Source: Desulfoscipio geothermicus (GTDB lineage: Bacteria; Bacillota; Desulfotomaculia; Desulfotomaculales; Desulfallaceae). From it: a stretch of 64,000 nucleotides of DNA. A program made the position numbers and the translations under genes. The notes beneath the pieces were generated by a model. The model saw only the letters and a program-made list of their open reading frames with translations, was not told the origin of the DNA and did not search any database. Location of the stretch: positions 115,917 to 179,916 of the forward strand of contig JAENZP010000004.1 of the NCBI GenBank assembly GCA_016841205.1, read 5' to 3'. This document shows positions 1 through 64,000 of the stretch, in pieces; within the stretch, counting starts at the first letter, position 1, and every line of letters begins with the position of its first letter.

Positions 1-334
1 TGCCAATCAGGGTGTGGGATTGGCTGCTCCGCAAATTGGGGTACCCAAGCGGGCGATTGTGGTCGATGTAGGCGCAGGTTTGGTAGAGTTTATCAATCCT
101 GTGCTTGCAGAAACCGCTGGTACGCAAATTGATAGCGAGGGCTGCCTCAGTATTCCCGGTGTTATGGGTGAAGTTACTCGTGCTGAGCGGGTCAAGGTTA
201 AAGGCTTAAACCGGGCCGGTGACGAAATCGAGCTCGAGGCCCATGGCTTTTTTGCCCGGGCACTACAGCATGAAATAGACCACCTGGAAGGAATTTTATT
301 TATTGATAAAGCAAAGAATTTAAAAAAGGTATAG
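1..334 (+). CDS. def: Peptide deformylase, 5'-truncated by window edge
   Basis: Motifs [17 protein letters not shown] and HEIDHLEG; followed by fmt. Confidence 0.95.
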
Positions 335-370
335 TAATATTGGCTTTGGGTATAAAGGAGTTAAGTTAAT

Positions 371-1342
371 ATGCGAGTTGTTTTTATGGGCACACCTGAT
401 TTTGCGGTGCCATCGCTGAATGCATTGCTAAACAATAATTATGAAGTTGCCGCAGTGATTACTCAGCCTGATAAGCCTGGCGGGCGGGGAAAAAAACTGC
501 GCCCGTCGCCGGTCAAAGTAGCTGCACTGGCGGCGGGGCTGGCGGTCTATCAACCCAAGAAAGTGCGTGAGCCTGCTTTTATTGAAGTACTGCGGGGATT
601 ATGTCCGGATATAATAGTGGTGGCAGCTTTTGGGCAAATATTGCCGGAGGAAATTTTATATCTGCCCCCACATGGTTGTATTAATGTGCATGCTTCGCTC
701 TTACCTGCATACCGGGGGGCGGCACCCATTCACCGGGCCATAATCAATGGGGAACGGCAAACCGGAGTTACCATTATGCAAATGGACACGGGCTTGGATA
801 CTGGTGCTATGCTGTTGCAGGGCCAGGTGCCGATTGGCTCTGATGATACAGTTGGGATGGTGCATGACCGGCTGGCGGCGCTGGGCGGGCACCTGCTGCT
901 TGAAGTGTTGGAACTGATTAAAAACGGTCGGGCGCGGCCTGTGCCCCAGGAAGATAGCCGTTCCTGCTATGCCGCCATGCTAACCCGAACTGATGAGATA
1001 ATATGCTGGGAACAGGATGCAGAGACAATCAAAAACCAGGTCAGGGGTTTAAATCCTTGGCCGGGCGCACGCACCTCCCTTGGAGACAAGCTGCTGAAAA
1101 TATGGCAGGTATCCGTGGTTCGGGATTACCCGGTGGGTACTGCTGAGCCGGGCCAGGTGGTGGAAGTCCGTGGCGACCGTGGCATTTTGGTTCAAACCGG
1201 TGGCGGCATACTGAGTATTGAAGAATTGCAGTTGCAGGGTAAAAAACGGATGAATACGGTCGAATTTTTACGGGGGCACTCGCTGGCAGCCGGCAGCAAG
1301 CTGGGCGAAGGACAGGTGTTGGCAGGTGATTGCGTTGTATGA
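371..1342 (+). CDS. fmt: Methionyl-tRNA formyltransferase
   Basis: MRVVFMGTPDFAVPSL, HASLLPAYRGAAPIHRAI; 3' of def. Confidence 0.97.
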   Translation: MRVVFMGTPDFAVPSLNALLNNNYEVAAVITQPDKPGGRGKKLRPSPVKVAALAAGLAVYQPKKVREPAFIEVLRGLCPDIIVVAAFGQILPEEILYLPPHGCINVHASLLPAYRGAAPIHRAIINGERQTGVTIMQMDTGLDTGAMLLQGQVPIGSDDTVGMVHDRLAALGGHLLLEVLELIKNGRARPVPQEDSRSCYAAMLTRTDEIICWEQDAETIKNQVRGLNPWPGARTSLGDKLLKIWQVSVVRDYPVGTAEPGQVVEVRGDRGILVQTGGGILSIEELQLQGKKRMNTVEFLRGHSLAAGSKLGEGQVLAGDCVV

Positions 1343-2120
1343 CGTGGTGCAGATCCACACGCACAAACGCCTGTTTATTGGTTTATTGGTGGCCAGCCTC
1401 TTGGTGGTGGGTTTACTTGTTTTATCCATTTGGTTCCTTGTTTTTAGCCCGGAACGCTCTATGATTTACAAATTTGTGCTGTTAGCAGTGGCGCTGGTAC
1501 TGCTGGTTACTATCATGCTGGCTGGTATTGGCTTGACCGCCATAGTTTTGACGATTATCCGCGCAAGGCCCTTTGCCTTGTTACAGGGCCCCACGCGGGT
1601 GGCGCTGAATACCTTTTTCCCTTTGGTGTTAATGCTGGGCAGGTTGCTTAAAATAGATATGAATCGGATTAAAAACTCTTTTATTGAAGTAAACAATAGC
1701 TTGGTGCGGGTCATGCAGATCAGTGTTGCACCGGGGCAGCTGTTGCTGCTGGCTCCGCATTGTTTGCAAAACAGTGCTTGCGTGCATAAAGTTGCGGGCA
1801 ATGTGAATAATTGCCGACAATGTGGCCAGTGTATGGTTAGCGATTTACTGCAATTGCGGGACCGTTACGGTATCATGGTGGGGATGGCCACCGGAGGTAC
1901 ACTGGCCCGCAAATACGTGCAGGATTACCGTCCTAAAGCTATTGTGGCGATAGCCTGCGAGCGGGATTTAACCAGCGGTATTTTGGATGCCAACCCGGTA
2001 CCGGTGCTGGGCGTCACAAATTTAAGGCCTCACGGGCCATGCCAGGACACGCAGTTTTCATTCCGGCGGGTTGAAGGAGCCATCCAATATTTTTTAAGTG
2101 ATGGAAGTGATCATATTTGA
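1326..2120 (+). CDS. DUF116 domain membrane protein
   Basis: N-terminal TM segments then Cys-rich domain (CVHKVAGNVNNCRQCGQC); typical location between fmt and rsmB. Confidence 0.8.
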   Translation: MIALYDVVQIHTHKRLFIGLLVASLLVVGLLVLSIWFLVFSPERSMIYKFVLLAVALVLLVTIMLAGIGLTAIVLTIIRARPFALLQGPTRVALNTFFPLVLMLGRLLKIDMNRIKNSFIEVNNSLVRVMQISVAPGQLLLLAPHCLQNSACVHKVAGNVNNCRQCGQCMVSDLLQLRDRYGIMVGMATGGTLARKYVQDYRPKAIVAIACERDLTSGILDANPVPVLGVTNLRPHGPCQDTQFSFRRVEGAIQYFLSDGSDHI

Positions 2121-3478
2121 CACATAAGACAAGCGCCAGGGAAGCGGCCCTAAAAGTACTGCTGGCGGTGGATGAACGGGAAGCTTACGCCAATCTGGCT
2201 CTGGGTTCGTTACTGGATAAGCTGGAGCCGGAAAAATTAGACCGGTCTTTTATCACCGAACTGGTTTACGGGACCTTGCGCACTCAAAATACGCTGGACT
2301 GGGCGCTAAGCCATTATTTGCGGCGGCCGCTGCCCGACCTTTCGGCTGTCGTACGGAATATATTACGTTTAGGAGCCTATCAGGTTTTGTTTATGGACCG
2401 GGTGCCCGATTCCGCTGCCGTTAATGAGTCGGCCAATCTGGCTCGTCGGCATGGGCATGAAGGCATTGTTAAATTTGTTAACGGTGTGCTGCGTAATTTA
2501 ACCCGGGGCAAGGAGCAGTTAAGCTATCCCGATCCTGCTGAGGACCCCGTGCAGTATATAACCTTACGCTACTCTCACCCGGACTGGCTGGTGCGCCGGT
2601 GGCTTAATGATTTTGGATATCAAGAGACAGAGGCCCTTTGTTCAGCCAACAATCAGCCCGCGCCAAACACCGTGCGGGTTAATACGTTAAAAACCAGCGC
2701 TGCAGAGTTAGTGGAGAGACTTGCCGGCTTGGGCGTGGGAGCGCAAAGAGGCCAATATGCCGTTGACTGCCTGCAATTGCAGGGATTTGTATCCTTGGGT
2801 GGATTGGCCCCATTCAAAGAAGGATTGTTCCAGGCCCAGGATGAAAGCTCTATACTGGTAGGACAGGCCGTGTGCCCCGTGCCGGGTGCCCGGGTGCTGG
2901 ATGTGGCCAGTGCCCCCGGCGGTAAAGCCACGCACCTGGCCCAACTTATGCAAAACCAGGGCGTGATACTGGCCCTGGATGTGCATGAGCATAAAATAAA
3001 ACTCATTGAAGAAAATTGCCGGCGGCTAGGTGTGCAAATCGTGCAGCCAATTCTGGCCGATGCCCGGCAAATCCCGGAAAAGTACACCGGCTGGGCCGAT
3101 TACGTGCTGGTTGACGCTCCCTGCTCAGGCTTGGGTGTACTGCGCAGGCGTCCGGATGCCAGGTGGCGCAAGCAGGAAGAACAAATTGCCGCTTTAGCTG
3201 TGCTGCAGGCACAAATTTTAGAGTCTGCAGCGGCTGCGTTAAAGCCCGGCGGGGTTTTAGTATACAGTACCTGCACCATTACATGGGAAGAAAACCTGGG
3301 GCAGGTGGAATCATTTTTAAATAAACATCCAGAATTCAGGTTAGAGCCCCTGGCCGGATTATTACCGCCTGAACTTGACCAGGCAGCTACCCTGGACTGG
3401 GGTTACCTGCAAATATTACCTCATAAGCATGAGCTGGACGGGTTTTTCATAGCCAGGCTTGGTAAAAGCGGTAATTAG
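2117..3478 (+). CDS. rsmB: 16S rRNA (cytosine(967)-C(5))-methyltransferase
   Basis: NusB-like N-terminus; VLDVASAPGGKATHLAQLM, VLVDAPCSGLGVLRRRPDARW. Confidence 0.95.
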   Translation: MTHKTSAREAALKVLLAVDEREAYANLALGSLLDKLEPEKLDRSFITELVYGTLRTQNTLDWALSHYLRRPLPDLSAVVRNILRLGAYQVLFMDRVPDSAAVNESANLARRHGHEGIVKFVNGVLRNLTRGKEQLSYPDPAEDPVQYITLRYSHPDWLVRRWLNDFGYQETEALCSANNQPAPNTVRVNTLKTSAAELVERLAGLGVGAQRGQYAVDCLQLQGFVSLGGLAPFKEGLFQAQDESSILVGQAVCPVPGARVLDVASAPGGKATHLAQLMQNQGVILALDVHEHKIKLIEENCRRLGVQIVQPILADARQIPEKYTGWADYVLVDAPCSGLGVLRRRPDARWRKQEEQIAALAVLQAQILESAAAALKPGGVLVYSTCTITWEENLGQVESFLNKHPEFRLEPLAGLLPPELDQAATLDWGYLQILPHKHELDGFFIARLGKSGN

Positions 3479-3549
3479 CCCTTAATCTGATAAGCAGGAT
3501 TTGTGTGGACGCATGTAGAATAGCAAAACATGTCGACGGGGGATTTTTT

Positions 3550-4596
3550 ATGCCGGGATTAGCCAATATTAAGGATTTGACGCTGGAGGAACTGGAACGT
3601 GAGGTAACCGCCCTGGACATGGCTAAGTATAGAGCCGCTCAGGTGGTTGACTGGATGCATCGCAAGGGGGTGGACTCTTTTGCGAAAATGGCCAATGTGC
3701 CTAGAGAAGTGCAGGAGAAACTGGCCGGTAAATTTAGCCCAGGTGGGTTAGTAGTGCTGGATAAAAAGGTTTCCCGTGGTGGCGAGGCGGTAAAATTTTT
3801 GTTACAATTGGCGGACGGCCAGGCTGTGGAGAGCGTGCTAATGAAATATCGCTACGGCTATACCGCTTGTCTTTCCACCCAGGTAGGATGCCGCATGGGC
3901 TGCAAACTCTGTGCTTCGGGGCTAAACGGTCTATTCCGCAACCTTACCCCGGGTGAACTGATTGACCAAATTTTGGCTATGCAAAAGTCATCAGGCCAGC
4001 GTATCGGACGTATAGTATTAATGGGCTCTGGCGAGCCGCTGGATAATTATGCGACTACGGTTAAATTTTTGGAACTGGTTAGCGCGCCGTACGGGCTGGG
4101 AATTGGCCACCGGCACATTACTATATCAACCTGCGGTATCGTGCCGCGCATTTACGAATTAATGCAATTGCACCTGGCAATTACCCTGGCGGTTTCTCTA
4201 CATGCCCCCAATAATACGCTGCGCAGCCAACTGGTGCCGGTTAACCGGGTCTACCCGCTGGAAAAACTGCTTCCTGCCTGTCGTGCTTATGCTGAGTCTA
4301 CCGGACGGCGGGTGTCCTTTGAATATGCTTTGTTAGGCGGGATGAATGATACACTGGCCCATGCCAAAGAGCTGGCCGGTATATTACGCGGTATTCACTG
4401 TCATGTTAATTTAATTCCTGCCAATCTGGTACCCGAGCGTGGTATCGCTAGCTGCGGTGCCAAGGAAGTGCAGGCTTTTAAGACGGTATTGGAAAAAGCC
4501 GGTTATCCGGTAACTTTGCGCAGAGAAATGGGCTTGGACATTGATGCTGCCTGCGGTCAGCTGCGCCGGCGGCTAATGGTGAGCGATAAACCTTAA
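3550..4596 (+). CDS. rlmN: 23S rRNA (adenine(2503)-C(2))-methyltransferase, radical SAM
   Basis: CLSTQVGCRMGCKLCASGLNGLFRNLTPGE; ATG at 3550 preceded by a G-rich RBS. Confidence 0.93.
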   Translation: MPGLANIKDLTLEELEREVTALDMAKYRAAQVVDWMHRKGVDSFAKMANVPREVQEKLAGKFSPGGLVVLDKKVSRGGEAVKFLLQLADGQAVESVLMKYRYGYTACLSTQVGCRMGCKLCASGLNGLFRNLTPGELIDQILAMQKSSGQRIGRIVLMGSGEPLDNYATTVKFLELVSAPYGLGIGHRHITISTCGIVPRIYELMQLHLAITLAVSLHAPNNTLRSQLVPVNRVYPLEKLLPACRAYAESTGRRVSFEYALLGGMNDTLAHAKELAGILRGIHCHVNLIPANLVPERGIASCGAKEVQAFKTVLEKAGYPVTLRREMGLDIDAACGQLRRRLMVSDKP

Positions 4597-4610
4597 TGAG
4601 GTGATCTGCG

Positions 4611-5357
4611 GTGGGTTTTTTCTCGGAGCTGGAAGGTAGCCTGGAAAAATATATTGAAGGTTTTTTTAAAGATAAATTCGGCAGCGGTGGTCTACAGCCG
4701 GTGGAAATAGCCAAAAAACTGGCGCGAGAAATGCGTGACCGGCGCCGGACCGGGCTTAAGGATATTTACGTGCCTAACCGGTTTGAGGTTTTCCTGGCGC
4801 CAGGGGACTTTGCCGTGGTTACGCCGCTTATTGACCGGTTGTCGGCGGAAATGGCCGAATATGTAAAAAACAAGGCCATCGAAAAAAAATATACCATGCT
4901 GGGGCCGGTGGCGGTGTTCTTTGCGGAACAGCAGGATTTGCTACAGGGACAGCTGCGGATAAATAGTTTTTTTGATGAGAGTGTGGAAGAAGCGCAGGAG
5001 CAGACGGAAGTAGAAGATACGATGCGTTTTAAACCGGTAAGGGGGATGCCTGAAACCGGTCAAAACCCAACTGGGTTGCTGGAAGTGGCGGAGGGTCCGT
5101 TAACCGGTAAACGCTTTGCGCTGGCCAGTAACCAGGTGGTGATTGGTCGCGGTGAAATATGTGATATATGTCTGCCGGACAGCAGTATTTCCAGGCGCCA
5201 CGCCGTTATCAGCCGTACGGGCCGGCAGCTTATCATTAAAGACCGGTCCAGCACCAATGGGACCTATGTTAACGGGGTGAAGGTTTCCCAACGAGAACTA
5301 ATTGATGGGGATATGATCAAAATGGGTAATACGGTATTAATATTTAAGGTGGAATGA
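4611..5357 (+). CDS. DUF3662/FHA domain protein (FhaA-like)
   Basis: N-terminal GFFSELEGSLEKYIEGFF, C-terminal FHA signature ISRRHAVISR...STNGTYVNG. Confidence 0.9.
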   Translation: MGFFSELEGSLEKYIEGFFKDKFGSGGLQPVEIAKKLAREMRDRRRTGLKDIYVPNRFEVFLAPGDFAVVTPLIDRLSAEMAEYVKNKAIEKKYTMLGPVAVFFAEQQDLLQGQLRINSFFDESVEEAQEQTEVEDTMRFKPVRGMPETGQNPTGLLEVAEGPLTGKRFALASNQVVIGRGEICDICLPDSSISRRHAVISRTGRQLIIKDRSSTNGTYVNGVKVSQRELIDGDMIKMGNTVLIFKVE

Positions 5358-5902
5358 TTTTTTTGGATATTATTTTATTTGTACTGCGCACCGCTTTTAT
5401 AGTATTAATATACGTATTTATATGCATAGTTTTAATTTATTTAATTAGGGATTTACATAACACGGCAAGACCCCGTACAGAAACGCCTGCTGCAATTACA
5501 GAGGGTTTAGGTTACCGGGTAACCAGTTCGGCCACCACTGAAAAAAGTGGTCTGGGATTGTTACGCATTGAATCCGCACCAAAAAAATATGCTATGGAAG
5601 GTGCGGAGTTTGTTCTGGACAGGGAGTTGAAGTTAGGCCGTGGGCCTCAGAATGAAGTTATCCTACCCGACCGGTTTGCTTCAAACAACCATGCCAGGCT
5701 GTATAATCGGGACGGGCAGTACTGGCTGGAAGATTTGGGAAGCAAGAACGGTACTTATTTAAATGGGAACCCCCTTGCCGAAACCACGGTACTGGCCAAT
5801 GGTGATCAAATAAGAATAGGCGAGATTATATTCAAGTTTGTGAGGTGGGGTTATGAAGTGGAGTCAGATCACCGAGTGCGGCCCGGTGCGCCGGCGGAAT
5901 GA
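5354..5902 (+). CDS. FHA domain membrane protein (FhaB-like)
   Basis: N-terminal TM helix and FHA motif KLGRGPQNEVILPD...GSKNGTYLNG. Confidence 0.88.
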   Translation: MIFLDIILFVLRTAFIVLIYVFICIVLIYLIRDLHNTARPRTETPAAITEGLGYRVTSSATTEKSGLGLLRIESAPKKYAMEGAEFVLDRELKLGRGPQNEVILPDRFASNNHARLYNRDGQYWLEDLGSKNGTYLNGNPLAETTVLANGDQIRIGEIIFKFVRWGYEVESDHRVRPGAPAE

Positions 5903-6569
5903 AGATTGGCTCTGTGTTTGTCCTGATTTAGGCTTGTTTGCTGTGGCGGACGGTATGGGCGGTCACCAGGCCGGGGATGTGGCCAGCAGGATGGCCCTCG
6001 GAGTTCTGGAGCACTATCTTAGGGAAAACCAGTACAATATTGTATCCAGCCGGGAAAGGTTGGCTAGGGGGATACAGCAAGCCAATGATGCAGTATACCT
6101 TGCTGCCCGGGAAAATATCCAGCAGCAGGGGATGGGCACTACAATAACTGTCTGTTTGGTGGAAGGTTATAAAGTTATAGTGGCCAATGTAGGTGACAGC
6201 AGAGCATTATTACTGCGGGAAGGCAAAATTAATAAATTAACTGTTGACCACTCGCTAGTGCAAGAGTTGGTTGACGGGGGGGGCATATCCGAAAAGGAAG
6301 CTATGCAGCATCCACGGCGCAATGTTTTAACCAGGGCGCTTGGCATCGGTCCTCGGTTAGATGTGGATATCTACGAGTATGACATTGCCCGGGGTGACCG
6401 GCTGCTTATTTGTACAGATGGATTAACCGGTTTTGTGCCGGAGATGCGGATTGGCGATTTAATGATACTGCCTCCAAATCCGCAAGACGTTGCGCATATG
6501 CTACTGGACGAAGCCATTGCCTTTGGTAGTAACGATAATATATCTATCATTATTCTGGCGGTGGATTAA
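5853..6569 (+). CDS. PP2C-family Ser/Thr phosphatase
   Basis: VRRRNEDW, ADGMGGHQAGDVAS, VGDSRALLL, CTDGLTGFV. Confidence 0.93.
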   Translation: MKWSQITECGPVRRRNEDWLCVCPDLGLFAVADGMGGHQAGDVASRMALGVLEHYLRENQYNIVSSRERLARGIQQANDAVYLAARENIQQQGMGTTITVCLVEGYKVIVANVGDSRALLLREGKINKLTVDHSLVQELVDGGGISEKEAMQHPRRNVLTRALGIGPRLDVDIYEYDIARGDRLLICTDGLTGFVPEMRIGDLMILPPNPQDVAHMLLDEAIAFGSNDNISIIILAVD

Positions 6570-6570
6570 T

Positions 6571-7824
6571 TTGCACGGGCGCGGTAAAGAGCGAAAATTA
6601 CTGGCAGTGGCTTTCCTTTACACTCTCACCGGGGGAATAATTCTTTACCTGAAGGAACCTGGAACGGGCGGAATATGGGCTATGGCCGCTGCATCGATCA
6701 TGTTTGCCGGATCTATACTGCTCAGCGTGCTGTGGCAGATGCGGCGGGTAAGTTTTGATCAGTATATAACCCCTTTAATCAGCTTTCTTGCCGGTACCGG
6801 GTTGGTATTCCTGTTTCGCCTGAATCCCGGGTACGGGTACAGGCAGTTATCTTGGGTGGTCATTGGTCTGGTAGCTTTATATTTGACAACAACCTTGCTG
6901 TGTCGTTACCGGGAATTGGCTGATTACAAGTACCTGGTAGCTCTGGCCGGTATTTTAGCACTGCTTTTACCCATATTTTTTGGTATCGAATTGGGTGGGG
7001 CGAAAAGCTGGCTGGACCTGGGACTGTTTCACTTTCAACCATCTGAATTTGTTAAGCTGCTACTGGTGTTTTTTCTGGGCAGTTATTTAATGGAAAGCCG
7101 CATGCTGTTGCAGGCGGGTGAACAGCGGGTCTATATATTACCCGGTGTTCAGCAATGGGGACCGCTTTTGGGTATGTGGCTAACGGCGCTATTAGTGTTG
7201 GTGTTTCAAAAGGACTTGGGGACTGCACTGATTTATTTTGGTACCTTTCTAGCCATGGTATACATGGCTACGGCCCGTTGGCTGTATATTCTGCTTGGTT
7301 CTTTACTGTTTTTCTTCGGGGCGGCGACCGCATACATGCTGGTAGGCCATGTACATACAAGGGTAGCTATTTGGCTGGACCCCTGGGCTACAGCCCAGGA
7401 ATCTGGTTATCAAATTATCCAGTCACTGTATGCCATTAACAACGGCGGTATTTTTGGGGCTGGGCTGGGAGCTGGATTTCCCGGATTTATTCCGGCGGTG
7501 CACACTGACTTTATTTTTGCCGCCATTTGCGAGGAAACCGGTTTGCTGGGCGGTATTGGCATTATGGTTATGTATATGCTGCTGATTTACCGCGGTTTTA
7601 AAATTGCTCTGGCGGCTCGGGATGAATATGCCGGATTGATGGCCGCCGGCTTTACTGCCATTTTGGGCTTGCAAGTATTCATTATAATTGCCGGGGTGAC
7701 AAAATTATTGCCTATGACAGGTATCACTTTGCCATTTATCAGTTACGGGGGTAGTTCGATGGTGGCCAATTTTATTTTGGCCGGGATGCTGCTTAATATT
7801 TCTGGAGAGGCCGATACGCTATGA
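6571..7824 (+). CDS. FtsW/RodA/SpoVE-family SEDS protein
   Basis: Polytopic; AKSWLDLG..FQPSEFVKL, GAGLGAG, LPFISYGGSSMVAN; probable TTG start at 6571. Confidence 0.92.
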   Translation: MHGRGKERKLLAVAFLYTLTGGIILYLKEPGTGGIWAMAAASIMFAGSILLSVLWQMRRVSFDQYITPLISFLAGTGLVFLFRLNPGYGYRQLSWVVIGLVALYLTTTLLCRYRELADYKYLVALAGILALLLPIFFGIELGGAKSWLDLGLFHFQPSEFVKLLLVFFLGSYLMESRMLLQAGEQRVYILPGVQQWGPLLGMWLTALLVLVFQKDLGTALIYFGTFLAMVYMATARWLYILLGSLLFFFGAATAYMLVGHVHTRVAIWLDPWATAQESGYQIIQSLYAINNGGIFGAGLGAGFPGFIPAVHTDFIFAAICEETGLLGGIGIMVMYMLLIYRGFKIALAARDEYAGLMAAGFTAILGLQVFIIIAGVTKLLPMTGITLPFISYGGSSMVANFILAGMLLNISGEADTL

Positions 7825-9200
7825 AAGGTAATGTGAGCAAGCTGGCCTATTTAATACTGGCGGGTTTGGTGGTAATCTGTGTGTACCTGGCCTTGATTCC
7901 GTGCTATATAGACCGCGTGTCCGGCAGTGGCCTTGCGCCGGCTGACCCTCGCATTGCCGTCCGTGAAAGTCAAATTCAGCGGGGGGATATCTTAGACAGG
8001 CATGGTACGGTACTAGCCCGTAGTGTGCCGGTGGAAAACGGTTATGTCAGGGAATACCCACTGGGCAGTGCCGCCGCGCATATTGTAGGTTATAATTCCA
8101 GTAAATACGGGGCCGCCGGTATTGAAAAATCCATGGCCAAGATTTTGTTGGGCCTTGAGGGCGGGAATGAGTTATATGCTTTGGGTGACCATATTTTAGG
8201 TCGCCCTGGTATTGGCAATAATGTTAGCCTAACTATTGATGCCGGGCTGCAAAAAAAAGTCACCAGCTTGCTGGCCGGCCAAAAAGGAGCCGTAGTAGTG
8301 TTGGATCCTTCTACGGGGGAAGTGCTGGCTATGGCCAGCTACCCGGATTACGACCCTGCGCAGGTGGCTAATTATATGAACCGCCAGGATTCACCCATGT
8401 TGAACCGTGCCACCCAGGGTGCTTATCCGCCTGGTTCGGCATTTAAGATTGTAACCGCAGCGGCTTTGCGAGCCGGTTTACCCGAGCTTGTGGGGGATAC
8501 AATAAACTGTACGGGGCAATTAGAGGTTAATGGCTTTACACTCCATGATAACGCCGTGCACGGTGATGTGGATTTAAGGGATGCTTTTGCTAAATCGTGC
8601 AACGTAGCCTTTGCGCGATACGGGCTGGCGGTGGGCGCGCAGCAATTTGTCCGGCAGGCTCAAACATTTGGCATGGGTAAAAGTTTTGATTTTTCACTAC
8701 CAGTATATAATGGTAATATTACTCCGGCCGATAAAATGGACGGTCCGAACCTGGCTTCCAGTGCCATCGGGCAGGGTGAAGTATTGATCAGCCCGCTGCA
8801 GGCAGCTTTGCTGGCTGCAGCTGTGGCTAACGATGGCGTCATTATGAAGCCTTATATTGTTTCCGGTTACAGTGGTGCAAAAAGTGGCCAAAGCCGCACG
8901 CAGCCGAAGGAGTGGCTTATAGCCGTGGATCCATTGGTGGCTGCTGCTTTAAAAGAAGATATGGTTGCCGTGGTAAGACAAGGCACTGGGAAGGCGGCGG
9001 CTCTGCCCGGTATCACGGTGGCCGGAAAAACGGGTTCCGCGGAAAACCCGCATGGTAAAAGCCATGCTTGGTTTGTCGGTTTTGCGCCGGCCCAGGAGCC
9101 CCGAGTGGCGGTAGCGGTGCTGTTGGAAAACGCCGGATCAGGTGGAACCGTGGCTGCCCCGCTGGCCCGGGAGGTTATCCGGCAGGCGCTGGATCTATAG
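7821..9200 (+). CDS. Penicillin-binding protein, transpeptidase (PbpA-like)
   Basis: RGDILDRHGTVLA, YPPGSAFKI, KSCNVAF, AGKTGSAENP. Confidence 0.93.
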   Translation: MKGNVSKLAYLILAGLVVICVYLALIPCYIDRVSGSGLAPADPRIAVRESQIQRGDILDRHGTVLARSVPVENGYVREYPLGSAAAHIVGYNSSKYGAAGIEKSMAKILLGLEGGNELYALGDHILGRPGIGNNVSLTIDAGLQKKVTSLLAGQKGAVVVLDPSTGEVLAMASYPDYDPAQVANYMNRQDSPMLNRATQGAYPPGSAFKIVTAAALRAGLPELVGDTINCTGQLEVNGFTLHDNAVHGDVDLRDAFAKSCNVAFARYGLAVGAQQFVRQAQTFGMGKSFDFSLPVYNGNITPADKMDGPNLASSAIGQGEVLISPLQAALLAAAVANDGVIMKPYIVSGYSGAKSGQSRTQPKEWLIAVDPLVAAALKEDMVAVVRQGTGKAAALPGITVAGKTGSAENPHGKSHAWFVGFAPAQEPRVAVAVLLENAGSGGTVAAPLAREVIRQALDL

Positions 9201-9242
9201 CTAATTGTGCAATGAGCCAGATGATTTTCGAGGAGAATTAAT

Positions 9243-11111
9243 ATGATCGGCAAAATGCTGGGAAACAGGTATGAAATACTGGAAAAACTGGGTGGCGGCG
9301 GTATGGCCATTGTTTATAAAGGCCGGGATACCTTTTTAAACCGCTATGTAACCATTAAGATTTTACGCCCCGAGTTTACCTCCGACGAAGATTTTATCAA
9401 GCGTTTTAAGCGCGAAGCCCTGGCCGTGGCCAGCCTGTCCCATCCCAACATTGTAAATATTCATGATGTGGGCCAGGAAGATAATATTCACTATCTGGTG
9501 ATGGAATATGTCCAAGGCGACAACCTTAAGAACATCATCCGTAAAAACGGGGTGCTTACACCAGAGCATGCCGTTCGTATCGCGGTACAGGTTTGTGAAG
9601 CACTGGAACATGCTCATGAAAACAATATTGTACACCGGGATGTCAAACCGCATAATATTTTAATTACGGATGGCGGGCGGGCCAAACTGGCTGATTTCGG
9701 TATTGCCCTGGAAGCTACTGCGTCTACGATTACCCGCACGGATACTATTATGGGCTCGGTACATTATTTAAGTCCTGAACAGGCCCGGGGTGAAATACCA
9801 ACCGCTCAATCGGATATTTACGCCGTAGGTATTTTATTATATGAAATGTTCACCGGTAAACAGCCTTATAGCGGCGACAGTCCCATAGCCGTGGCGATAA
9901 AGCATATTCAGGAGACCCCGCAGCCTGTTGATGAAGTTAATCATGACGTACCGGCTGAATTGGCAGCGGTAGTTATGCGGGCTATGGAAAAGAAGCCCGG
10001 AGACCGGTATAAAAGCGCCGGGGAGATGGCCCGCTATTTGGAATTGGCCCTTGAAGATACCGGACAGGCCACGATGGTTATTCCAGTAAATGAGGTCGTG
10101 GCCAAAGCGGAGTCCGGTGCAGCCAATAAAAAAACCGATGTTAAAACGCCCCGGAAAACCGGTGGATCAACCCGGCGGTTTTGGGTTTGGGCTACAGTTG
10201 TGCTGCTGGCGGGGCTATTGGCCGGGGGGTTATATGGCTTATATAATTTTATGAATGTTGAACCTTTTAATGTGCCTGATGTCGTTGGCAAGACTAAAGA
10301 ACAGGCCGATGAGGAACTGAGTGCGCTGGGACTAACGCCCAGATTTATTGAAGAGTACGACAAAGAAGAGAAGGGCATAGTCATACGCCAGAGCATTGGA
10401 CCGGAGGACGCTGAGGTCAAACCGCCCCGGGAGGTTATCCTTACGATAAGCAAAGGCCCTGAAATGTACGAGGTGCCTGATTTATATAACGTAACGGATT
10501 ACGAAGCGGAGTATAGGCTAAACGAGGCCGGGTTAAAGCTGGCCCGGCCCCCGGCTGAAATATACCACGATCAGGTTGCCAAGGGGAATGTTGTGCTGCA
10601 GTCTCCCGACTCAGGCGAACAGGTACCCAAAGGGACGGAGGTACAGATTACTATCAGTAAGGGTCCGGAGCCGATTATAAAAAAGGTTCCCGATTTAATT
10701 CGCAATACCTTGGATGAGGCCCGGTCTATTTTAGCGGCTCTAAATTTGGTGTTAAATGAAGATGATATTAAACAAGAATTTGCCTCAGGCTTTTTAAAAG
10801 GGCAAATTACCGGCCAAACTCCTGCACCAGGTACGGAGGTGGAAGAGGGGACGAAGGTTAGCGTGGTAGTAAACAACGGTCCCGGACTGGTGGAGAGGAC
10901 GGCCAAGGTTAAAATATCGGATGAAATACCCAATGATGGAGATTCTCACCTGGTGGAAATAATAGTAGAAGATGCCCAGGGCAGCACGGTTCAATATGCC
11001 AATTCCCATAAGGCCGGCGACAAAATAAATGAGAATATAACTTACCTTGGCAGCGGGGTGGTGAAGGTATATATCGACAAAGAATTGATCTGGGAAGAGA
11101 ACTTAAAATAG
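9243..11111 (+). CDS. prkC: Ser/Thr protein kinase with PASTA repeats (PrkC/PknB-like)
   Basis: Kinase motifs (VHRDVKPHNILI, ADFGIA), TM helix, three PASTA repeats (VPDVVGKTKEQADEEL...). Confidence 0.95.
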   Translation: MIGKMLGNRYEILEKLGGGGMAIVYKGRDTFLNRYVTIKILRPEFTSDEDFIKRFKREALAVASLSHPNIVNIHDVGQEDNIHYLVMEYVQGDNLKNIIRKNGVLTPEHAVRIAVQVCEALEHAHENNIVHRDVKPHNILITDGGRAKLADFGIALEATASTITRTDTIMGSVHYLSPEQARGEIPTAQSDIYAVGILLYEMFTGKQPYSGDSPIAVAIKHIQETPQPVDEVNHDVPAELAAVVMRAMEKKPGDRYKSAGEMARYLELALEDTGQATMVIPVNEVVAKAESGAANKKTDVKTPRKTGGSTRRFWVWATVVLLAGLLAGGLYGLYNFMNVEPFNVPDVVGKTKEQADEELSALGLTPRFIEEYDKEEKGIVIRQSIGPEDAEVKPPREVILTISKGPEMYEVPDLYNVTDYEAEYRLNEAGLKLARPPAEIYHDQVAKGNVVLQSPDSGEQVPKGTEVQITISKGPEPIIKKVPDLIRNTLDEARSILAALNLVLNEDDIKQEFASGFLKGQITGQTPAPGTEVEEGTKVSVVVNNGPGLVERTAKVKISDEIPNDGDSHLVEIIVEDAQGSTVQYANSHKAGDKINENITYLGSGVVKVYIDKELIWEENLK

Positions 11112-11121
11112 GAGGGCCTTT

Positions 11122-11997
11122 ATGGACGGTGTAATAATAAAGGCCTATGGTGGTTTTTATTTCGTATGGACTGGAGGCCGGGTTATAAAATGTGCCATTC
11201 GGGGTAAGATTCGCCGGCTGCGCGGACAGGCGCTGGTGGGTGATCGGGTGCTTGTGAAACCGGTCAATGACGCAGAGGGTGTTGTGGAGGATATTCTCCC
11301 TCGCAGCACGGAGCTGGTCAGGCCACCGGTGGCTAATGTTGAGCAATCCGTGATTGTCTTTGCCATCGGCAACCCGGAACCCAATCCGGTGCTACTTGAT
11401 CGTTTTCTGGTGCAATCCCAGGCCGCAGGCATTATTCCGATGATTTGCTTTAATAAAAATGATCTGGCCGGGGATGCAGAACATGTCAAATCGGATATTT
11501 TAAAACAGTACCAAAAAACAGGACATTCGGTGTTTTGGGTTAGCGCCAAAACAGGGGCCCTGGATGGCCTGCGGGAGGCTTTAAAGGGACGGATTAGCGT
11601 GTTCGCCGGACCTTCCGGGGTTGGCAAGTCCAGCCTGTTAAATATCTTGCAGCCCGGCTTGGAGTTAAAAACGGGGGATATTAGTAGTAAATTGAAGCGG
11701 GGCAAACATACCACCAGGCATGTGGAATTGATTCCCCTGGCCGGTGGCGGTCTGGTTGCAGATACACCGGGTTTTTCCAGTATGCATTTACCTTCCATGC
11801 GCCGGGAGGATTTGGCTGGTTATTTTAATGAGTTTGCCATATTTGAGGATGGGTGCAAGTTTACGGGCTGCCTGCATCACCGGGAACCGGGCTGCGCGGT
11901 GAAAGCTGCTGTGGAGCGGGGAGAGATTGCAGCGCTCCGTTACCGGCATTATCTGGATTTTTTGGCGGAAGTTATAGAAGCAGAAAGGAGATATTAG
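11122..11997 (+). CDS. rsgA: Ribosome small subunit-dependent GTPase A, copy 1
   Basis: [38 protein letters not shown]. Confidence 0.95.
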
Positions 11998-11998
11998 T

Positions 11999-12661
11999 TT
12001 GATTAAGATTGCTCCGTCAATTTTATCGGCTGATTTTGCGATTCTGGGTGATCAAGTACAGGCCGTAGAACAAGCCGGTGCCGAATTTTTGCATATTGAC
12101 GTAATGGACGGGCATTTTGTGCCCAACATAACCATTGGCCCCATGGTGGTTCAGGCGTTGCGGCCGGTATCTAGTTTGGTCCTGGATGTGCATTTAATGA
12201 TTGAAAACCCCGACCGGTATATTAATGACTTTGCTGGTGCCGGTGCTGATATTATCACTGTCCATGCTGAGGCATGTCCCCACCTGCACAGGACAATGCA
12301 AATGATAAAACAGGCCGGTAAGAAGGCCGGCCTGGCTTTTAATCCAGCCACACCGCCCGGGGGACTAGATTATGTTTTGCCCCTTATCGATCTTGTATTA
12401 GTGATGACAGTGAACCCGGGTTTTGGCGGCCAAAGTTTTATTTCACAAATGCTGCCGAAAATCCAGCAGATCAGCCAGTATTTAAACGATAATAAACCTG
12501 AGGTATGGCTGGAAGTTGATGGTGGGGTAAATATGGAGACTGCCAGCGATGTAGCTAAAGCAGGTGCCAACGTGCTGGTGGCCGGGTCGGCGGTGTTTGG
12601 TGCCGCCGACCCGGTAGTAGCGGTACAGGCGCTCAGGGAAGCGGCCTGCAATATAATATAA
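11999..12661 (+). CDS. rpe: Ribulose-phosphate 3-epimerase
   Basis: [39 protein letters not shown]. Confidence 0.97.
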
Positions 12662-12680
12662 AAGAAGGGATAGTAAACAA

Positions 12681-13346
12681 ATGCAGGAACAGCAATCACA
12701 TGTCCACTTGGCCAGATACATTACCATAGCAGTGGACATCGCCACCCATATTGTACGTGGGGAATACCGCATAGGCCAGAAGATATTTGGCCGGTCTACG
12801 TTGGCCGGTAAATATAATGTTTCCCCGGAAACCATTAGGAGGGCATTAACATTACTACAGGAAAGGGGTATCGTTGAAGTCATGCCCGGGGTGGGCGTGG
12901 TGGTGAAATCTGATGTGGCTGCTCGTGAATACCTGGCGGACTACAATCAAAAAAAAGTTTTGTTGGATATTCAGGAGCGTTTAACAGAACTGTTAAAGCA
13001 AAGAGAAAAGCTGAACACCGAGATAGATCACCTGACCAACGAGCTCTTAGATTACACCTTTAAAATGGCCGGGCGGCTGCAAAAGCTGGATGAAGTTACC
13101 GTACCCTATAATTCACCTTTAATTGGAAAATCTCTGGCTGAAACTGACTTTAGGGCACGTACCGGGGCAACAGTACTGTCCATTTACCGTAACGGTCACG
13201 AAATGCTTTCCCCGGAAGCCAAAACTACCCTACAATCAGGTGATGTTCTGCTAATGGTGGGCACCCATAACTCATCCAAAATAGTGTATCAAATGGTCAC
13301 AGGTGAAGAACTGCCGCTGGAAGATTTCCAGGGAAATAATTTATGA
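12681..13346 (+). CDS. GntR-family regulator fused to RCK_C (TrkA-C) domain, BusR-like architecture
   Basis: N-terminal wHTH (GRSTLAGKYNVSPETIRRALTLLQERGIV), coiled coil, C-terminal GKSLAETDFRARTGATVLSIYRNG...LQSGDVLLMVGT. Confidence 0.85.
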   Translation: MQEQQSHVHLARYITIAVDIATHIVRGEYRIGQKIFGRSTLAGKYNVSPETIRRALTLLQERGIVEVMPGVGVVVKSDVAAREYLADYNQKKVLLDIQERLTELLKQREKLNTEIDHLTNELLDYTFKMAGRLQKLDEVTVPYNSPLIGKSLAETDFRARTGATVLSIYRNGHEMLSPEAKTTLQSGDVLLMVGTHNSSKIVYQMVTGEELPLEDFQGNNL

Positions 13347-13462
13347 ATTTATTATTTATATACAGATGGTTTTATTACAATTCGTATGAATGAACATGAG
13401 GCCTTAAATTACAAAATGTTCGTGTTCAGAGGGAAACACCAAAATTTAAAGCCGTTATTTCG

Positions 13463-13499
13463 AAAGAGCTTCCTTTGCAAAAGAAAAGGAGCTCTTTTT
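13463..13499 (+). terminator. Rho-independent terminator after GntR-RCK_C gene
   Basis: aaagagcttcctttgcaaaagaaaaggagctcttttt hairpin with T-run. Confidence 0.75.
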
Positions 13500-13636
13500 A
13501 CTGATTGCTATAATCCCGGTTTTTTTCGAGGTCTTTAAACTCCATAACATTCGTCGTTGGTAATTTAAGCATTGCTTACCATAAATAACCATGATTTAAT
13601 TCACGAAATATTTTTTAGGTGAAACTACTATAGTCA

Positions 13637-13911
13637 TGTCTGGGATTGTACATTTACAAGTTATTATAAATATAATAAAATAACTTTAAGTGTTAAAGTA
13701 ACATTTTAGGTGAAGAGGATATATTTACTCTCAAACAGGCAACTTATTAGTTAAAATGAGTTGCAGCCAACTTGCCTGGGATCGTGATTTACAAGTTATT
13801 ATAAATATAATAAAATAACTTTAAGTATTAAAGTAACATTCAAGGTGAAGAGGATATATTTTTTTTTTCAAACAGGCAACTTATTAGTTAATATGAGTTG
13901 CAGCCAACTTG
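13637..13911. repeat. Two tandem ~136-bp near-identical copies with conserved internal hairpins
   Basis: Copy 1 13637-13772, copy 2 13773-13911; shared acaagttattataaatataataaaataactttaagt[g/a]ttaaagtaacatt and caaacaggcaacttattagtta[a/t]atgagttgcagccaacttg. Confidence 0.9.
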
Positions 13912-14029
13912 TATTAAGATTAATAGATGGAGCGTTGGGGGGGATAAAATTGCATTTGTTCACCGTAGTGATGTTTTAATTAATTATAATTGTTATGATT
14001 TGTAAAATAAATAAGGAGCTGAGATTATT

Positions 14030-14803
14030 TTGAAAAAAATTAATTGGTTTATCAGCGTTTTGTTGATCGTTGGTTTAATGATGGCACTGTCGGGCTGCGG
14101 CGGTACAAGCCAGAATAGCGAAACGGATAATAAATTTACTTATGCCATGAGTGGGTTGTATAAGCCGTTTAATTACAAGGAAAGCGGTCAGTTAGTCGGT
14201 TTTGATGTGGAAATAGGCGCTGAAATAGCAAAACGTATGGGTATGGAAGCAAACCCGGTCACCAATCCTTGGGAAACCATTATTCAAGGGTTAAAGGCAG
14301 GTAAATACGATGCCATTATCGGCAGCATGGCCGTTAATGAGGACCGCCAAAAGCAAGTTGATTTTTCCAGACCTTATTATCGGTCCGGGGCACAGATTTT
14401 TGTTAGTGCCGATAATGACACGATTAGTAAGGCGGATGATATGAAAGATAAAAAGATTGGTGTAGTCAAGGCCAGCACATTCAGAGATGTGGCCCTCGAG
14501 TATACCAGTGACGATAAGGTTATCGGATACGATAGTGATGTTATCGCTTTGAAGGACCTGACCACCGGACGGATTGACGCTGTTATTACAGACCAAATGG
14601 TTGGTTTTGGGGCTATTAAAGACGGTCTGGCAATTAAAGATGTGGGAGAGCCTTTGTGGGTGGATGAAATGGCTATCCCAGTGCAAAAGGGTAACACTGA
14701 GCTATTAAATAGTATTAACGCTGCCCTGGAAGAAATAATTGAGGACGGCACTTATGATTCAATAAGCAACAAGTGGTTTGGACGCAGTATTCTGGGCGAA
14801 TAG
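14030..14803 (+). CDS. Amino-acid ABC transporter substrate-binding lipoprotein (family 3)
   Basis: Lipobox LSGC; KYDAIIGSMAVNEDRQKQVDFSRPYY. Confidence 0.9.
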   Translation: MKKINWFISVLLIVGLMMALSGCGGTSQNSETDNKFTYAMSGLYKPFNYKESGQLVGFDVEIGAEIAKRMGMEANPVTNPWETIIQGLKAGKYDAIIGSMAVNEDRQKQVDFSRPYYRSGAQIFVSADNDTISKADDMKDKKIGVVKASTFRDVALEYTSDDKVIGYDSDVIALKDLTTGRIDAVITDQMVGFGAIKDGLAIKDVGEPLWVDEMAIPVQKGNTELLNSINAALEEIIEDGTYDSISNKWFGRSILGE

Positions 14804-14902
14804 TTTTTGATACATGGTACCATAACTAATGCGGGGAAGGCTTGAAGGTACACATCTGTAACGCAAAAAATAACCAGGGCTAATTAGCGCAGGGGTGGCA
14901 GC

Positions 14903-15574
14903 ATGGTAATAATATACGAAATATTTATGGAAAACTTATCAGCCTTTATGGCAGCAATGGTTGTTACCTTAAAGCTAACGGTTGTTTCATTAGTTCTAGC
15001 TATGTTTATTGGTTTACTAATTGCTTTCTTAAAGATATCAGGGAATCGATTGCTATATTCCATTGCTCAACTTTATATTACTGTTATCCGCGGTACGCCG
15101 CTGATCGTGCAATTAATGTTTTTATATTTCGGCATTATTGAACTCGTTATATTGCCAGCGTTTTGGGCAGGTTCACTTGCATTGGCCATCCATGCCGGCG
15201 CCTACATCGCGGAAATATTTCGGGGTACTATTCAGTCCATCGACCGTGGTCAGATGGAGGCCGCCCGTTCTCTGGGCATGAGCTATTCCTTGGCTATGCG
15301 ACGCATTATTATGCCGCAGGCCTTCAAACGAGCTATCCCACCTTTGGGCAATCAGTTTATCATTGGTCTTAAGGATTCCTCTCTGGTGGCTTATCTGGGG
15401 GTGCCCGAAATATACGGTACGGCGCTTTACGCCCAGGCGGAAAATTTCAATCCCTTCCAGACCTACCTGGTGGCTGGTTTCTATTACCTCGTGCTAGTAA
15501 TTATTTTTACGTTTCTGGTTAATAAACTGGAAAGAAAGCTGAATGTTGAGGAGAACGAGGTGAAATCCAAATGA
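14903..15574 (+). CDS. Amino-acid ABC transporter permease
   Basis: [36 protein letters not shown]. Confidence 0.93.
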
Positions 15575-16296
15575 TTAAGATAAAAGGACTTAATAAGTCC
15601 TTTGGCGCGCTGCACGTGTTAAAGGATGTAAACATCAGCGTTGGTAAAAGTAATGTAGTTGTCCTTATCGGGGCAAGCGGTTCAGGTAAAAGTACGCTTT
15701 TGAGGTGTATAAATTTTCTGGAAATAAAAGATTCCGGGGACGTTATCCTTATGGGTAAGCATGTTGATCCCCAAAAGGATGACTTAAACAAAATACGTCA
15801 GAATGTAGGTATGGTGTTTCAACATTTTAATTTGTTTCCCCATAAGACTGTATTGGAAAACATCGTTGAAGCTCCTATATATGTCAAGGGGATATCACGG
15901 AAAGAGGCTGAAGAAACGGCCATTATGCTATTGGAAAAGGTAGGATTATCCGATAAGGCCTATGTCTATCCCGTCCAACTTTCCGGAGGGCAAAAACAAA
16001 GAGTGGCCATTGCCAGGGCACTGGCCATGAGCCCGCAGATTATGCTTTTTGACGAACCAACCTCGGCCCTGGACCCCGAATTGGTAGGTGAAGTGCTGCA
16101 GGTAATGAAAGATTTGGCCAGGGATGGCATGACCATGGTGGTGGTCACCCATGAGATGGGCTTTGCCAAGGAAGTAGCCGACAGAGTTATTTACATGGAT
16201 GAGGGTAGAATAGTGGAAGAAGGTGTGCCCCAGCAAATATTTCATGCTCCTCAGCATGTGCGTACGCATGCGTTTTTGAGCCAGGTGCTGGCATAA
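15571..16296 (+). CDS. Amino-acid ABC transporter ATP-binding protein (GlnQ-like)
   Basis: [40 protein letters not shown]. Confidence 0.95.
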
Positions 16297-16332
16297 AAAC
16301 AGGGATAAAAAAGTGTGTTTATGGATAACATA

Positions 16333-16371
16333 AAAACGCCGCCGGTTAATATATATACGGTGGCGTTTTTT
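16333..16371 (+). terminator. Rho-independent terminator of ABC operon
   Basis: aaaacgccgccggttaatatatatacggtggcgtttttt. Confidence 0.8.
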
Positions 16372-16421
16372 GTGAAAAAATGCTAGCTTACGTATGACTC
16401 TAAAATTTTCAGGGTGATTGA

Positions 16422-17126
16422 ATGAATGAATGCAATCTGATGGGCACACAGCATATTAAAAAAATATTTATGACTACAACTATTCGCCTGCTACGTAAAA
16501 TATTGCGTTTTTTAAAAAAACTTTTTATATGCCTGCTCATGATATTTAGCCCGGTGATTGTATGGGTGATACTTTCCTTAAACAGAGAACTGATTGTGAT
16601 TCTGGCCAACTGGGGGTGGCTTTCCAACGCCTTCCCCAGCCTATTTGATACCCTGGGTGAGCAAGTAAATACGCCTGAATTCGCCAGGGGGTTCAATGAA
16701 GCCGCGCTGGGCGGGTTGTTGACCTTGTTTGGTGTAATTGTTACGGTATGGTATTATCAGGTGATTAGGGTACAGGAAGTTACCGAAAAAAGGCTGTTTG
16801 TTATTGATGAGTTGCTGGAGGAACTCAAAAAAAACCGGTCCATTATCAATGACCTGATAGCGGGCAATGGCGAGCAGTATGATAAGCATCATGAACAGTT
16901 TAGTGAAACCATTTTTTATACTGAAGCCTGGCATAAGTTGGGTGGTGATGTAGCCTTATTGCCTAGACGGCTCTATTTGCGCTTGAGTGTTCTATACAGC
17001 TGTCTCAATCGATGCACCGATGGGCAGGGATACTGGAAAAATAAAGCAACCATTGACCGGATTAACGGCATAATTTTGGATTTGCAAAAATACAGAGGCA
17101 GTTTGAGTAAGCCCGAAATATCATAA
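16422..17126 (+). CDS. Hypothetical membrane protein
   Basis: ORF with two predicted TM segments and a charged C-terminal domain; no family recognised. Confidence 0.65.
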   Translation: MNECNLMGTQHIKKIFMTTTIRLLRKILRFLKKLFICLLMIFSPVIVWVILSLNRELIVILANWGWLSNAFPSLFDTLGEQVNTPEFARGFNEAALGGLLTLFGVIVTVWYYQVIRVQEVTEKRLFVIDELLEELKKNRSIINDLIAGNGEQYDKHHEQFSETIFYTEAWHKLGGDVALLPRRLYLRLSVLYSCLNRCTDGQGYWKNKATIDRINGIILDLQKYRGSLSKPEIS

Positions 17127-17160
17127 CGCCAGAGAATTTTGCACCTCAAGTTTGAGAATC

Positions 17161-17285
17161 TTACACCTTGGCCTCCAGTATTCCTTCTTTGCTTTTCCCT
17201 GCATGTAACATCTTTAATGCTCGATCTGGATGATCACCGAAAATTTTAACCAGGTTTTTAACTATGACCTTAGCCGTTAGTATTC
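17161..17285 (-). pseudogene. Remnant of glycine betaine/proline ABC transporter ATPase N-terminus (ProV/OpuAA-like)
   Basis: Minus-strand translation AKVIVKNLVKIFGDHPDRALKMLHAGKSKEGILEAKV*; no standard start, no NBD motifs follow. Confidence 0.6.
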
Positions 17286-17534
17286 ATCCTTTCATAATAA
17301 ATAACCAGTATTTTTATTCAACCAATGTCGTGCTTTTGCATATGCCGGTCAAAATAAATAATAAACAGTTGGCGTCAAGCCAACCGTATGAAAATTGCTT
17401 AAATACGATCTATTTTATCAAACAGTAGAAAAATTGTCTAGAACATGGCAGTTTTTGAGCATAGCTAACAGCATTTGCTGCGTGAATATTGACATGTATA
17501 ATACAAGTCAATATAATTAGTAATAAATAATATA

Positions 17535-17653
17535 AACCTTCAGGGACTGGTGAAATTCCGTACCGGCGGTAAGGTCTTATCCGAGCCCGCGAGCCTTCAG
17601 GGCAGATCCGGTGCAATTCCGGGGCCGACAGTAAAGTCTGGATGAGAGAAGGT
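17535..17653 (+). promoter_or_regulatory. FMN riboswitch (RFN element)
   Basis: ccttcagggactggtgaaattccgtaccggcggtaa...gcccgcgagc...ggcagatccggtgcaattccggggccgacagtaaagtctggatgagagaagg; upstream of rib genes. Confidence 0.96.
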
Positions 17654-17716
17654 TGTTTAACAATTGGGTTCATTTTGCTCCGGCAAGAGCAAGGTGTGCT
17701 TAATGTATTCGTTTAT

Positions 17717-17758
17717 GACCCTGAAGAAACCACTTTTCTTCGGGGTTATTTATTTTTA
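17717..17758 (+). terminator. Attenuator-type terminator downstream of FMN riboswitch
   Basis: accctgaagaaaccacttttcttcggggttatttattttt. Confidence 0.8.
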
Positions 17759-17814
17759 CGCGACAATAAAAGGTTTGATAAGCTAACATGTTTACATACA
17801 AAGAAGGTGGATAA

Positions 17815-18927
17815 TTGAATACCGGGGATCAACATTACATGCAAATGGCTTTGGAACTGGCGGCCAGGGCCATGGGGCGCACCAGCCCTAATCCCATGGT
17901 GGGCGCTGTGGTGGTCAAGGATGGCCGGGTGGTTGGCCGGGGTTATCATGCCCGGGCCGGCACGCCGCATGCTGAAGTGCACGCCTTGAGGGAGGCTGGC
18001 GAGCTTGCCGGGGGAGCTACTTTATATGTTACACTGGAGCCCTGCTGCCATCACGGCCGCACTGGGCCTTGCACCGAGGCGATTATTAAAGCCCGGGTTA
18101 ACCGGGTGGTGGTGGCCATGACTGATCCCAACCCGCTGGTGGCCGGAAAAGGTATGCAAAAGTTAAAGGACGCAGATATCCAGGTGACTTGTGGTGTATT
18201 AGAGGAAGACGCTTGTCGGTTAAATGAAATATTTATTAAGTACATCATTACCCGTCTGCCCTATGTTGTTCTGAAAACTGCCATGAGCCTGGACGGCAAA
18301 ATCGCCACTTCGCAAGGAGAGTCCCAATGGATTACCGGTACAACGGCCAGGGAATATGTTCACCGGCTGAGGGATAAGTATGATGCTATTTTAGTAGGAG
18401 TGGGCACTGTGTTGGCGGATGACCCGTCCCTTACCTGCAGGCTGCAGGAAGGCGGAGGTAAAGACCCGGTCAGGATCATTCTTGACTCCCAGGCAAGGAC
18501 ACCAAGTACAGCCCGGGTGCTCAACCAGCCTTCGGAAGCTCCTGCGCTTATTGTTACTACGCCCGGAGCTCCGCCGGAGAGAGTTCAGATGTTAAAGCAA
18601 GCCGGGGCACAAGTTTTGGAGGTGCCTGGTAGCGAGTGCGGTATTGACCTGGAGGCTTTGCTGCAGGAATTGGGGCGACGTGAGATTTCTAGTGTACTGG
18701 TGGAAGGGGGTGCCCGGGTTAACGGTTCGTTTATTACGGGTAACCTGGTGGACAAAGTCTACTGGTTTATAGCCCCCAAGTTTATTGGCGGTACGGCCGC
18801 ACCCGGCCCCGTGGGTGGCCCGGGTATAGCTGCTCTGCAAGATGCGCTGTCCATTAAGGACATTAAGTTAAACCGTTATGGAGAAGATATTTGTATAGAA
18901 GGTTACGCGGTTAAATGGAGTGATTAA
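17815..18927 (+). CDS. ribD: Bifunctional pyrimidine deaminase/reductase
   Basis: HAEVHAL, TLEPCCHHGRTGPC, ATSQGESQWITG. Confidence 0.96.
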   Translation: MNTGDQHYMQMALELAARAMGRTSPNPMVGAVVVKDGRVVGRGYHARAGTPHAEVHALREAGELAGGATLYVTLEPCCHHGRTGPCTEAIIKARVNRVVVAMTDPNPLVAGKGMQKLKDADIQVTCGVLEEDACRLNEIFIKYIITRLPYVVLKTAMSLDGKIATSQGESQWITGTTAREYVHRLRDKYDAILVGVGTVLADDPSLTCRLQEGGGKDPVRIILDSQARTPSTARVLNQPSEAPALIVTTPGAPPERVQMLKQAGAQVLEVPGSECGIDLEALLQELGRREISSVLVEGGARVNGSFITGNLVDKVYWFIAPKFIGGTAAPGPVGGPGIAALQDALSIKDIKLNRYGEDICIEGYAVKWSD

Positions 18928-19597
18928 AATGTTTACCGGATTAGTAGAAGAAAAAGGACAACTGGTTTCGTTGCGCCGGGGTGCTGACTCAGCCCGTTTG
19001 AAGATCAAGGCCGGGTTGATTATGGATGGTATGCAGGTGGGCGATAGTATTGCCGTCAATGGTGTTTGCCTTACCGTAACTGCATATGATATAGGGGCAT
19101 TTACTGCTGATGTGATGGCCGAAACGCTGGCTAAAACCAATTTAGGCGCACTGCAATCGGGTGACCGGGTGAACCTGGAAAGGGCGTTGCGGCTTGGAGA
19201 CCGGCTGGGTGGTCACCTGGTCAGCGGCCATATTGATGGCGTGGGTACAATTGCCAAAATGGAAAAGCGGGATATCGCAACTTTGATTACCATTACCGCA
19301 CCTCCGGAGGTCATGCATTATATCATTAAAAAAGGTTCTGTGGCTTTGGATGGCACCAGTTTAACAGTGGTGGACCATAATGATGATTCATTTAGAGTGT
19401 CTTTAATACCCCATACTGCCCACAGCACTGTTTTAGGGCAAAAGAAACCGGGGGACCAGGTTAACCTGGAAGGGGATATGATTGGTAAATACGTGGAGCG
19501 CTGGATGAGTGTTGCCGGGCATCAAGAAAATGAAGGCGAAAAAACAGTGCAACGTGGCATAACCGCGGATTTGTTGGCGGAACACGGATTTATTTAA
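18920..19597 (+). CDS. ribE: Riboflavin synthase alpha chain
   Basis: MFTGLVEEKG, GDSIAVNGVCLTV, GGHLVSGHIDGVG. Confidence 0.96.
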   Translation: MIKMFTGLVEEKGQLVSLRRGADSARLKIKAGLIMDGMQVGDSIAVNGVCLTVTAYDIGAFTADVMAETLAKTNLGALQSGDRVNLERALRLGDRLGGHLVSGHIDGVGTIAKMEKRDIATLITITAPPEVMHYIIKKGSVALDGTSLTVVDHNDDSFRVSLIPHTAHSTVLGQKKPGDQVNLEGDMIGKYVERWMSVAGHQENEGEKTVQRGITADLLAEHGFI

Positions 19598-19632
19598 CTG
19601 ATGGTGGCTGCCTGCAATAAATTAACGGAAGG

Positions 19633-20862
19633 ATGAAAATAATGAGATTCTGCACTACTGAAGAAGCTATTGAAGATATCAGACAAGGTAAAATGTTAGT
19701 GGTGGTTGATGATGAGGACCGGGAGAATGAAGGGGACATTATTGTGGCAGCCGAAAAAGCCACTCCTGAGGTGATTAATTTTATGGCCACGAATGGCAGG
19801 GGCTTGATCTGTGTACCCATGTCCGGCGCTAGATTGGATGAGTTGGATTTACCGGCTATGGTTACACATAATACCGATGCGCACGGTACTGCCTTTACCG
19901 TATCTGTGGATTATAAGGATACTACCACAGGAATATCCGCCCATGAGCGGGCGGCCACGGTGAGCGCATTAATCAACCCCAATACCAAACCTGAGGATCT
20001 CAGGCGGCCAGGGCATATTTTCCCGCTGCGCGCCAAAGAGGGCGGCGTGCTGCGGCGAGCCGGCCATACGGAAACTGCGGTGGATTTAATGAGACTGGCC
20101 GGTTTGTATTCGGCAGGGGTTATTTGTGAGATTATGAAAGAAGACGGCACCATGGCCAGGGTTCCGGAGTTAGTTGAATTCTGCAAAACCTATAATTTAA
20201 AACTGGCTACCGTTGCCGATTTAATTGAATATCGGCGCAGGCACGAAAAACTGATCCGCCGGGTGGATTCGGCTAATTTACCCACTAGATATGGCAAATT
20301 CGTGGCGGTGGCTTACGAAAGCTTACTGGATAAAGAAGAGCATATCGTTCTGGTTAAAGGGGACCTGACTAGTGTAGAGGCACCGCTGGTCAGGGTGCAC
20401 TCTGAATGCTTAACCGGTGATGTTTTTGGCTCAACCCGCTGCGATTGCGGTGACCAGCTAACCCGGGCGTTGGAAATGATTGATCGAGAAGGTACCGGTG
20501 TCTTACTGTACATGCGTCAGGAAGGCCGGGGAATTGGCTTGAGCAATAAGATCAGAGCATACAAATTGCAGGATCAGGGTAAGGATACAGTGGAAGCCAA
20601 CGAGGCGCTGGGTTTTCCTGCCGATTTGCGTGATTACGGCATCGGTGCCCAGATACTGGCTGATTTAGGCCTGCAAAAGATCAGGTTGATGACCAATAAC
20701 CCCAGAAAAATAGCCGGTCTGGAAGGGCACGGCCTACAGGTGGTTGGCCGGGTGCCCATAGAGATTTGCCCCGGGAGGGAAAATAAATTCTATCTCAGTA
20801 CCAAAAAACGCAAGATGGGGCATTTGTTATCCGTTGAAGATGTGAATAAGAGATCATCCTAA
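19633..20862 (+). CDS. ribBA: Bifunctional DHBP synthase/GTP cyclohydrolase II
   Basis: [43 protein letters not shown]. Confidence 0.97.
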
Positions 20863-20896
20863 ACATAAACAATATATTAACGTAAGGAGAGGATTT

Positions 20897-21370
20897 TTGT
20901 TGCCAAAGTTCTATGAAGGCTACTTGGTGGGAGAGGGTTTAAAGTTTGGTATCGTAGTAGGTCGTTTTAATGAATTCATCACCAATAAATTGCTTACCGG
21001 GGCGTTGGATGCATTATACCGTCATGGGGTAGCCGAGCAGGATGTGGAAGTGGCCTGGGTACCGGGAGCCTTTGAAATACCTATGGTAGCCCGCCGCATG
21101 GTAGACATGGCCAAGTATGACGCGGTAATTTGCCTGGGTGCAGTTATTCGCGGTGCCACCCCGCATTTTGATTATGTAGCCGCTGAGGTGTCCAAGGGTA
21201 TAGCCAAGGTGGGTCTTGATACCGGGACTCCCACCATATATGGGGTTCTCACCACAGATACCATTGAGCAGGCTATTGAACGGGCCGGGACCAAGTCCGG
21301 CAATAAGGGCTGGGACGCTGCAGTAACGGCCATTGAAATGGCCAATTTAAATAGGGCATTCGGGGCATGA
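20897..21370 (+). CDS. ribH: 6,7-dimethyl-8-ribityllumazine synthase
   Basis: [34 protein letters not shown]. Confidence 0.97.
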
Positions 21371-21433
21371 TAGCAGTAGGCTAGACAAATACTTCTAAAA
21401 TGTAGCTGAAGTAGCGGCATTTCGGGTCTCGCC

Positions 21434-21713
21434 TGGTGAGCGGCTGTTTTCAGCCAACCAGGGTGAAATCATACAGGGGCTGACTACAGATATTTATTTT
21501 ATTCGTACCAGGATTATTAAGGCATATGGATCTGGATCGGACTCCTGTGGTTGCTGAGGTTTTTGCCAATGCTTTTGGTGTGGGCAGTTATATATCCGGT
21601 GCGCCGGCTATCGATATGACTATGGATTTATAGGAAGTTAACGGTCGGCCAATAGCCAAGCGGGGTTATATTCCGGGGATACCGATGCACCCCGTCTGCA
21701 GAAGCTAGTATAA
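21434..21713 (+). pseudogene. pncB: Nicotinate phosphoribosyltransferase remnant with internal deletion, frameshifts and in-frame stop
   Basis: GERLFSANQGEIIQGLTTDIYFIRTRIIKAYG (N-terminal part); other frame LDRTPVVAEVFANAFGVGSYISGAPAIDMTMDL*EVNGRPIAKRGYIPG then GDTDAPRLQKLV*. Confidence 0.75.
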
Positions 21714-21720
21714 ACCATTG

Positions 21721-21753
21721 GCTGTTGGTGCTTGGAAAAGCAGGCACCAACAG
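21721..21753. repeat. Inverted repeat downstream of pncB remnant
   Basis: gctgttggtgc...gcaccaacagc, perfect 11-bp arms, no T-run. Confidence 0.7.
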
Positions 21754-21854
21754 CATAATTCATAATTACATAAAACCTAACAGAATTAATTTTACTTAAT
21801 GAAAGTAAAAAACGGCTTGCGCCGTTTTGTTGTTTTACCTTGGTTGTTAAAATA

Positions 21855-22046
21855 CTAGATGGCCCTTTGTACCTTCCCGCTGCGGAGGCACCTGGTACAA
21901 ACCATTATTCTACGCGGCGAGCCATTTACAATAGCTTTAACCCTTTGCAGATTGGGTGCCCAGGTTCTTTTGGTGCGAATGTGGGAGTGGCTGAGTTGCA
22001 TACCGACAACAACACTTTTACCACAAATTTCGCATTTCCTGGCCAT
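21855..22046 (-). CDS. rpmB: 50S ribosomal protein L28
   Basis: MARKCEICGKSVVVGMQLSHSHIRTKRTWAPNLQRVKA. Confidence 0.95.
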   Translation of the reverse strand: MARKCEICGKSVVVGMQLSHSHIRTKRTWAPNLQRVKAIVNGSPRRIMVCTRCLRSGKVQRAI

Positions 22047-22163
22047 AATCAACACCTCCTCCTTTACAACACTTATCTATTCTATCAGATATCGGCAAGC
22101 TGTGCAAGAAAAGCTTAGCCGTTGCAATAATTATATATAAAATCAGATGCTGGAGAGTAACGC

Positions 22164-24254
22164 GTGATGAGTAACATGGTTACTGAAGATCCTTATGTGA
22201 CCCCGATAAAATACGTAAAAATGGTTGGCCCTCGCAGGGCTGAACAGCTGGCTCGGCTGAAATTGTTTACCGTGCATGATTTACTTTATCATTTCCCCAG
22301 GGAATATGTGGATCGCAGTCAGCTTGTATCACCTTTTGACAGACATTCCGGGGATATGGTAACTGTCTCAGGCCGGGTGCTAAGCTGCCAGGAAAACAGA
22401 TCTCGTAAAAATCTAATTATCACTAAGGCAGCGCTGGAATGTACCCGGGGAATTTTTTATGCAGTTTGGTTTAATCATTTTAATGTCAAGAAAACCTTAA
22501 AACCAGGTACTTCTTTGTGCATAAGCGGAAAATTAAACAAGGGTTTTGGTCATCTTGAGGTGCACGTGCAGGATTACGAAATAATTACCGATGAAGGCGA
22601 TTCAATACATGCCGGGCGGATTGTTCCGGTTTACCCGGCGACCAGTGGTGTTACTCAGCGAATGCTGCGCACTTTTATGCATGCGGCCCTGGAACAATGG
22701 TGTCAAAGCTACCGGGAGTTTTTGCCCCGCCAGGTACTGGATAAAGAAGGTTTAATGGCTTTGCCAGAGGCCTTGCAACAGGTGCACTTTCCGGATAGCC
22801 ATGACCTGGCAGAACAGGCCAGGCGGCGCTTTGTTTTTGAAGAGCTGTTTTTATTTCAGCTGCAATTGGCCCTGTTGCGCCGTAATATAGCACGGGTAAA
22901 AAAACAACATGACTATGGCCAGGTAAACAAATTGATCCAAAAATATATGGCTGGTCTAGGCTTTACGCTAACCGCGGCCCAAAGCCGGGTAGTGGGTGAA
23001 ATTACGGCGGATATGGAAAGCCCCCATCCCATGAACAGGCTGTTGCAGGGTGATGTGGGCTCGGGCAAGACGGTGGTAGCGGTTTTAACGCTGCTTAAGG
23101 CTGTAGGAAGCGGTTTACAGGGGGCACTCATGGCACCCACCGAGGTGCTGGCTGAACAACATTACTTGGCATTGGACCGCTCCTTATCCCTGCTGGGCGT
23201 AAGGGTGGCTCTTTTAAACGGTGGCTTGCCTGTCAAGGAGCGTCGTGCCCTGCTGGAGCAAATAGCCACCGGAGAAGTTTCTATTATTGTGGGCACTCAA
23301 GCGTTACTCCAGGAAGATGTGATATTTAAAAACCTGGCCATGGTAGTTATTGACGAGCAGCACCGCTTTGGCGTAAGACAGCGGGGCATACTGCAAAAAA
23401 AAAGCGTGTATCCTGATCTATTGATTATGACAGCTACGCCCATACCGCGTACCCTGTCCATGACGGTTTATGGTGATTTAGATATGTCGGTGATTGATGA
23501 CCTGCCTCCCGGCAGGCAACCTGTGCGCACTTATTATGTTGTTCCTGAAGAATTACCCAAGGTATTTTTATTCGTAGCCCGTCAGGTTAGCGAAGGCCGG
23601 CAGGCTTATGTGGTATGCCCGCTGGTGGAAGAATCTGAAAAACTGGACCTGCAGGCGGCGGTGGATTTATATCAACAGTTAACCAAAGGTGAGCTGCGCG
23701 GGTGCCGGGTAGCTTTGCTGCACGGGCGCATGAAAAGAACCGATAAGGAACTGGTGATGCAGCAATTTAGGGCCGGGCAGGTGGACGTATTAGTTAGCAC
23801 CACCGTGATAGAAGTGGGGGTGGATGTGCCCAATGCCAGTGTGATGGTAATTGTCGATGCTGACCGGTTTGGCTTGGCGCAGCTGCACCAGTTAAGAGGC
23901 CGGGTGGGGCGGGGCGGCGGCCAGGCCCACTGTATTTTATCAGCCCGGTTGCGTTCCCGTGAGGCGGTGGAACGAATTAAGGCAATGAAGGCCAGCCAGG
24001 ACGGATTTTACCTGGCGGAAAAAGATCTACAGATTCGGGGACCGGGCGATATGGCAGGTGTAAGACAATCCGGTATGCCTGAATTCAGGCTAGCTAATTT
24101 GCTAAGGGACCGGGATCAGCTCGGGGCGGCCCGCCGCCAGGCAATGGCTCTAATTAGCGATGATCCTGAACTACGAAACGGGGAGTATCATTTACTGAAG
24201 CTAGTCCTGGAACGCTTGATTAAAGTGGGGAGTAGTTATTATCATATAGGCTAA
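22164..24254 (+). CDS. recG: ATP-dependent DNA helicase RecG
   Basis: LLQGDVGSGKTVVA, DEQHRFGVRQR, MTATPIPRTL, QLRGRVGRG. Confidence 0.97.
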   Translation: MMSNMVTEDPYVTPIKYVKMVGPRRAEQLARLKLFTVHDLLYHFPREYVDRSQLVSPFDRHSGDMVTVSGRVLSCQENRSRKNLIITKAALECTRGIFYAVWFNHFNVKKTLKPGTSLCISGKLNKGFGHLEVHVQDYEIITDEGDSIHAGRIVPVYPATSGVTQRMLRTFMHAALEQWCQSYREFLPRQVLDKEGLMALPEALQQVHFPDSHDLAEQARRRFVFEELFLFQLQLALLRRNIARVKKQHDYGQVNKLIQKYMAGLGFTLTAAQSRVVGEITADMESPHPMNRLLQGDVGSGKTVVAVLTLLKAVGSGLQGALMAPTEVLAEQHYLALDRSLSLLGVRVALLNGGLPVKERRALLEQIATGEVSIIVGTQALLQEDVIFKNLAMVVIDEQHRFGVRQRGILQKKSVYPDLLIMTATPIPRTLSMTVYGDLDMSVIDDLPPGRQPVRTYYVVPEELPKVFLFVARQVSEGRQAYVVCPLVEESEKLDLQAAVDLYQQLTKGELRGCRVALLHGRMKRTDKELVMQQFRAGQVDVLVSTTVIEVGVDVPNASVMVIVDADRFGLAQLHQLRGRVGRGGGQAHCILSARLRSREAVERIKAMKASQDGFYLAEKDLQIRGPGDMAGVRQSGMPEFRLANLLRDRDQLGAARRQAMALISDDPELRNGEYHLLKLVLERLIKVGSSYYHIG

Positions 24255-24342
24255 AAATTTAAAACATGCAAAATGTACCGCTCATAGATAGTCTGAAAAA
24301 TTACATACTAGTGTTAACAACAATAAAGGAGGTGACAGAGTA

Positions 24343-24588
24343 ATGGCACAAAATAACAACAGAAAGTTAATACCTTCCCAGGGCATGGAACAATTCAAAT
24401 GGGAAACCGCTGGTGAACTGGGTGTACAGGTTCCCCAGGGCGGGTATATGGGTGATCTTCCTTCCCGGGTAAACGGGGCTATTGGCGGCAACATGGTGAA
24501 GAAAATGGTAGCTGCTTACGAACAAAGTTTGGCCCAGGGGCAGCAGCCTGCTACCCCACAGGTTACCAACCAGCAACCCACTCCCTAA
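24343..24588 (+). CDS. Small acid-soluble spore protein, alpha/beta type
   Basis: FKWETAGELGVQVPQGGYMGDLPSRVNGAIGGNMVKKMV. Confidence 0.92.
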   Translation: MAQNNNRKLIPSQGMEQFKWETAGELGVQVPQGGYMGDLPSRVNGAIGGNMVKKMVAAYEQSLAQGQQPATPQVTNQQPTP

Positions 24589-24622
24589 AGGTTAAGTTAA
24601 CGTATTATAGATCCAAATAAGG

Positions 24623-24676
24623 CCTCTGTCAGATGGCTGGTCTAAGTTTAGTTTCAGTTTGGTCATCTGGCAGAGG
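24623..24676. terminator. Long hairpin between convergent SASP and gpr genes
   Basis: cctctgtcagatg / catctggcagagg 13-bp arms, 28-nt loop. Confidence 0.5.
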
Positions 24677-24722
24677 GCTAAGTTAATAAGCGGTGCGCCG
24701 CTTGTTTTGTACATAGAAGGGG

Positions 24723-25649
24723 TTAGTGCAGGTAATAACCGTAATCATCCGGGTTTATGCCGGGGTGCATGGTCATATTAATGGCTCCGGCGATAATTTG
24801 GGCGGTATCCTCAATTAAAGTGTCAATTTCTTTGGGGGTTACGGTAAGGTTTCCGCCGAAAGGCTCCAACACATTTTTAATGGCCGCGCTGGCATCCCCG
24901 GGCTGACCGCCGGTGCTTTGAATATATTTTTCGATGGCATCCTGAGCTATGATAGCAGCGTGGGTAACGGTGGGGACTCCGATTGCTATAACTCTGACTC
25001 CCATGGTTTCCTGGTTTATACCGGACCTTTTATTGCCGATGCCCGAGCCCGGGTTAATACCGGTATCGGCAATTTGAATGGTGGTGGCAATACGATCAGC
25101 GCCGCGGGCCGCCAGAGAGTCAATCGCAATAATTAATGAGGGGCGTGTCTTATCCACCACCCCGCGGACTATTTCGGCGGTTTCGATACCGGTGATGCCC
25201 AGTACTCCCGGTGCCAGGGCACTTACCGGCCGCATGCCACCCTGCAGTTCCTGTGGCGCGTAATTATATAGATGCCTGGTAACGAGACACTGATCTACTA
25301 CCTTGGGTCCCAGCGCATCCGGTGTGGCGTTCCAATTACCAAGCCCAACTATTAATACGTTTAATTCCATGGGTAAGTTAAACAACTTCTTTAATTGTTC
25401 AGCTAAAATTTCAGCCACTTCCCGGTGCGCCTGCTGATTATTTTCCTTGATTACCGGTGCTTCTATAGTAATATATTTGCCTACCGGCTTGCCCATAATC
25501 GCCTGGGCGTTTTGGTCCTCAATATGTACCGTTGTCACCGTAGCGTGTTCGTAAGTATCTTTGTCCACCCGCACTCCGGGAATTTCCTGGCCGGTTTCCC
25601 CACGGATAATTTCCCTGGCCTCCAGGGCCAGGTCCAGCGATATATTCAT
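24723..25649 (-). CDS. gpr: Germination protease GPR
   Basis: LIVGLGNWNATPDALGPKVV, GIETAEIVRGVVDKTRPSLIIAIDSLAAR. Confidence 0.95.
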   Translation of the reverse strand: MNISLDLALEAREIIRGETGQEIPGVRVDKDTYEHATVTTVHIEDQNAQAIMGKPVGKYITIEAPVIKENNQQAHREVAEILAEQLKKLFNLPMELNVLIVGLGNWNATPDALGPKVVDQCLVTRHLYNYAPQELQGGMRPVSALAPGVLGITGIETAEIVRGVVDKTRPSLIIAIDSLAARGADRIATTIQIADTGINPGSGIGNKRSGINQETMGVRVIAIGVPTVTHAAIIAQDAIEKYIQSTGGQPGDASAAIKNVLEPFGGNLTVTPKEIDTLIEDTAQIIAGAINMTMHPGINPDDYGYYLH

Positions 25650-25865
25650 TGCTTTTAAAAAATTACTGTCTATTATTCGCTCACCCTTTTTTCTTATATC
25701 TATCTATGTTTTTTTGAAAAACCTGTTTGTAACGTCAGTTTATAAAAATATTTTTACCCTTTTCAGTAATTATATGCAGTTTTTTTGGCTGATCGAGCTT
25801 AAAATTATTTGCTTAAGACTTTTTATGGTATAATTAAAACGATTTGAAAGAAAGGTAGGATAATT

Positions 25866-26447
25866 TTGCGGGTAATCGCGGGAGCGGCTAAAAAAAGGCG
25901 GCTCAAATCCCCTGGCAAACTTCCTGTTAGGCCTACGGCGGATCGGGTTAAAGAATCTTTGTTCAATATAATCGGCAGCCAGTTGCCCTGTAGTAAATTT
26001 GCAGATCTTTATGCTGGCACCGGTGGAGTTGGCATAGAAGCACTTAGCCGTGGGGCCACAAAGGTTTTATTTGTAGAAAAAGATCCCAGAGTTATACGTA
26101 TATTACAGGATAACCTGACCATTACTGGACTAGGCGGGAATGCCGAGGTTGTTCAGGGAGATGTGCATGTGGCCCTGGCTACGGCCATGCGTAAACAAGA
26201 TACCTATGATATTGTTTTTGCTGACCCGCCTTACCGGCAGGGACTAGGGGTAGACATGTTGAATATTTTAAATAAATATCCTATTTTACGTTTAAACGGC
26301 GTTATTGCTTTGGAAATTGGGGCGGACGAGGAGATACCCGACCAAGCAGGTATATATCTGATGCGGCGCCGGGTTAAATATGGTGATACAGCGCTGGTTT
26401 TTTATCAATATTCAACACCAAAACCCCCACTATTAAGCGGAAAGTAA
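25866..26447 (+). CDS. rsmD: 16S rRNA (guanine(966)-N(2))-methyltransferase
   Basis: MRVIAGAAKKRRLKSP, DLYAGTGGVGIEALSRGA, FADPPY. Confidence 0.95.
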   Translation: MRVIAGAAKKRRLKSPGKLPVRPTADRVKESLFNIIGSQLPCSKFADLYAGTGGVGIEALSRGATKVLFVEKDPRVIRILQDNLTITGLGGNAEVVQGDVHVALATAMRKQDTYDIVFADPPYRQGLGVDMLNILNKYPILRLNGVIALEIGADEEIPDQAGIYLMRRRVKYGDTALVFYQYSTPKPPLLSGK

Positions 26448-26490
26448 GATGGAAAGGTTTAATAACCTTGATCTGAGGAGGGCAAAAGTT

Positions 26491-26973
26491 TTGCGAGTAG
26501 CAATATATCCGGGTAGTTTCGATCCAGTTACATATGGACACCTGGACATTATAGAACGCACAGCGATTATGTTTGATAGGTTAATTGTTGCGGTATCCTC
26601 AAATCCATGCAAAAACCCTCTTTTTTCTACTGATGAACGGATGGACATGCTTAGAATAGTAACCCGGCCATTTTATAATGTGGTCGTGGATCAGTTTTAC
26701 GGCTTAACAGTTAACTATGCCAAAGAAAAGGAAGCTCAGGTTATTATCAGAGGCTTAAGGGCTATATCTGATTTTGAAACTGAATTTATGATGGCTTTAA
26801 CCAATAAAAGTTTGCAAGGTTCAGTAGAAACGGTTTTTTTAATGACCAGGGCTGAATTTTCTTATATTAGTTCCAGCGCAGTCAAGGAAGTGATAACATT
26901 TGGTGGCGATGTGAAAAATTTAGTACCGCCGATAATTCAGGAAAGGTTACAGAACAAAATTAATAACCGGTAG
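26491..26973 (+). CDS. coaD: Phosphopantetheine adenylyltransferase
   Basis: AIYPGSFDPVTYGHLDII, IIRGLRAISDFETEF, YISSSAVKE; probable TTG start 26491. Confidence 0.95.
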   Translation: MRVAIYPGSFDPVTYGHLDIIERTAIMFDRLIVAVSSNPCKNPLFSTDERMDMLRIVTRPFYNVVVDQFYGLTVNYAKEKEAQVIIRGLRAISDFETEFMMALTNKSLQGSVETVFLMTRAEFSYISSSAVKEVITFGGDVKNLVPPIIQERLQNKINNR

Positions 26974-26977
26974 GGAG

Positions 26978-27439
26978 GTGCCTGTTTTGGAGCTATTCAA
27001 TATTATCAATGAAATGGAGGAATTAATTGAAAACAGCCCCAAAGTTCCCTTGACTAAACGGGTTTTAGTAGATGAAGACAGGTTACTTGATTACTTAGAT
27101 CGTATCAGAGCATCTATGCCGGAAGAACTGCGTCAGGCCAAGTGGGTGCTTCAGGAGAGGGACAAAGTAATCAATGATTCCAAACGTGAAGCTGTGCGCA
27201 TTATTGAGGATGCCGAAATGCAGCTGGAGAAAAAGGCTGTCGACTCGGAAATTACCCGTAAGGCTCAAGAAATGGGTGAAGAAATTTGCCTTCGCAGCGA
27301 AAACATGGCCAGGCAAATCAAGCAGGGGGCTTTGGATTATGCCGATGAAACGCTGGCCGAATTGGAGGGAAAACTAAATAACATTTTGGCCCAAGTACAA
27401 GAAAACAGGTCTGAACTAAAAAGTGTCCCTAAGGAATAG
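26978..27439 (+). CDS. Conserved coiled-coil protein, unknown function
   Basis: ORF downstream of coaD, charged coiled-coil. Confidence 0.75.
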   Translation: MPVLELFNIINEMEELIENSPKVPLTKRVLVDEDRLLDYLDRIRASMPEELRQAKWVLQERDKVINDSKREAVRIIEDAEMQLEKKAVDSEITRKAQEMGEEICLRSENMARQIKQGALDYADETLAELEGKLNNILAQVQENRSELKSVPKE

Positions 27440-27479
27440 CTAAATTTTATACATATAACCAGATAATGGTCGCCGAATT

Positions 27480-28721
27480 CTAAAATTTAATTCGGCGATC
27501 TCTTTGTGTAAATAATAATGTAAAAAATTTGTAGATAATGGATAATAGTGTTAATAATATCAGTATGGTAATCATAGCCAGTAAAGAGTAAAGGGTAAAA
27601 GTACAAGTGTGGTAGTTAGACCAGGTTAAAGCGGGGGCTGTCACCGGTAAAGTCAAAAGGCCGGCCGTGCTTACAGGCTTATAAAAAAGCCAAGTTAAGC
27701 AGGCCGCCAATATGGCGTGGGTTAAACGGGTAGCAAAAAAAAGGCCCATGCGGAGATCAGTTTGGGCAATCATGCTGGCTACCTGAGCGTGTATGGAAAG
27801 ACCACTCCAGCCCAGAATCATCCCTACTGCCATTAATTGTTGTAGCTCGCTTGCTGCAGCTTCGGAGGCCATTTTGGTGCCGGTGGTCATTTCAAAAAAA
27901 CCGCTGGCCAGGGCAGTTAAAATATCGGGCGCAAAGCCCAGGGGGACCAGTATAGTGCCTATAGCCGATGCGATATGACCGATAGCCCCGGCTTCAGTTA
28001 ACAAACGGATAATTACGGCAAATAAAATAATGAAACCACCTATATTTGTAAGTTTGGTGATAGATGAAGCTACCGCTTCTCCCAATAATTTGCCCAGGGG
28101 TTGTTTCTCTGCCCGCTGATGTTGTAAAAGGGCAATAAATGCGTTGCCTATCGACCAGGACTGGCTACCTGCCAAGGGCGGCTGGGTCCGGTTACTACAT
28201 CCGTAAAAACGCAATATTAGGCCCAGTATAATATTAGCCAGGTAATGTGCGCCGGCAATGACTAAACCCAGCTCGGGCTTGCCGAACATGCCTACCGCTA
28301 CAGCGGTTAACATAAATAGTGGGCTGGAATTATTTGTAAAGCACATTAGGCGTTCACCCTCCAGCTTGGTGCATAGGCCTTGCTGGCGCAGTTGGGCTGT
28401 GACCATGCTGCCAATGGGAAAACCGGATGTAAAACCTATAACCATAACAAATGCCCCACAGCCCGGAACGTTAAATAAAGGCCTCATTATTGGCTCGAGC
28501 AATACCCCTAAAAATTTAACCAAACCTAATCTCATAAGAATTTCCGCAGAAATAAAAAAAGGTAATAATGAAGGAAAAACATAATTCCACCAAGTTTTTA
28601 GTCCCATAGTTGCCCCATCGAAAACATCTTTGGGGTGTGAAACCATGGCAACTACAAATACTAAAGCAAGAGTTGTCCACAATAGCGAGGTTGGGAACTT
28701 TTTTTTCAGGTTATGTCTCAA
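27480..28721 (-). CDS. ylbJ: Sporulation integral membrane protein YlbJ
   Basis: Polytopic; TTWWNYVFPSLLPFFISAEILM-type motif, GFTSGFPIGSMVTAQL; near coaD. Confidence 0.85.
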   Translation of the reverse strand: MRHNLKKKFPTSLLWTTLALVFVVAMVSHPKDVFDGATMGLKTWWNYVFPSLLPFFISAEILMRLGLVKFLGVLLEPIMRPLFNVPGCGAFVMVIGFTSGFPIGSMVTAQLRQQGLCTKLEGERLMCFTNNSSPLFMLTAVAVGMFGKPELGLVIAGAHYLANIILGLILRFYGCSNRTQPPLAGSQSWSIGNAFIALLQHQRAEKQPLGKLLGEAVASSITKLTNIGGFIILFAVIIRLLTEAGAIGHIASAIGTILVPLGFAPDILTALASGFFEMTTGTKMASEAAASELQQLMAVGMILGWSGLSIHAQVASMIAQTDLRMGLFFATRLTHAILAACLTWLFYKPVSTAGLLTLPVTAPALTWSNYHTCTFTLYSLLAMITILILLTLLSIIYKFFTLLFTQRDRRIKF

Positions 28722-28902
28722 CAGCTTTAAACCCCCTATGCATCAAGAAGACCTAATAATAAATTTATGTGCAAATGTTTACCATGATTACTTGATATTG
28801 TTTAACCTATAAATTGCTATCTTCATTTGTGGATGGCATTTCTTACCGATGATCAATACCACACTTGACAAATAACCTACATATTTTATATAATTTTACC
28901 TG

Positions 28903-29439
28903 TTGAACTATGGAGGGGTGTTTATGCCCTTTTTGGATGTAGAACGACTTAAAAAAGTTAAGGGTGAACGCCGGAGGGTTGTTTTTAACGGCTTATTACC
29001 TGTGTTGAAGCTGGAAGACAGCGAGTTTTGCTTTGTAGAACAGGCGCAGTTTGAGCTTATGCTGACCAATGTGGGCAGCAGCGTCATAGATGTAGAGGGT
29101 AAAGTGCAGGTCGCGCTAAAAGTACCTTGCAGCCGCTGTTTGCAGGATTTTGTTTTAAATTTAAACGTACCGTTCAGTGAAACCTATTACGAAAAAACCC
29201 AGCCGGCCCACAGTGGTAAAACTGAGGAATGGGTGGCCTATTCCGGTGATTACATAGATATTACGCCGGAGGTTTTGGGCACGGTTTTAATTAATCTACC
29301 AATGCGGTTTATTTGCATCGAACAGTGCCGGGGTTTATGCCCTGTATGTGGTGTGGATCTGAATACTCAGCAGTGTAACTGCATCCAGGAGGATGTAGAT
29401 CCACGCATGGCAAAATTACAAGAATTATTGAAGTCATAA
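28903..29439 (+). CDS. DUF177 (YceD) family protein
   Basis: PCSRCLQDF, CRGLCPVCGVDLN; upstream of rpmF. Confidence 0.9.
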   Translation: MNYGGVFMPFLDVERLKKVKGERRRVVFNGLLPVLKLEDSEFCFVEQAQFELMLTNVGSSVIDVEGKVQVALKVPCSRCLQDFVLNLNVPFSETYYEKTQPAHSGKTEEWVAYSGDYIDITPEVLGTVLINLPMRFICIEQCRGLCPVCGVDLNTQQCNCIQEDVDPRMAKLQELLKS

Positions 29440-29460
29440 ATTAAAAGGGGTGGATGAAGT

Positions 29461-29637
29461 ATGGGTGTACCAAAGAGGAGAACTTCCAAGCAAAAAAAAC
29501 GGCAGCGCAGGGCACATTGGAAAATTGACGCCCCCGAGCTGACAAATTGCCCGCAATGCCATGAACTGATTGCACCGCACCGGGTTTGTCCCAGCTGTGG
29601 TTACTACAAGGGGAGAGAAGTAGTGGCGGTAAAATAA
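29461..29637 (+). CDS. rpmF: 50S ribosomal protein L32 (not in supplied ORF track)
   Basis: Translates to MGVPKRRTSKQKKRQRRAHWKIDAPELTNCPQCHELIAPHRVCPSCGYYKGREVVAVK. Confidence 0.96.
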   Translation: MGVPKRRTSKQKKRQRRAHWKIDAPELTNCPQCHELIAPHRVCPSCGYYKGREVVAVK

Positions 29638-29654
29638 AGAAGAATTTACTAAAA

Positions 29655-29681
29655 TAAGCTCTAATTAGGGCTTTTTTTTTT
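29655..29681 (+). terminator. Rho-independent terminator after rpmF
   Basis: agctctaattagggctttttttttt. Confidence 0.75.
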
Positions 29682-29726
29682 ATGCATAAGTGGTTGCTTT
29701 TTTTTCCCAGTTGAGGTATACTTCGA

Positions 29727-29745
29727 TTTGATACCTGGTGCTAAA
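29727..29745. promoter_or_regulatory. Candidate FapR operator
   Basis: TTTGATACCTGGTGCTAAA inverted repeat just upstream of fapR. Confidence 0.55.
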
Positions 29746-29765
29746 GCTACAGGTACTATGGCAAG

Positions 29766-30365
29766 GTGTTAATGATGGGCAAAAGCAATGTGGTAAAATC
29801 TGAAAGGCACGGGTTATTAATAAGGAACCTGGCCGGCAACCCATTTTTGACCGACGATGAATTAGCGCAGCTGCTGGGGGTAAGTATTCAAACCGTCAGG
29901 CTGGACAGGGCGGAGTTGGATATTCCCGAGATGCGGGAGCGTGTCAAAAAAATGGCTAGGGGAGCCTACCAAAACCTGAGGTCTATTGAGGACCATGAGG
30001 TGGTGGGTGAGTTGGTCAGCCTGGAAATTGGTCAGCAAGGTATGTCGATGCTTAAAGTTAGCGGGGAAATGACCTTGCGCAAGACCAGAGTGCTGGATGG
30101 GCAATATCTATTTGCCCAGGCTAATTCACTTGCTCTGGCCCTTATTGATACCGAGGTGGCGCTTACCGGTACGTCCAAAGTCAGTTTTAAGAGACCGGTT
30201 TTCCAGGGCGAAAAAGTAGTTGCCCGAGCCAAAGTCACTCGAAGGAAAAACAATAAATATATGATTAGAGTTAATTCCCATGTTCAGGAAGAATTAGTAT
30301 TTCAGGGAAAATTTTTGGTGTTTGACCTTTCCGAGGAGGTTAACCGGCTTGAGAATAGCCATTGA
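29766..30365 (+). CDS. fapR: Fatty-acid/phospholipid regulator FapR
   Basis: DeoR-type HTH plus hotdog domain; precedes plsX. Confidence 0.92.
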   Translation: MLMMGKSNVVKSERHGLLIRNLAGNPFLTDDELAQLLGVSIQTVRLDRAELDIPEMRERVKKMARGAYQNLRSIEDHEVVGELVSLEIGQQGMSMLKVSGEMTLRKTRVLDGQYLFAQANSLALALIDTEVALTGTSKVSFKRPVFQGEKVVARAKVTRRKNNKYMIRVNSHVQEELVFQGKFLVFDLSEEVNRLENSH

Positions 30366-31353
30366 TGCTATGGGCGGCGATTACGCGCCCAGGGAAATTG
30401 TTCGTGGTGCATGGGAGGCTTACCAAGAAAGCGGACAGCAAATTGTTCTGGTAGGCGACCGTGATATTCTAACGAATGAATTAAAGCAGCTGGGTGATAA
30501 CTGTACCGGATTGGAAATTGTGCATGCCGATGAAGTAATTGCCATGGATGATGCGCCGGCCGTAGCTGTGCGGCGCAAAAAAAACTCTTCGCTGGTGAAG
30601 GCTGCTGAGCTAGTCAGGGATGGTCACGCCAGTGCTATGGTTTCCGCCGGCAGCACCGGTGCCACAATGGCTGCTGCACTGCTGCGTCTGGGTCGCATAC
30701 CTGGTATTGCCCGGCCGGCCGTGGCCAGTGTAATGCCCACAGAAGACGGCGTTACCCTATTGCTGGACGTAGGTGCCAATGTTGATTGCAAACCCAAACA
30801 CCTGGTGCAATTCGCGGTTATGGGATCTCTTTACGCGCATAAGATTTTAGGCATTGAAGTACCCCTGGTTGGTCTTTTGAACGTGGGTGAGGAGAGTACC
30901 AAGGGCAATGAACTGACTCAGGAAGCTTACCTGCTGCTGCGGGAGGCTCCCATCCATTTTTATGGCAATGTGGAAGGCCGGGATATCTATAAGGGTACCG
31001 TTGATGTAGTAGTTTGTGATGGCTTTGTAGGCAATGTGGTTTTAAAAACCAGCGAGGGATTGGCTAATGTATTAATGAAAATGATCGGCCAGGCTATGCG
31101 GCAGAGCAGTCTGGCTAAAATTGGCGCTACTTTGACATTGCCTTCTCTAAAGAAATTAGGCAAAAGGTTGAATTATTCCGAGTACGGTGGTGCACCATTA
31201 CTGGGTATTAACGGGGTGGTCATTGTCTGCCACGGCAGTTCCAAATCTCTGGCCATTAAAAACGCCGTATATCGGGCACGTGAATCAGTGCAAAATGGGC
31301 TAATCAGCGCCATTAGCGATAGCCTTAACATTATTGAGCACGAGGTGGGGTAA
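30349..31353 (+). CDS. plsX: Phosphate acyltransferase PlsX
   Basis: MRIAIDAMGGDYAP, SAGSTGATMAAAL; TTG start 30349. Confidence 0.96.
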   Translation: MRIAIDAMGGDYAPREIVRGAWEAYQESGQQIVLVGDRDILTNELKQLGDNCTGLEIVHADEVIAMDDAPAVAVRRKKNSSLVKAAELVRDGHASAMVSAGSTGATMAAALLRLGRIPGIARPAVASVMPTEDGVTLLLDVGANVDCKPKHLVQFAVMGSLYAHKILGIEVPLVGLLNVGEESTKGNELTQEAYLLLREAPIHFYGNVEGRDIYKGTVDVVVCDGFVGNVVLKTSEGLANVLMKMIGQAMRQSSLAKIGATLTLPSLKKLGKRLNYSEYGGAPLLGINGVVIVCHGSSKSLAIKNAVYRARESVQNGLISAISDSLNIIEHEVG

Positions 31354-31357
31354 GCCA

Positions 31358-32371
31358 ATGGCAGTTGAAATAATCCGCGCCGGTATAGTGGGTACAGGTG
31401 CCTATGTGCCGGAACGGATATTAACTAATTTAGATTTACAGCAAACCTTGGATACAAGTGATGAATGGATATATTCCCGTTCGGGTATTCGCGAAAGACG
31501 GATCGTAGCTGAGAATGAGGCTACTTCAGACCAGGCCCTGCTGGCCTCGCAAAGGGCGCTGGACGATGCCGGCGTGCGGCCGGAGGAAGTGGATCTGATT
31601 ATCATGGCTACCAACACCCCGGATATGCTTTTTCCCGCTACTGCCTGCTTGCTGCAGGACATGTTGGGCGCAACCCGGGCCGGGGCTTTTGATCTGCTGG
31701 CGGGTTGTACCGGGTTTATTTATGGTGTTATAGTAGGGGCGCAGTTTATTTCCGCCGGTACGGCCGATACCGTTCTGGTAACCGGCGCGGAAACAATGTC
31801 GCGGGTAGTCAACTGGAAAGACCGCAATACCTGTGTGCTTTTTGGTGACGGTGCCGGTGCAGTGGTACTGCGTAGGGTGCCGGACGACCGGGGTATTTTA
31901 TCCACTGTGCTGGGTTCCGACGGCAGTGGCGGTAAGTTTCTCAACATGCCTGCGGGCGGTTCCCGCCAACCGGCAAGTAGCGAAACTTTAGCCCAAGAAT
32001 TAAATTATTTACACATGAACGGTCGTGAGGTATTTAAATTTGCAGTACGGGCTATGGAGGACGGTGCGTCCGAGGTGCTTCGCCGGGCCGAACTGACTAA
32101 GGCTGATGTGGATTTTTTAGTACCCCATCAGGCCAATATTCGGATTATCGAACATGCCGCCAAAAGATTGAAACTGCCTATGGAGCGGGTAGCTGTTAAC
32201 GTGGATCGTTATGGTAACACTTCCACAGCCTCTGTTCCGCTGGCACTTGACGAAGCTTTAAAAAACGAAAAAATAAAAGACGGTGATAATGTGATTCTGG
32301 TTGGCTTTGGTGCTGGGCTCACATGGGCCGGCCTGCTGATTAAGTGGTACGACGCTAAAAAGCAGGGGTAG
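31358..32371 (+). CDS. fabH: 3-oxoacyl-ACP synthase III
   Basis: GTGAYVPERILTN, DLLAGCTGFIYG, PHQANIRIIE. Confidence 0.97.
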   Translation: MAVEIIRAGIVGTGAYVPERILTNLDLQQTLDTSDEWIYSRSGIRERRIVAENEATSDQALLASQRALDDAGVRPEEVDLIIMATNTPDMLFPATACLLQDMLGATRAGAFDLLAGCTGFIYGVIVGAQFISAGTADTVLVTGAETMSRVVNWKDRNTCVLFGDGAGAVVLRRVPDDRGILSTVLGSDGSGGKFLNMPAGGSRQPASSETLAQELNYLHMNGREVFKFAVRAMEDGASEVLRRAELTKADVDFLVPHQANIRIIEHAAKRLKLPMERVAVNVDRYGNTSTASVPLALDEALKNEKIKDGDNVILVGFGAGLTWAGLLIKWYDAKKQG

Positions 32372-32383
32372 GAGGGAAAAGGT

Positions 32384-33331
32384 ATTAGGACACGCATATG
32401 CGATTTACTGAGCATAGAGTATCCTGTACTGCAGGGGGGGATGGCCTGGGTATCCACCGCTGAGCTGGTTGCCGCTGTGAGCGAGGTCGGTGGGCTAGGT
32501 ATCATCGGATCGGGTCAGGCCGAGCCCCAGTGGGTGCGGGAGCAGGTGCATAAAGTCAAGGAGTTGACCAGTAAACCCTTTGGGGTTAACGTAATGCTGC
32601 TTTCGCCCTATGCTGAGGAAATTATCAATTTGCTGGTTGAGGCAAGGGTGGCCGTGGTTACTACGGGGGCCGGCAACCCGGGCAAATATTTAAATTTAAT
32701 GCACAACGCTGGTATCAAAGTTATCCCGGTGGTATCCTCGGTGGCTTTAGCCAAAAGGCTAGCCCGTTCCGGGGTTGATGCGCTGATTGCTGAGGGTATG
32801 GAATCAGGCGGGCATGTTGGGGAAGTTAGTACTATAGCCCTGCTTCCCCAGGTGGTAGATGCCGTGGATGTACCGGTAATTGCCGCCGGGGGTATATGCG
32901 ATGGCCGGGGAATGGCCGCAGCTCTAATGCTGGGGGCTGAAGGTGTACAAATGGGCACTCGCTTTATCTGTGCCCAGGAATGCACTGTCCATGAGCGGGT
33001 AAAGGAAATGATCATTAAGGCCAAGGACCGGGATAGCATTGTTACCGGACGGCCTACAGGCCATCCCGTCAGGGTTCTTAAAAATAAGTTAACCAAAAAG
33101 TTTATGGAACTTGAGGAATCAGGTGCTCCGGCTGAAGAATATGAAAAACTGGGTGTGGGGCGCATGAAACTAGCGATGGTCAATGGCGATATAGATATGG
33201 GTTCGGTAATGGCCGGGCAGGTAGCTGCTATGGTGCAACGGGTGGAACCGGCCCGGGATATTATAAAAAGTGTGGTAACCGAGGCAGAAAATATTATTGG
33301 TCATATTTATAGCAGCAAGGTGGTGGATTAA
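32384..33331 (+). CDS. fabK: Enoyl-ACP reductase II (FabK), probable ATT start
   Basis: (M)RTRICDLLSIEYPVLQGGMAWVSTAELVAAVSEVGGLGIIG; RBS ggaggg ahead of ATT 32384; ORF track starts internally at 32441. Confidence 0.9.
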   Translation: MRTRICDLLSIEYPVLQGGMAWVSTAELVAAVSEVGGLGIIGSGQAEPQWVREQVHKVKELTSKPFGVNVMLLSPYAEEIINLLVEARVAVVTTGAGNPGKYLNLMHNAGIKVIPVVSSVALAKRLARSGVDALIAEGMESGGHVGEVSTIALLPQVVDAVDVPVIAAGGICDGRGMAAALMLGAEGVQMGTRFICAQECTVHERVKEMIIKAKDRDSIVTGRPTGHPVRVLKNKLTKKFMELEESGAPAEEYEKLGVGRMKLAMVNGDIDMGSVMAGQVAAMVQRVEPARDIIKSVVTEAENIIGHIYSSKVVD

Positions 33332-34269
33332 TGATGCTGGCTTATATTTTCCCAGGCCAGGGATCACAATTTGTAGGTATGGGTAAAGCTTGGTACGATA
33401 ATTATGATTTTGTTAGAGAGATATTTCACGCAGCCGACCAGGCGCTGGGTTTTGCGCTGACTGAATTAATTTTTGAGGGCCCCGCAGATGAACTGCAGAA
33501 AACAGCTAATACGCAACCAGCTATACTTACTACCAGTATAGCCATGCATGAGCTCCTCAAAAGGGCCGGTATCAGGCCAGTGGCGACCGCCGGACATAGC
33601 TTGGGTGAATATTCCGCGTTGGTGGTAGCCGGAGCCCTTAAGTTTAGCGATGCAGTGCGGCTGGTGAGGATGCGCGGGCAATTTATGCAGGAGGCGGTTC
33701 CCCTTGGCCAGGGTGGCATGATGGCGGTGCTGGGACTTAATTCCGATAAAGTAGTGGAAGGCTGCCGCATGGCTGCCGAGGCCGGCACGGTGGAGGCCGC
33801 TAATTTCAACTGCCCGGGTCAGGTGGCGGTGGCCGGGGAAATCAACGCACTAAAGAAGGCGCAGGAAACACTTAAAAGCTTGGGCGCCAAGCGCTGTATG
33901 TTATTACCGGTTAGCGCTCCTTTCCACAGCAGTATGATGAAACCTGCCGGCGAAAGGCTGGCAGTTGAGCTGGCCCGGGTGGAAATCAAGGATCCTGAGG
34001 TACCGGTGTTGGCTAATATCAATGCGGATTATTATACCACCGCGGCGCAGGTGCGGGATGGACTGATCCGCCAGGTCTCCAATCCGGTATTGTGGGAACA
34101 AAGCATGCGCCGGTTTATTTCCGATGGCTATGACATGTTTGTAGAAGTGGGGCCGGGAAATGTGCTCACCGGTTTGCTTAAAAAGATAGACAAACAAAGC
34201 AAATTTATTAATTTTAACGGTGAGGGGGAACCGGAACCGGTTATTGCCCAGTTAAAGGAGGCTTTATAG
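33331..34269 (+). CDS. fabD: Malonyl-CoA:ACP transacylase
   Basis: IFPGQGSQFVGMG, AGHSLGEYSALV. Confidence 0.97.
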   Translation: MMLAYIFPGQGSQFVGMGKAWYDNYDFVREIFHAADQALGFALTELIFEGPADELQKTANTQPAILTTSIAMHELLKRAGIRPVATAGHSLGEYSALVVAGALKFSDAVRLVRMRGQFMQEAVPLGQGGMMAVLGLNSDKVVEGCRMAAEAGTVEAANFNCPGQVAVAGEINALKKAQETLKSLGAKRCMLLPVSAPFHSSMMKPAGERLAVELARVEIKDPEVPVLANINADYYTTAAQVRDGLIRQVSNPVLWEQSMRRFISDGYDMFVEVGPGNVLTGLLKKIDKQSKFINFNGEGEPEPVIAQLKEAL

Positions 34270-35013
34270 ATGGACCTTGGCGGTAAAGTTGCCGTGGTTA
34301 CCGGGGCTTCCCGGGGCATTGGCCGGGCAGTAGCCGAGACTTTAGCCGGGCTGGGCGCAAACGTTGTAGTTAATTATGTCGGCAATGCCGAAGCGGCTGA
34401 GGAGACCGCCGCGCTGGTGCGCGGGCTTGGTGTACAAGCACTGGTGATCCAGGCTGATGTAGCCGACCAGGAGCAGGTCAACAACATGATGCAGCAAGTA
34501 TTGCAAGAATTCGGGCGCATTGATATACTGGTCAATAATGCCGGTATTACCCGTGATAACCTTCTGCCGCGCATGCGGGAGCAGGATTGGGATGCAGTGA
34601 TGAATACCAATTTAAAAGGTGCCTACCATTGTGCCAAGGCGGCGTTGCGCCCCATGCTCAAAGCGCACTGGGGCCGCATCATCAACATTAGTTCGGTGGT
34701 GGCACTGTCCGGTAATCCCGGGCAGAGCAATTACGCTGCAGCCAAGGCAGGCTTGATTGGTTTTACTAAATCCCTGGCCAAGGAATTTGGCTCCCGCAAT
34801 ATAACAGTTAATGCCGTGGTGCCTGGGTATATTGCCACGGATATGACTGCTGATTTGTCGGGGGAAAATAAGGCTCAGCTGTTAAGCAGTGTACCGCTGG
34901 GCCGGTTGGGCGCTCCGGAAGATGTGGCCAAGGCAGTGGCCTTTCTGGCCAGTGACTGGGCTGGTTACATAACCGGTCATGTTATTGTAGTGGATGGCGG
35001 CATGGCCATGTAA
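34270..35013 (+). CDS. fabG: 3-oxoacyl-ACP reductase
   Basis: [40 protein letters not shown]. Confidence 0.97.
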
Positions 35014-35036
35014 ATAAAAAAGGGGGGGGTGAAATC

Positions 35037-35270
35037 ATGGCGGATATTTTTGAAAAGGTTAAGGATATCATAGTTGAACAATTAGGTGTAGAACCTGAGG
35101 ATGTAAAACCCGAAGCTTCCTTCGTAGATGACCTGGGAGCGGACTCCCTGGATATTGTGGAACTGGTTATGGCTTTGGAAGAGACATTCGACTTGCAGAT
35201 CCCTGATGAGGATGCAGAAAAGATACACAAGGTGGGAGAAGCTGTACAATACGTTATTGATCACCAGTAA
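35037..35270 (+). CDS. acpP: Acyl carrier protein
   Basis: [18 protein letters not shown]. Confidence 0.97.
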
Positions 35271-35273
35271 AAG

Positions 35274-35308
35274 TAAAAAGTCCCGCCGGTTCACCGGTGG
35301 GCTTTTTT
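35274..35308 (+). terminator. Terminator-like hairpin between acpP and fabF
   Basis: aaaaagtcccgccggttcaccggtgggctttttt. Confidence 0.8.
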
Positions 35309-35353
35309 CAAATCATATATCCAAATATTTCAATTTTAACCCCGGGAGGTTTT

Positions 35354-36610
35354 GTGTTGTTTAAAAGAGTAGTAATTACCGGTATCGGGGTGGTTACCCC
35401 GGTGGGCAACAACCTGGAAGATTTCTGGGTTAATCTAACCGGCGGCATTAGTGGCGTGGGCCCGATTACCCGCTTTGATACTACAGGTTATAGCAGTAAG
35501 ATCGCGTCTGAAGTGAAAAGTTTTAACGCGGCGGACTTTATTGACCGCAAAGAGGCCCGCCGGATGGATCGCTTCACCCAGTTTGCAGTGGCGGCTACCG
35601 GCATGGCTGTGAAAAACGCCGGGCTGGATATGGCTAAAATTAATCGTGTTCGGGCCGGTGTAATTTTAGGCTCCGGTGTCGGTGGTATAGAAACTTTGGA
35701 GGAACAGCACAAGGTCCTGATGGAACGCGGTCCGGGCAGGGTGAGTCCGGTATTTATACCGATGATGATTGCCAACATGGCCTCCGGCCAGGTGGCCATT
35801 AATTTCGGGCTGCGCGGCTGTAATGTGACCACTACCAGTGCCTGCGCTTCCAGTGCCAATGCCCTGGGTGATGCTTTTAAAGTTATCCAGCGCGGGCAGG
35901 CTGATGTAATGATTAGCGGTGGTACCGAGGCACCCATTACACCGCTGGCCGTGGCTGGTTTTTGTTCCATGAAAGCCCTTTCCACGCGCAACAATGATCC
36001 TACCGCGGCCAGTCGTCCCTTTGATATGGGCCGTGATGGCTTCGTAATCGCTGAGGGCGCGGTTGTATTGGTATTGGAGGAAATGGAACATGCTCTGGCC
36101 AGGGAAGCTAATATATTGGCTGAAATTACAGGCTATGGCGCCTCCTGTGATGCTTATCATATCACCGCTCCCGATCCCGAGGGCGGGGGCGCGGTGCTTT
36201 CCATGCGTTGGGCTCTGGAGGATGCGGGCTTGGCCCCGGAAAAGGTGGATTATATTAACGCTCATGGAACTTCCACACCGCTGGGTGATAAGCTGGAGAC
36301 AATGGCCATTAAAGAAGTTTTTGGCGAACATGCCAAGCAACTGGCCATCAGTTCAACCAAGTCTATGACCGGGCATTTGCTGGGGGCGGCCGGTGGTTTG
36401 GAAACGGCGGTATGTGCGCTGGCTATCCGAAAAGGATTGATTCCTCCCACCATTAACTTGAACGAGCCTGATCCGGAATGCGATCTGGACTACGTGCCCA
36501 ACATTGCTCGCCAGGCTGATGTAGCAGTGGCCATAACCAATTCCTTTGGTTTTGGCGGGCATAACGCCACACTAGTTATAGAAAGGTTTACCGTTGAGAG
36601 GAATATTTAA
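35354..36610 (+). CDS. fabF: 3-oxoacyl-ACP synthase II
   Basis: RVVITGIGVVTPVGNN, TTTSACASSANALG; RBS gggagg before GTG/TTG. Confidence 0.96.
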   Translation: MLFKRVVITGIGVVTPVGNNLEDFWVNLTGGISGVGPITRFDTTGYSSKIASEVKSFNAADFIDRKEARRMDRFTQFAVAATGMAVKNAGLDMAKINRVRAGVILGSGVGGIETLEEQHKVLMERGPGRVSPVFIPMMIANMASGQVAINFGLRGCNVTTTSACASSANALGDAFKVIQRGQADVMISGGTEAPITPLAVAGFCSMKALSTRNNDPTAASRPFDMGRDGFVIAEGAVVLVLEEMEHALAREANILAEITGYGASCDAYHITAPDPEGGGAVLSMRWALEDAGLAPEKVDYINAHGTSTPLGDKLETMAIKEVFGEHAKQLAISSTKSMTGHLLGAAGGLETAVCALAIRKGLIPPTINLNEPDPECDLDYVPNIARQADVAVAITNSFGFGGHNATLVIERFTVERNI

Positions 36611-36611
36611 C

Positions 36612-37325
36612 ATGGAGCGTTTTGCTGATATAATTAATGATTTGCAAAAAAAAGTGCACTACGTTTGGCGCAACCCGGAGTTGTTGCGCCTAGCGCTGGT
36701 GCACAGCTCTTTTACATATGAAAACAGGGGCCGGGAAGAACATAACAATGAACGGTTGGAATTTTTGGGTGACGCAGTGCTGGAATTGATTATTAGCGAT
36801 TATTATTACAGTAGCTTCCCCCACAAGACAGAAGGCGAGCTCACCAAAATGCGCGCCCTGACGGTATGTGAACCTTCCCTGGCCGCAGTGGCCCGCCGCC
36901 TGAAATTGGGCCGTTATTTGTTTATGGGTCGGGGTGAAGAACGTTCCGGTGGGCGGGAAAGACCCTCCTTGCTTGCGGATGCTTTTGAAGCTTTGCTGGG
37001 TTCTATTTACCTGGATGTAGGTTTGGAAGAGGCCCGCCGGGTAGCTCTGCAGCAACTGGCCGACATTATTGAAGAGGTAAAATCCGGCCAAACAGTACGT
37101 GATTATAAAACTGATTTACAAGAAATATTGCAGAGGAAAAGCGCCGACCCAATCCAATACTCAATTATTGACGAAGAAGGTCCCGATCATGATAAAATAT
37201 TTACTGCGGCTGTAGAATACCAAGGTAAAAGATTGGGCTGGGGACGTGGCCGGACTAAAAAAGAAGCGGAACAGCAAGCGGCCAAGATGGCTTTGGTAAA
37301 TTACGCGCCAAAGATCTTAGCCTAG
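36612..37325 (+). CDS. rnc: Ribonuclease III
   Basis: NNERLEFLGDAVLEL, dsRBD GRGRTKKEAEQQAAKMAL. Confidence 0.96.
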   Translation: MERFADIINDLQKKVHYVWRNPELLRLALVHSSFTYENRGREEHNNERLEFLGDAVLELIISDYYYSSFPHKTEGELTKMRALTVCEPSLAAVARRLKLGRYLFMGRGEERSGGRERPSLLADAFEALLGSIYLDVGLEEARRVALQQLADIIEEVKSGQTVRDYKTDLQEILQRKSADPIQYSIIDEEGPDHDKIFTAAVEYQGKRLGWGRGRTKKEAEQQAAKMALVNYAPKILA

Positions 37326-37374
37326 CTTAACTGTATAGTTATGGTACAGCGATTAACCGGGAGGTTTGCAGTTA

Positions 37375-38316
37375 ATGGGATTTTTCGGCAAGTTAAAGGA
37401 AAGCCTGAGCAAGACCAGAAAAAATTTCATTGAAAAAATTGATTCCATTGTTACAGGACGCAAGGTTATCGATGAAGATCTATATGAGGAGCTGGAAGAA
37501 GCACTGATCCAGGCTGACGTAGGCATTGATGCCGCGCTGGAATTGGTGGAAAATTTGCGTGTGGAGGTAAAGAAACGGCGCCTTAGTAATCCGGAGGAAC
37601 TATATGCCGTGCTCAAAGATCTTATCCAGGACATTTTGGGCGAGGAGACGGCCACATTAAATAGAGCTAGCGCACAGCCGGCCGTAATTATGGTGGTGGG
37701 CGTCAATGGCGTGGGCAAGACTACTACCATCGGTAAACTGGCCCATTATTATAAAGAAAACGGCAATAGTGTATTATTAAGCGCTGCGGATACCTTCCGG
37801 GCAGCCGCCATTGATCAGCTGGAAATATGGGGTAACCGGGTGGGAGCTGCGGTAATCAAACACTCCGAGGGCTCTGATCCCGCTGCCGTAGCCTTTGACT
37901 CGCTGCACGCAGCTCGGGCCAGGAAAATTGATGTACTGATCGTGGATACTGCGGGCCGGCTGCACACCAAGAGTAATTTAATGGAAGAGTTGAAAAAGGT
38001 ACACCGGGTGTTGGGCCGGGAAATGCCGGACGCTCCCCATGAGGTACTGCTGGTGCTGGATGCCACTACCGGGCAGAACGCCATCAGCCAGGCCCGTCTT
38101 TTTAAAGAGGCCGTAGGGGTGACCGGGCTTGTTCTGACTAAATTGGACGGCACTGCTAAGGGCGGAGTAATAATTGCCATTAAACAAGGTTTGGATATAC
38201 CGATCAAAATGATCGGTGTAGGCGAAGGCATAGACGATTTACGCCCCTTTGACGCTCGGGAATTTGTTGACGCTCTTTTTGCCAGGGATAAAAAAACGGA
38301 GGAACAGGTGGGGTAG
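37375..38316 (+). CDS. ftsY: Signal recognition particle receptor FtsY
   Basis: GVNGVGKTTTIGKLA, DTAGRLHTKSNLM, TKLDGTAKGG. Confidence 0.97.
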   Translation: MGFFGKLKESLSKTRKNFIEKIDSIVTGRKVIDEDLYEELEEALIQADVGIDAALELVENLRVEVKKRRLSNPEELYAVLKDLIQDILGEETATLNRASAQPAVIMVVGVNGVGKTTTIGKLAHYYKENGNSVLLSAADTFRAAAIDQLEIWGNRVGAAVIKHSEGSDPAAVAFDSLHAARARKIDVLIVDTAGRLHTKSNLMEELKKVHRVLGREMPDAPHEVLLVLDATTGQNAISQARLFKEAVGVTGLVLTKLDGTAKGGVIIAIKQGLDIPIKMIGVGEGIDDLRPFDAREFVDALFARDKKTEEQVG

Positions 38317-38470
38317 TTTTTTATAGTACCGGCTGAAAACCTAAGGACCAAGACATAAGATTTAAAACTTAAAACTTACCTTATTCTGACATTTTTCCCG
38401 AAGGTATTTTATGGATAACTGTCAAATTTAACAAGCTAATTAAACTATAGAATACTAACGGGGTGATCAT

Positions 38471-40682
38471 GTGTCGTTTCATAATGATATTTCAGAAGCT
38501 TTAGTAAAAATAATCGCCTTAGATCATAAGCTTGCCTTAAAAATAATTGACTCAATACACACCGGCATATCTATTGTTATGGATGTGTCATGTAAAGAAA
38601 TACGTCATAATCGAATAGCCGCCGGTTTTCTACGAATTAACCCGTGGGATAGTTTTTCGCTCTCTGCCCTCGAAATTTCTCCAGCCAGGGTATTTCATCA
38701 GGGCAATGAACTTACCCCCGGCGAAATGCCCATACGGCTTGCTGCCTGGTACGGTCAAAATGTAAAAGATATGGAGATTGAATTTGTCTGGGATGATGGT
38801 GTACGTAAAATTTCTGTTTGGAGTGCATCTCCCCTGTTCGATGATAATGGCATAATTGTTGGTGCTGTGGCAACTTTTGAGGATATTACTGAGCAAAGAA
38901 GGTTAGAGTTCGACCTTGCGGAAGCAAACAGAAAGCTGCTTGAACAGAAGGAGCTTATATTTTCGTAATGCCATTAATGGCATTACCGATCCTTTTTATA
39001 TATTAGACAGCCAGTTATGTATTAAATACGTCAACTCGAAATGTGCGAGCCTTTTTCATATGAAACCGGAAGAATTAATCGGCAAGTGTGCTTTGAGTGT
39101 TTTTCCAAAAATGGTCAACTCAATTGTTTACCCATACTTCTGCAAAGTAATGGCCAAAAAAGTACCTGTACATTTTGAACATAATTCTGTGCAGAATAAT
39201 GCCTGGTTTGAAAATCATCTTTATCCCCTCGAAGATGGTGTTGCCGGATATTGCTGTAATATTACGGAACGGAAGCAAGCGGAAATGGAATTGCAAAAGT
39301 CACGCCAGGAGACGGCTGATATTCTGGAAAGCATCGGTGGCGGCTTTGTTTGCTTAGATGATAACCTTCGATATACTTACGTCAATAATACTGCAGAAAA
39401 GATGTTTGGTCGCTCACGGGAGGCTATTGTTGGACAAAAATTTGGTGATTTATTTTCGGGACTTAATCCACTTGTCTTAAAGAAGTGTCGTCAGGCCTTG
39501 CAGGAGCAAAAAGAGCAGCAGCTTGAAATTTACTCAGTATCTTTTCGGAAATGGCTAATGTTCTTATTCTATCCTACTAAAGAAGGTGTCTCGATACATT
39601 TTCGGGATATATCTAAACGCAAGCAATACGAAGAAGCCTTACGCCAATCGGAGGTGCAGTTCAAGACAATATTCCAAAACAGCCCGGTTATGATGGCTAT
39701 CATCAGAGAAGAGGATGATCAACATATTGAGGTGAATCAAAAGTGGCTGGATGTTATGGGGTATAACCGGGAGGAGGTAATAGGCCATACCTTAGCGGAG
39801 CTAAATATAATATCTGGAATATCCGTGAAAATATGGGGAGAAGCAAATATTCGAGTAAGAAACAATAAAAAATTGTTAAACTATGAAGCGGAGTTTCGTA
39901 CTAAGACCGGCGATATAATTAACACACTGATCTCAACAGGGCCCATTAAACTTCATGGAGAAGCTTGCCGGTTGTCGACAGTAATAAAGGATATCACCAA
40001 AGAAAAGAAACTGGAGGCTGAAGTGGCCCGACTTGACCAGTTGCGCCTAATTGGTGAAATGGCAGCGGGAATCGGGCATGAAATCAGGAACCCGATGACA
40101 TCAGTTAGAGGCTTTCTGCAGCTTTTCCTGGAAAAGGAAGAGTTTTTCAATTATAAAAGTATCTTTGAGGTTATGATTGAGGAGTTGGACCGGGCAAACG
40201 CGATTATTACTGAGTACCTTAACGTGGCCAATAATAAAAAATCCGACTGCATCGAGCAAAAGCTCAATAGCATCATTGAGACTATTTATCCGCTAATCCT
40301 GGCAGATGCCATGGAAAACAACAAATACATTTCCTTAGAATTAACGGATCTACCCGGACTACTGCTAGACGAAAAAGAGATCCGCCAGTTGTTGCACAAC
40401 CTTGTCCGCAATGGCCTGGAAGCGATGGAACCCGGTGGCTGTGTCACGGTTAAAACTTTTATGGATGGTGATGATGCGGTTCTGGCCGTGATTGACCAGG
40501 GCAAAGGCATTAAGCCGGAGCTGCTTAATAAAATTGGCACGCCCTTTTTTACAACCAAGGACACGGGAACTGGCCTGGGTCTTGCCGTATGTTATAGCAT
40601 TGCTCAGAGGCATAAAGCAAAAATTGATATAGAATCGAGTCCTGCCGGGACGGCTTTTTTCGTCCGGTTTAAGGTTAGTTAA
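38471..40682 (+). pseudogene. PAS-domain sensor histidine kinase, split by a 1-nt frameshift near 38960-38963
   Basis: ORF1 ends ...RKLLEQKELIFS*; next frame continues RNAINGITDPFYILDSQL...[17 protein letters not shown], HATPase at C-terminus. Confidence 0.8.
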
Positions 40683-42318
40683 TGCGGGAAAAGCCCCAGC
40701 CGTTCCATTTCCATAAGGTCACTGCTCTCTTGGCGGGGTCGGTATAACTGCCCTCGGTAACTACCAGCTCGTTTTCACCATCGTCGTTAAGGTCAATCAG
40801 TGCGGCACGGTAATTGGGCCGATCAAGGTTGGAAGACTGCCACACCGGTTTAATGTTGCCTGCTACCAGCTTGAAGATAAATAGGTGGTTTTTAATGCCG
40901 GTATCTTCCTCTTTTAGCCAAAAGGGCCTGTGGGGACCGAAACTGCCTTTTTTCCAAACCAGTAGGTTCAAATCCGGTTTGCCATCGTTGTTGGCGTCGC
41001 CCAGAAAGAAATAGTCCACCCACCAGTCGGTCGGTGACTGCCAGATAAAATTGGTACCGGCCCGTACCGTTATTCTTCCGTTCTCGAGCATAAATTCTTC
41101 CAGACTGCCATCGCTGTCCAGATCGAACTTTTGGCTTTGAACCAACTTGAATTCCCTCAGTGGTTTGACGGCCTGAAAGACAAATTGTTCCCCCGTCACG
41201 AAAAGCTTTTTTTCATTGTCCCATGCCGGAACAGTTTCCCTAACTAGGTCAAGTCCCAGTTTTTCCAGCACTCTCCGTCCCTCCTGCCCGCTTAGAATCA
41301 CAGGACGTGCGTCATCGTTGATATATACTGGCAGGAACCCCAGCTTTTCCACCCTGTTTTCTCCTATCCATATCCTAGCGATAACACCTTCCCGGGTCTC
41401 CCGGGACCACAGCTGATCAAAAATAAAGTTACCCGGGCTATAAAGGATATATTTTCCCCGGTATTGCTCGACTTTTTGTACCACATGCGGGTGGCTGCCC
41501 AACACCAGATCGGCACCGGCTTCTATGGCAAGGTGGGCAAAATCTATTTGGGTAGCATCCGGCCCGGGAGCATATTCGGTGCCGGCGTGGAGGGAAACTA
41601 CAGTAAAATTGGCATTAGCAACTGCCTTCATGACGGCAGCAGTTACTTTTTCAGGGTTTAGGACAGCGGTTCCAGGGCCGTTACCTGCCAGGTAGGAATC
41701 AGGTACAACTGCAGGATCGTTGAAAGCCAAAAAAGCAAGCTTAACCCCCTTTACCTCCACATACCAGGGGGCATAAGCTTCCTGTTCATTCCTACCGGCG
41801 CCGGTATAATGAATTGCCACACTGTCCAGGTAATACATGGTGTCCAATAGCCCCTGCGCACCAAAATCAGGCACATGGTTGTTTGCCAGCGACAGGATAT
41901 CAAAACCAGCCTCTTCAAGGGCTGAGGCTACATAGGGGTCAGCCCTTAAAACCATCTCAGGCACCTGTATTTCCCGCCCCGTGGTTACCGGTCCTTCTAG
42001 GTTGCCGAAGACAATGTCCCCGTTTTGCAGGTACCATTTAACCCCGGCGAAGGGATAGTTCGGGTCATCGTGTTCTCTTATTTTTTGAGCCACGTATCGG
42101 GAGAGCATGATATCTCCCACAGCTACCAGACACAAAGAATCCTGTTTTTTCGGTAGCTGCATATGGTATTTCTTAAAAACCGCAAAATCCTGAAAATCCT
42201 TGCTGCCACCATACTGTTGTAAGGCACAAGCACTGCAAAAGTACGGCAGTCCCACTGCCAGCAAGAGGACCAGCGCTAACCGTGGGAATCTCACGGGGCG
42301 ATATAGGTTTTGGTCCAA
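40675..42318 (-). CDS. CapA-family (poly-gamma-glutamate synthesis-type) protein with C-terminal VCBS/FG-GAP-like region
   Basis: VAVGDIMLSRYVAQKI, GNLEGPVTTG, SLANNHVPDFGAQGLLDT, GSHPHVVQ; DxDxDG-like repeats. Confidence 0.85.
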   Translation of the reverse strand: MDQNLYRPVRFPRLALVLLLAVGLPYFCSACALQQYGGSKDFQDFAVFKKYHMQLPKKQDSLCLVAVGDIMLSRYVAQKIREHDDPNYPFAGVKWYLQNGDIVFGNLEGPVTTGREIQVPEMVLRADPYVASALEEAGFDILSLANNHVPDFGAQGLLDTMYYLDSVAIHYTGAGRNEQEAYAPWYVEVKGVKLAFLAFNDPAVVPDSYLAGNGPGTAVLNPEKVTAAVMKAVANANFTVVSLHAGTEYAPGPDATQIDFAHLAIEAGADLVLGSHPHVVQKVEQYRGKYILYSPGNFIFDQLWSRETREGVIARIWIGENRVEKLGFLPVYINDDARPVILSGQEGRRVLEKLGLDLVRETVPAWDNEKKLFVTGEQFVFQAVKPLREFKLVQSQKFDLDSDGSLEEFMLENGRITVRAGTNFIWQSPTDWWVDYFFLGDANNDGKPDLNLLVWKKGSFGPHRPFWLKEEDTGIKNHLFIFKLVAGNIKPVWQSSNLDRPNYRAALIDLNDDGENELVVTEGSYTDPAKRAVTLWKWNGWGFSRIN

Positions 42319-44447
42319 CCGGCCAGAGATGGAGCCTGCCCGGAGTCCAGCAGATCATGCCATTTTTCGTCGGTTAAACGGTCTTCAAGCGGCCAGGAGA
42401 ATTCATAGTGGGAGTAAACACCGCCCCGGGCCACTCTCAGGCTGCCATCAACAGGTATTACCGCATAAATTTCAAAGATGTGCCCAGTAGCCTCCTCCAA
42501 CACCCGGCCATTTGGGTCAGTGGCTACATCAGCCACCAACGCGGCAGGGTTATCTTCTATCGCTGAGCGATGATCCACCCCGGTATCTCCCAGGGCTTCT
42601 AGCCAGAAATGCTCCAGCTGCCCGCCGTAAGAACGGATTAATTCATATTCCGCATCTGTAAGCGGGACATTATTAAGTTCTTTTTCCGATATGGTTTTTA
42701 AAGAGAGGGCCAGCTGTTCCAGCCGGTCCAGGCTTTCCCGGTCTTGCTGGGCCAGAAGTTCCCGCGAAGTTAGACCTTCTCGCGTCATGTCTACCAGTGC
42801 TGCCAGGCGGGCATAAAGGTACGGATTTGGCTCCACATAACCGCGGTCATCCACTCCAATCATTCCACCACCCATTTCAGCATAAACCTGTTTGGCGTAA
42901 AGTATGGTATCGTGCTTTAGCTCGGTCCAGCTGGCTAAAAGGTTATTTAGATCTTTCCTGGTCCAGGCTTGATTCTGCATAAATGAAGGATACCCTGCTC
43001 CTCTTTCCTGCAGTAAGGGTTCAACAGTATAAAGCCAGCCCCAGTATAGGTTTTGAGTCCAGGTTTTTTTATCCAATCCGTCGATATATTGCTGTATTTT
43101 ATGCATGTTATCAGTGTAGCCTTCGTATTGCGTTTCTCCTTCAGCTTCCAATATGGCGTAAGCTTCCTTGGAGCCCAAAGCGACAGGGATGTCCAGGCTC
43201 CTGGGCAGCATCCTGCGCTCGCCCTGACTGTTTTCTTCTACATCGCGGTAAACCAGTCGCTGGAAAATAGCAGCGTCCAGCGTAAACCGCTGCCCCATAA
43301 AGCGAAAGCCCTTGATTTCTTTCTCGCGATCGGGTTGTATTTCCTCATTATAGATGGGAATGGAGTTGATCACCGGCGGTTCCAGTTTTGCTGCCGCCTC
43401 TATAAATGCCTCCCATTGCTTACCACCGGAGGTCAGATCTTGCAGACCGGCCCCGGAACCATAGGTTTTATTCAACAATTCCTGGTACTGCACATAAGAC
43501 AGGTCGTCAGCCTGACCGACAAAAAATTTGGTGGGCTGGTATATCTTATCCCACTTTTGCCCGTTATTGCCTTCACCAAGCGCCAGGGTCATCAAAACAG
43601 CAGATTTGGTTTCATCTTCACTCTTAAGCCGGAAAGTCATTCTCCCGTACCACATCATCGCCTTGAAATATGACTGCAGCATCTTGTCTGTGGCATAGTG
43701 GCCCCGGGGTATGTACTGGGAGTAATCTTCCTGCAGGGTTTCCGTATTCAGTTTTTGCCCCATATTCATCAAAGGGGAGTTCTGGATACCGGCACTTTTT
43801 TCGATAAGACGCAGTTCTGCTTGCACCTCTTGCTTGACCTGGGCCGGAACAGCCATTTGCGGGTCCAAAAGCTTGCCGGCCACAGCGAAAAAGCCGAGGT
43901 TTCTCCTGGCGGCGTTCTCCCAAGCACTGCCTTTAAGGGTAGTATACTGTTTTTCAGATGCGGACAACATGGCCACGGTAAGCTCTTTTAATTCTGTGGC
44001 TAGTTTTTCCTTTTCGGTAACCCGCAGCAGGTGGTTGAAGAATAAGTGATAGTTATGTAACATTGAGTCAGTGGTGATAAAGCTGGGCACCGGATCATAG
44101 CTATTGATTTCATAGATCATAAAAAACTCACGGTAGTTTTGATTGGGTACTACCACAAATCCGTTTTCTGTCAGTAACTGCTTAGACTCCGGAGAGAATC
44201 GAAACATATCCTTGTTAGTTACATTATCCAGTCCTGGCTCTACCTTATAGTGCTCCAGCGCTGGGGAAAAATCTACAGGCACATCTTTATAAGTCGCAAA
44301 AGCTGAAGCCTGGGCCACCAGTATCTCGTTCTTTCCTGAGGCATACTGCTGCCCCACTTGCCCGGAGTTACCACTGCAGCCCGTCAGAGTGGCGACAAGC
44401 AACAACAGACTGATCATCCATATACCAATTATTCCTGTCCTTTGCAT
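42291..44447 (-). CDS. DUF3160 family lipoprotein
   Basis: Lipobox LTGC; ITTDSMLHNYHLFFNHLLR and C-terminal GHIFEIYAVIPVDG. Confidence 0.8.
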   Translation of the reverse strand: MQRTGIIGIWMISLLLLVATLTGCSGNSGQVGQQYASGKNEILVAQASAFATYKDVPVDFSPALEHYKVEPGLDNVTNKDMFRFSPESKQLLTENGFVVVPNQNYREFFMIYEINSYDPVPSFITTDSMLHNYHLFFNHLLRVTEKEKLATELKELTVAMLSASEKQYTTLKGSAWENAARRNLGFFAVAGKLLDPQMAVPAQVKQEVQAELRLIEKSAGIQNSPLMNMGQKLNTETLQEDYSQYIPRGHYATDKMLQSYFKAMMWYGRMTFRLKSEDETKSAVLMTLALGEGNNGQKWDKIYQPTKFFVGQADDLSYVQYQELLNKTYGSGAGLQDLTSGGKQWEAFIEAAAKLEPPVINSIPIYNEEIQPDREKEIKGFRFMGQRFTLDAAIFQRLVYRDVEENSQGERRMLPRSLDIPVALGSKEAYAILEAEGETQYEGYTDNMHKIQQYIDGLDKKTWTQNLYWGWLYTVEPLLQERGAGYPSFMQNQAWTRKDLNNLLASWTELKHDTILYAKQVYAEMGGGMIGVDDRGYVEPNPYLYARLAALVDMTREGLTSRELLAQQDRESLDRLEQLALSLKTISEKELNNVPLTDAEYELIRSYGGQLEHFWLEALGDTGVDHRSAIEDNPAALVADVATDPNGRVLEEATGHIFEIYAVIPVDGSLRVARGGVYSHYEFSWPLEDRLTDEKWHDLLDSGQAPSLAGWTKTYIAP

Positions 44448-45132
44448 TTTGATTTGCCTCCTTTGAAAGCAGATTAATTAGCAAACATAAAGCCATAAAA
44501 TACATACCGGTTGTAAATTAATTATACAATTATATGTTAAATGTTGCTATTCAAAAAAGTAGCTGGGTCAGCCAAAAGATTGCTAAAGCTAAAAGTATAT
44601 TTACTCAGAAAACGTTTTCAAGAGTGTAAACCTGGAGAGCAAGATATGCAAGGGAAGTTAGGATAACCGGTCAAACGGCGGCAGCATGAAAACTAAGCAT
44701 AGCCGAGTAGCTAAAATATTGGATAACTGGCGAGCAGATGGTGATGTGCCTGATATATAAGGGTGAACTTTCGCCTTTTTCATGACCTGTATACGGAAAG
44801 GCAGGAGGGAAACCAAGACAAAAAGATGCAGGTTAATTTGTTTATACTAACTTAAATATTTCTAGGCAATTGGATGCGGTGCTTTACTCCAGCTTGTGAT
44901 GAGAATATTGACATTAGGAGAACTTTTTGGCCTTAACGATGCTTCAATGAATCAGGTAAACTACTTGTTTTTTTGTTTGTGACCAAGTATAATCCCGAAA
45001 ATATATTAAAATTTTAATTAAGAATTAACAACTTGTCCCGGAAAATATCAATGATGCGATTAATCTTTTTTAATAGCTTTATAAGATATTAGAAAAATAT
45101 TATGAAAAAATTTAGGTGAAGGAGATAAAAAC

Positions 45133-46209
45133 TTGAAAGCTAGATTGACGAATTTGGGTTTTTCCGAAAGATTTATACAAGAGGCCACGTTGTATAAAGG
45201 GCTTTTTTTAGGCAGAGTTGTGTCGCAGGCCAAGGATTTATATAGGGTAGCCACTGAAAATGCTGAAGTAATTGCTGAAATATCCGGAAAGCTTCGCTAT
45301 TCTTGTGACGAACTTTCAGATTACCCGGCGGTAGGCGATTTTGTCATGCTTGACAGGGAGGATGGGTTGCATGGCAATGCTATCATTCAACATATATTGA
45401 CCAGGAAAAGCGTATTTTTTCGGAGAGCGGCCGGAACCTCTCACAAAGCTCAGGTTGTAGCCGCAAATATTGATACAGTCTTTATCTGTATGTCGCTTAA
45501 TAATGACTTCAACCTGCGCAGGCTCGAGCGTTATCTGTCGATCACTTGGGATAGCGGAGCAACGCCGGTGGTGGTGCTGACAAAATCGGATTTATGTGAA
45601 AATCTACCGGCGAGACTTACTGAAATTGAACAAATCGCTATTGGCGTGGATGTTTTGGTTACCTCAAGCATGACTGAGGACGGCTATAAAACAATACTTA
45701 AGTACATTACGTCCGGCCAGACGGTCGCCTTTATGGGCTCATCCGGCGTCGGGAAATCCACCTTGATCAACCGGCTGCTTGGAGGAGATGTGATTGAAAC
45801 AAAAGAAATAAGAAAAGACGATAAAGGAAGACATACCACAACAAGACGCGAACTGCTCGTTATTCCTTCGGGTGGAGCGGTCATTGACACGCCTGGCATG
45901 CGTGAACTTGGCGTTGAAAGCGTAAATCTAGCCAAGACATTCACGGATATAGATGAACTGGCCGAAAAGTGCAAGTTTACAGACTGTCAGCATGAAACCG
46001 AACCGGGCTGTGCAGTGAGAAAAGCAATTGAAGAAGGCTTGATTGCCGAAGAACGTTTGCAAAGCTACAAAAAGCTTAAAAAAGAAGCCAAGTATGATGG
46101 CTTGACCTCCAAGCAAATAGAAAAAGAAAAAATAAATGTGATGTTTACGGAGTTTGACGGGATGAAGAATGCACGGGACTATATCAAATCAAAAAAAAAG
46201 ATTAAATGA
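45133..46209 (+). CDS. RsgA-family GTPase, divergent second copy
   Basis: FMGSSGVGKSTLINRLLGG, IDTPGMRELG, CKFTDCQHETEPGCAV. Confidence 0.92.
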   Translation: MKARLTNLGFSERFIQEATLYKGLFLGRVVSQAKDLYRVATENAEVIAEISGKLRYSCDELSDYPAVGDFVMLDREDGLHGNAIIQHILTRKSVFFRRAAGTSHKAQVVAANIDTVFICMSLNNDFNLRRLERYLSITWDSGATPVVVLTKSDLCENLPARLTEIEQIAIGVDVLVTSSMTEDGYKTILKYITSGQTVAFMGSSGVGKSTLINRLLGGDVIETKEIRKDDKGRHTTTRRELLVIPSGGAVIDTPGMRELGVESVNLAKTFTDIDELAEKCKFTDCQHETEPGCAVRKAIEEGLIAEERLQSYKKLKKEAKYDGLTSKQIEKEKINVMFTEFDGMKNARDYIKSKKKIK

Positions 46210-46344
46210 GCGAGCTCTGGGCTAATGGTTATGATTCAGTATGTTGTTTATTTAAACTAGCACCTTATTCCTTGACATTTTAAAGGAATTGTTTGCTATG
46301 CAGAGAAGAATAATTTACAAAAGTTCTTAACGCAAAATTCAAAA

Positions 46345-46499
46345 AGCAAGGAGATTCTATTGCCCAACTAGAGAACATTGAAAAAAGAGGTTCTGGAACG
46401 TTGCGGGCCAACTCCAACTACGCCAGCAATGAGTATTTCATGCCCATGATGGGCCTGTTGAAAATGTTAAAAAGGCAAACTAATTACTTCATTAAGTGA
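46345..46499 (+). pseudogene. Type I restriction methylase (HsdM) N-terminal remnant
   Basis: Translates DSIAQLENIEKRGSGTLRANSNYASNEYFMPMMGLLKMLKRQTNYFIK*; LRANSxYASNEYFMPxMGL matches HsdM N-termini. Confidence 0.65.
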
Positions 46500-47426
46500 G
46501 TGCACAATATGAAAATTAATATAAATGGAAAAAAGGATAAGATCTTTTACCCCAACACCAATAAGGAACTTGCCTGTATCCTAGTTCTATTAAGCATGTT
46601 GATGATTTTAATGTTGGGATGTGGAACTCCTGAACCTAACTCTGATGTTTCGACAGGGACAGTAGCAGAGCCTACACCTAAACCTGTACCAGTACTGGAG
46701 CCGCAACCTGAGCCGGAACCAACGGAAATTCCGAATCCGGTACCAAAGGAAACTCCAACTCCGACTCCTGCATCAGACAATAATCCCGCCTTGGATACAA
46801 CAGCATCCAAACTGGTTTGGGGTTGTAAAAGTATCTTTGCAGTAAAACAGATTGCTTTAACCTTTGACGCAGGTTGGAGGTATGATCAAACACTTCAGCT
46901 TCTAGATGTACTGGATCAATATCAGGTCAAAGCAACGTTCTTTCTTAGAGGGGGCTGGGTGAAGGACCATTCGGACCTAGCAAAGGAAATCTACAGGAGG
47001 GGGCACTCCATTGGTAATCATTCCCTGGCACACGGCCATATGAAGACTATGACACAAGATAAGGTTTCAACCGACATTATAGAATCTACTAATATCATCA
47101 AGAACACGATTGGCTATACGCCTTACTTGTTCCGGCCTCCATATGGTGAATACAATAACATGCTGCTGAATGTGCTGGGAGAGCAGGGCTATCCATATAC
47201 CGTTATGTGGACCTTAGACTCCCATGACTGGGCAGAAACGATGAATGGAGTCCAGGTGACAGAGCAGTACCTCATCGACAGGGTATTGGACAATGCCTCG
47301 GATAAGGGTATTGTATTAATGCATGTCGGAGGTTACCAGACAGTCAATGCTTTGCCAGAAATCATAACAGGACTAAGAGATGCAGGATATGAGTTGGTGA
47401 AGCTAGACGAACTTCTTCCCAGATGA
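46500..47426 (+). CDS. Polysaccharide deacetylase (NodB/CE4) lipoprotein with Pro-rich linker
   Basis: Lipobox MLGC; LTFDAGW, HSIGNHSLAHGHM, FRPPYGEYN. Confidence 0.9.
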   Translation: MHNMKININGKKDKIFYPNTNKELACILVLLSMLMILMLGCGTPEPNSDVSTGTVAEPTPKPVPVLEPQPEPEPTEIPNPVPKETPTPTPASDNNPALDTTASKLVWGCKSIFAVKQIALTFDAGWRYDQTLQLLDVLDQYQVKATFFLRGGWVKDHSDLAKEIYRRGHSIGNHSLAHGHMKTMTQDKVSTDIIESTNIIKNTIGYTPYLFRPPYGEYNNMLLNVLGEQGYPYTVMWTLDSHDWAETMNGVQVTEQYLIDRVLDNASDKGIVLMHVGGYQTVNALPEIITGLRDAGYELVKLDELLPR

Positions 47427-47594
47427 GGCCATGTCTTTTCAAGCGTATCATGTACAGGCAATCCTCATGTCCGTACACGGCACAACGGAATCTGGCTTCT
47501 GTCTGGAACATATGGCTAATAACCCAGAAGGACTTAGACAAACTAATCAACGGGGGAACCAAGTAGCCGGGAACCAAAGCAAAGGGGGTTTATT

Positions 47595-47858
47595 ATGCGC
47601 CAATGTAAAGCTTGTAAGAGAACACACCAAAGCCCGCAAGGTTGCAAATTAAGACCTATGAAAATTAACGGGATAGAATATTTGCCGATACCTTATGGCA
47701 AGGAAACAGCATGGGAGCAGTACAAACTTACACCAGGGGAAACTTGTCGAGATTGCGGAACACCTTTGGGGAAATATCACCATTTAAATTGTTGTGTGGA
47801 GCAATGCCCTGTTTGTGGTGAACAATGGATCTCCTGTAATTGTATATCCGAGAAATAA
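47595..47858 (+). CDS. Small Cys-rich zinc-ribbon-like protein
   Basis: Multiple CxxC motifs (CKAC, CRDC, CPVC) in an 87-aa ORF. Confidence 0.6.
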   Translation: MRQCKACKRTHQSPQGCKLRPMKINGIEYLPIPYGKETAWEQYKLTPGETCRDCGTPLGKYHHLNCCVEQCPVCGEQWISCNCISEK

Positions 47859-48020
47859 TAGTAATTGCATGTCCAGTAATTACCATTAGCGGACGTAAAA
47901 ACTTATGTATTATAGACATGATAAACATTAAGTACAGAAGTTAACAGGTGGCGGTAAGTCTATGGACATAGACCATTATAAAATTAATAAATACCTACTA
48001 AATGTTTTCAGACATAGAAA

Positions 48021-48233
48021 TGCCCAAACCTTTGCGTATTATCCATTCCGCAGCGCTGCCAAGGGAAGTGCAAACCTCAAGGGATGCCCCGCATGACTTA
48101 CCCAAATGACTTGACTTTATGGCGGCAGGGGCATATTGAAATTGCTCCTCCACCGGATTGCCGGATAATTTCACGGGCTCTTTTGTAAGTTAGCACCTCT
48201 GTTTTCACGGCCATAGGTATAACGTTTTCATAT
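48021..48233 (-). pseudogene. Partial duplicate of the 4Fe-4S protein gene at 53550-54659
   Basis: Near-identical to 53996-54207 with scattered substitutions and a 1-nt insertion (gacttgActttatgg vs gacttgctttatgg). Confidence 0.92.
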
Positions 48234-48239
48234 GTAATG

Positions 48240-48305
48240 ATGGGGGGTCAGACCTTGACATTTGACACTTAACTAAGTGTCAAATGTCAAGGTCTGACCC
48301 CCCAT
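48240..48305. repeat. Perfect palindrome (REP/MITE-like), copy A
   Basis: tggggggtcagaccttgacatttgacacttaactaagtgtcaaatgtcaaggtctgacccccca, 31-32 bp perfect arms. Confidence 0.95.
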
Positions 48306-48456
48306 TGTGATGTTAGCGAGGTTTTCTTATGGAGCGAGAAAGGGTTATTCCTTTGGTGAACGAAAGTATACGTAATAGATAAAAATGACGAGAAATAGCA
48401 TCGCCGGGGAAATTAGCGATGGCTAATCAATAACAGCGGACGGGGAGTGAGATTAT

Positions 48457-50958
48457 ATGAAAAAAGAAGAAAAAAATAAAGATGAACTGCTGTCAATAAC
48501 AGAATTAGATGTAGAACAGTTGCGCTTCTATTGTGAAGAAGAATGTCTGAACTTTGAAACAACAGCCACCGTCCCCCCCTTGGAAGGGATGATCGGTCAG
48601 GAACGCGCGGTGAAAGCTATGGAGTTTGGCCTGCATACGAAAAACCCAGGCTATAATATTTTTGTTTCCGGTATGGTGGGAACAGGGAAATTAACCTACG
48701 CCGAACAGGCGGTACGCAAACTGGCCAAAGGGCAGCCCGTGCCCCAGGACTGGTGCTATGTCAACAATTTTGAAGACAGCAGCCAACCTATCACCATTAG
48801 TTTGCCGGCAGGTACAGGCAGCGTATTTCGCCAGGAAATGAAAGAATTGTTGGAAAACCTGCGGAATGAGGTGCCTAAAGCCTTTAGCAGTGAAGATTAT
48901 GAACGGGAAAGAACTGCCATCATGAAAGCCTTTAAGGAAAAACAGGTTACAATGCAGGAGGCTTTCGTTGAAAAGGCTAAAACATTTTCTGTACTGGTTA
49001 AGTGGTCTACAACCGGCTTTATGTTGGTGCCGCTGTTGGACGGGCAATCGGTGTCGGAGGAAGATTATCAGAAACTGGACGAAGAGAAGAAAGAAAAGAT
49101 CCAGGCCAATCTGCAGGCGGTGCATGATCTAGCTATAGCTGAGGCACGGCAAGTGCAGTACCTGGAGCGGGAAGTAAGAGAAAAGATCCGCGACTTGGAC
49201 AGCAAGGTGGCGCTTTTTGCCGTGGGTCACCTGATCGATGAAGTGCAGGAGAATTATAAAGACAATTCCGGTGTGACCAAATACTTGGAAGCAGTAAGAC
49301 ACGATGTTGTGAAAAATATCAAGGATTTCAAACAAGCTTCCTCCAGCGAGGAAGAAGGGCCGATGGCCTTGTTAGGGAAAACTGCTCCAGAAGTGATGCG
49401 AGAACGCTATGCTATCAATTTGTTGGTGGACAACCGAACTTGTGAGGGTGCGCCTGTCATTATTGAGATCAATCCCAATTATTACAACCTATGCGGTCGT
49501 GTTGAATATTCTAGTCGCATGGGTGTAGTGAGCACTGATTTTACGATGATCAAGGCAGGGGCGTTTCATTTGGCCAACGGTGGGTACCTTATCGTCAATG
49601 CTATGGATGTACTGATGAATCACAGGGTTTGGGAAGCTATGAAACGGACATTGAAAACGAAAAAACTGTATATTGAAAGTCTGGGAGAACAATATGGACT
49701 TATTGCTATGGCATCCTTGAAGCCTCAAGCTATCCCGGTGGACGTGAAGGTCATTATGCTGGGCAGTACTTATTTATATCATATGATGTATCAATACGAC
49801 GAAGATTTCCGTAAACTTTTCAAAATTCACGCAGACTTCGACGTGCAGATGGATAACACACCGGAGAATATCGGCAAATTGGCTGCGTTTGTCAGTACAA
49901 CCATCAAAAAAGAAAATCTCAAGGAATTTACTCGTGCTGCTGTTGCTCGAGTGGTGGAACATACAGCCAGGCTAAGCGGCAGTCAAACTAAGTTTACCGC
50001 CCGTTTCAACCAAATCGTGGAGATCCTGTGCGAGGCTGATTCCTGGGCGGCAATAGAGGGAGCAATAATTACAGATGCTGCCCATGTGCAGCAAGCCATT
50101 TCGGAAAAACGCTACCGTGCCAACAAGTATGAAGAACGTATCCAGGAGATGTTTAAGGAAGGAGTATATCTCATTGATACGGACGGAGCGAAAGTGGGTC
50201 AGATAAATGGCCTGGCGATATTGGGAGTAGGGGAATATGCCTTCGGTAAGCCGTCCCGCATTACAGCCAACACCTATCTCGGCCGGGCGGGCGTGGTTAA
50301 CATAGAGCGTGAAACAAAGATGAGCGGTGCCACCCATAGCAAAGGGGTGTTAATTCTTAGCGGCTATTTGGGGAATAAATATGCCCAGAATACGCCTTTA
50401 TCCGTCACTGTCAGCCTAACCTTTGAGCAACTCTATGACGGTGTGGACGGCGACAGCGCCTCCAGTGCGGAACTATACGCGATCTTGTCCAGCTTGGCGG
50501 AGTTGCCGCTACGTCAGGATCTAGCTGTCACGGGCTCGGTAAACCAAAAGGGGGAAATTCAGCCCATCGGCGGTGTTACGGAGAAGATTGAAGGTTTTTT
50601 CGAGGTATGTAAAATAAAAGGCCTTACCGGCCGGCAGGGTGTAATAATCCCACAGCAGAATGTGAAGGACCTAGAGTTGAATGAAGAGGTCATTGCCGCT
50701 GTAGGGGAAGGGAAATTTCACATTTATTCTATTGCCAATGTGAATGAAGGGATTGAACTGTTTACCGGCGTCGCTGCCGGCGAGGCGAACCGGGAGGGTG
50801 CATATCCGGCGCAATCCGTGCACGGCCGGGTTATCGCCAAACTGCAATCTTATCATAAAGCTTACTCGGCTGATAATTACGGTAAGAAAGGTAAGGAAAA
50901 TCATGATAAGAATACAGGGGGAGACGATAGTGAAATATTCAGAGGCAAATTTAGGTAG
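48457..50958 (+). CDS. Lon-family AAA/S16 protease (LonB/LonC-like)
   Basis: AAA region GMVGTGKLTYA; S16 protease region VSLTFEQLYDGVDGDSASSAELYAILSSLAELPLRQDLAVTGSVNQKGEIQPIGGVTEKIEGF. Confidence 0.92.
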   Translation: MKKEEKNKDELLSITELDVEQLRFYCEEECLNFETTATVPPLEGMIGQERAVKAMEFGLHTKNPGYNIFVSGMVGTGKLTYAEQAVRKLAKGQPVPQDWCYVNNFEDSSQPITISLPAGTGSVFRQEMKELLENLRNEVPKAFSSEDYERERTAIMKAFKEKQVTMQEAFVEKAKTFSVLVKWSTTGFMLVPLLDGQSVSEEDYQKLDEEKKEKIQANLQAVHDLAIAEARQVQYLEREVREKIRDLDSKVALFAVGHLIDEVQENYKDNSGVTKYLEAVRHDVVKNIKDFKQASSSEEEGPMALLGKTAPEVMRERYAINLLVDNRTCEGAPVIIEINPNYYNLCGRVEYSSRMGVVSTDFTMIKAGAFHLANGGYLIVNAMDVLMNHRVWEAMKRTLKTKKLYIESLGEQYGLIAMASLKPQAIPVDVKVIMLGSTYLYHMMYQYDEDFRKLFKIHADFDVQMDNTPENIGKLAAFVSTTIKKENLKEFTRAAVARVVEHTARLSGSQTKFTARFNQIVEILCEADSWAAIEGAIITDAAHVQQAISEKRYRANKYEERIQEMFKEGVYLIDTDGAKVGQINGLAILGVGEYAFGKPSRITANTYLGRAGVVNIERETKMSGATHSKGVLILSGYLGNKYAQNTPLSVTVSLTFEQLYDGVDGDSASSAELYAILSSLAELPLRQDLAVTGSVNQKGEIQPIGGVTEKIEGFFEVCKIKGLTGRQGVIIPQQNVKDLELNEEVIAAVGEGKFHIYSIANVNEGIELFTGVAAGEANREGAYPAQSVHGRVIAKLQSYHKAYSADNYGKKGKENHDKNTGGDDSEIFRGKFR

Positions 50959-51373
50959 AATTTTCATCTTGAGACTGGAAAATACAGATAAAATACCCGA
51001 CACTATTGAGGAATTTGCCAAGCTACACAAAATTAATTCGGCAATAGTACACTTCCTTGGCGGTGCTGACGTAAACAGCAAAGTTGTAGTGGGGCCGGAG
51101 GACGGTACTGCTGAAAAGCCGTGCCCGATGGTTATAGAACTACTGGGAACAAGCGAGGCTGTAGGTATTGGGACTTTATTTATCAACGAAGACAAGGTTT
51201 CAAAACTGCACCTGCACTCTGCTTTTGGGCGTAATAGAGACACAGTTACAGGGTGTACAAGAGAAGGTGTAACAATTTGGCAGATTGGTGAAGTAGTTAT
51301 TTTTGAACTGATAAATTCATCGGCTCGAAGAAAGATAGACCCTAGCACTGGTTTTGAACTATTGGATTTGTAA
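50930..51373 (+). CDS. PPC/DUF296 domain protein
   Basis: RIFILRLENTDKIPDTIEEFAKLHKINSAIVHFLGG...LHLHSAFGR; GTG 50930 or ATG 50903 start, overlaps lon 3' end. Confidence 0.85.
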   Translation: MKYSEANLGRIFILRLENTDKIPDTIEEFAKLHKINSAIVHFLGGADVNSKVVVGPEDGTAEKPCPMVIELLGTSEAVGIGTLFINEDKVSKLHLHSAFGRNRDTVTGCTREGVTIWQIGEVVIFELINSSARRKIDPSTGFELLDL

Positions 51374-51501
51374 GAAGGCAAATTTGCAACCATAGCGGTA
51401 TTTTGCATTCTGCCCCTCGCCTTTGAACCTGCTCGACGCATGCGGCTAACCGCTGGCAATCATTGGTGACTGACATTACTTTTCTGGCAGGTGCATTTGG
51501 T

Positions 51502-51565
51502 GTTGGGGTCAGACCTTGACATTTGACACGTAGTTAAGCGTCAAATGTCAAGGTCTGACCCCAAC
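51502..51565. repeat. Palindrome (REP/MITE-like), copy B
   Basis: gttggggtcagaccttgacatttgacacgtagttaagcgtcaaatgtcaaggtctgaccccaac; shares core with copy A. Confidence 0.93.
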
Positions 51566-51729
51566 GGGGTGTTACCCCGCAAATATTACTGTACATCGAT
51601 AAAAACCGACAAAATATATAGCCAAATCCCATAAAAACCATATATAATTATATAGTTAATTAGTGTATGTATTGTGATAGAAATATGTCTATTTAAATGC
51701 TGCACTGTAATTATTGTAGGAGGGATAAG

Positions 51730-53103
51730 ATGGAATCATTTTCAAATCTAATTGCCACAGTAAATGGTTTTGTTTGGGGACCATGGATGCTGACCCTGCT
51801 GGTAGGAACCGGTATTTTTCTCACCATCCGCTTAGGAGTCGTCCAGTTTAGGCACTTAGGTTATGCTCTTAAGCTGGCCTTTTCATCTTCCAAACAGGAT
51901 CATAAATCAAAAGGAGATATTTCTCATTTTCAGGCCCTAATGACAGCTCTGGCTGCCACCATCGGTACCGGTAACATTGTTGGAGTAGCTACCGCAGTAG
52001 TCCTGGGGGGACCAGGGGCTGTGTTCTGGATGTGGATAACTGCTATCTTTGGCATGGCTACCAAATACGGTGAGGCCGTACTAGCAATAAAATTCCGAAT
52101 TACAGATGAAAAAGGTGAAATGGCTGGTGGCCCAATGTACTACATCGAGCGGGGATTGGGCTGGAAATGGCTTGCCGTGCTCTTCGCCATCTTCGGGTCG
52201 GTAGCTGCATTTGGTATCGGCAATCTAGTTCAGGTAAATTCAGTGGCCGGTGCGGTTCAAGACACCTTTGGCATAAATCCCTGGGTATCTGGAGCATTTC
52301 TGGGCATTCTAACTGCTCTGGTTGTTCTAGGAGGAGTTAAAAGTATTGGTAGGGCCACGGGTGTCCTAGTTCCCGTGATGGCAGTTTTCTATATACTTGC
52401 CGGATTATACATAATCCTCACTAATCTAAATCTGCTTCCTGATGCCTTTGTTCTGATTTGCACGCAAGCCTTTACTGCAGAGGCTGGTTTCGGGGCTTTG
52501 CTAGGGAGTACCATCCGTTACGGGGTAGCCCGTGGTGTATTCTCCAATGAGGCTGGGCTAGGTTCAGCGCCTATTGCTGCGGCTGCAGCGAAAACCGACC
52601 ATCCTTGTCGGCAGGGCTTGGTTTCTATGACCGGAACCTTCCTGGATACTATCGTGGTTTGTAGTATAACCGGATTATCTTTGGTAATGGCTAATCTCTA
52701 TACGGGTATAGATAAGGCTCAGGCAGCAGCCTTGACAAGTCGTTCCTTTGACTTATTTATACCACATGTTGGAAGCCTTATTGTCACAATAGGTCTGATA
52801 TTATTTGCTTATTCAACGGTTTTAGGTTGGTCTTATTATGGCGAAAAGTGTTTTTATTATCTGATGGGACAAAAGGGAGTCCTGCCCTACCGTGTCGTCT
52901 TCTGCATCTTTGCCTTTGTGGGCGCCGGTTTGAAAATTGGGCTGGTTTGGGATATTGCCGATACCTTTAATGGTGCCATGGCTATTCCTAATCTAATTGC
53001 TCTTTTATTCCTATCAGGTGTAATTGCAGCTGAAACTAAGGAATTTAAAGGGATCCGCGCAAAGGAAAAGGTGGAAGATAAGGCAGTTGGACGGGCTAGT
53101 TAA
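51730..53103 (+). CDS. AGCS-family sodium:alanine/glycine symporter
   Basis: TALAATIGTGNIVGVATAVVLGGPGAVFWMW, GVARGVFSNEAGLGSAPIAAAAA. Confidence 0.95.
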   Translation: MESFSNLIATVNGFVWGPWMLTLLVGTGIFLTIRLGVVQFRHLGYALKLAFSSSKQDHKSKGDISHFQALMTALAATIGTGNIVGVATAVVLGGPGAVFWMWITAIFGMATKYGEAVLAIKFRITDEKGEMAGGPMYYIERGLGWKWLAVLFAIFGSVAAFGIGNLVQVNSVAGAVQDTFGINPWVSGAFLGILTALVVLGGVKSIGRATGVLVPVMAVFYILAGLYIILTNLNLLPDAFVLICTQAFTAEAGFGALLGSTIRYGVARGVFSNEAGLGSAPIAAAAAKTDHPCRQGLVSMTGTFLDTIVVCSITGLSLVMANLYTGIDKAQAAALTSRSFDLFIPHVGSLIVTIGLILFAYSTVLGWSYYGEKCFYYLMGQKGVLPYRVVFCIFAFVGAGLKIGLVWDIADTFNGAMAIPNLIALLFLSGVIAAETKEFKGIRAKEKVEDKAVGRAS

Positions 53104-53250
53104 TTTGCTTTATTTTTAATTAGTAAATGGAAATGAAAATATTATAAAAGTTTCCAATAAAATCAACAAGACGGTAGCGTCTGTACCTGTGCCCACTTTT
53201 GGGAATGGGGTTAAAAAACAATAATTTTTAGTAAACGTGGGGTAAAATGT

Positions 53251-53282
53251 ATAACCCTCAAGCAGTGGGCTTGGGGGTTTTG
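53251..53282. terminator. Rho-independent terminator-like hairpin
   Basis: aaccctcaagcagtgggcttgggggttttg. Confidence 0.65.
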
Positions 53283-53549
53283 CTATATCTAAATACTGCC
53301 GGTGGTAGGCCAAACCATTTGTTTTGCATAGGGTGGATATGGCCTTCAAAGCTATAGGTGTAGTAGATAAAAGGCCTTTTTTAGCACCAAATCAGCGCCC
53401 TTGAGAGGGTCATCAGCAATTCCGTAGGCTGCTACGAACCCATGTCTGTTGGAATTGTTTTGATAAAGGTGGGAATAAACGCAATAGACTTGGCTATTTC
53501 ATCCTGATCATTTCCATGATTAAAATTCAGTTCAATAGCTTCCGTATTA

Positions 53550-54659
53550 TTAAATCTTACCTTTTTCCCTGGCAATCCTTGAGAACTTTTCTTGTGCATT
53601 GCTAGGAGGAACGTATAAGTCCGAACGCCGGGACATGGTTAACGAACCACTGGGGCAAGCAGAGGCACATACACCACAGCCTAGACAAGCTTCTTTATTC
53701 ACCACAGGTACTTCCGAACCGCTCTTATCATATTGCATGCTAATGGCCTTTATATGACAACGTTCAGCGCAGGTCCCGCAACCAATGCATGTTTCCGCAT
53801 TTAATTCAGGAATAAAGTTGCTGGGTTGAGTGGCGTATTGGCCAGTTTTATTTATGCCGGTTAGAATTACGCAGCAGCAACCGCAACAGTGGCATATGTA
53901 AGCAGGTTTATTAAGCACGTTATCACAATTATGGACCAAGCCAAGTTTTTCTGTTTGGTCAAGTATCTGCAGTAATTCGTCCACTGTGGCCGGTTTGCCC
54001 AAACCTCTGCGTATTATCCATTCCGCAGCGCTGCCAAGGGAAGTGCAAACCTCAAGGGGTGCCCCGCATGACTTACCTAAATGACTTGCTTTATGGCGGC
54101 AGGGGCATATTGAAATTGCTCCTCCACCGGATTGTCGGATAATCTCACTGGCTCTTTCGTAAGTTAGCACTTCTGTTTCCACGGCCATAGGTATAACGTT
54201 TTCATATACCAGGGTACGCATCATTTTAGTGTCTTTTCCTGCGAATTCATCCCTGACTTCTTTATTGTTAAAGTAAGCTTGAAAAAGCTCGGCTAAATCT
54301 TTTAATTCAACATTATCCAGTACCCGCATGAATGTATATTCAAAAAATCCTATTACCATCGGGACCAGCATGTAATAAAAAGTGTCCTTGCGGGGGATAT
54401 CCAACACCAATCCTTTTTCAGCCATGCCATCCAGAATTATTTTTAACTGTTTGTCCTCAATGCCGGTAATATCAGCGATTTTCTCCAATGCAATAGGTAT
54501 CATAGGAAATTTGCTGCCGACAATGGCCTCAGACTCAGTGTAAAGACGATGAAGAATGGCCATTAAGGTATCATTGATTGGTGTCCCCACCGGATTCCTA
54601 TTTAATCGTTCGGCTAATATCCGGTAAACCTCATCTTTGTTGTTAACCAAATGTCCCAT
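53550..54659 (-). CDS. 4Fe-4S dicluster ferredoxin-type protein with N-terminal helical domain
   Basis: CIGCGTCAERCHIKAI and CLGCGVCASACPSGSL clusters; additional CPCRHK and CHCCGCCC motifs. Confidence 0.88.
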   Translation of the reverse strand: MGHLVNNKDEVYRILAERLNRNPVGTPINDTLMAILHRLYTESEAIVGSKFPMIPIALEKIADITGIEDKQLKIILDGMAEKGLVLDIPRKDTFYYMLVPMVIGFFEYTFMRVLDNVELKDLAELFQAYFNNKEVRDEFAGKDTKMMRTLVYENVIPMAVETEVLTYERASEIIRQSGGGAISICPCRHKASHLGKSCGAPLEVCTSLGSAAEWIIRRGLGKPATVDELLQILDQTEKLGLVHNCDNVLNKPAYICHCCGCCCVILTGINKTGQYATQPSNFIPELNAETCIGCGTCAERCHIKAISMQYDKSGSEVPVVNKEACLGCGVCASACPSGSLTMSRRSDLYVPPSNAQEKFSRIAREKGKI

Positions 54660-54807
54660 TAAAAATCCCCCTTTTGGATTCGCATACTAATCCCGCAGGT
54701 CACTTTAAAGCTAGTTAGCTCTTCTAATTATACATATAAAGTTGTTTTTTACTAACAATCGCGAAGCATTATTCCCAAGTAAATATTTTGCTTGTAATAA
54801 ATTCCTA

Positions 54808-54858
54808 TTGAATGTATGTTAGCAAGGGGCATATAATATAACCAAACATTAGTTTGGT
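54808..54858 (+). promoter_or_regulatory. Putative promoter (TTGAAT-18-TATAAT) with overlapping palindromic operator
   Basis: TTGAAT 54808-54813, TATAAT 54832-54837, ACCAAACATTAGTTTGGT 54841-54858. Confidence 0.6.
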
Positions 54859-54868
54859 GGTGTTCCTA

Positions 54869-56062
54869 ATGAACAGAGTCATTTCCCTGACTGACATGAA
54901 TAGCTTTTACGCCAGTTGCCATCAGGCTGTAAACCCTGAGCTTGAGGGTAAAGAAGTCATTGTTGCGGGTGATCCTGAAAAAAGAACCGGCATTGTATTG
55001 GCAGCTTCCTACCCGGCCAAAGCACGCGGCATAAAAACCGGCATGGCCTTATGGGAAGCCAGGCGGTTGTGCCCTAACGGGTATTTCTTCAAGCCGGACT
55101 TTTCGTTATACATAAATTTTTCGACTAAGATATTAAAAATAATGAGAGATTTTACAGATTTGGTGGAGCCTTTTTCCATAGACGAGGCTTTTATGGACTT
55201 AACCGGGGTAACCCATATATGGGGGCCGCCCCAAGAAATAGCCAATCAATTAAAAGAAAGAATCAGGTCTGAGATTGGCGTCTTCTGTAGTGTTGGCATT
55301 GGCCCCAATAAATTGATCGCCAAAATGGCAGCTGATCAGCAAAAACCGGATGGTTTAACCATATTAGAAACTGTAAACAGTTTTAAGCAGGCGTTCTGGC
55401 CACAACCCGTAAGAAAATTATTTGGGATCGGTTCCAGGTATGAAAGGCATTTAAGATATTACAATGTAATAACTATCGGTGATTTGGCTAAATTTTCAGT
55501 GGAAATTCTAAAAAAACGGTGGGGTAAAAATGGTGAGCTGCTGTGGTACTTAGCCAACGGTTTGGATAACAGTCCGGTGATGCCCTGTTCACTGGATGTT
55601 TCCAAGAGTATGGGACAGCAAAGGACTCTGCCCAGAGATGTATATGGCTTTAAAAATATTAAGGTAGTACTGCTTGAACTTTGTGAAATGGTGGCACGTC
55701 GGGTGCGCCAGGGTGGCTACGTTGGCCGGACGGTATTTTTAACCTTGCGGGACACCCAATTAAACTTTCTTTCCAGGTCGATGGCTATGCCTGAGTATAC
55801 AGACCTGCCGGACGATATATATCAAACGGCTTGCCGGCTTTTACATAAGCACTGGGATGAAGCATGCCCGGTAAGGCTCATTGGTATAAGCCTTAGCGAG
55901 CTGACCAGGATGAAATATAGACAATATGATATTTTTTGTATAAAGGAAAAACAAACCAAGCTGGTTAAAGCTTGTGACGCGATAAAGGACCGGTTTGGGG
56001 AACACGCGGTGATGAGGGGTATATCATTGACTGAAGCGAGTTTATTTGCCAAGGGGAATTAA
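54869..56062 (+). CDS. Y-family DNA polymerase (DinB/UmuC-like)
   Basis: DMNSFYASCHQAVNPEL, SIDEAFMDLT, CSVGIGPNKLIAKMA. Confidence 0.93.
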   Translation: MNRVISLTDMNSFYASCHQAVNPELEGKEVIVAGDPEKRTGIVLAASYPAKARGIKTGMALWEARRLCPNGYFFKPDFSLYINFSTKILKIMRDFTDLVEPFSIDEAFMDLTGVTHIWGPPQEIANQLKERIRSEIGVFCSVGIGPNKLIAKMAADQQKPDGLTILETVNSFKQAFWPQPVRKLFGIGSRYERHLRYYNVITIGDLAKFSVEILKKRWGKNGELLWYLANGLDNSPVMPCSLDVSKSMGQQRTLPRDVYGFKNIKVVLLELCEMVARRVRQGGYVGRTVFLTLRDTQLNFLSRSMAMPEYTDLPDDIYQTACRLLHKHWDEACPVRLIGISLSELTRMKYRQYDIFCIKEKQTKLVKACDAIKDRFGEHAVMRGISLTEASLFAKGN

Positions 56063-56282
56063 AAATTTATCAGAGAAATTAAATGGATATGCCAATGCGT
56101 TTAGTTATTTGTTTTAAACATTGTGGTTAAGCAAAATGCCGCGATGTTTTTTAGTTATTAACTTAATTGTTATTCGAATAATTTAATGCGATAATAATTT
56201 AATATGATAATATATGACATTATTTCCGAAGGTATTAACAAATCTGTTGTTTAAATAATCTTTAGATTTTATCAACGAGAGG

Positions 56283-58976
56283 ATGAATACTTTGGCTAAC
56301 ACCAAAGATGCTGGGCAATTTATAAAATGTGGCGATCTTACCTGTACAGTTGACCAAAATAGTTCCCGGTTAACCGGGGATAAAGCACGTATCCAAGAGC
56401 TGGAAGCAGAAATTATAAGGCTAAGAGAGGAAATTGAAAAAAGAAAAAAAACTGAAGCGCTTTTAGAAGCCTTTTTTAATTATACAATCTCATCAGTGGT
56501 TATCCTGGATAGGAATTATAATCTTGTCCATGTCAATGAGGTATATGCTAAAGCATTTTCCCATGATGTTTCTGATTATCCAGGTCATAATTACTTTGAA
56601 TTCTACCCTTCTGAAGATAAAGAAATATTTGATAATGTTATCAAGACAAAAGAAATCTATAAGGTATCGGCCAGACCCTTTACATTCCCTGGCCATTCTG
56701 AGTGGGGGGTAACTTATTGGGATTGGACACTTGCTCCCGTCCTGGATTCATCAGGTGAGGTCGAGTTATTAATCTTAACTCTACATGATGTGACTGAATA
56801 TGTTAGAATTCAAGAAAAACTATTTGAAAATGAAGAACGTTACCATTCCATATTTAATAACAGCCTTGATGGTATTTTATTGACCGTTCCAGACGGTACT
56901 ATATTATCAGCCAATCCCTCAGCTTGTCATATGTTTGGCCGAACCGAAGAGGAATTGTGTGCTGTAGGGTGGAAAGGATTCGTTGATTTTGATGACCCAA
57001 GAGTTATGAAAGCCTTAAAGGAAAGAGAAAAAGCAGGAAGTTTTACCAGTGAAATGACATTGTTACGCAAAGATGGAACTAAATTTTATGGTGAAGTAAA
57101 TTCAATACTATTTAAGAATACAAATGGTCAAATTTTATCCAGTATGATTGTGCGGGATATAACCGAACATAAAAAGGCAGAGGAGACCCTTCGTTTGTCT
57201 GATGAAAAGTTTTCTAAAGCTTTTCATCAGAGCCAAACAATGATGTCTATTTCCAGGTCTGGGGACGGGCGTTATATTGATGTGAACGATACCCTTGCCG
57301 ATGTATTTGGTTACAGTCGGGAAGAGCTAATCGGTAGAAGTGCTATTGAGCTAAATCTCTGGGTAGACTTAAATGAAAGACAAGAAATGCACAAGCTTAT
57401 TTCAACAAATGGTTATATTAAAAATTTTGAAAGCAAATTCAGGAGAAAATCAGGCGAGATTGGCTTTGCTTTTTCTACGATCAGTCTTTTAGATATTGGT
57501 GGCGAGAAGTATCTGCTTACCTCCGCGATAGATATTACTGAAAGAAAGAAAACAGAAGAGGCTTTGCGCATATCCGAGGAAAAGTTTTCTAAGCTATTTT
57601 ACTATAGTCAGATGCCAATGGCTATTTCCAGGCTCAAGGATAGTACTTATATTGATGTGAACGATGCCTATTTAGAAATAATGGGTTTCCAGCGGGAAGA
57701 ACTAATCGATAAAGGTATTTTTGCTGAATTAAATATTTGCTGTACAGACACGCAAGAAAGGGAAGAAAAATTTAATGAATTTTATAAAAATGGTTTTGTA
57801 AGAAACCTTGAACTTAAAGTTAGAAAAAAGACAGGGGAAATTGCGTATGCTCTTTCATCTTTTAATATTATAGATATAAATGGTGAGAAGTGCAGGCTTA
57901 CCTCTGCGATAGATATCACTGAAAGAAAAAAAGCGGAGGAGGCTTTGCGTTCATCTGGAGAGCTGTTCCATAAAACTTTTAACGCCAACCCATTGCCAAT
58001 GGCTATTTTGTCAATAAATAATGACACATTTGTAGAAGTTAATAAAGCATTCCTTGATAAAAACCGCTATACCCGAGATGAATTGCTTGGGTTAGGTATG
58101 ACTGATCTGAATTATTGGGTTGACTTAAATGAACGTGATCGATTTAAAGAAGGAATTAAAAAAGAAGGTGTTGTTAGAAATCTTGAAGTAAGAATATTTA
58201 AAAAATCAGGGGGGATAGCAACAGTATTATTGTCTGGAGTACTCATTAATTGGAATAATGATGAATGTGTTCTCAGCATAATTAATAATATTACCGAGCT
58301 AAAACGCTACCAACATGAAATTGCACGTTTAGACCGTTTGAACATGGTAGGACAGATGTCCGCCGGAATTGGGCATGAAATCAGGAATCCAATGACGACT
58401 GTAAGAGGGTTCCTGCAATTACTCAAGGAAAAGGACAGGTATGCTCAAGATAAGGAATATATGGATTTAATGATAGAGGAGTTGGACAGGGCCAATTCAA
58501 TTATTACAGAGTTTCTATCGTTGGCAAAAGATAAGGTTGTTGAATTGAAAAGGAAGTGCCTAAATCAGGAGCTAAGGACTATCTTTCCTTTGCTAAGGGC
58601 TGATGCCATGAAACAGGATAAAAATATTGAAATGGAACTTGGTGATGTTCCATATGTAGTCATTGATAAAAATGAGATTAAACAACTTATCCTTAACCTT
58701 GTCTGCAATGGCCTTGAAGCTATGTCATCAGGAGGACTTTTGTCCATCAAAACATTCAAAGATGATGATGGAGTAGTCCTAACTGTGCAAGACCAGGGTA
58801 CGGGGATTCCAACAGAAGTTCTTGAGAAAATAGGTACACCCTTCTTAACGACCAAAGACAGTGGTACCGGCCTGGGGCTTGCTGTTTGTTTCAGTATAGC
58901 TCAGAGAAATAAAGCCAAGATAGATATTGAGACTGGCTCCAGTGGGACAACATTTTATGTAAGATTTATAAGCTAA
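56283..58976 (+). CDS. Multi-PAS sensor histidine kinase
   Basis: About five PAS units, His[20 protein letters not shown], HATPase [30 protein letters not shown]. Confidence 0.93.
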
Positions 58977-59147
58977 TGATTCCTTTAGCATGGCGTGTAA
59001 AGTTGAAATTAACCGGTAATTGTTTAACCACTGCAATGGGCATTTTGCCTCATGACAATATAGAGGAAGCCTTAACAATAGCTTTACTGGTTGATACAGC
59101 AGCAAAATAAATGTAAAGAAAAGCTAAGTTATATTTTAGGAGGATTT

Positions 59148-59711
59148 ATGGACATAATCGAAGCAATCAAAGGACGGAGAAGTATCAGAGAATATCAAAA
59201 TAGAGTAGTTCCAAAAGAAACAATTGAAAAGTTATTAGAATTATCAATTAAAGCTCCTTCAGGTAAAAACCGTCAACCTTGGAGATTTGTTGTTCTTCAG
59301 AATAAAAAGAAAGACGAGTTAGTTAATGTCATGAGTAATGCCATAAGCCTTCTTAAGCAAAAAAATATAAATATTGGCAGTAGTGAACTAAGTATTAATT
59401 CCATTAATGAAGCGTCAGTGGTAATTTTAGTGTTTAATGCCTTTTCTAATTGTGAAAATGATTATCGTCGCTATACATTACTTATGGATACTCAATCAAT
59501 AGGTGCTGCTGTACAAACAATGATTCTAGCCGCGCAGAATTTTGGATTAGGTACTCTTTGGATTTGTGATATTTTTTACTGCGTTAATGAAATATGCTCT
59601 TGGCTAAATCGCAAAGATGAACTTGTTGCTGCAGTAGCTATAGGCTATCCAAATCAATCTCCATCTCCACGGCCACGCAAGCTGCTGCAGGAAGTTGCAG
59701 AATGGATGTAA
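59148..59711 (+). CDS. Nitroreductase family protein
   Basis: AIKGRRSIREYQNRVVP, APSGKNRQPWRFVVL. Confidence 0.9.
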   Translation: MDIIEAIKGRRSIREYQNRVVPKETIEKLLELSIKAPSGKNRQPWRFVVLQNKKKDELVNVMSNAISLLKQKNINIGSSELSINSINEASVVILVFNAFSNCENDYRRYTLLMDTQSIGAAVQTMILAAQNFGLGTLWICDIFYCVNEICSWLNRKDELVAAVAIGYPNQSPSPRPRKLLQEVAEWM

Positions 59712-60167
59712 TCTTTTGCGAACGCAGGGTTTCTGGTCAATAATTTAATACTTGATTTACCATTTAACATACAACTATACTAATTAAATAGCTACACATT
59801 ATATGTCGCCAAAATACATCACAGGCAGGTTTATTATTTATTGCCAGGGACCTGGAAAGCGAGATGTTTATATACATGATCATTGGGGAAAGGTTGAAAC
59901 TAAAAAAATGGAATATAGAAACCAATCTATTTAGTAAAAAGCGGAGTTTAAACGAGTTTTTGCCGGGGATAGCAGGGGTAACCTAACGGGCTGCCCCTTG
60001 TTTGTCTATTACTTGCTATCCATGATAGAACCTAGGTGATAAACTATGAACAAGGGACTTGAAGATCTAATATTGGGAAAAGTGATGAATAGTTTGAATA
60101 TGCCAGCCCTGCCATTGTTTATACTTATTACGTGCATGTTGGTAATGCAAAGAAGGAGGACAAGCTT

Positions 60168-60782
60168 ATGCTAGTTTTTGGCGTTATTTCCCCTCATCCA
60201 CCCATCATTATTCCGGAGATAGGTGGCGCAGAGACTGAAAAAGCCACCAAAACCATATCGGCACTTGAAACAGCAGCTAAAAGGTTGACCGATGCCAAAC
60301 CTGACAAATTGATTATTATTTCGCCGCATAAAGATCATGGCTATGCGGTGCCCCTTTACTATCTTGCCCGACATTTACCTCTCAGCACCAAGTTGGAACA
60401 AATTAGGATCATAGACCCTTCTTATGAGTACTATTTTAATCTCGGGAAAGAATACGGCACTGAAATCGACCAGTCGGATCTGCGCACGGCTGTGATAGCC
60501 TCGGCAGATCTATCTCATGTCTTAAAAGACGACGGACCCTACGGTTATAACCCTGCAGGACCCAAACTGGATGAAACTATCGTTAATGCGGTTCGCGAAA
60601 AAGATGCCCAAAGGCTGCTGGATCTTGACCATGCCTTGCTTGAGGACGGAGCTGAATGCGGCTTACGGTCAATATTGTTTTTGCTCGGCGTGTTTGTGGG
60701 CAAAGAATATACGACGGAGGTATTATCCTATGAAGGACCCTTTGGCGTAGGCTACATGGTGGCTACTTTCGAAATTAAATAA
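60168..60782 (+). CDS. LigB-like/AmmeMemoRadiSam protein B family, apparently internally shortened
   Basis: ISPHPPIIIPEIGG, ISPHKDHGYAVPLYYL, VIASADLSHVL, GPFGVGYMVATF. Confidence 0.8.
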   Translation: MLVFGVISPHPPIIIPEIGGAETEKATKTISALETAAKRLTDAKPDKLIIISPHKDHGYAVPLYYLARHLPLSTKLEQIRIIDPSYEYYFNLGKEYGTEIDQSDLRTAVIASADLSHVLKDDGPYGYNPAGPKLDETIVNAVREKDAQRLLDLDHALLEDGAECGLRSILFLLGVFVGKEYTTEVLSYEGPFGVGYMVATFEIK

Positions 60783-60980
60783 CCTTGGAAATTGATACCT
60801 GGCTGGAGTGCTCACTTTAGTCAGGTATTTTTGTTAATTAAGGCGTGGTGGCTTCCTTTATCAGACTATGGTGAAATAGGGAAAAATACAGGCATAAGGT
60901 TTGTACATGTCGTTAATGTATAGCTCTGCGCTGTAAATTCAGGATAGGCAAAACGGACCGGCATTTGTTATAATACAAAC

Positions 60981-61493
60981 ATGATTAATGTAATTGAATC
61001 CAAACTAAACTTAATAGCGGATATTAGTATTAAACATGAATATCAAGACTGCATTAGTGATTTAGTGCAGGATCAAATTATCTATTCACTGGAGGACTTT
61101 GTCCACCATCGCAACGTCTCACGCCTAGAGCACTGTATTCATGTGTCCTACCACAGCTACTTGATCTGCAAAAAATGGGGCCTTGACTATGAGTCGGCAG
61201 CTAGGGGTGGGCTTTTGCACGATTTTTATTTTTATAATTCCCGCACTACAAAGCCTGAGTGGGGAATCCATTGCTTTAGCCATCCTACCATTGCTCTGAA
61301 GAATGCCATGGAACACTTTACCTTAAACGAGGTGGAAAAGGACATTATCGTTAAGCATATGTGGCCGGTAACCATAAGTAGGCCCAAATACAAAGAATCC
61401 TATGTCGTTACTTTAATGGACAAATACTGTGCAACCAAGGAAGTTACTAATTACGGCAACAAGTTTGCTCCTGTCCAGCAAGCCCAATTCTAA
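60981..61493 (+). CDS. HD-domain protein
   Basis: HCIHVSYHSYLICKKWG...GLLHDFYFY...HPTIALKNA. Confidence 0.8.
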   Translation: MINVIESKLNLIADISIKHEYQDCISDLVQDQIIYSLEDFVHHRNVSRLEHCIHVSYHSYLICKKWGLDYESAARGGLLHDFYFYNSRTTKPEWGIHCFSHPTIALKNAMEHFTLNEVEKDIIVKHMWPVTISRPKYKESYVVTLMDKYCATKEVTNYGNKFAPVQQAQF

Positions 61494-61631
61494 TTTGCTA
61501 CAACATACTAAGTATTGTAGATCATCAGGCGCTGCAGATATCATTTCAACATAAGCCCATAATAAAGATTGATTACACTAAGTACAATTTTGTGAATGAA
61601 TCAATCAGGATTGCCTATATTGACAGCTCAA

Positions 61632-62531
61632 TTATATGTCATAACGTCCAAGTTCCTTTAAGTTGGCTTGAAGGGACCTTGCCAGCATAGGTGTTGCGGC
61701 GGATGCGGGCAATCCCAGAGAAAGTACAACCTGCCTGCATAACTCCATTATTTCCGGTGCGGTATCATTAGTGACTTTTTGGGCAACTAATTCGTGAATA
61801 CGTTGAAGAAAACTTAGACTATCTCCCATCAGTTGGTATACATTGTCACCCTCCCGCGGGTCGTCCCAGGCCGATAGCAGAGTATGAATACCTGCTAATG
61901 ACTTTAACTTCATAATTGAGCTGACGGATGCTTCGTAATCGTCGTAAATGGGTAGATCTCCCGGCAGCGGAACCGCATCACCGCAAAATAGCGCCTTGTC
62001 TGTGGGAAACCATACTGAAATAGAGCCTTTCGAGTGGCCCGGGGTGTGGAATACTTCAAGGCTCAAGCCATCTCCCAGCTCCAGAATATCTCCTTCCTCC
62101 ACCAGGTGGTTAATGTCAACCGACCCCCCTACAAGAGAGTGGAAGCCTGGAACGGGCCTTTCCCTGCATTGCAGATCCACATCTTCAATCCAGTTTTTTT
62201 CCCCGGGGTGTGCTGCAATGATACAGCCGGTAGCTTCTTTTATGAATCGCGCAGCTCCGATATGATCCGGGTGGGAGTGAGTTAGAATGATCATGTCTAT
62301 TTCTTCCGGTCGTCGGCCCGTCTTACGCAAGTAGTCAAAGATTATAGTTTCCGCTGAGTTCACCCCAGTATCGATGAGGCAAATTCGCGAACCATAGATA
62401 AGAAATGCGTAAACAAACCTGTCCAATAATAATTGCGGGCCGATAGGTATTTGAAAAGGGATTTTTATAGCATGAATGTGTTCAGTTACCTGCATTTGTT
62501 TACCTCCGCTTATAATATATTCTATATTCAA
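61632..62531 (-). CDS. MBL-fold metallo-hydrolase
   Basis: LTHSHPDHIGAA, TPGHSKGSISVW, FCGDAVP. Confidence 0.92.
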   Translation of the reverse strand: MNIEYIISGGKQMQVTEHIHAIKIPFQIPIGPQLLLDRFVYAFLIYGSRICLIDTGVNSAETIIFDYLRKTGRRPEEIDMIILTHSHPDHIGAARFIKEATGCIIAAHPGEKNWIEDVDLQCRERPVPGFHSLVGGSVDINHLVEEGDILELGDGLSLEVFHTPGHSKGSISVWFPTDKALFCGDAVPLPGDLPIYDDYEASVSSIMKLKSLAGIHTLLSAWDDPREGDNVYQLMGDSLSFLQRIHELVAQKVTNDTAPEIMELCRQVVLSLGLPASAATPMLARSLQANLKELGRYDI

Positions 62532-62886
62532 CCTAAGTTACTGCTTCCAGGAAAGGCCCACTACAGTTATTCCTTCGTAGCTTAAAGATCATAGATATTT
62601 AACAAAATAATAAATTGACCGGCCCCGCCAGAACCGCATCCGGGATAATCACTATCCGGTTGATGTTAAACCTGTTTTACTTCATAAGTGCCTAGGATAT
62701 TGTTCCGTCTGCTTTCTGGTAATTAAGACTAATTCCTAGGCTAGGGAATTATGCCCCTTCGCCGGAGTTGGTTTAATTTTAGCAAAATTCGTTGGGAAAA
62801 GCATTATATTTAAAATAAATGATAATCACACCCAATAAGTGCTTTTCATAGCATAAAATTATAAAATACGTTTTGGGAGGAAAATA

Positions 62887-63588
62887 ATGCACAGGCCTAA
62901 TCTAAATGATCTACCTCCAAATGAAAGAACTTTATTGGCAAGTTTAATCCAGCAGTATACTACCCCTGACATTATAGACATGCATTGGAATGCCGTATTA
63001 TCCGGTGTTCATAACGATCCAGCCGGGTTTCTTTCGTTTCATAGAAACTATATTGGTGGTTTGGAAGCCTTCTTATTGGAGCAGGGTTATCCACAATTGG
63101 TGCCACTGCCGGCGTGGAACCCGGCAGAACCAATACCAGAGGAATTTAATATTCCTAATACCGGCCCTGAGAGACTGCGAAATTTGAATCCAAACGTAAG
63201 TTTTTCACCAAAGTTTGACCAGGAGAATCTAATAAATTATGCCACTGTTGAAGAACTGGGTGAGGCTTTAATGATCAGACATAACTTGGTTCATGCAAGA
63301 ATAGGTGGAGTAATGAATAACCTTAGACGTGTACCAGTCGCACCTATTTTCTGGGTATTTCATAGTTTTATAGATGATATCTGGTGGGATTGGCAGAGGG
63401 TAACCGTAGTTGTTCCCTCAGTTATCGGATTGAGCCTGGCAGACGCGACAAGCATGTTGGGCAATTTTGGTTTTCGTACCATGATGACGGCGAATTTGTA
63501 TACCTCGCCTTGGATACAAATAAAGCATCAAAAGCCTGCACCTTTAACTTTAAGTCCCCGTGGTACTATAGTCGAATTGTATTACTGA
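62887..63588 (+). CDS. Tyrosinase-like type-3 copper protein with C-terminal PASTA domain
   Basis: CuA HNDPAGFLSFHRNYIGGLE; CuB HNLVHARIGGVM and APIFWVFHSFIDDIWWDWQ; C-terminal VVPSVIGLSLADATSMLGNFGF... Confidence 0.85.
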   Translation: MHRPNLNDLPPNERTLLASLIQQYTTPDIIDMHWNAVLSGVHNDPAGFLSFHRNYIGGLEAFLLEQGYPQLVPLPAWNPAEPIPEEFNIPNTGPERLRNLNPNVSFSPKFDQENLINYATVEELGEALMIRHNLVHARIGGVMNNLRRVPVAPIFWVFHSFIDDIWWDWQRVTVVVPSVIGLSLADATSMLGNFGFRTMMTANLYTSPWIQIKHQKPAPLTLSPRGTIVELYY

Positions 63589-63887
63589 AATAAAGAGGAT
63601 TACGTTAAGTTTTTCGGGAGATTATAAATGAGGAACGTTTGCGCTCATGAACAGGATCGATTCCGGTCTCTGGCTCCCTTTGATATGCTGGTGCATGCAT
63701 CTCCGTTTTCGGTGTATACATGAACTTTTTTATGTCTATTGAAAACAACATAAATTACCGGTTGCACTAAAGCCTCCAAAATGATAACATAACAAATGTC
63801 GCTGCTACGGCAGCGGCGCAAGAAACCAAATCAGGGCAATAATGGCAAGCGGCAATTCAATAGAACAGACGCAACCACAAATTGCCT

Positions 63888-64000
63888 TTGACACAGACAG
63901 ACACAAAGTGCTACAATACAATTCCGGTCGCGAAAACGGCCGAACGGTCCTTGAAAACTAAACAGTGCAAAGAGATGGAAATCGGAAGCCAGTCGTGAAT
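63888..64000 (+). promoter_or_regulatory. Probable rRNA operon promoter and leader; operon continues beyond window
   Basis: TTGACA 63888-63893, 18-bp spacer, TACAAT 63912-63917, then ccttgaaaactaaacagtg leader. Confidence 0.65.

Follow-up and report, generated by a model that had tools for sequence, protein, structure and literature searches.

A compact tyrosinase-family protein with a predicted PASTA tail and a sigma-K-like promoter motif in Desulfoscipio geothermicus and related Bacillota

Small tyrosinases and the solitary gene of D. geothermicus

As O2-requiring enzymes, tyrosinases are usually counted among those of aerobic copper users. In a comparative survey, most anaerobes were found to be copper non-users, CotA occurred only in Bacillales, and tyrosinase was present in 1% of the copper users (PMC2147054). 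Very small bacterial tyrosinases of 14–18 kDa, called type IV, have been described from Streptomyces and B. thuringiensis (PMC4033337). Mutation of the six histidines, of the glutamate acting as water keeper, or of the residue next to the first CuB histidine (HisB1+1) abolishes or strongly alters activity, and short HisA1–HisA2 loops are known from some bacterial tyrosinases (review PMC11608171). Among spore proteins, SpoVID is a cytosolic coat protein with a LysM domain of the peptidoglycan-binding type that binds lipid II (PMC10659427). The enzyme family described below is itself known; the new features are its fusion to PASTA, its small size, the host in which it occurs, and its promoter.

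The window (the whole 64,000-nucleotide stretch of Desulfoscipio geothermicus DNA that was analyzed) contains on its forward strand an intact reading frame of 233 codons with an ATG start (62887..63588), preceded by the ribosome-binding site GGGAGG (62875..62880, forward strand). The encoded tyrosinase-PASTA protein of 233 aa is conserved over its full length, at 57–82% identity, in five other genomes. It contains no cysteine, and inspection of the N-terminus confirmed that a signal peptide is absent, as the sequence-only reading had suspected. A distance of 412 bases separates the frame from the end of contig C19 of its genome, and it is the sole tyrosinase-like match there; sequence resembling an rRNA operon leader was seen at 63900–64000, with the contig end just beyond it.

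The tyrosinase-PASTA gene is solitary. When the neighborhoods of all copies were compared, no neighbor conserved across lineages was found, and no caddie-like (cofactor) gene was noticed adjoining any copy. Neighbors were in common only within the genus and were therefore taken as synteny, not function; an operon partner or caddie was set aside. The syntenic upstream genes comprise a stand-alone protein that reads like a MEMO/class III dioxygenase-like domain (60132–60782) together with nitroreductase and HD-domain-like genes. The window's genome also has a frame of 828 aa containing two HMA domains and an HMA protein of 68 aa; their sizes suggest a copper P-type ATPase for the former and a CopZ chaperone for the latter. 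With these two genes, copper handling probably exists in the host.

Predicted tyrosinase core and PASTA-like tail

Residues 1–172 (62887..63402, forward strand; 19.8 kDa, cysteine-free) correspond to a compact tyrosinase core, which stands alone in four orthologues. In hmmscan, the tyrosinase domain PF00264 scored 65.2 bits (E 1.5e-17), the cut-off being 22.6, and the same model matched 10/10 orthologues at E ≤ 1 (best 1.1e-19). PDB sequence searches with the protein returned hemocyanins and tyrosinases, chiefly via the CuB region. The AlphaFold2 model of the core, with pLDDT >80 over most of its length, has the predicted four-helix bundle of tyrosinases. Its best PDB matches were all tyrosinases of Priestia megaterium and S. 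castaneoglobisporus with a probability of 1.00, the matches being modest otherwise (TM ~0.5, Foldseek E 4e-3). By all tests run, on profiles and models alike, the predicted protein is a member of the tyrosinase (type-3 copper) family, which agrees with the domain originally proposed for 62887–63588.

Residues H33, H42, H52, H132, H136, H159, E123, and N133 are invariant across the ten orthologues (coordinates below are on the forward strand). CuA reads H33-X8-H42-X9-H52 and CuB reads H132-X3-H136-X22-H159, so the candidate ligands for both coppers noted earlier are present, with the addition of H33, which had not been listed. H33 (HisA1, 62983..62985) was assigned by position; the HisA1–HisA2 loop is only 8 residues long, and in MAFFT H33 aligns poorly with the longer loop of other tyrosinases. 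H42 (HisA2, 63010..63012) is invariant both in the family and in comparison with Priestia and Streptomyces, and it is separated from H52 (HisA3, 63040..63042) by 9 residues, one more than in the usual H-x8-H. E123 (63253..63255) takes the water-keeper position and aligns with the LEG glutamate of the Priestia enzyme. HisB1 and the first activity controller at HisB1+1 are H132 and N133 (63280..63285), and HisB2 is H136 (63292..63294). HisB3 is H159 (63361..63363); it is preceded by the invariant F158, which occupies the place of the seventh histidine of nearly all solved tyrosinases. In the alignment, HisA2, HisA3, the three CuB histidines, the Glu, and the Asn coincide with those of the Priestia filamentosa and Streptomyces tyrosinases. 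The CuB signature cited in the sequence-only reading begins D-P-x-F; the segment here reads A-P-I-F, and Phe rather than His precedes HisB3. A thioether bridge is absent because the protein has no cysteine. A two-copper site is thus predicted, at which we infer copper binding and catalysis.

The tail (residues 174–232; 63406..63582, forward strand; tail pI 9.4) begins directly after the CuB helix, without a linker. In the window protein, it matched PF03793 by hmmscan with E 0.0017 and 18.7 bits, which is under the curated cut-off of 23.2 bits; we therefore call it PASTA-like by fold and not a Pfam-certified member. PASTA was matched in 6/6 fused orthologues (E as low as 8e-4), and hhalign against the PASTA repeats of this genome's PrkC gave 83% and E 8.8e-6. 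The repeats used for that comparison, three in number, belong to a PrkC-type kinase that is likewise encoded in the window (10269–10874). Folded alone, the tail reached pLDDT 72, and the first 22 PDB matches of this model were all PASTA proteins (PknB, PrkC, PBP1, PBP2x; probability up to 1.00). The tail is accordingly modeled as a single, divergent, and basic PASTA fold. The full-length joint model gave the position of the tail a very low confidence and hence predicts no contact between tail and active site; this model was set aside, its tail part not being trustworthy. The four core-only orthologues end at approximately residue 172 with no in-frame trace of a tail downstream, and PASTA, absent from 4/10 orthologues, therefore cannot be essential to the family. 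Profile and fold searches matched both halves of the protein, and the C-terminal PASTA unit of about 60 residues proposed at the outset is borne out. The idea that it tethers the enzyme as a peptidoglycan-binding module fared less well: the PASTA assignment holds, but the domain is divergent, single, basic, and dispensed with in four orthologues.

Distribution and a sigma-K-like promoter motif

An intact copy was present in 9/113 genomes of the order Desulfotomaculales, the window's included, and a decayed fragment in one more (G055, L010); with so few intact copies, the function is dispensable. Intact frames with every catalytic residue conserved were found in ten genomes. Relatives that carry a name comprise Sporotomaculum syntrophicum, Desulfoscipio geothermicus, Desulfocucumis palustris, and Peptococcaceae/Desulfotomaculum MAGs, all strict anaerobes that live as syntrophs or by sulfate reduction. 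UBA1874, a more distant Bacillota genome, has another complete fusion, 57% identical. One copy is truncated (G191, L058) and another is cut by a contig end (G139, L059). The relics are a CuB-to-PASTA fragment in G055 (L010:1522–1635) and an N-terminal fragment in G191 (L058:1499–1749). Of 398 genomes sampled from the phylum, only G000 and G157 had a match to PF00264 itself; many of the family-profile matches at ~5e-4 in the phylum scan were ordinary PASTA proteins of 576–735 aa, not tyrosinases. No relative was detected in viral contigs or, at 1e-5, in plasmids, and plasmid matches at E ≤ 10 were only distant tyrosinases of ~30% identity or short CuB matches. In the core tree, both pairs of core-only proteins were supported, their joint position was not, and the root was unsure; at least two changes, gains or losses of PASTA, are required. 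Only six intact fused copies occur in the genomes searched, and no paper on a tyrosinase with PASTA or on tyrosinase in Desulfotomaculum was found in the literature searched, although annotation databases may show the fusion. The architecture thus appears neither well described nor widespread.

A sigma-K-like promoter, ACACC-N14-CATAGCATA, is predicted at 62828..62855 on the forward strand (-35 part 62828–62832, -10 part 62847–62855). The sequence there is ACACCCAATAAGTGCTTTTCATAGCATA, lies ~30 nt 5' of the start codon, and exactly matches AC-N16/17-CATANNNTA, the sigma-K promoter form. The published sigma-K motif consists of a five-base -35 element, 14–16 bases, and a ten-base -10 element (Eichenberger et al., PMC517825). 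With TA or TG permitted at the end, the motif stands at about the same place in 6/10 orthologues, which represent at least two promoter lineages with little other sequence in common; dinucleotide shuffles gave a chance of 0.2–3% per upstream region. It is missing from the other four upstream regions (BICA1-7, BRH_c4b, D. palustris, and UBA1874). No good sigma-E promoter match was found near the start within the family.

Across the window's genome, ACACC-N14/15-CATANNAT had 17 matches vs. 4 for the reversed control. Intergenic matches with a start 21–43 nt downstream preceded the tyrosinase gene, yabG, a ferritin/rubrerythrin-like gene, a DUF2935 gene, and one small peptide gene. yabG is controlled by sigma-K or sigma-E/K in B. 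subtilis and C. difficile (sigma-E/K in the latter) and is the single dedicated sigma-K gene of a published sporulation signature (PMC10681294). The ferritin/rubrerythrin-like protein (L046:886–1473, reverse strand) has 9 Tyr in residues 21–52, and this Tyr-rich protein is a candidate substrate of the tyrosinase. The small peptide is hydrophobic and rich in Gly and Cys (L039:1283–1402, reverse strand). It belongs to a family of Gly-rich peptides of 33–42 aa with a FILFLILILLVFGMGF-type core, also found behind the motif in Sporotomaculum (L095, L097, L099, and L108); no model in the profile library matched these peptides, which presumably resemble YjcZ-type sporulation peptides.

With a slightly wider pattern, Sporotomaculum had 20 matches vs. 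3 in the control and G034 had 12 vs. 5, the tyrosinase being among both. The motif also precedes YtaF in G034 and, in Sporotomaculum, yabG, four small peptides, and a homologue of the CotA spore-coat laccase (L103:1584–3026), which runs off the end of its locus and matches CotA of B. subtilis at E 3e-143; here, the motif lies ~50 nt 5' of the start. This CotA-type homologue comes from a strict anaerobe, the syntroph Sporotomaculum syntrophicum. The strict motif was also located inside several genes and 65 nt before murC in the window's genome. Across three genomes (L044, L088, and L101), the distance to murC is 54–65 nt, and a sporulation promoter for cortex precursor synthesis is possible there. 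A looser form matches at 28861 in the window, probably as part of a vegetative promoter. In view of these murC, intragenic, and 28861 matches, motif matches alone are no proof. The putative tyrosinase promoter resembles the promoters of late genes for the spore envelope, and since the motif is common to the tyrosinase and sporulation genes, we read the protein as a late mother-cell phenol oxidase of the spore envelope. The sequence-only reading had offered a spore role as a guess, which now has this backing.

Proposed role, alternatives, and known systems

We propose a small type-3 copper phenol oxidase that would be made in the mother cell, deposited on the spore, docked by PASTA, and set to oxidize once O2 arrives; we consider this reading slightly more probable than an even chance. 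A promoter of the sigma-K (or sigma-E/K) type would switch the gene on late in sporulation, and the protein would join the spore envelope from the mother-cell cytosol. Assembly of the envelope from that cytosol would explain why a signal peptide is absent, which is odd for a PASTA protein and expected for a coat protein. In the fused forms, the tail may dock the enzyme at the forespore surface or cortex through peptidoglycan or its precursors, in the manner of the LysM domain of SpoVID. As the enzyme needs O2, it would act only after spore release or accidental aeration. The released spore would then meet O2 and copper, and tyrosines or small phenols would be hydroxylated and oxidized to quinones that harden or darken the envelope while O2 is consumed. 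The most likely substrate would be tyrosines of coat proteins, after the spores meet oxygen.

The tail could instead be an intramolecular cap or copper-handling lid that replaces a caddie and binds no peptidoglycan. In many bacterial tyrosinases, a caddie or a beta-rich C-terminal domain blocks premature activity (PMC9454253; PMC4033337), no caddie gene was seen beside any copy here, and the tail is joined straight to the CuB helix with zero linker. We nevertheless think a cap unlikely: four orthologues persist without a tail, the leading fold matches of the tail are all PASTA rather than caddie or tyrosinase C-terminal domains, and the joint model, in which tail confidence is very low, predicts no tail contact with the active site. 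A low probability is likewise given to a spore enzyme that removes O2 or small phenols during germination or exposure and does not cross-link proteins. The relatives are strict anaerobes (a syntroph and sulfate reducers), cytochrome bd is absent from the window's genome, and among the other genes behind the motif are ferritin/rubrerythrin-like and laccase genes, whose products act on O2 or iron, all of which would suit scavenging. A tyrosinase, however, needs an electron-donating phenol, so that sustained scavenging would require a substrate pool, and other O2-reducing enzymes would be cheaper for an anaerobe.

A further alternative is a vegetative tyrosinase that modifies peptides or phenols and has no relation to spores, the motif being a coincidence. 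Some enzymes of the family are biosynthetic (o-aminophenol oxidases and PvdP, which are weak matches here), and the motif is lacking in 4/10 upstream regions. Against these points, the gene is solitary with no conserved biosynthetic neighborhood, the motif recurs at approximately equal distance in two promoter lineages that are clearly distinct, and yabG is preceded by the same motif in two genomes; we regard a vegetative role as rather improbable. Least credible, and in our opinion very improbable, is a remnant gene on its way out without enzyme function: the patchy distribution and the relics in G055 (L010) and G191 (L058) would fit it, but ten genomes keep intact frames with all catalytic residues.

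On the reading of a late spore-envelope phenol oxidase, the protein is probably a spore-coat oxidase, unexpected in an anaerobe. The conserved tyrosinase with its spore-type promoter, together with the CotA homologue behind the same motif in one relative (Sporotomaculum), suggests that spore-formers with an anaerobic life retain copper oxidases for the single stage that travels through air, and the PASTA tail would give the spore envelope a further domain of the peptidoglycan type. More tentatively, and with some doubt, spores of strict anaerobes may carry a dormant, peptidoglycan-anchored tyrosinase, accompanied by a CotA laccase, that O2 switches to coat cross-linking and O2 use-up. If this is true, the spore coat would have an oxygen-triggered finishing step, silent during anoxic sporulation, in which Tyr-rich coat proteins become cross-linked.

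Of the known systems, the caddie-less tyrosinase of Priestia (Bacillus) megaterium (PDB 3NM8, 8HPI) is the best structure match, being alike in Pfam domain and fold, in the six histidines, Glu water keeper, and Asn at HisB1+1, and in having no Cys thioether. The core here has 172 aa vs. ~290, no seventh histidine, and a very short HisA1–HisA2 loop, and it differs further by the additional C-terminal PASTA, the spore-type promoter, and the anaerobic host. Unlike the caddie-dependent (MelC1/MelC2) tyrosinases, the copies here have no caddie-like gene noticed beside them. The core-only orthologues, at ~20 kDa, are close in size to the type IV tyrosinases as described. CotA of Bacillus is also a copper oxidase, located in the spore coat; as a multicopper oxidase, it has an unrelated fold, and its homologue in Sporotomaculum has the promoter motif in common with the tyrosinase. 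The tail is alike in fold and sequence profile to the PASTA domains of PrkC/PknB and PBP2x/SpoVD, but those are extracellular and repeated, whereas here a single one is found in a protein without an export signal. SpoVID and SafA, which are cytosolic mother-cell coat proteins with a wall-type binding domain (PMC10659427), offer an analogy only: theirs is LysM without an enzyme, while here PASTA is combined with one.
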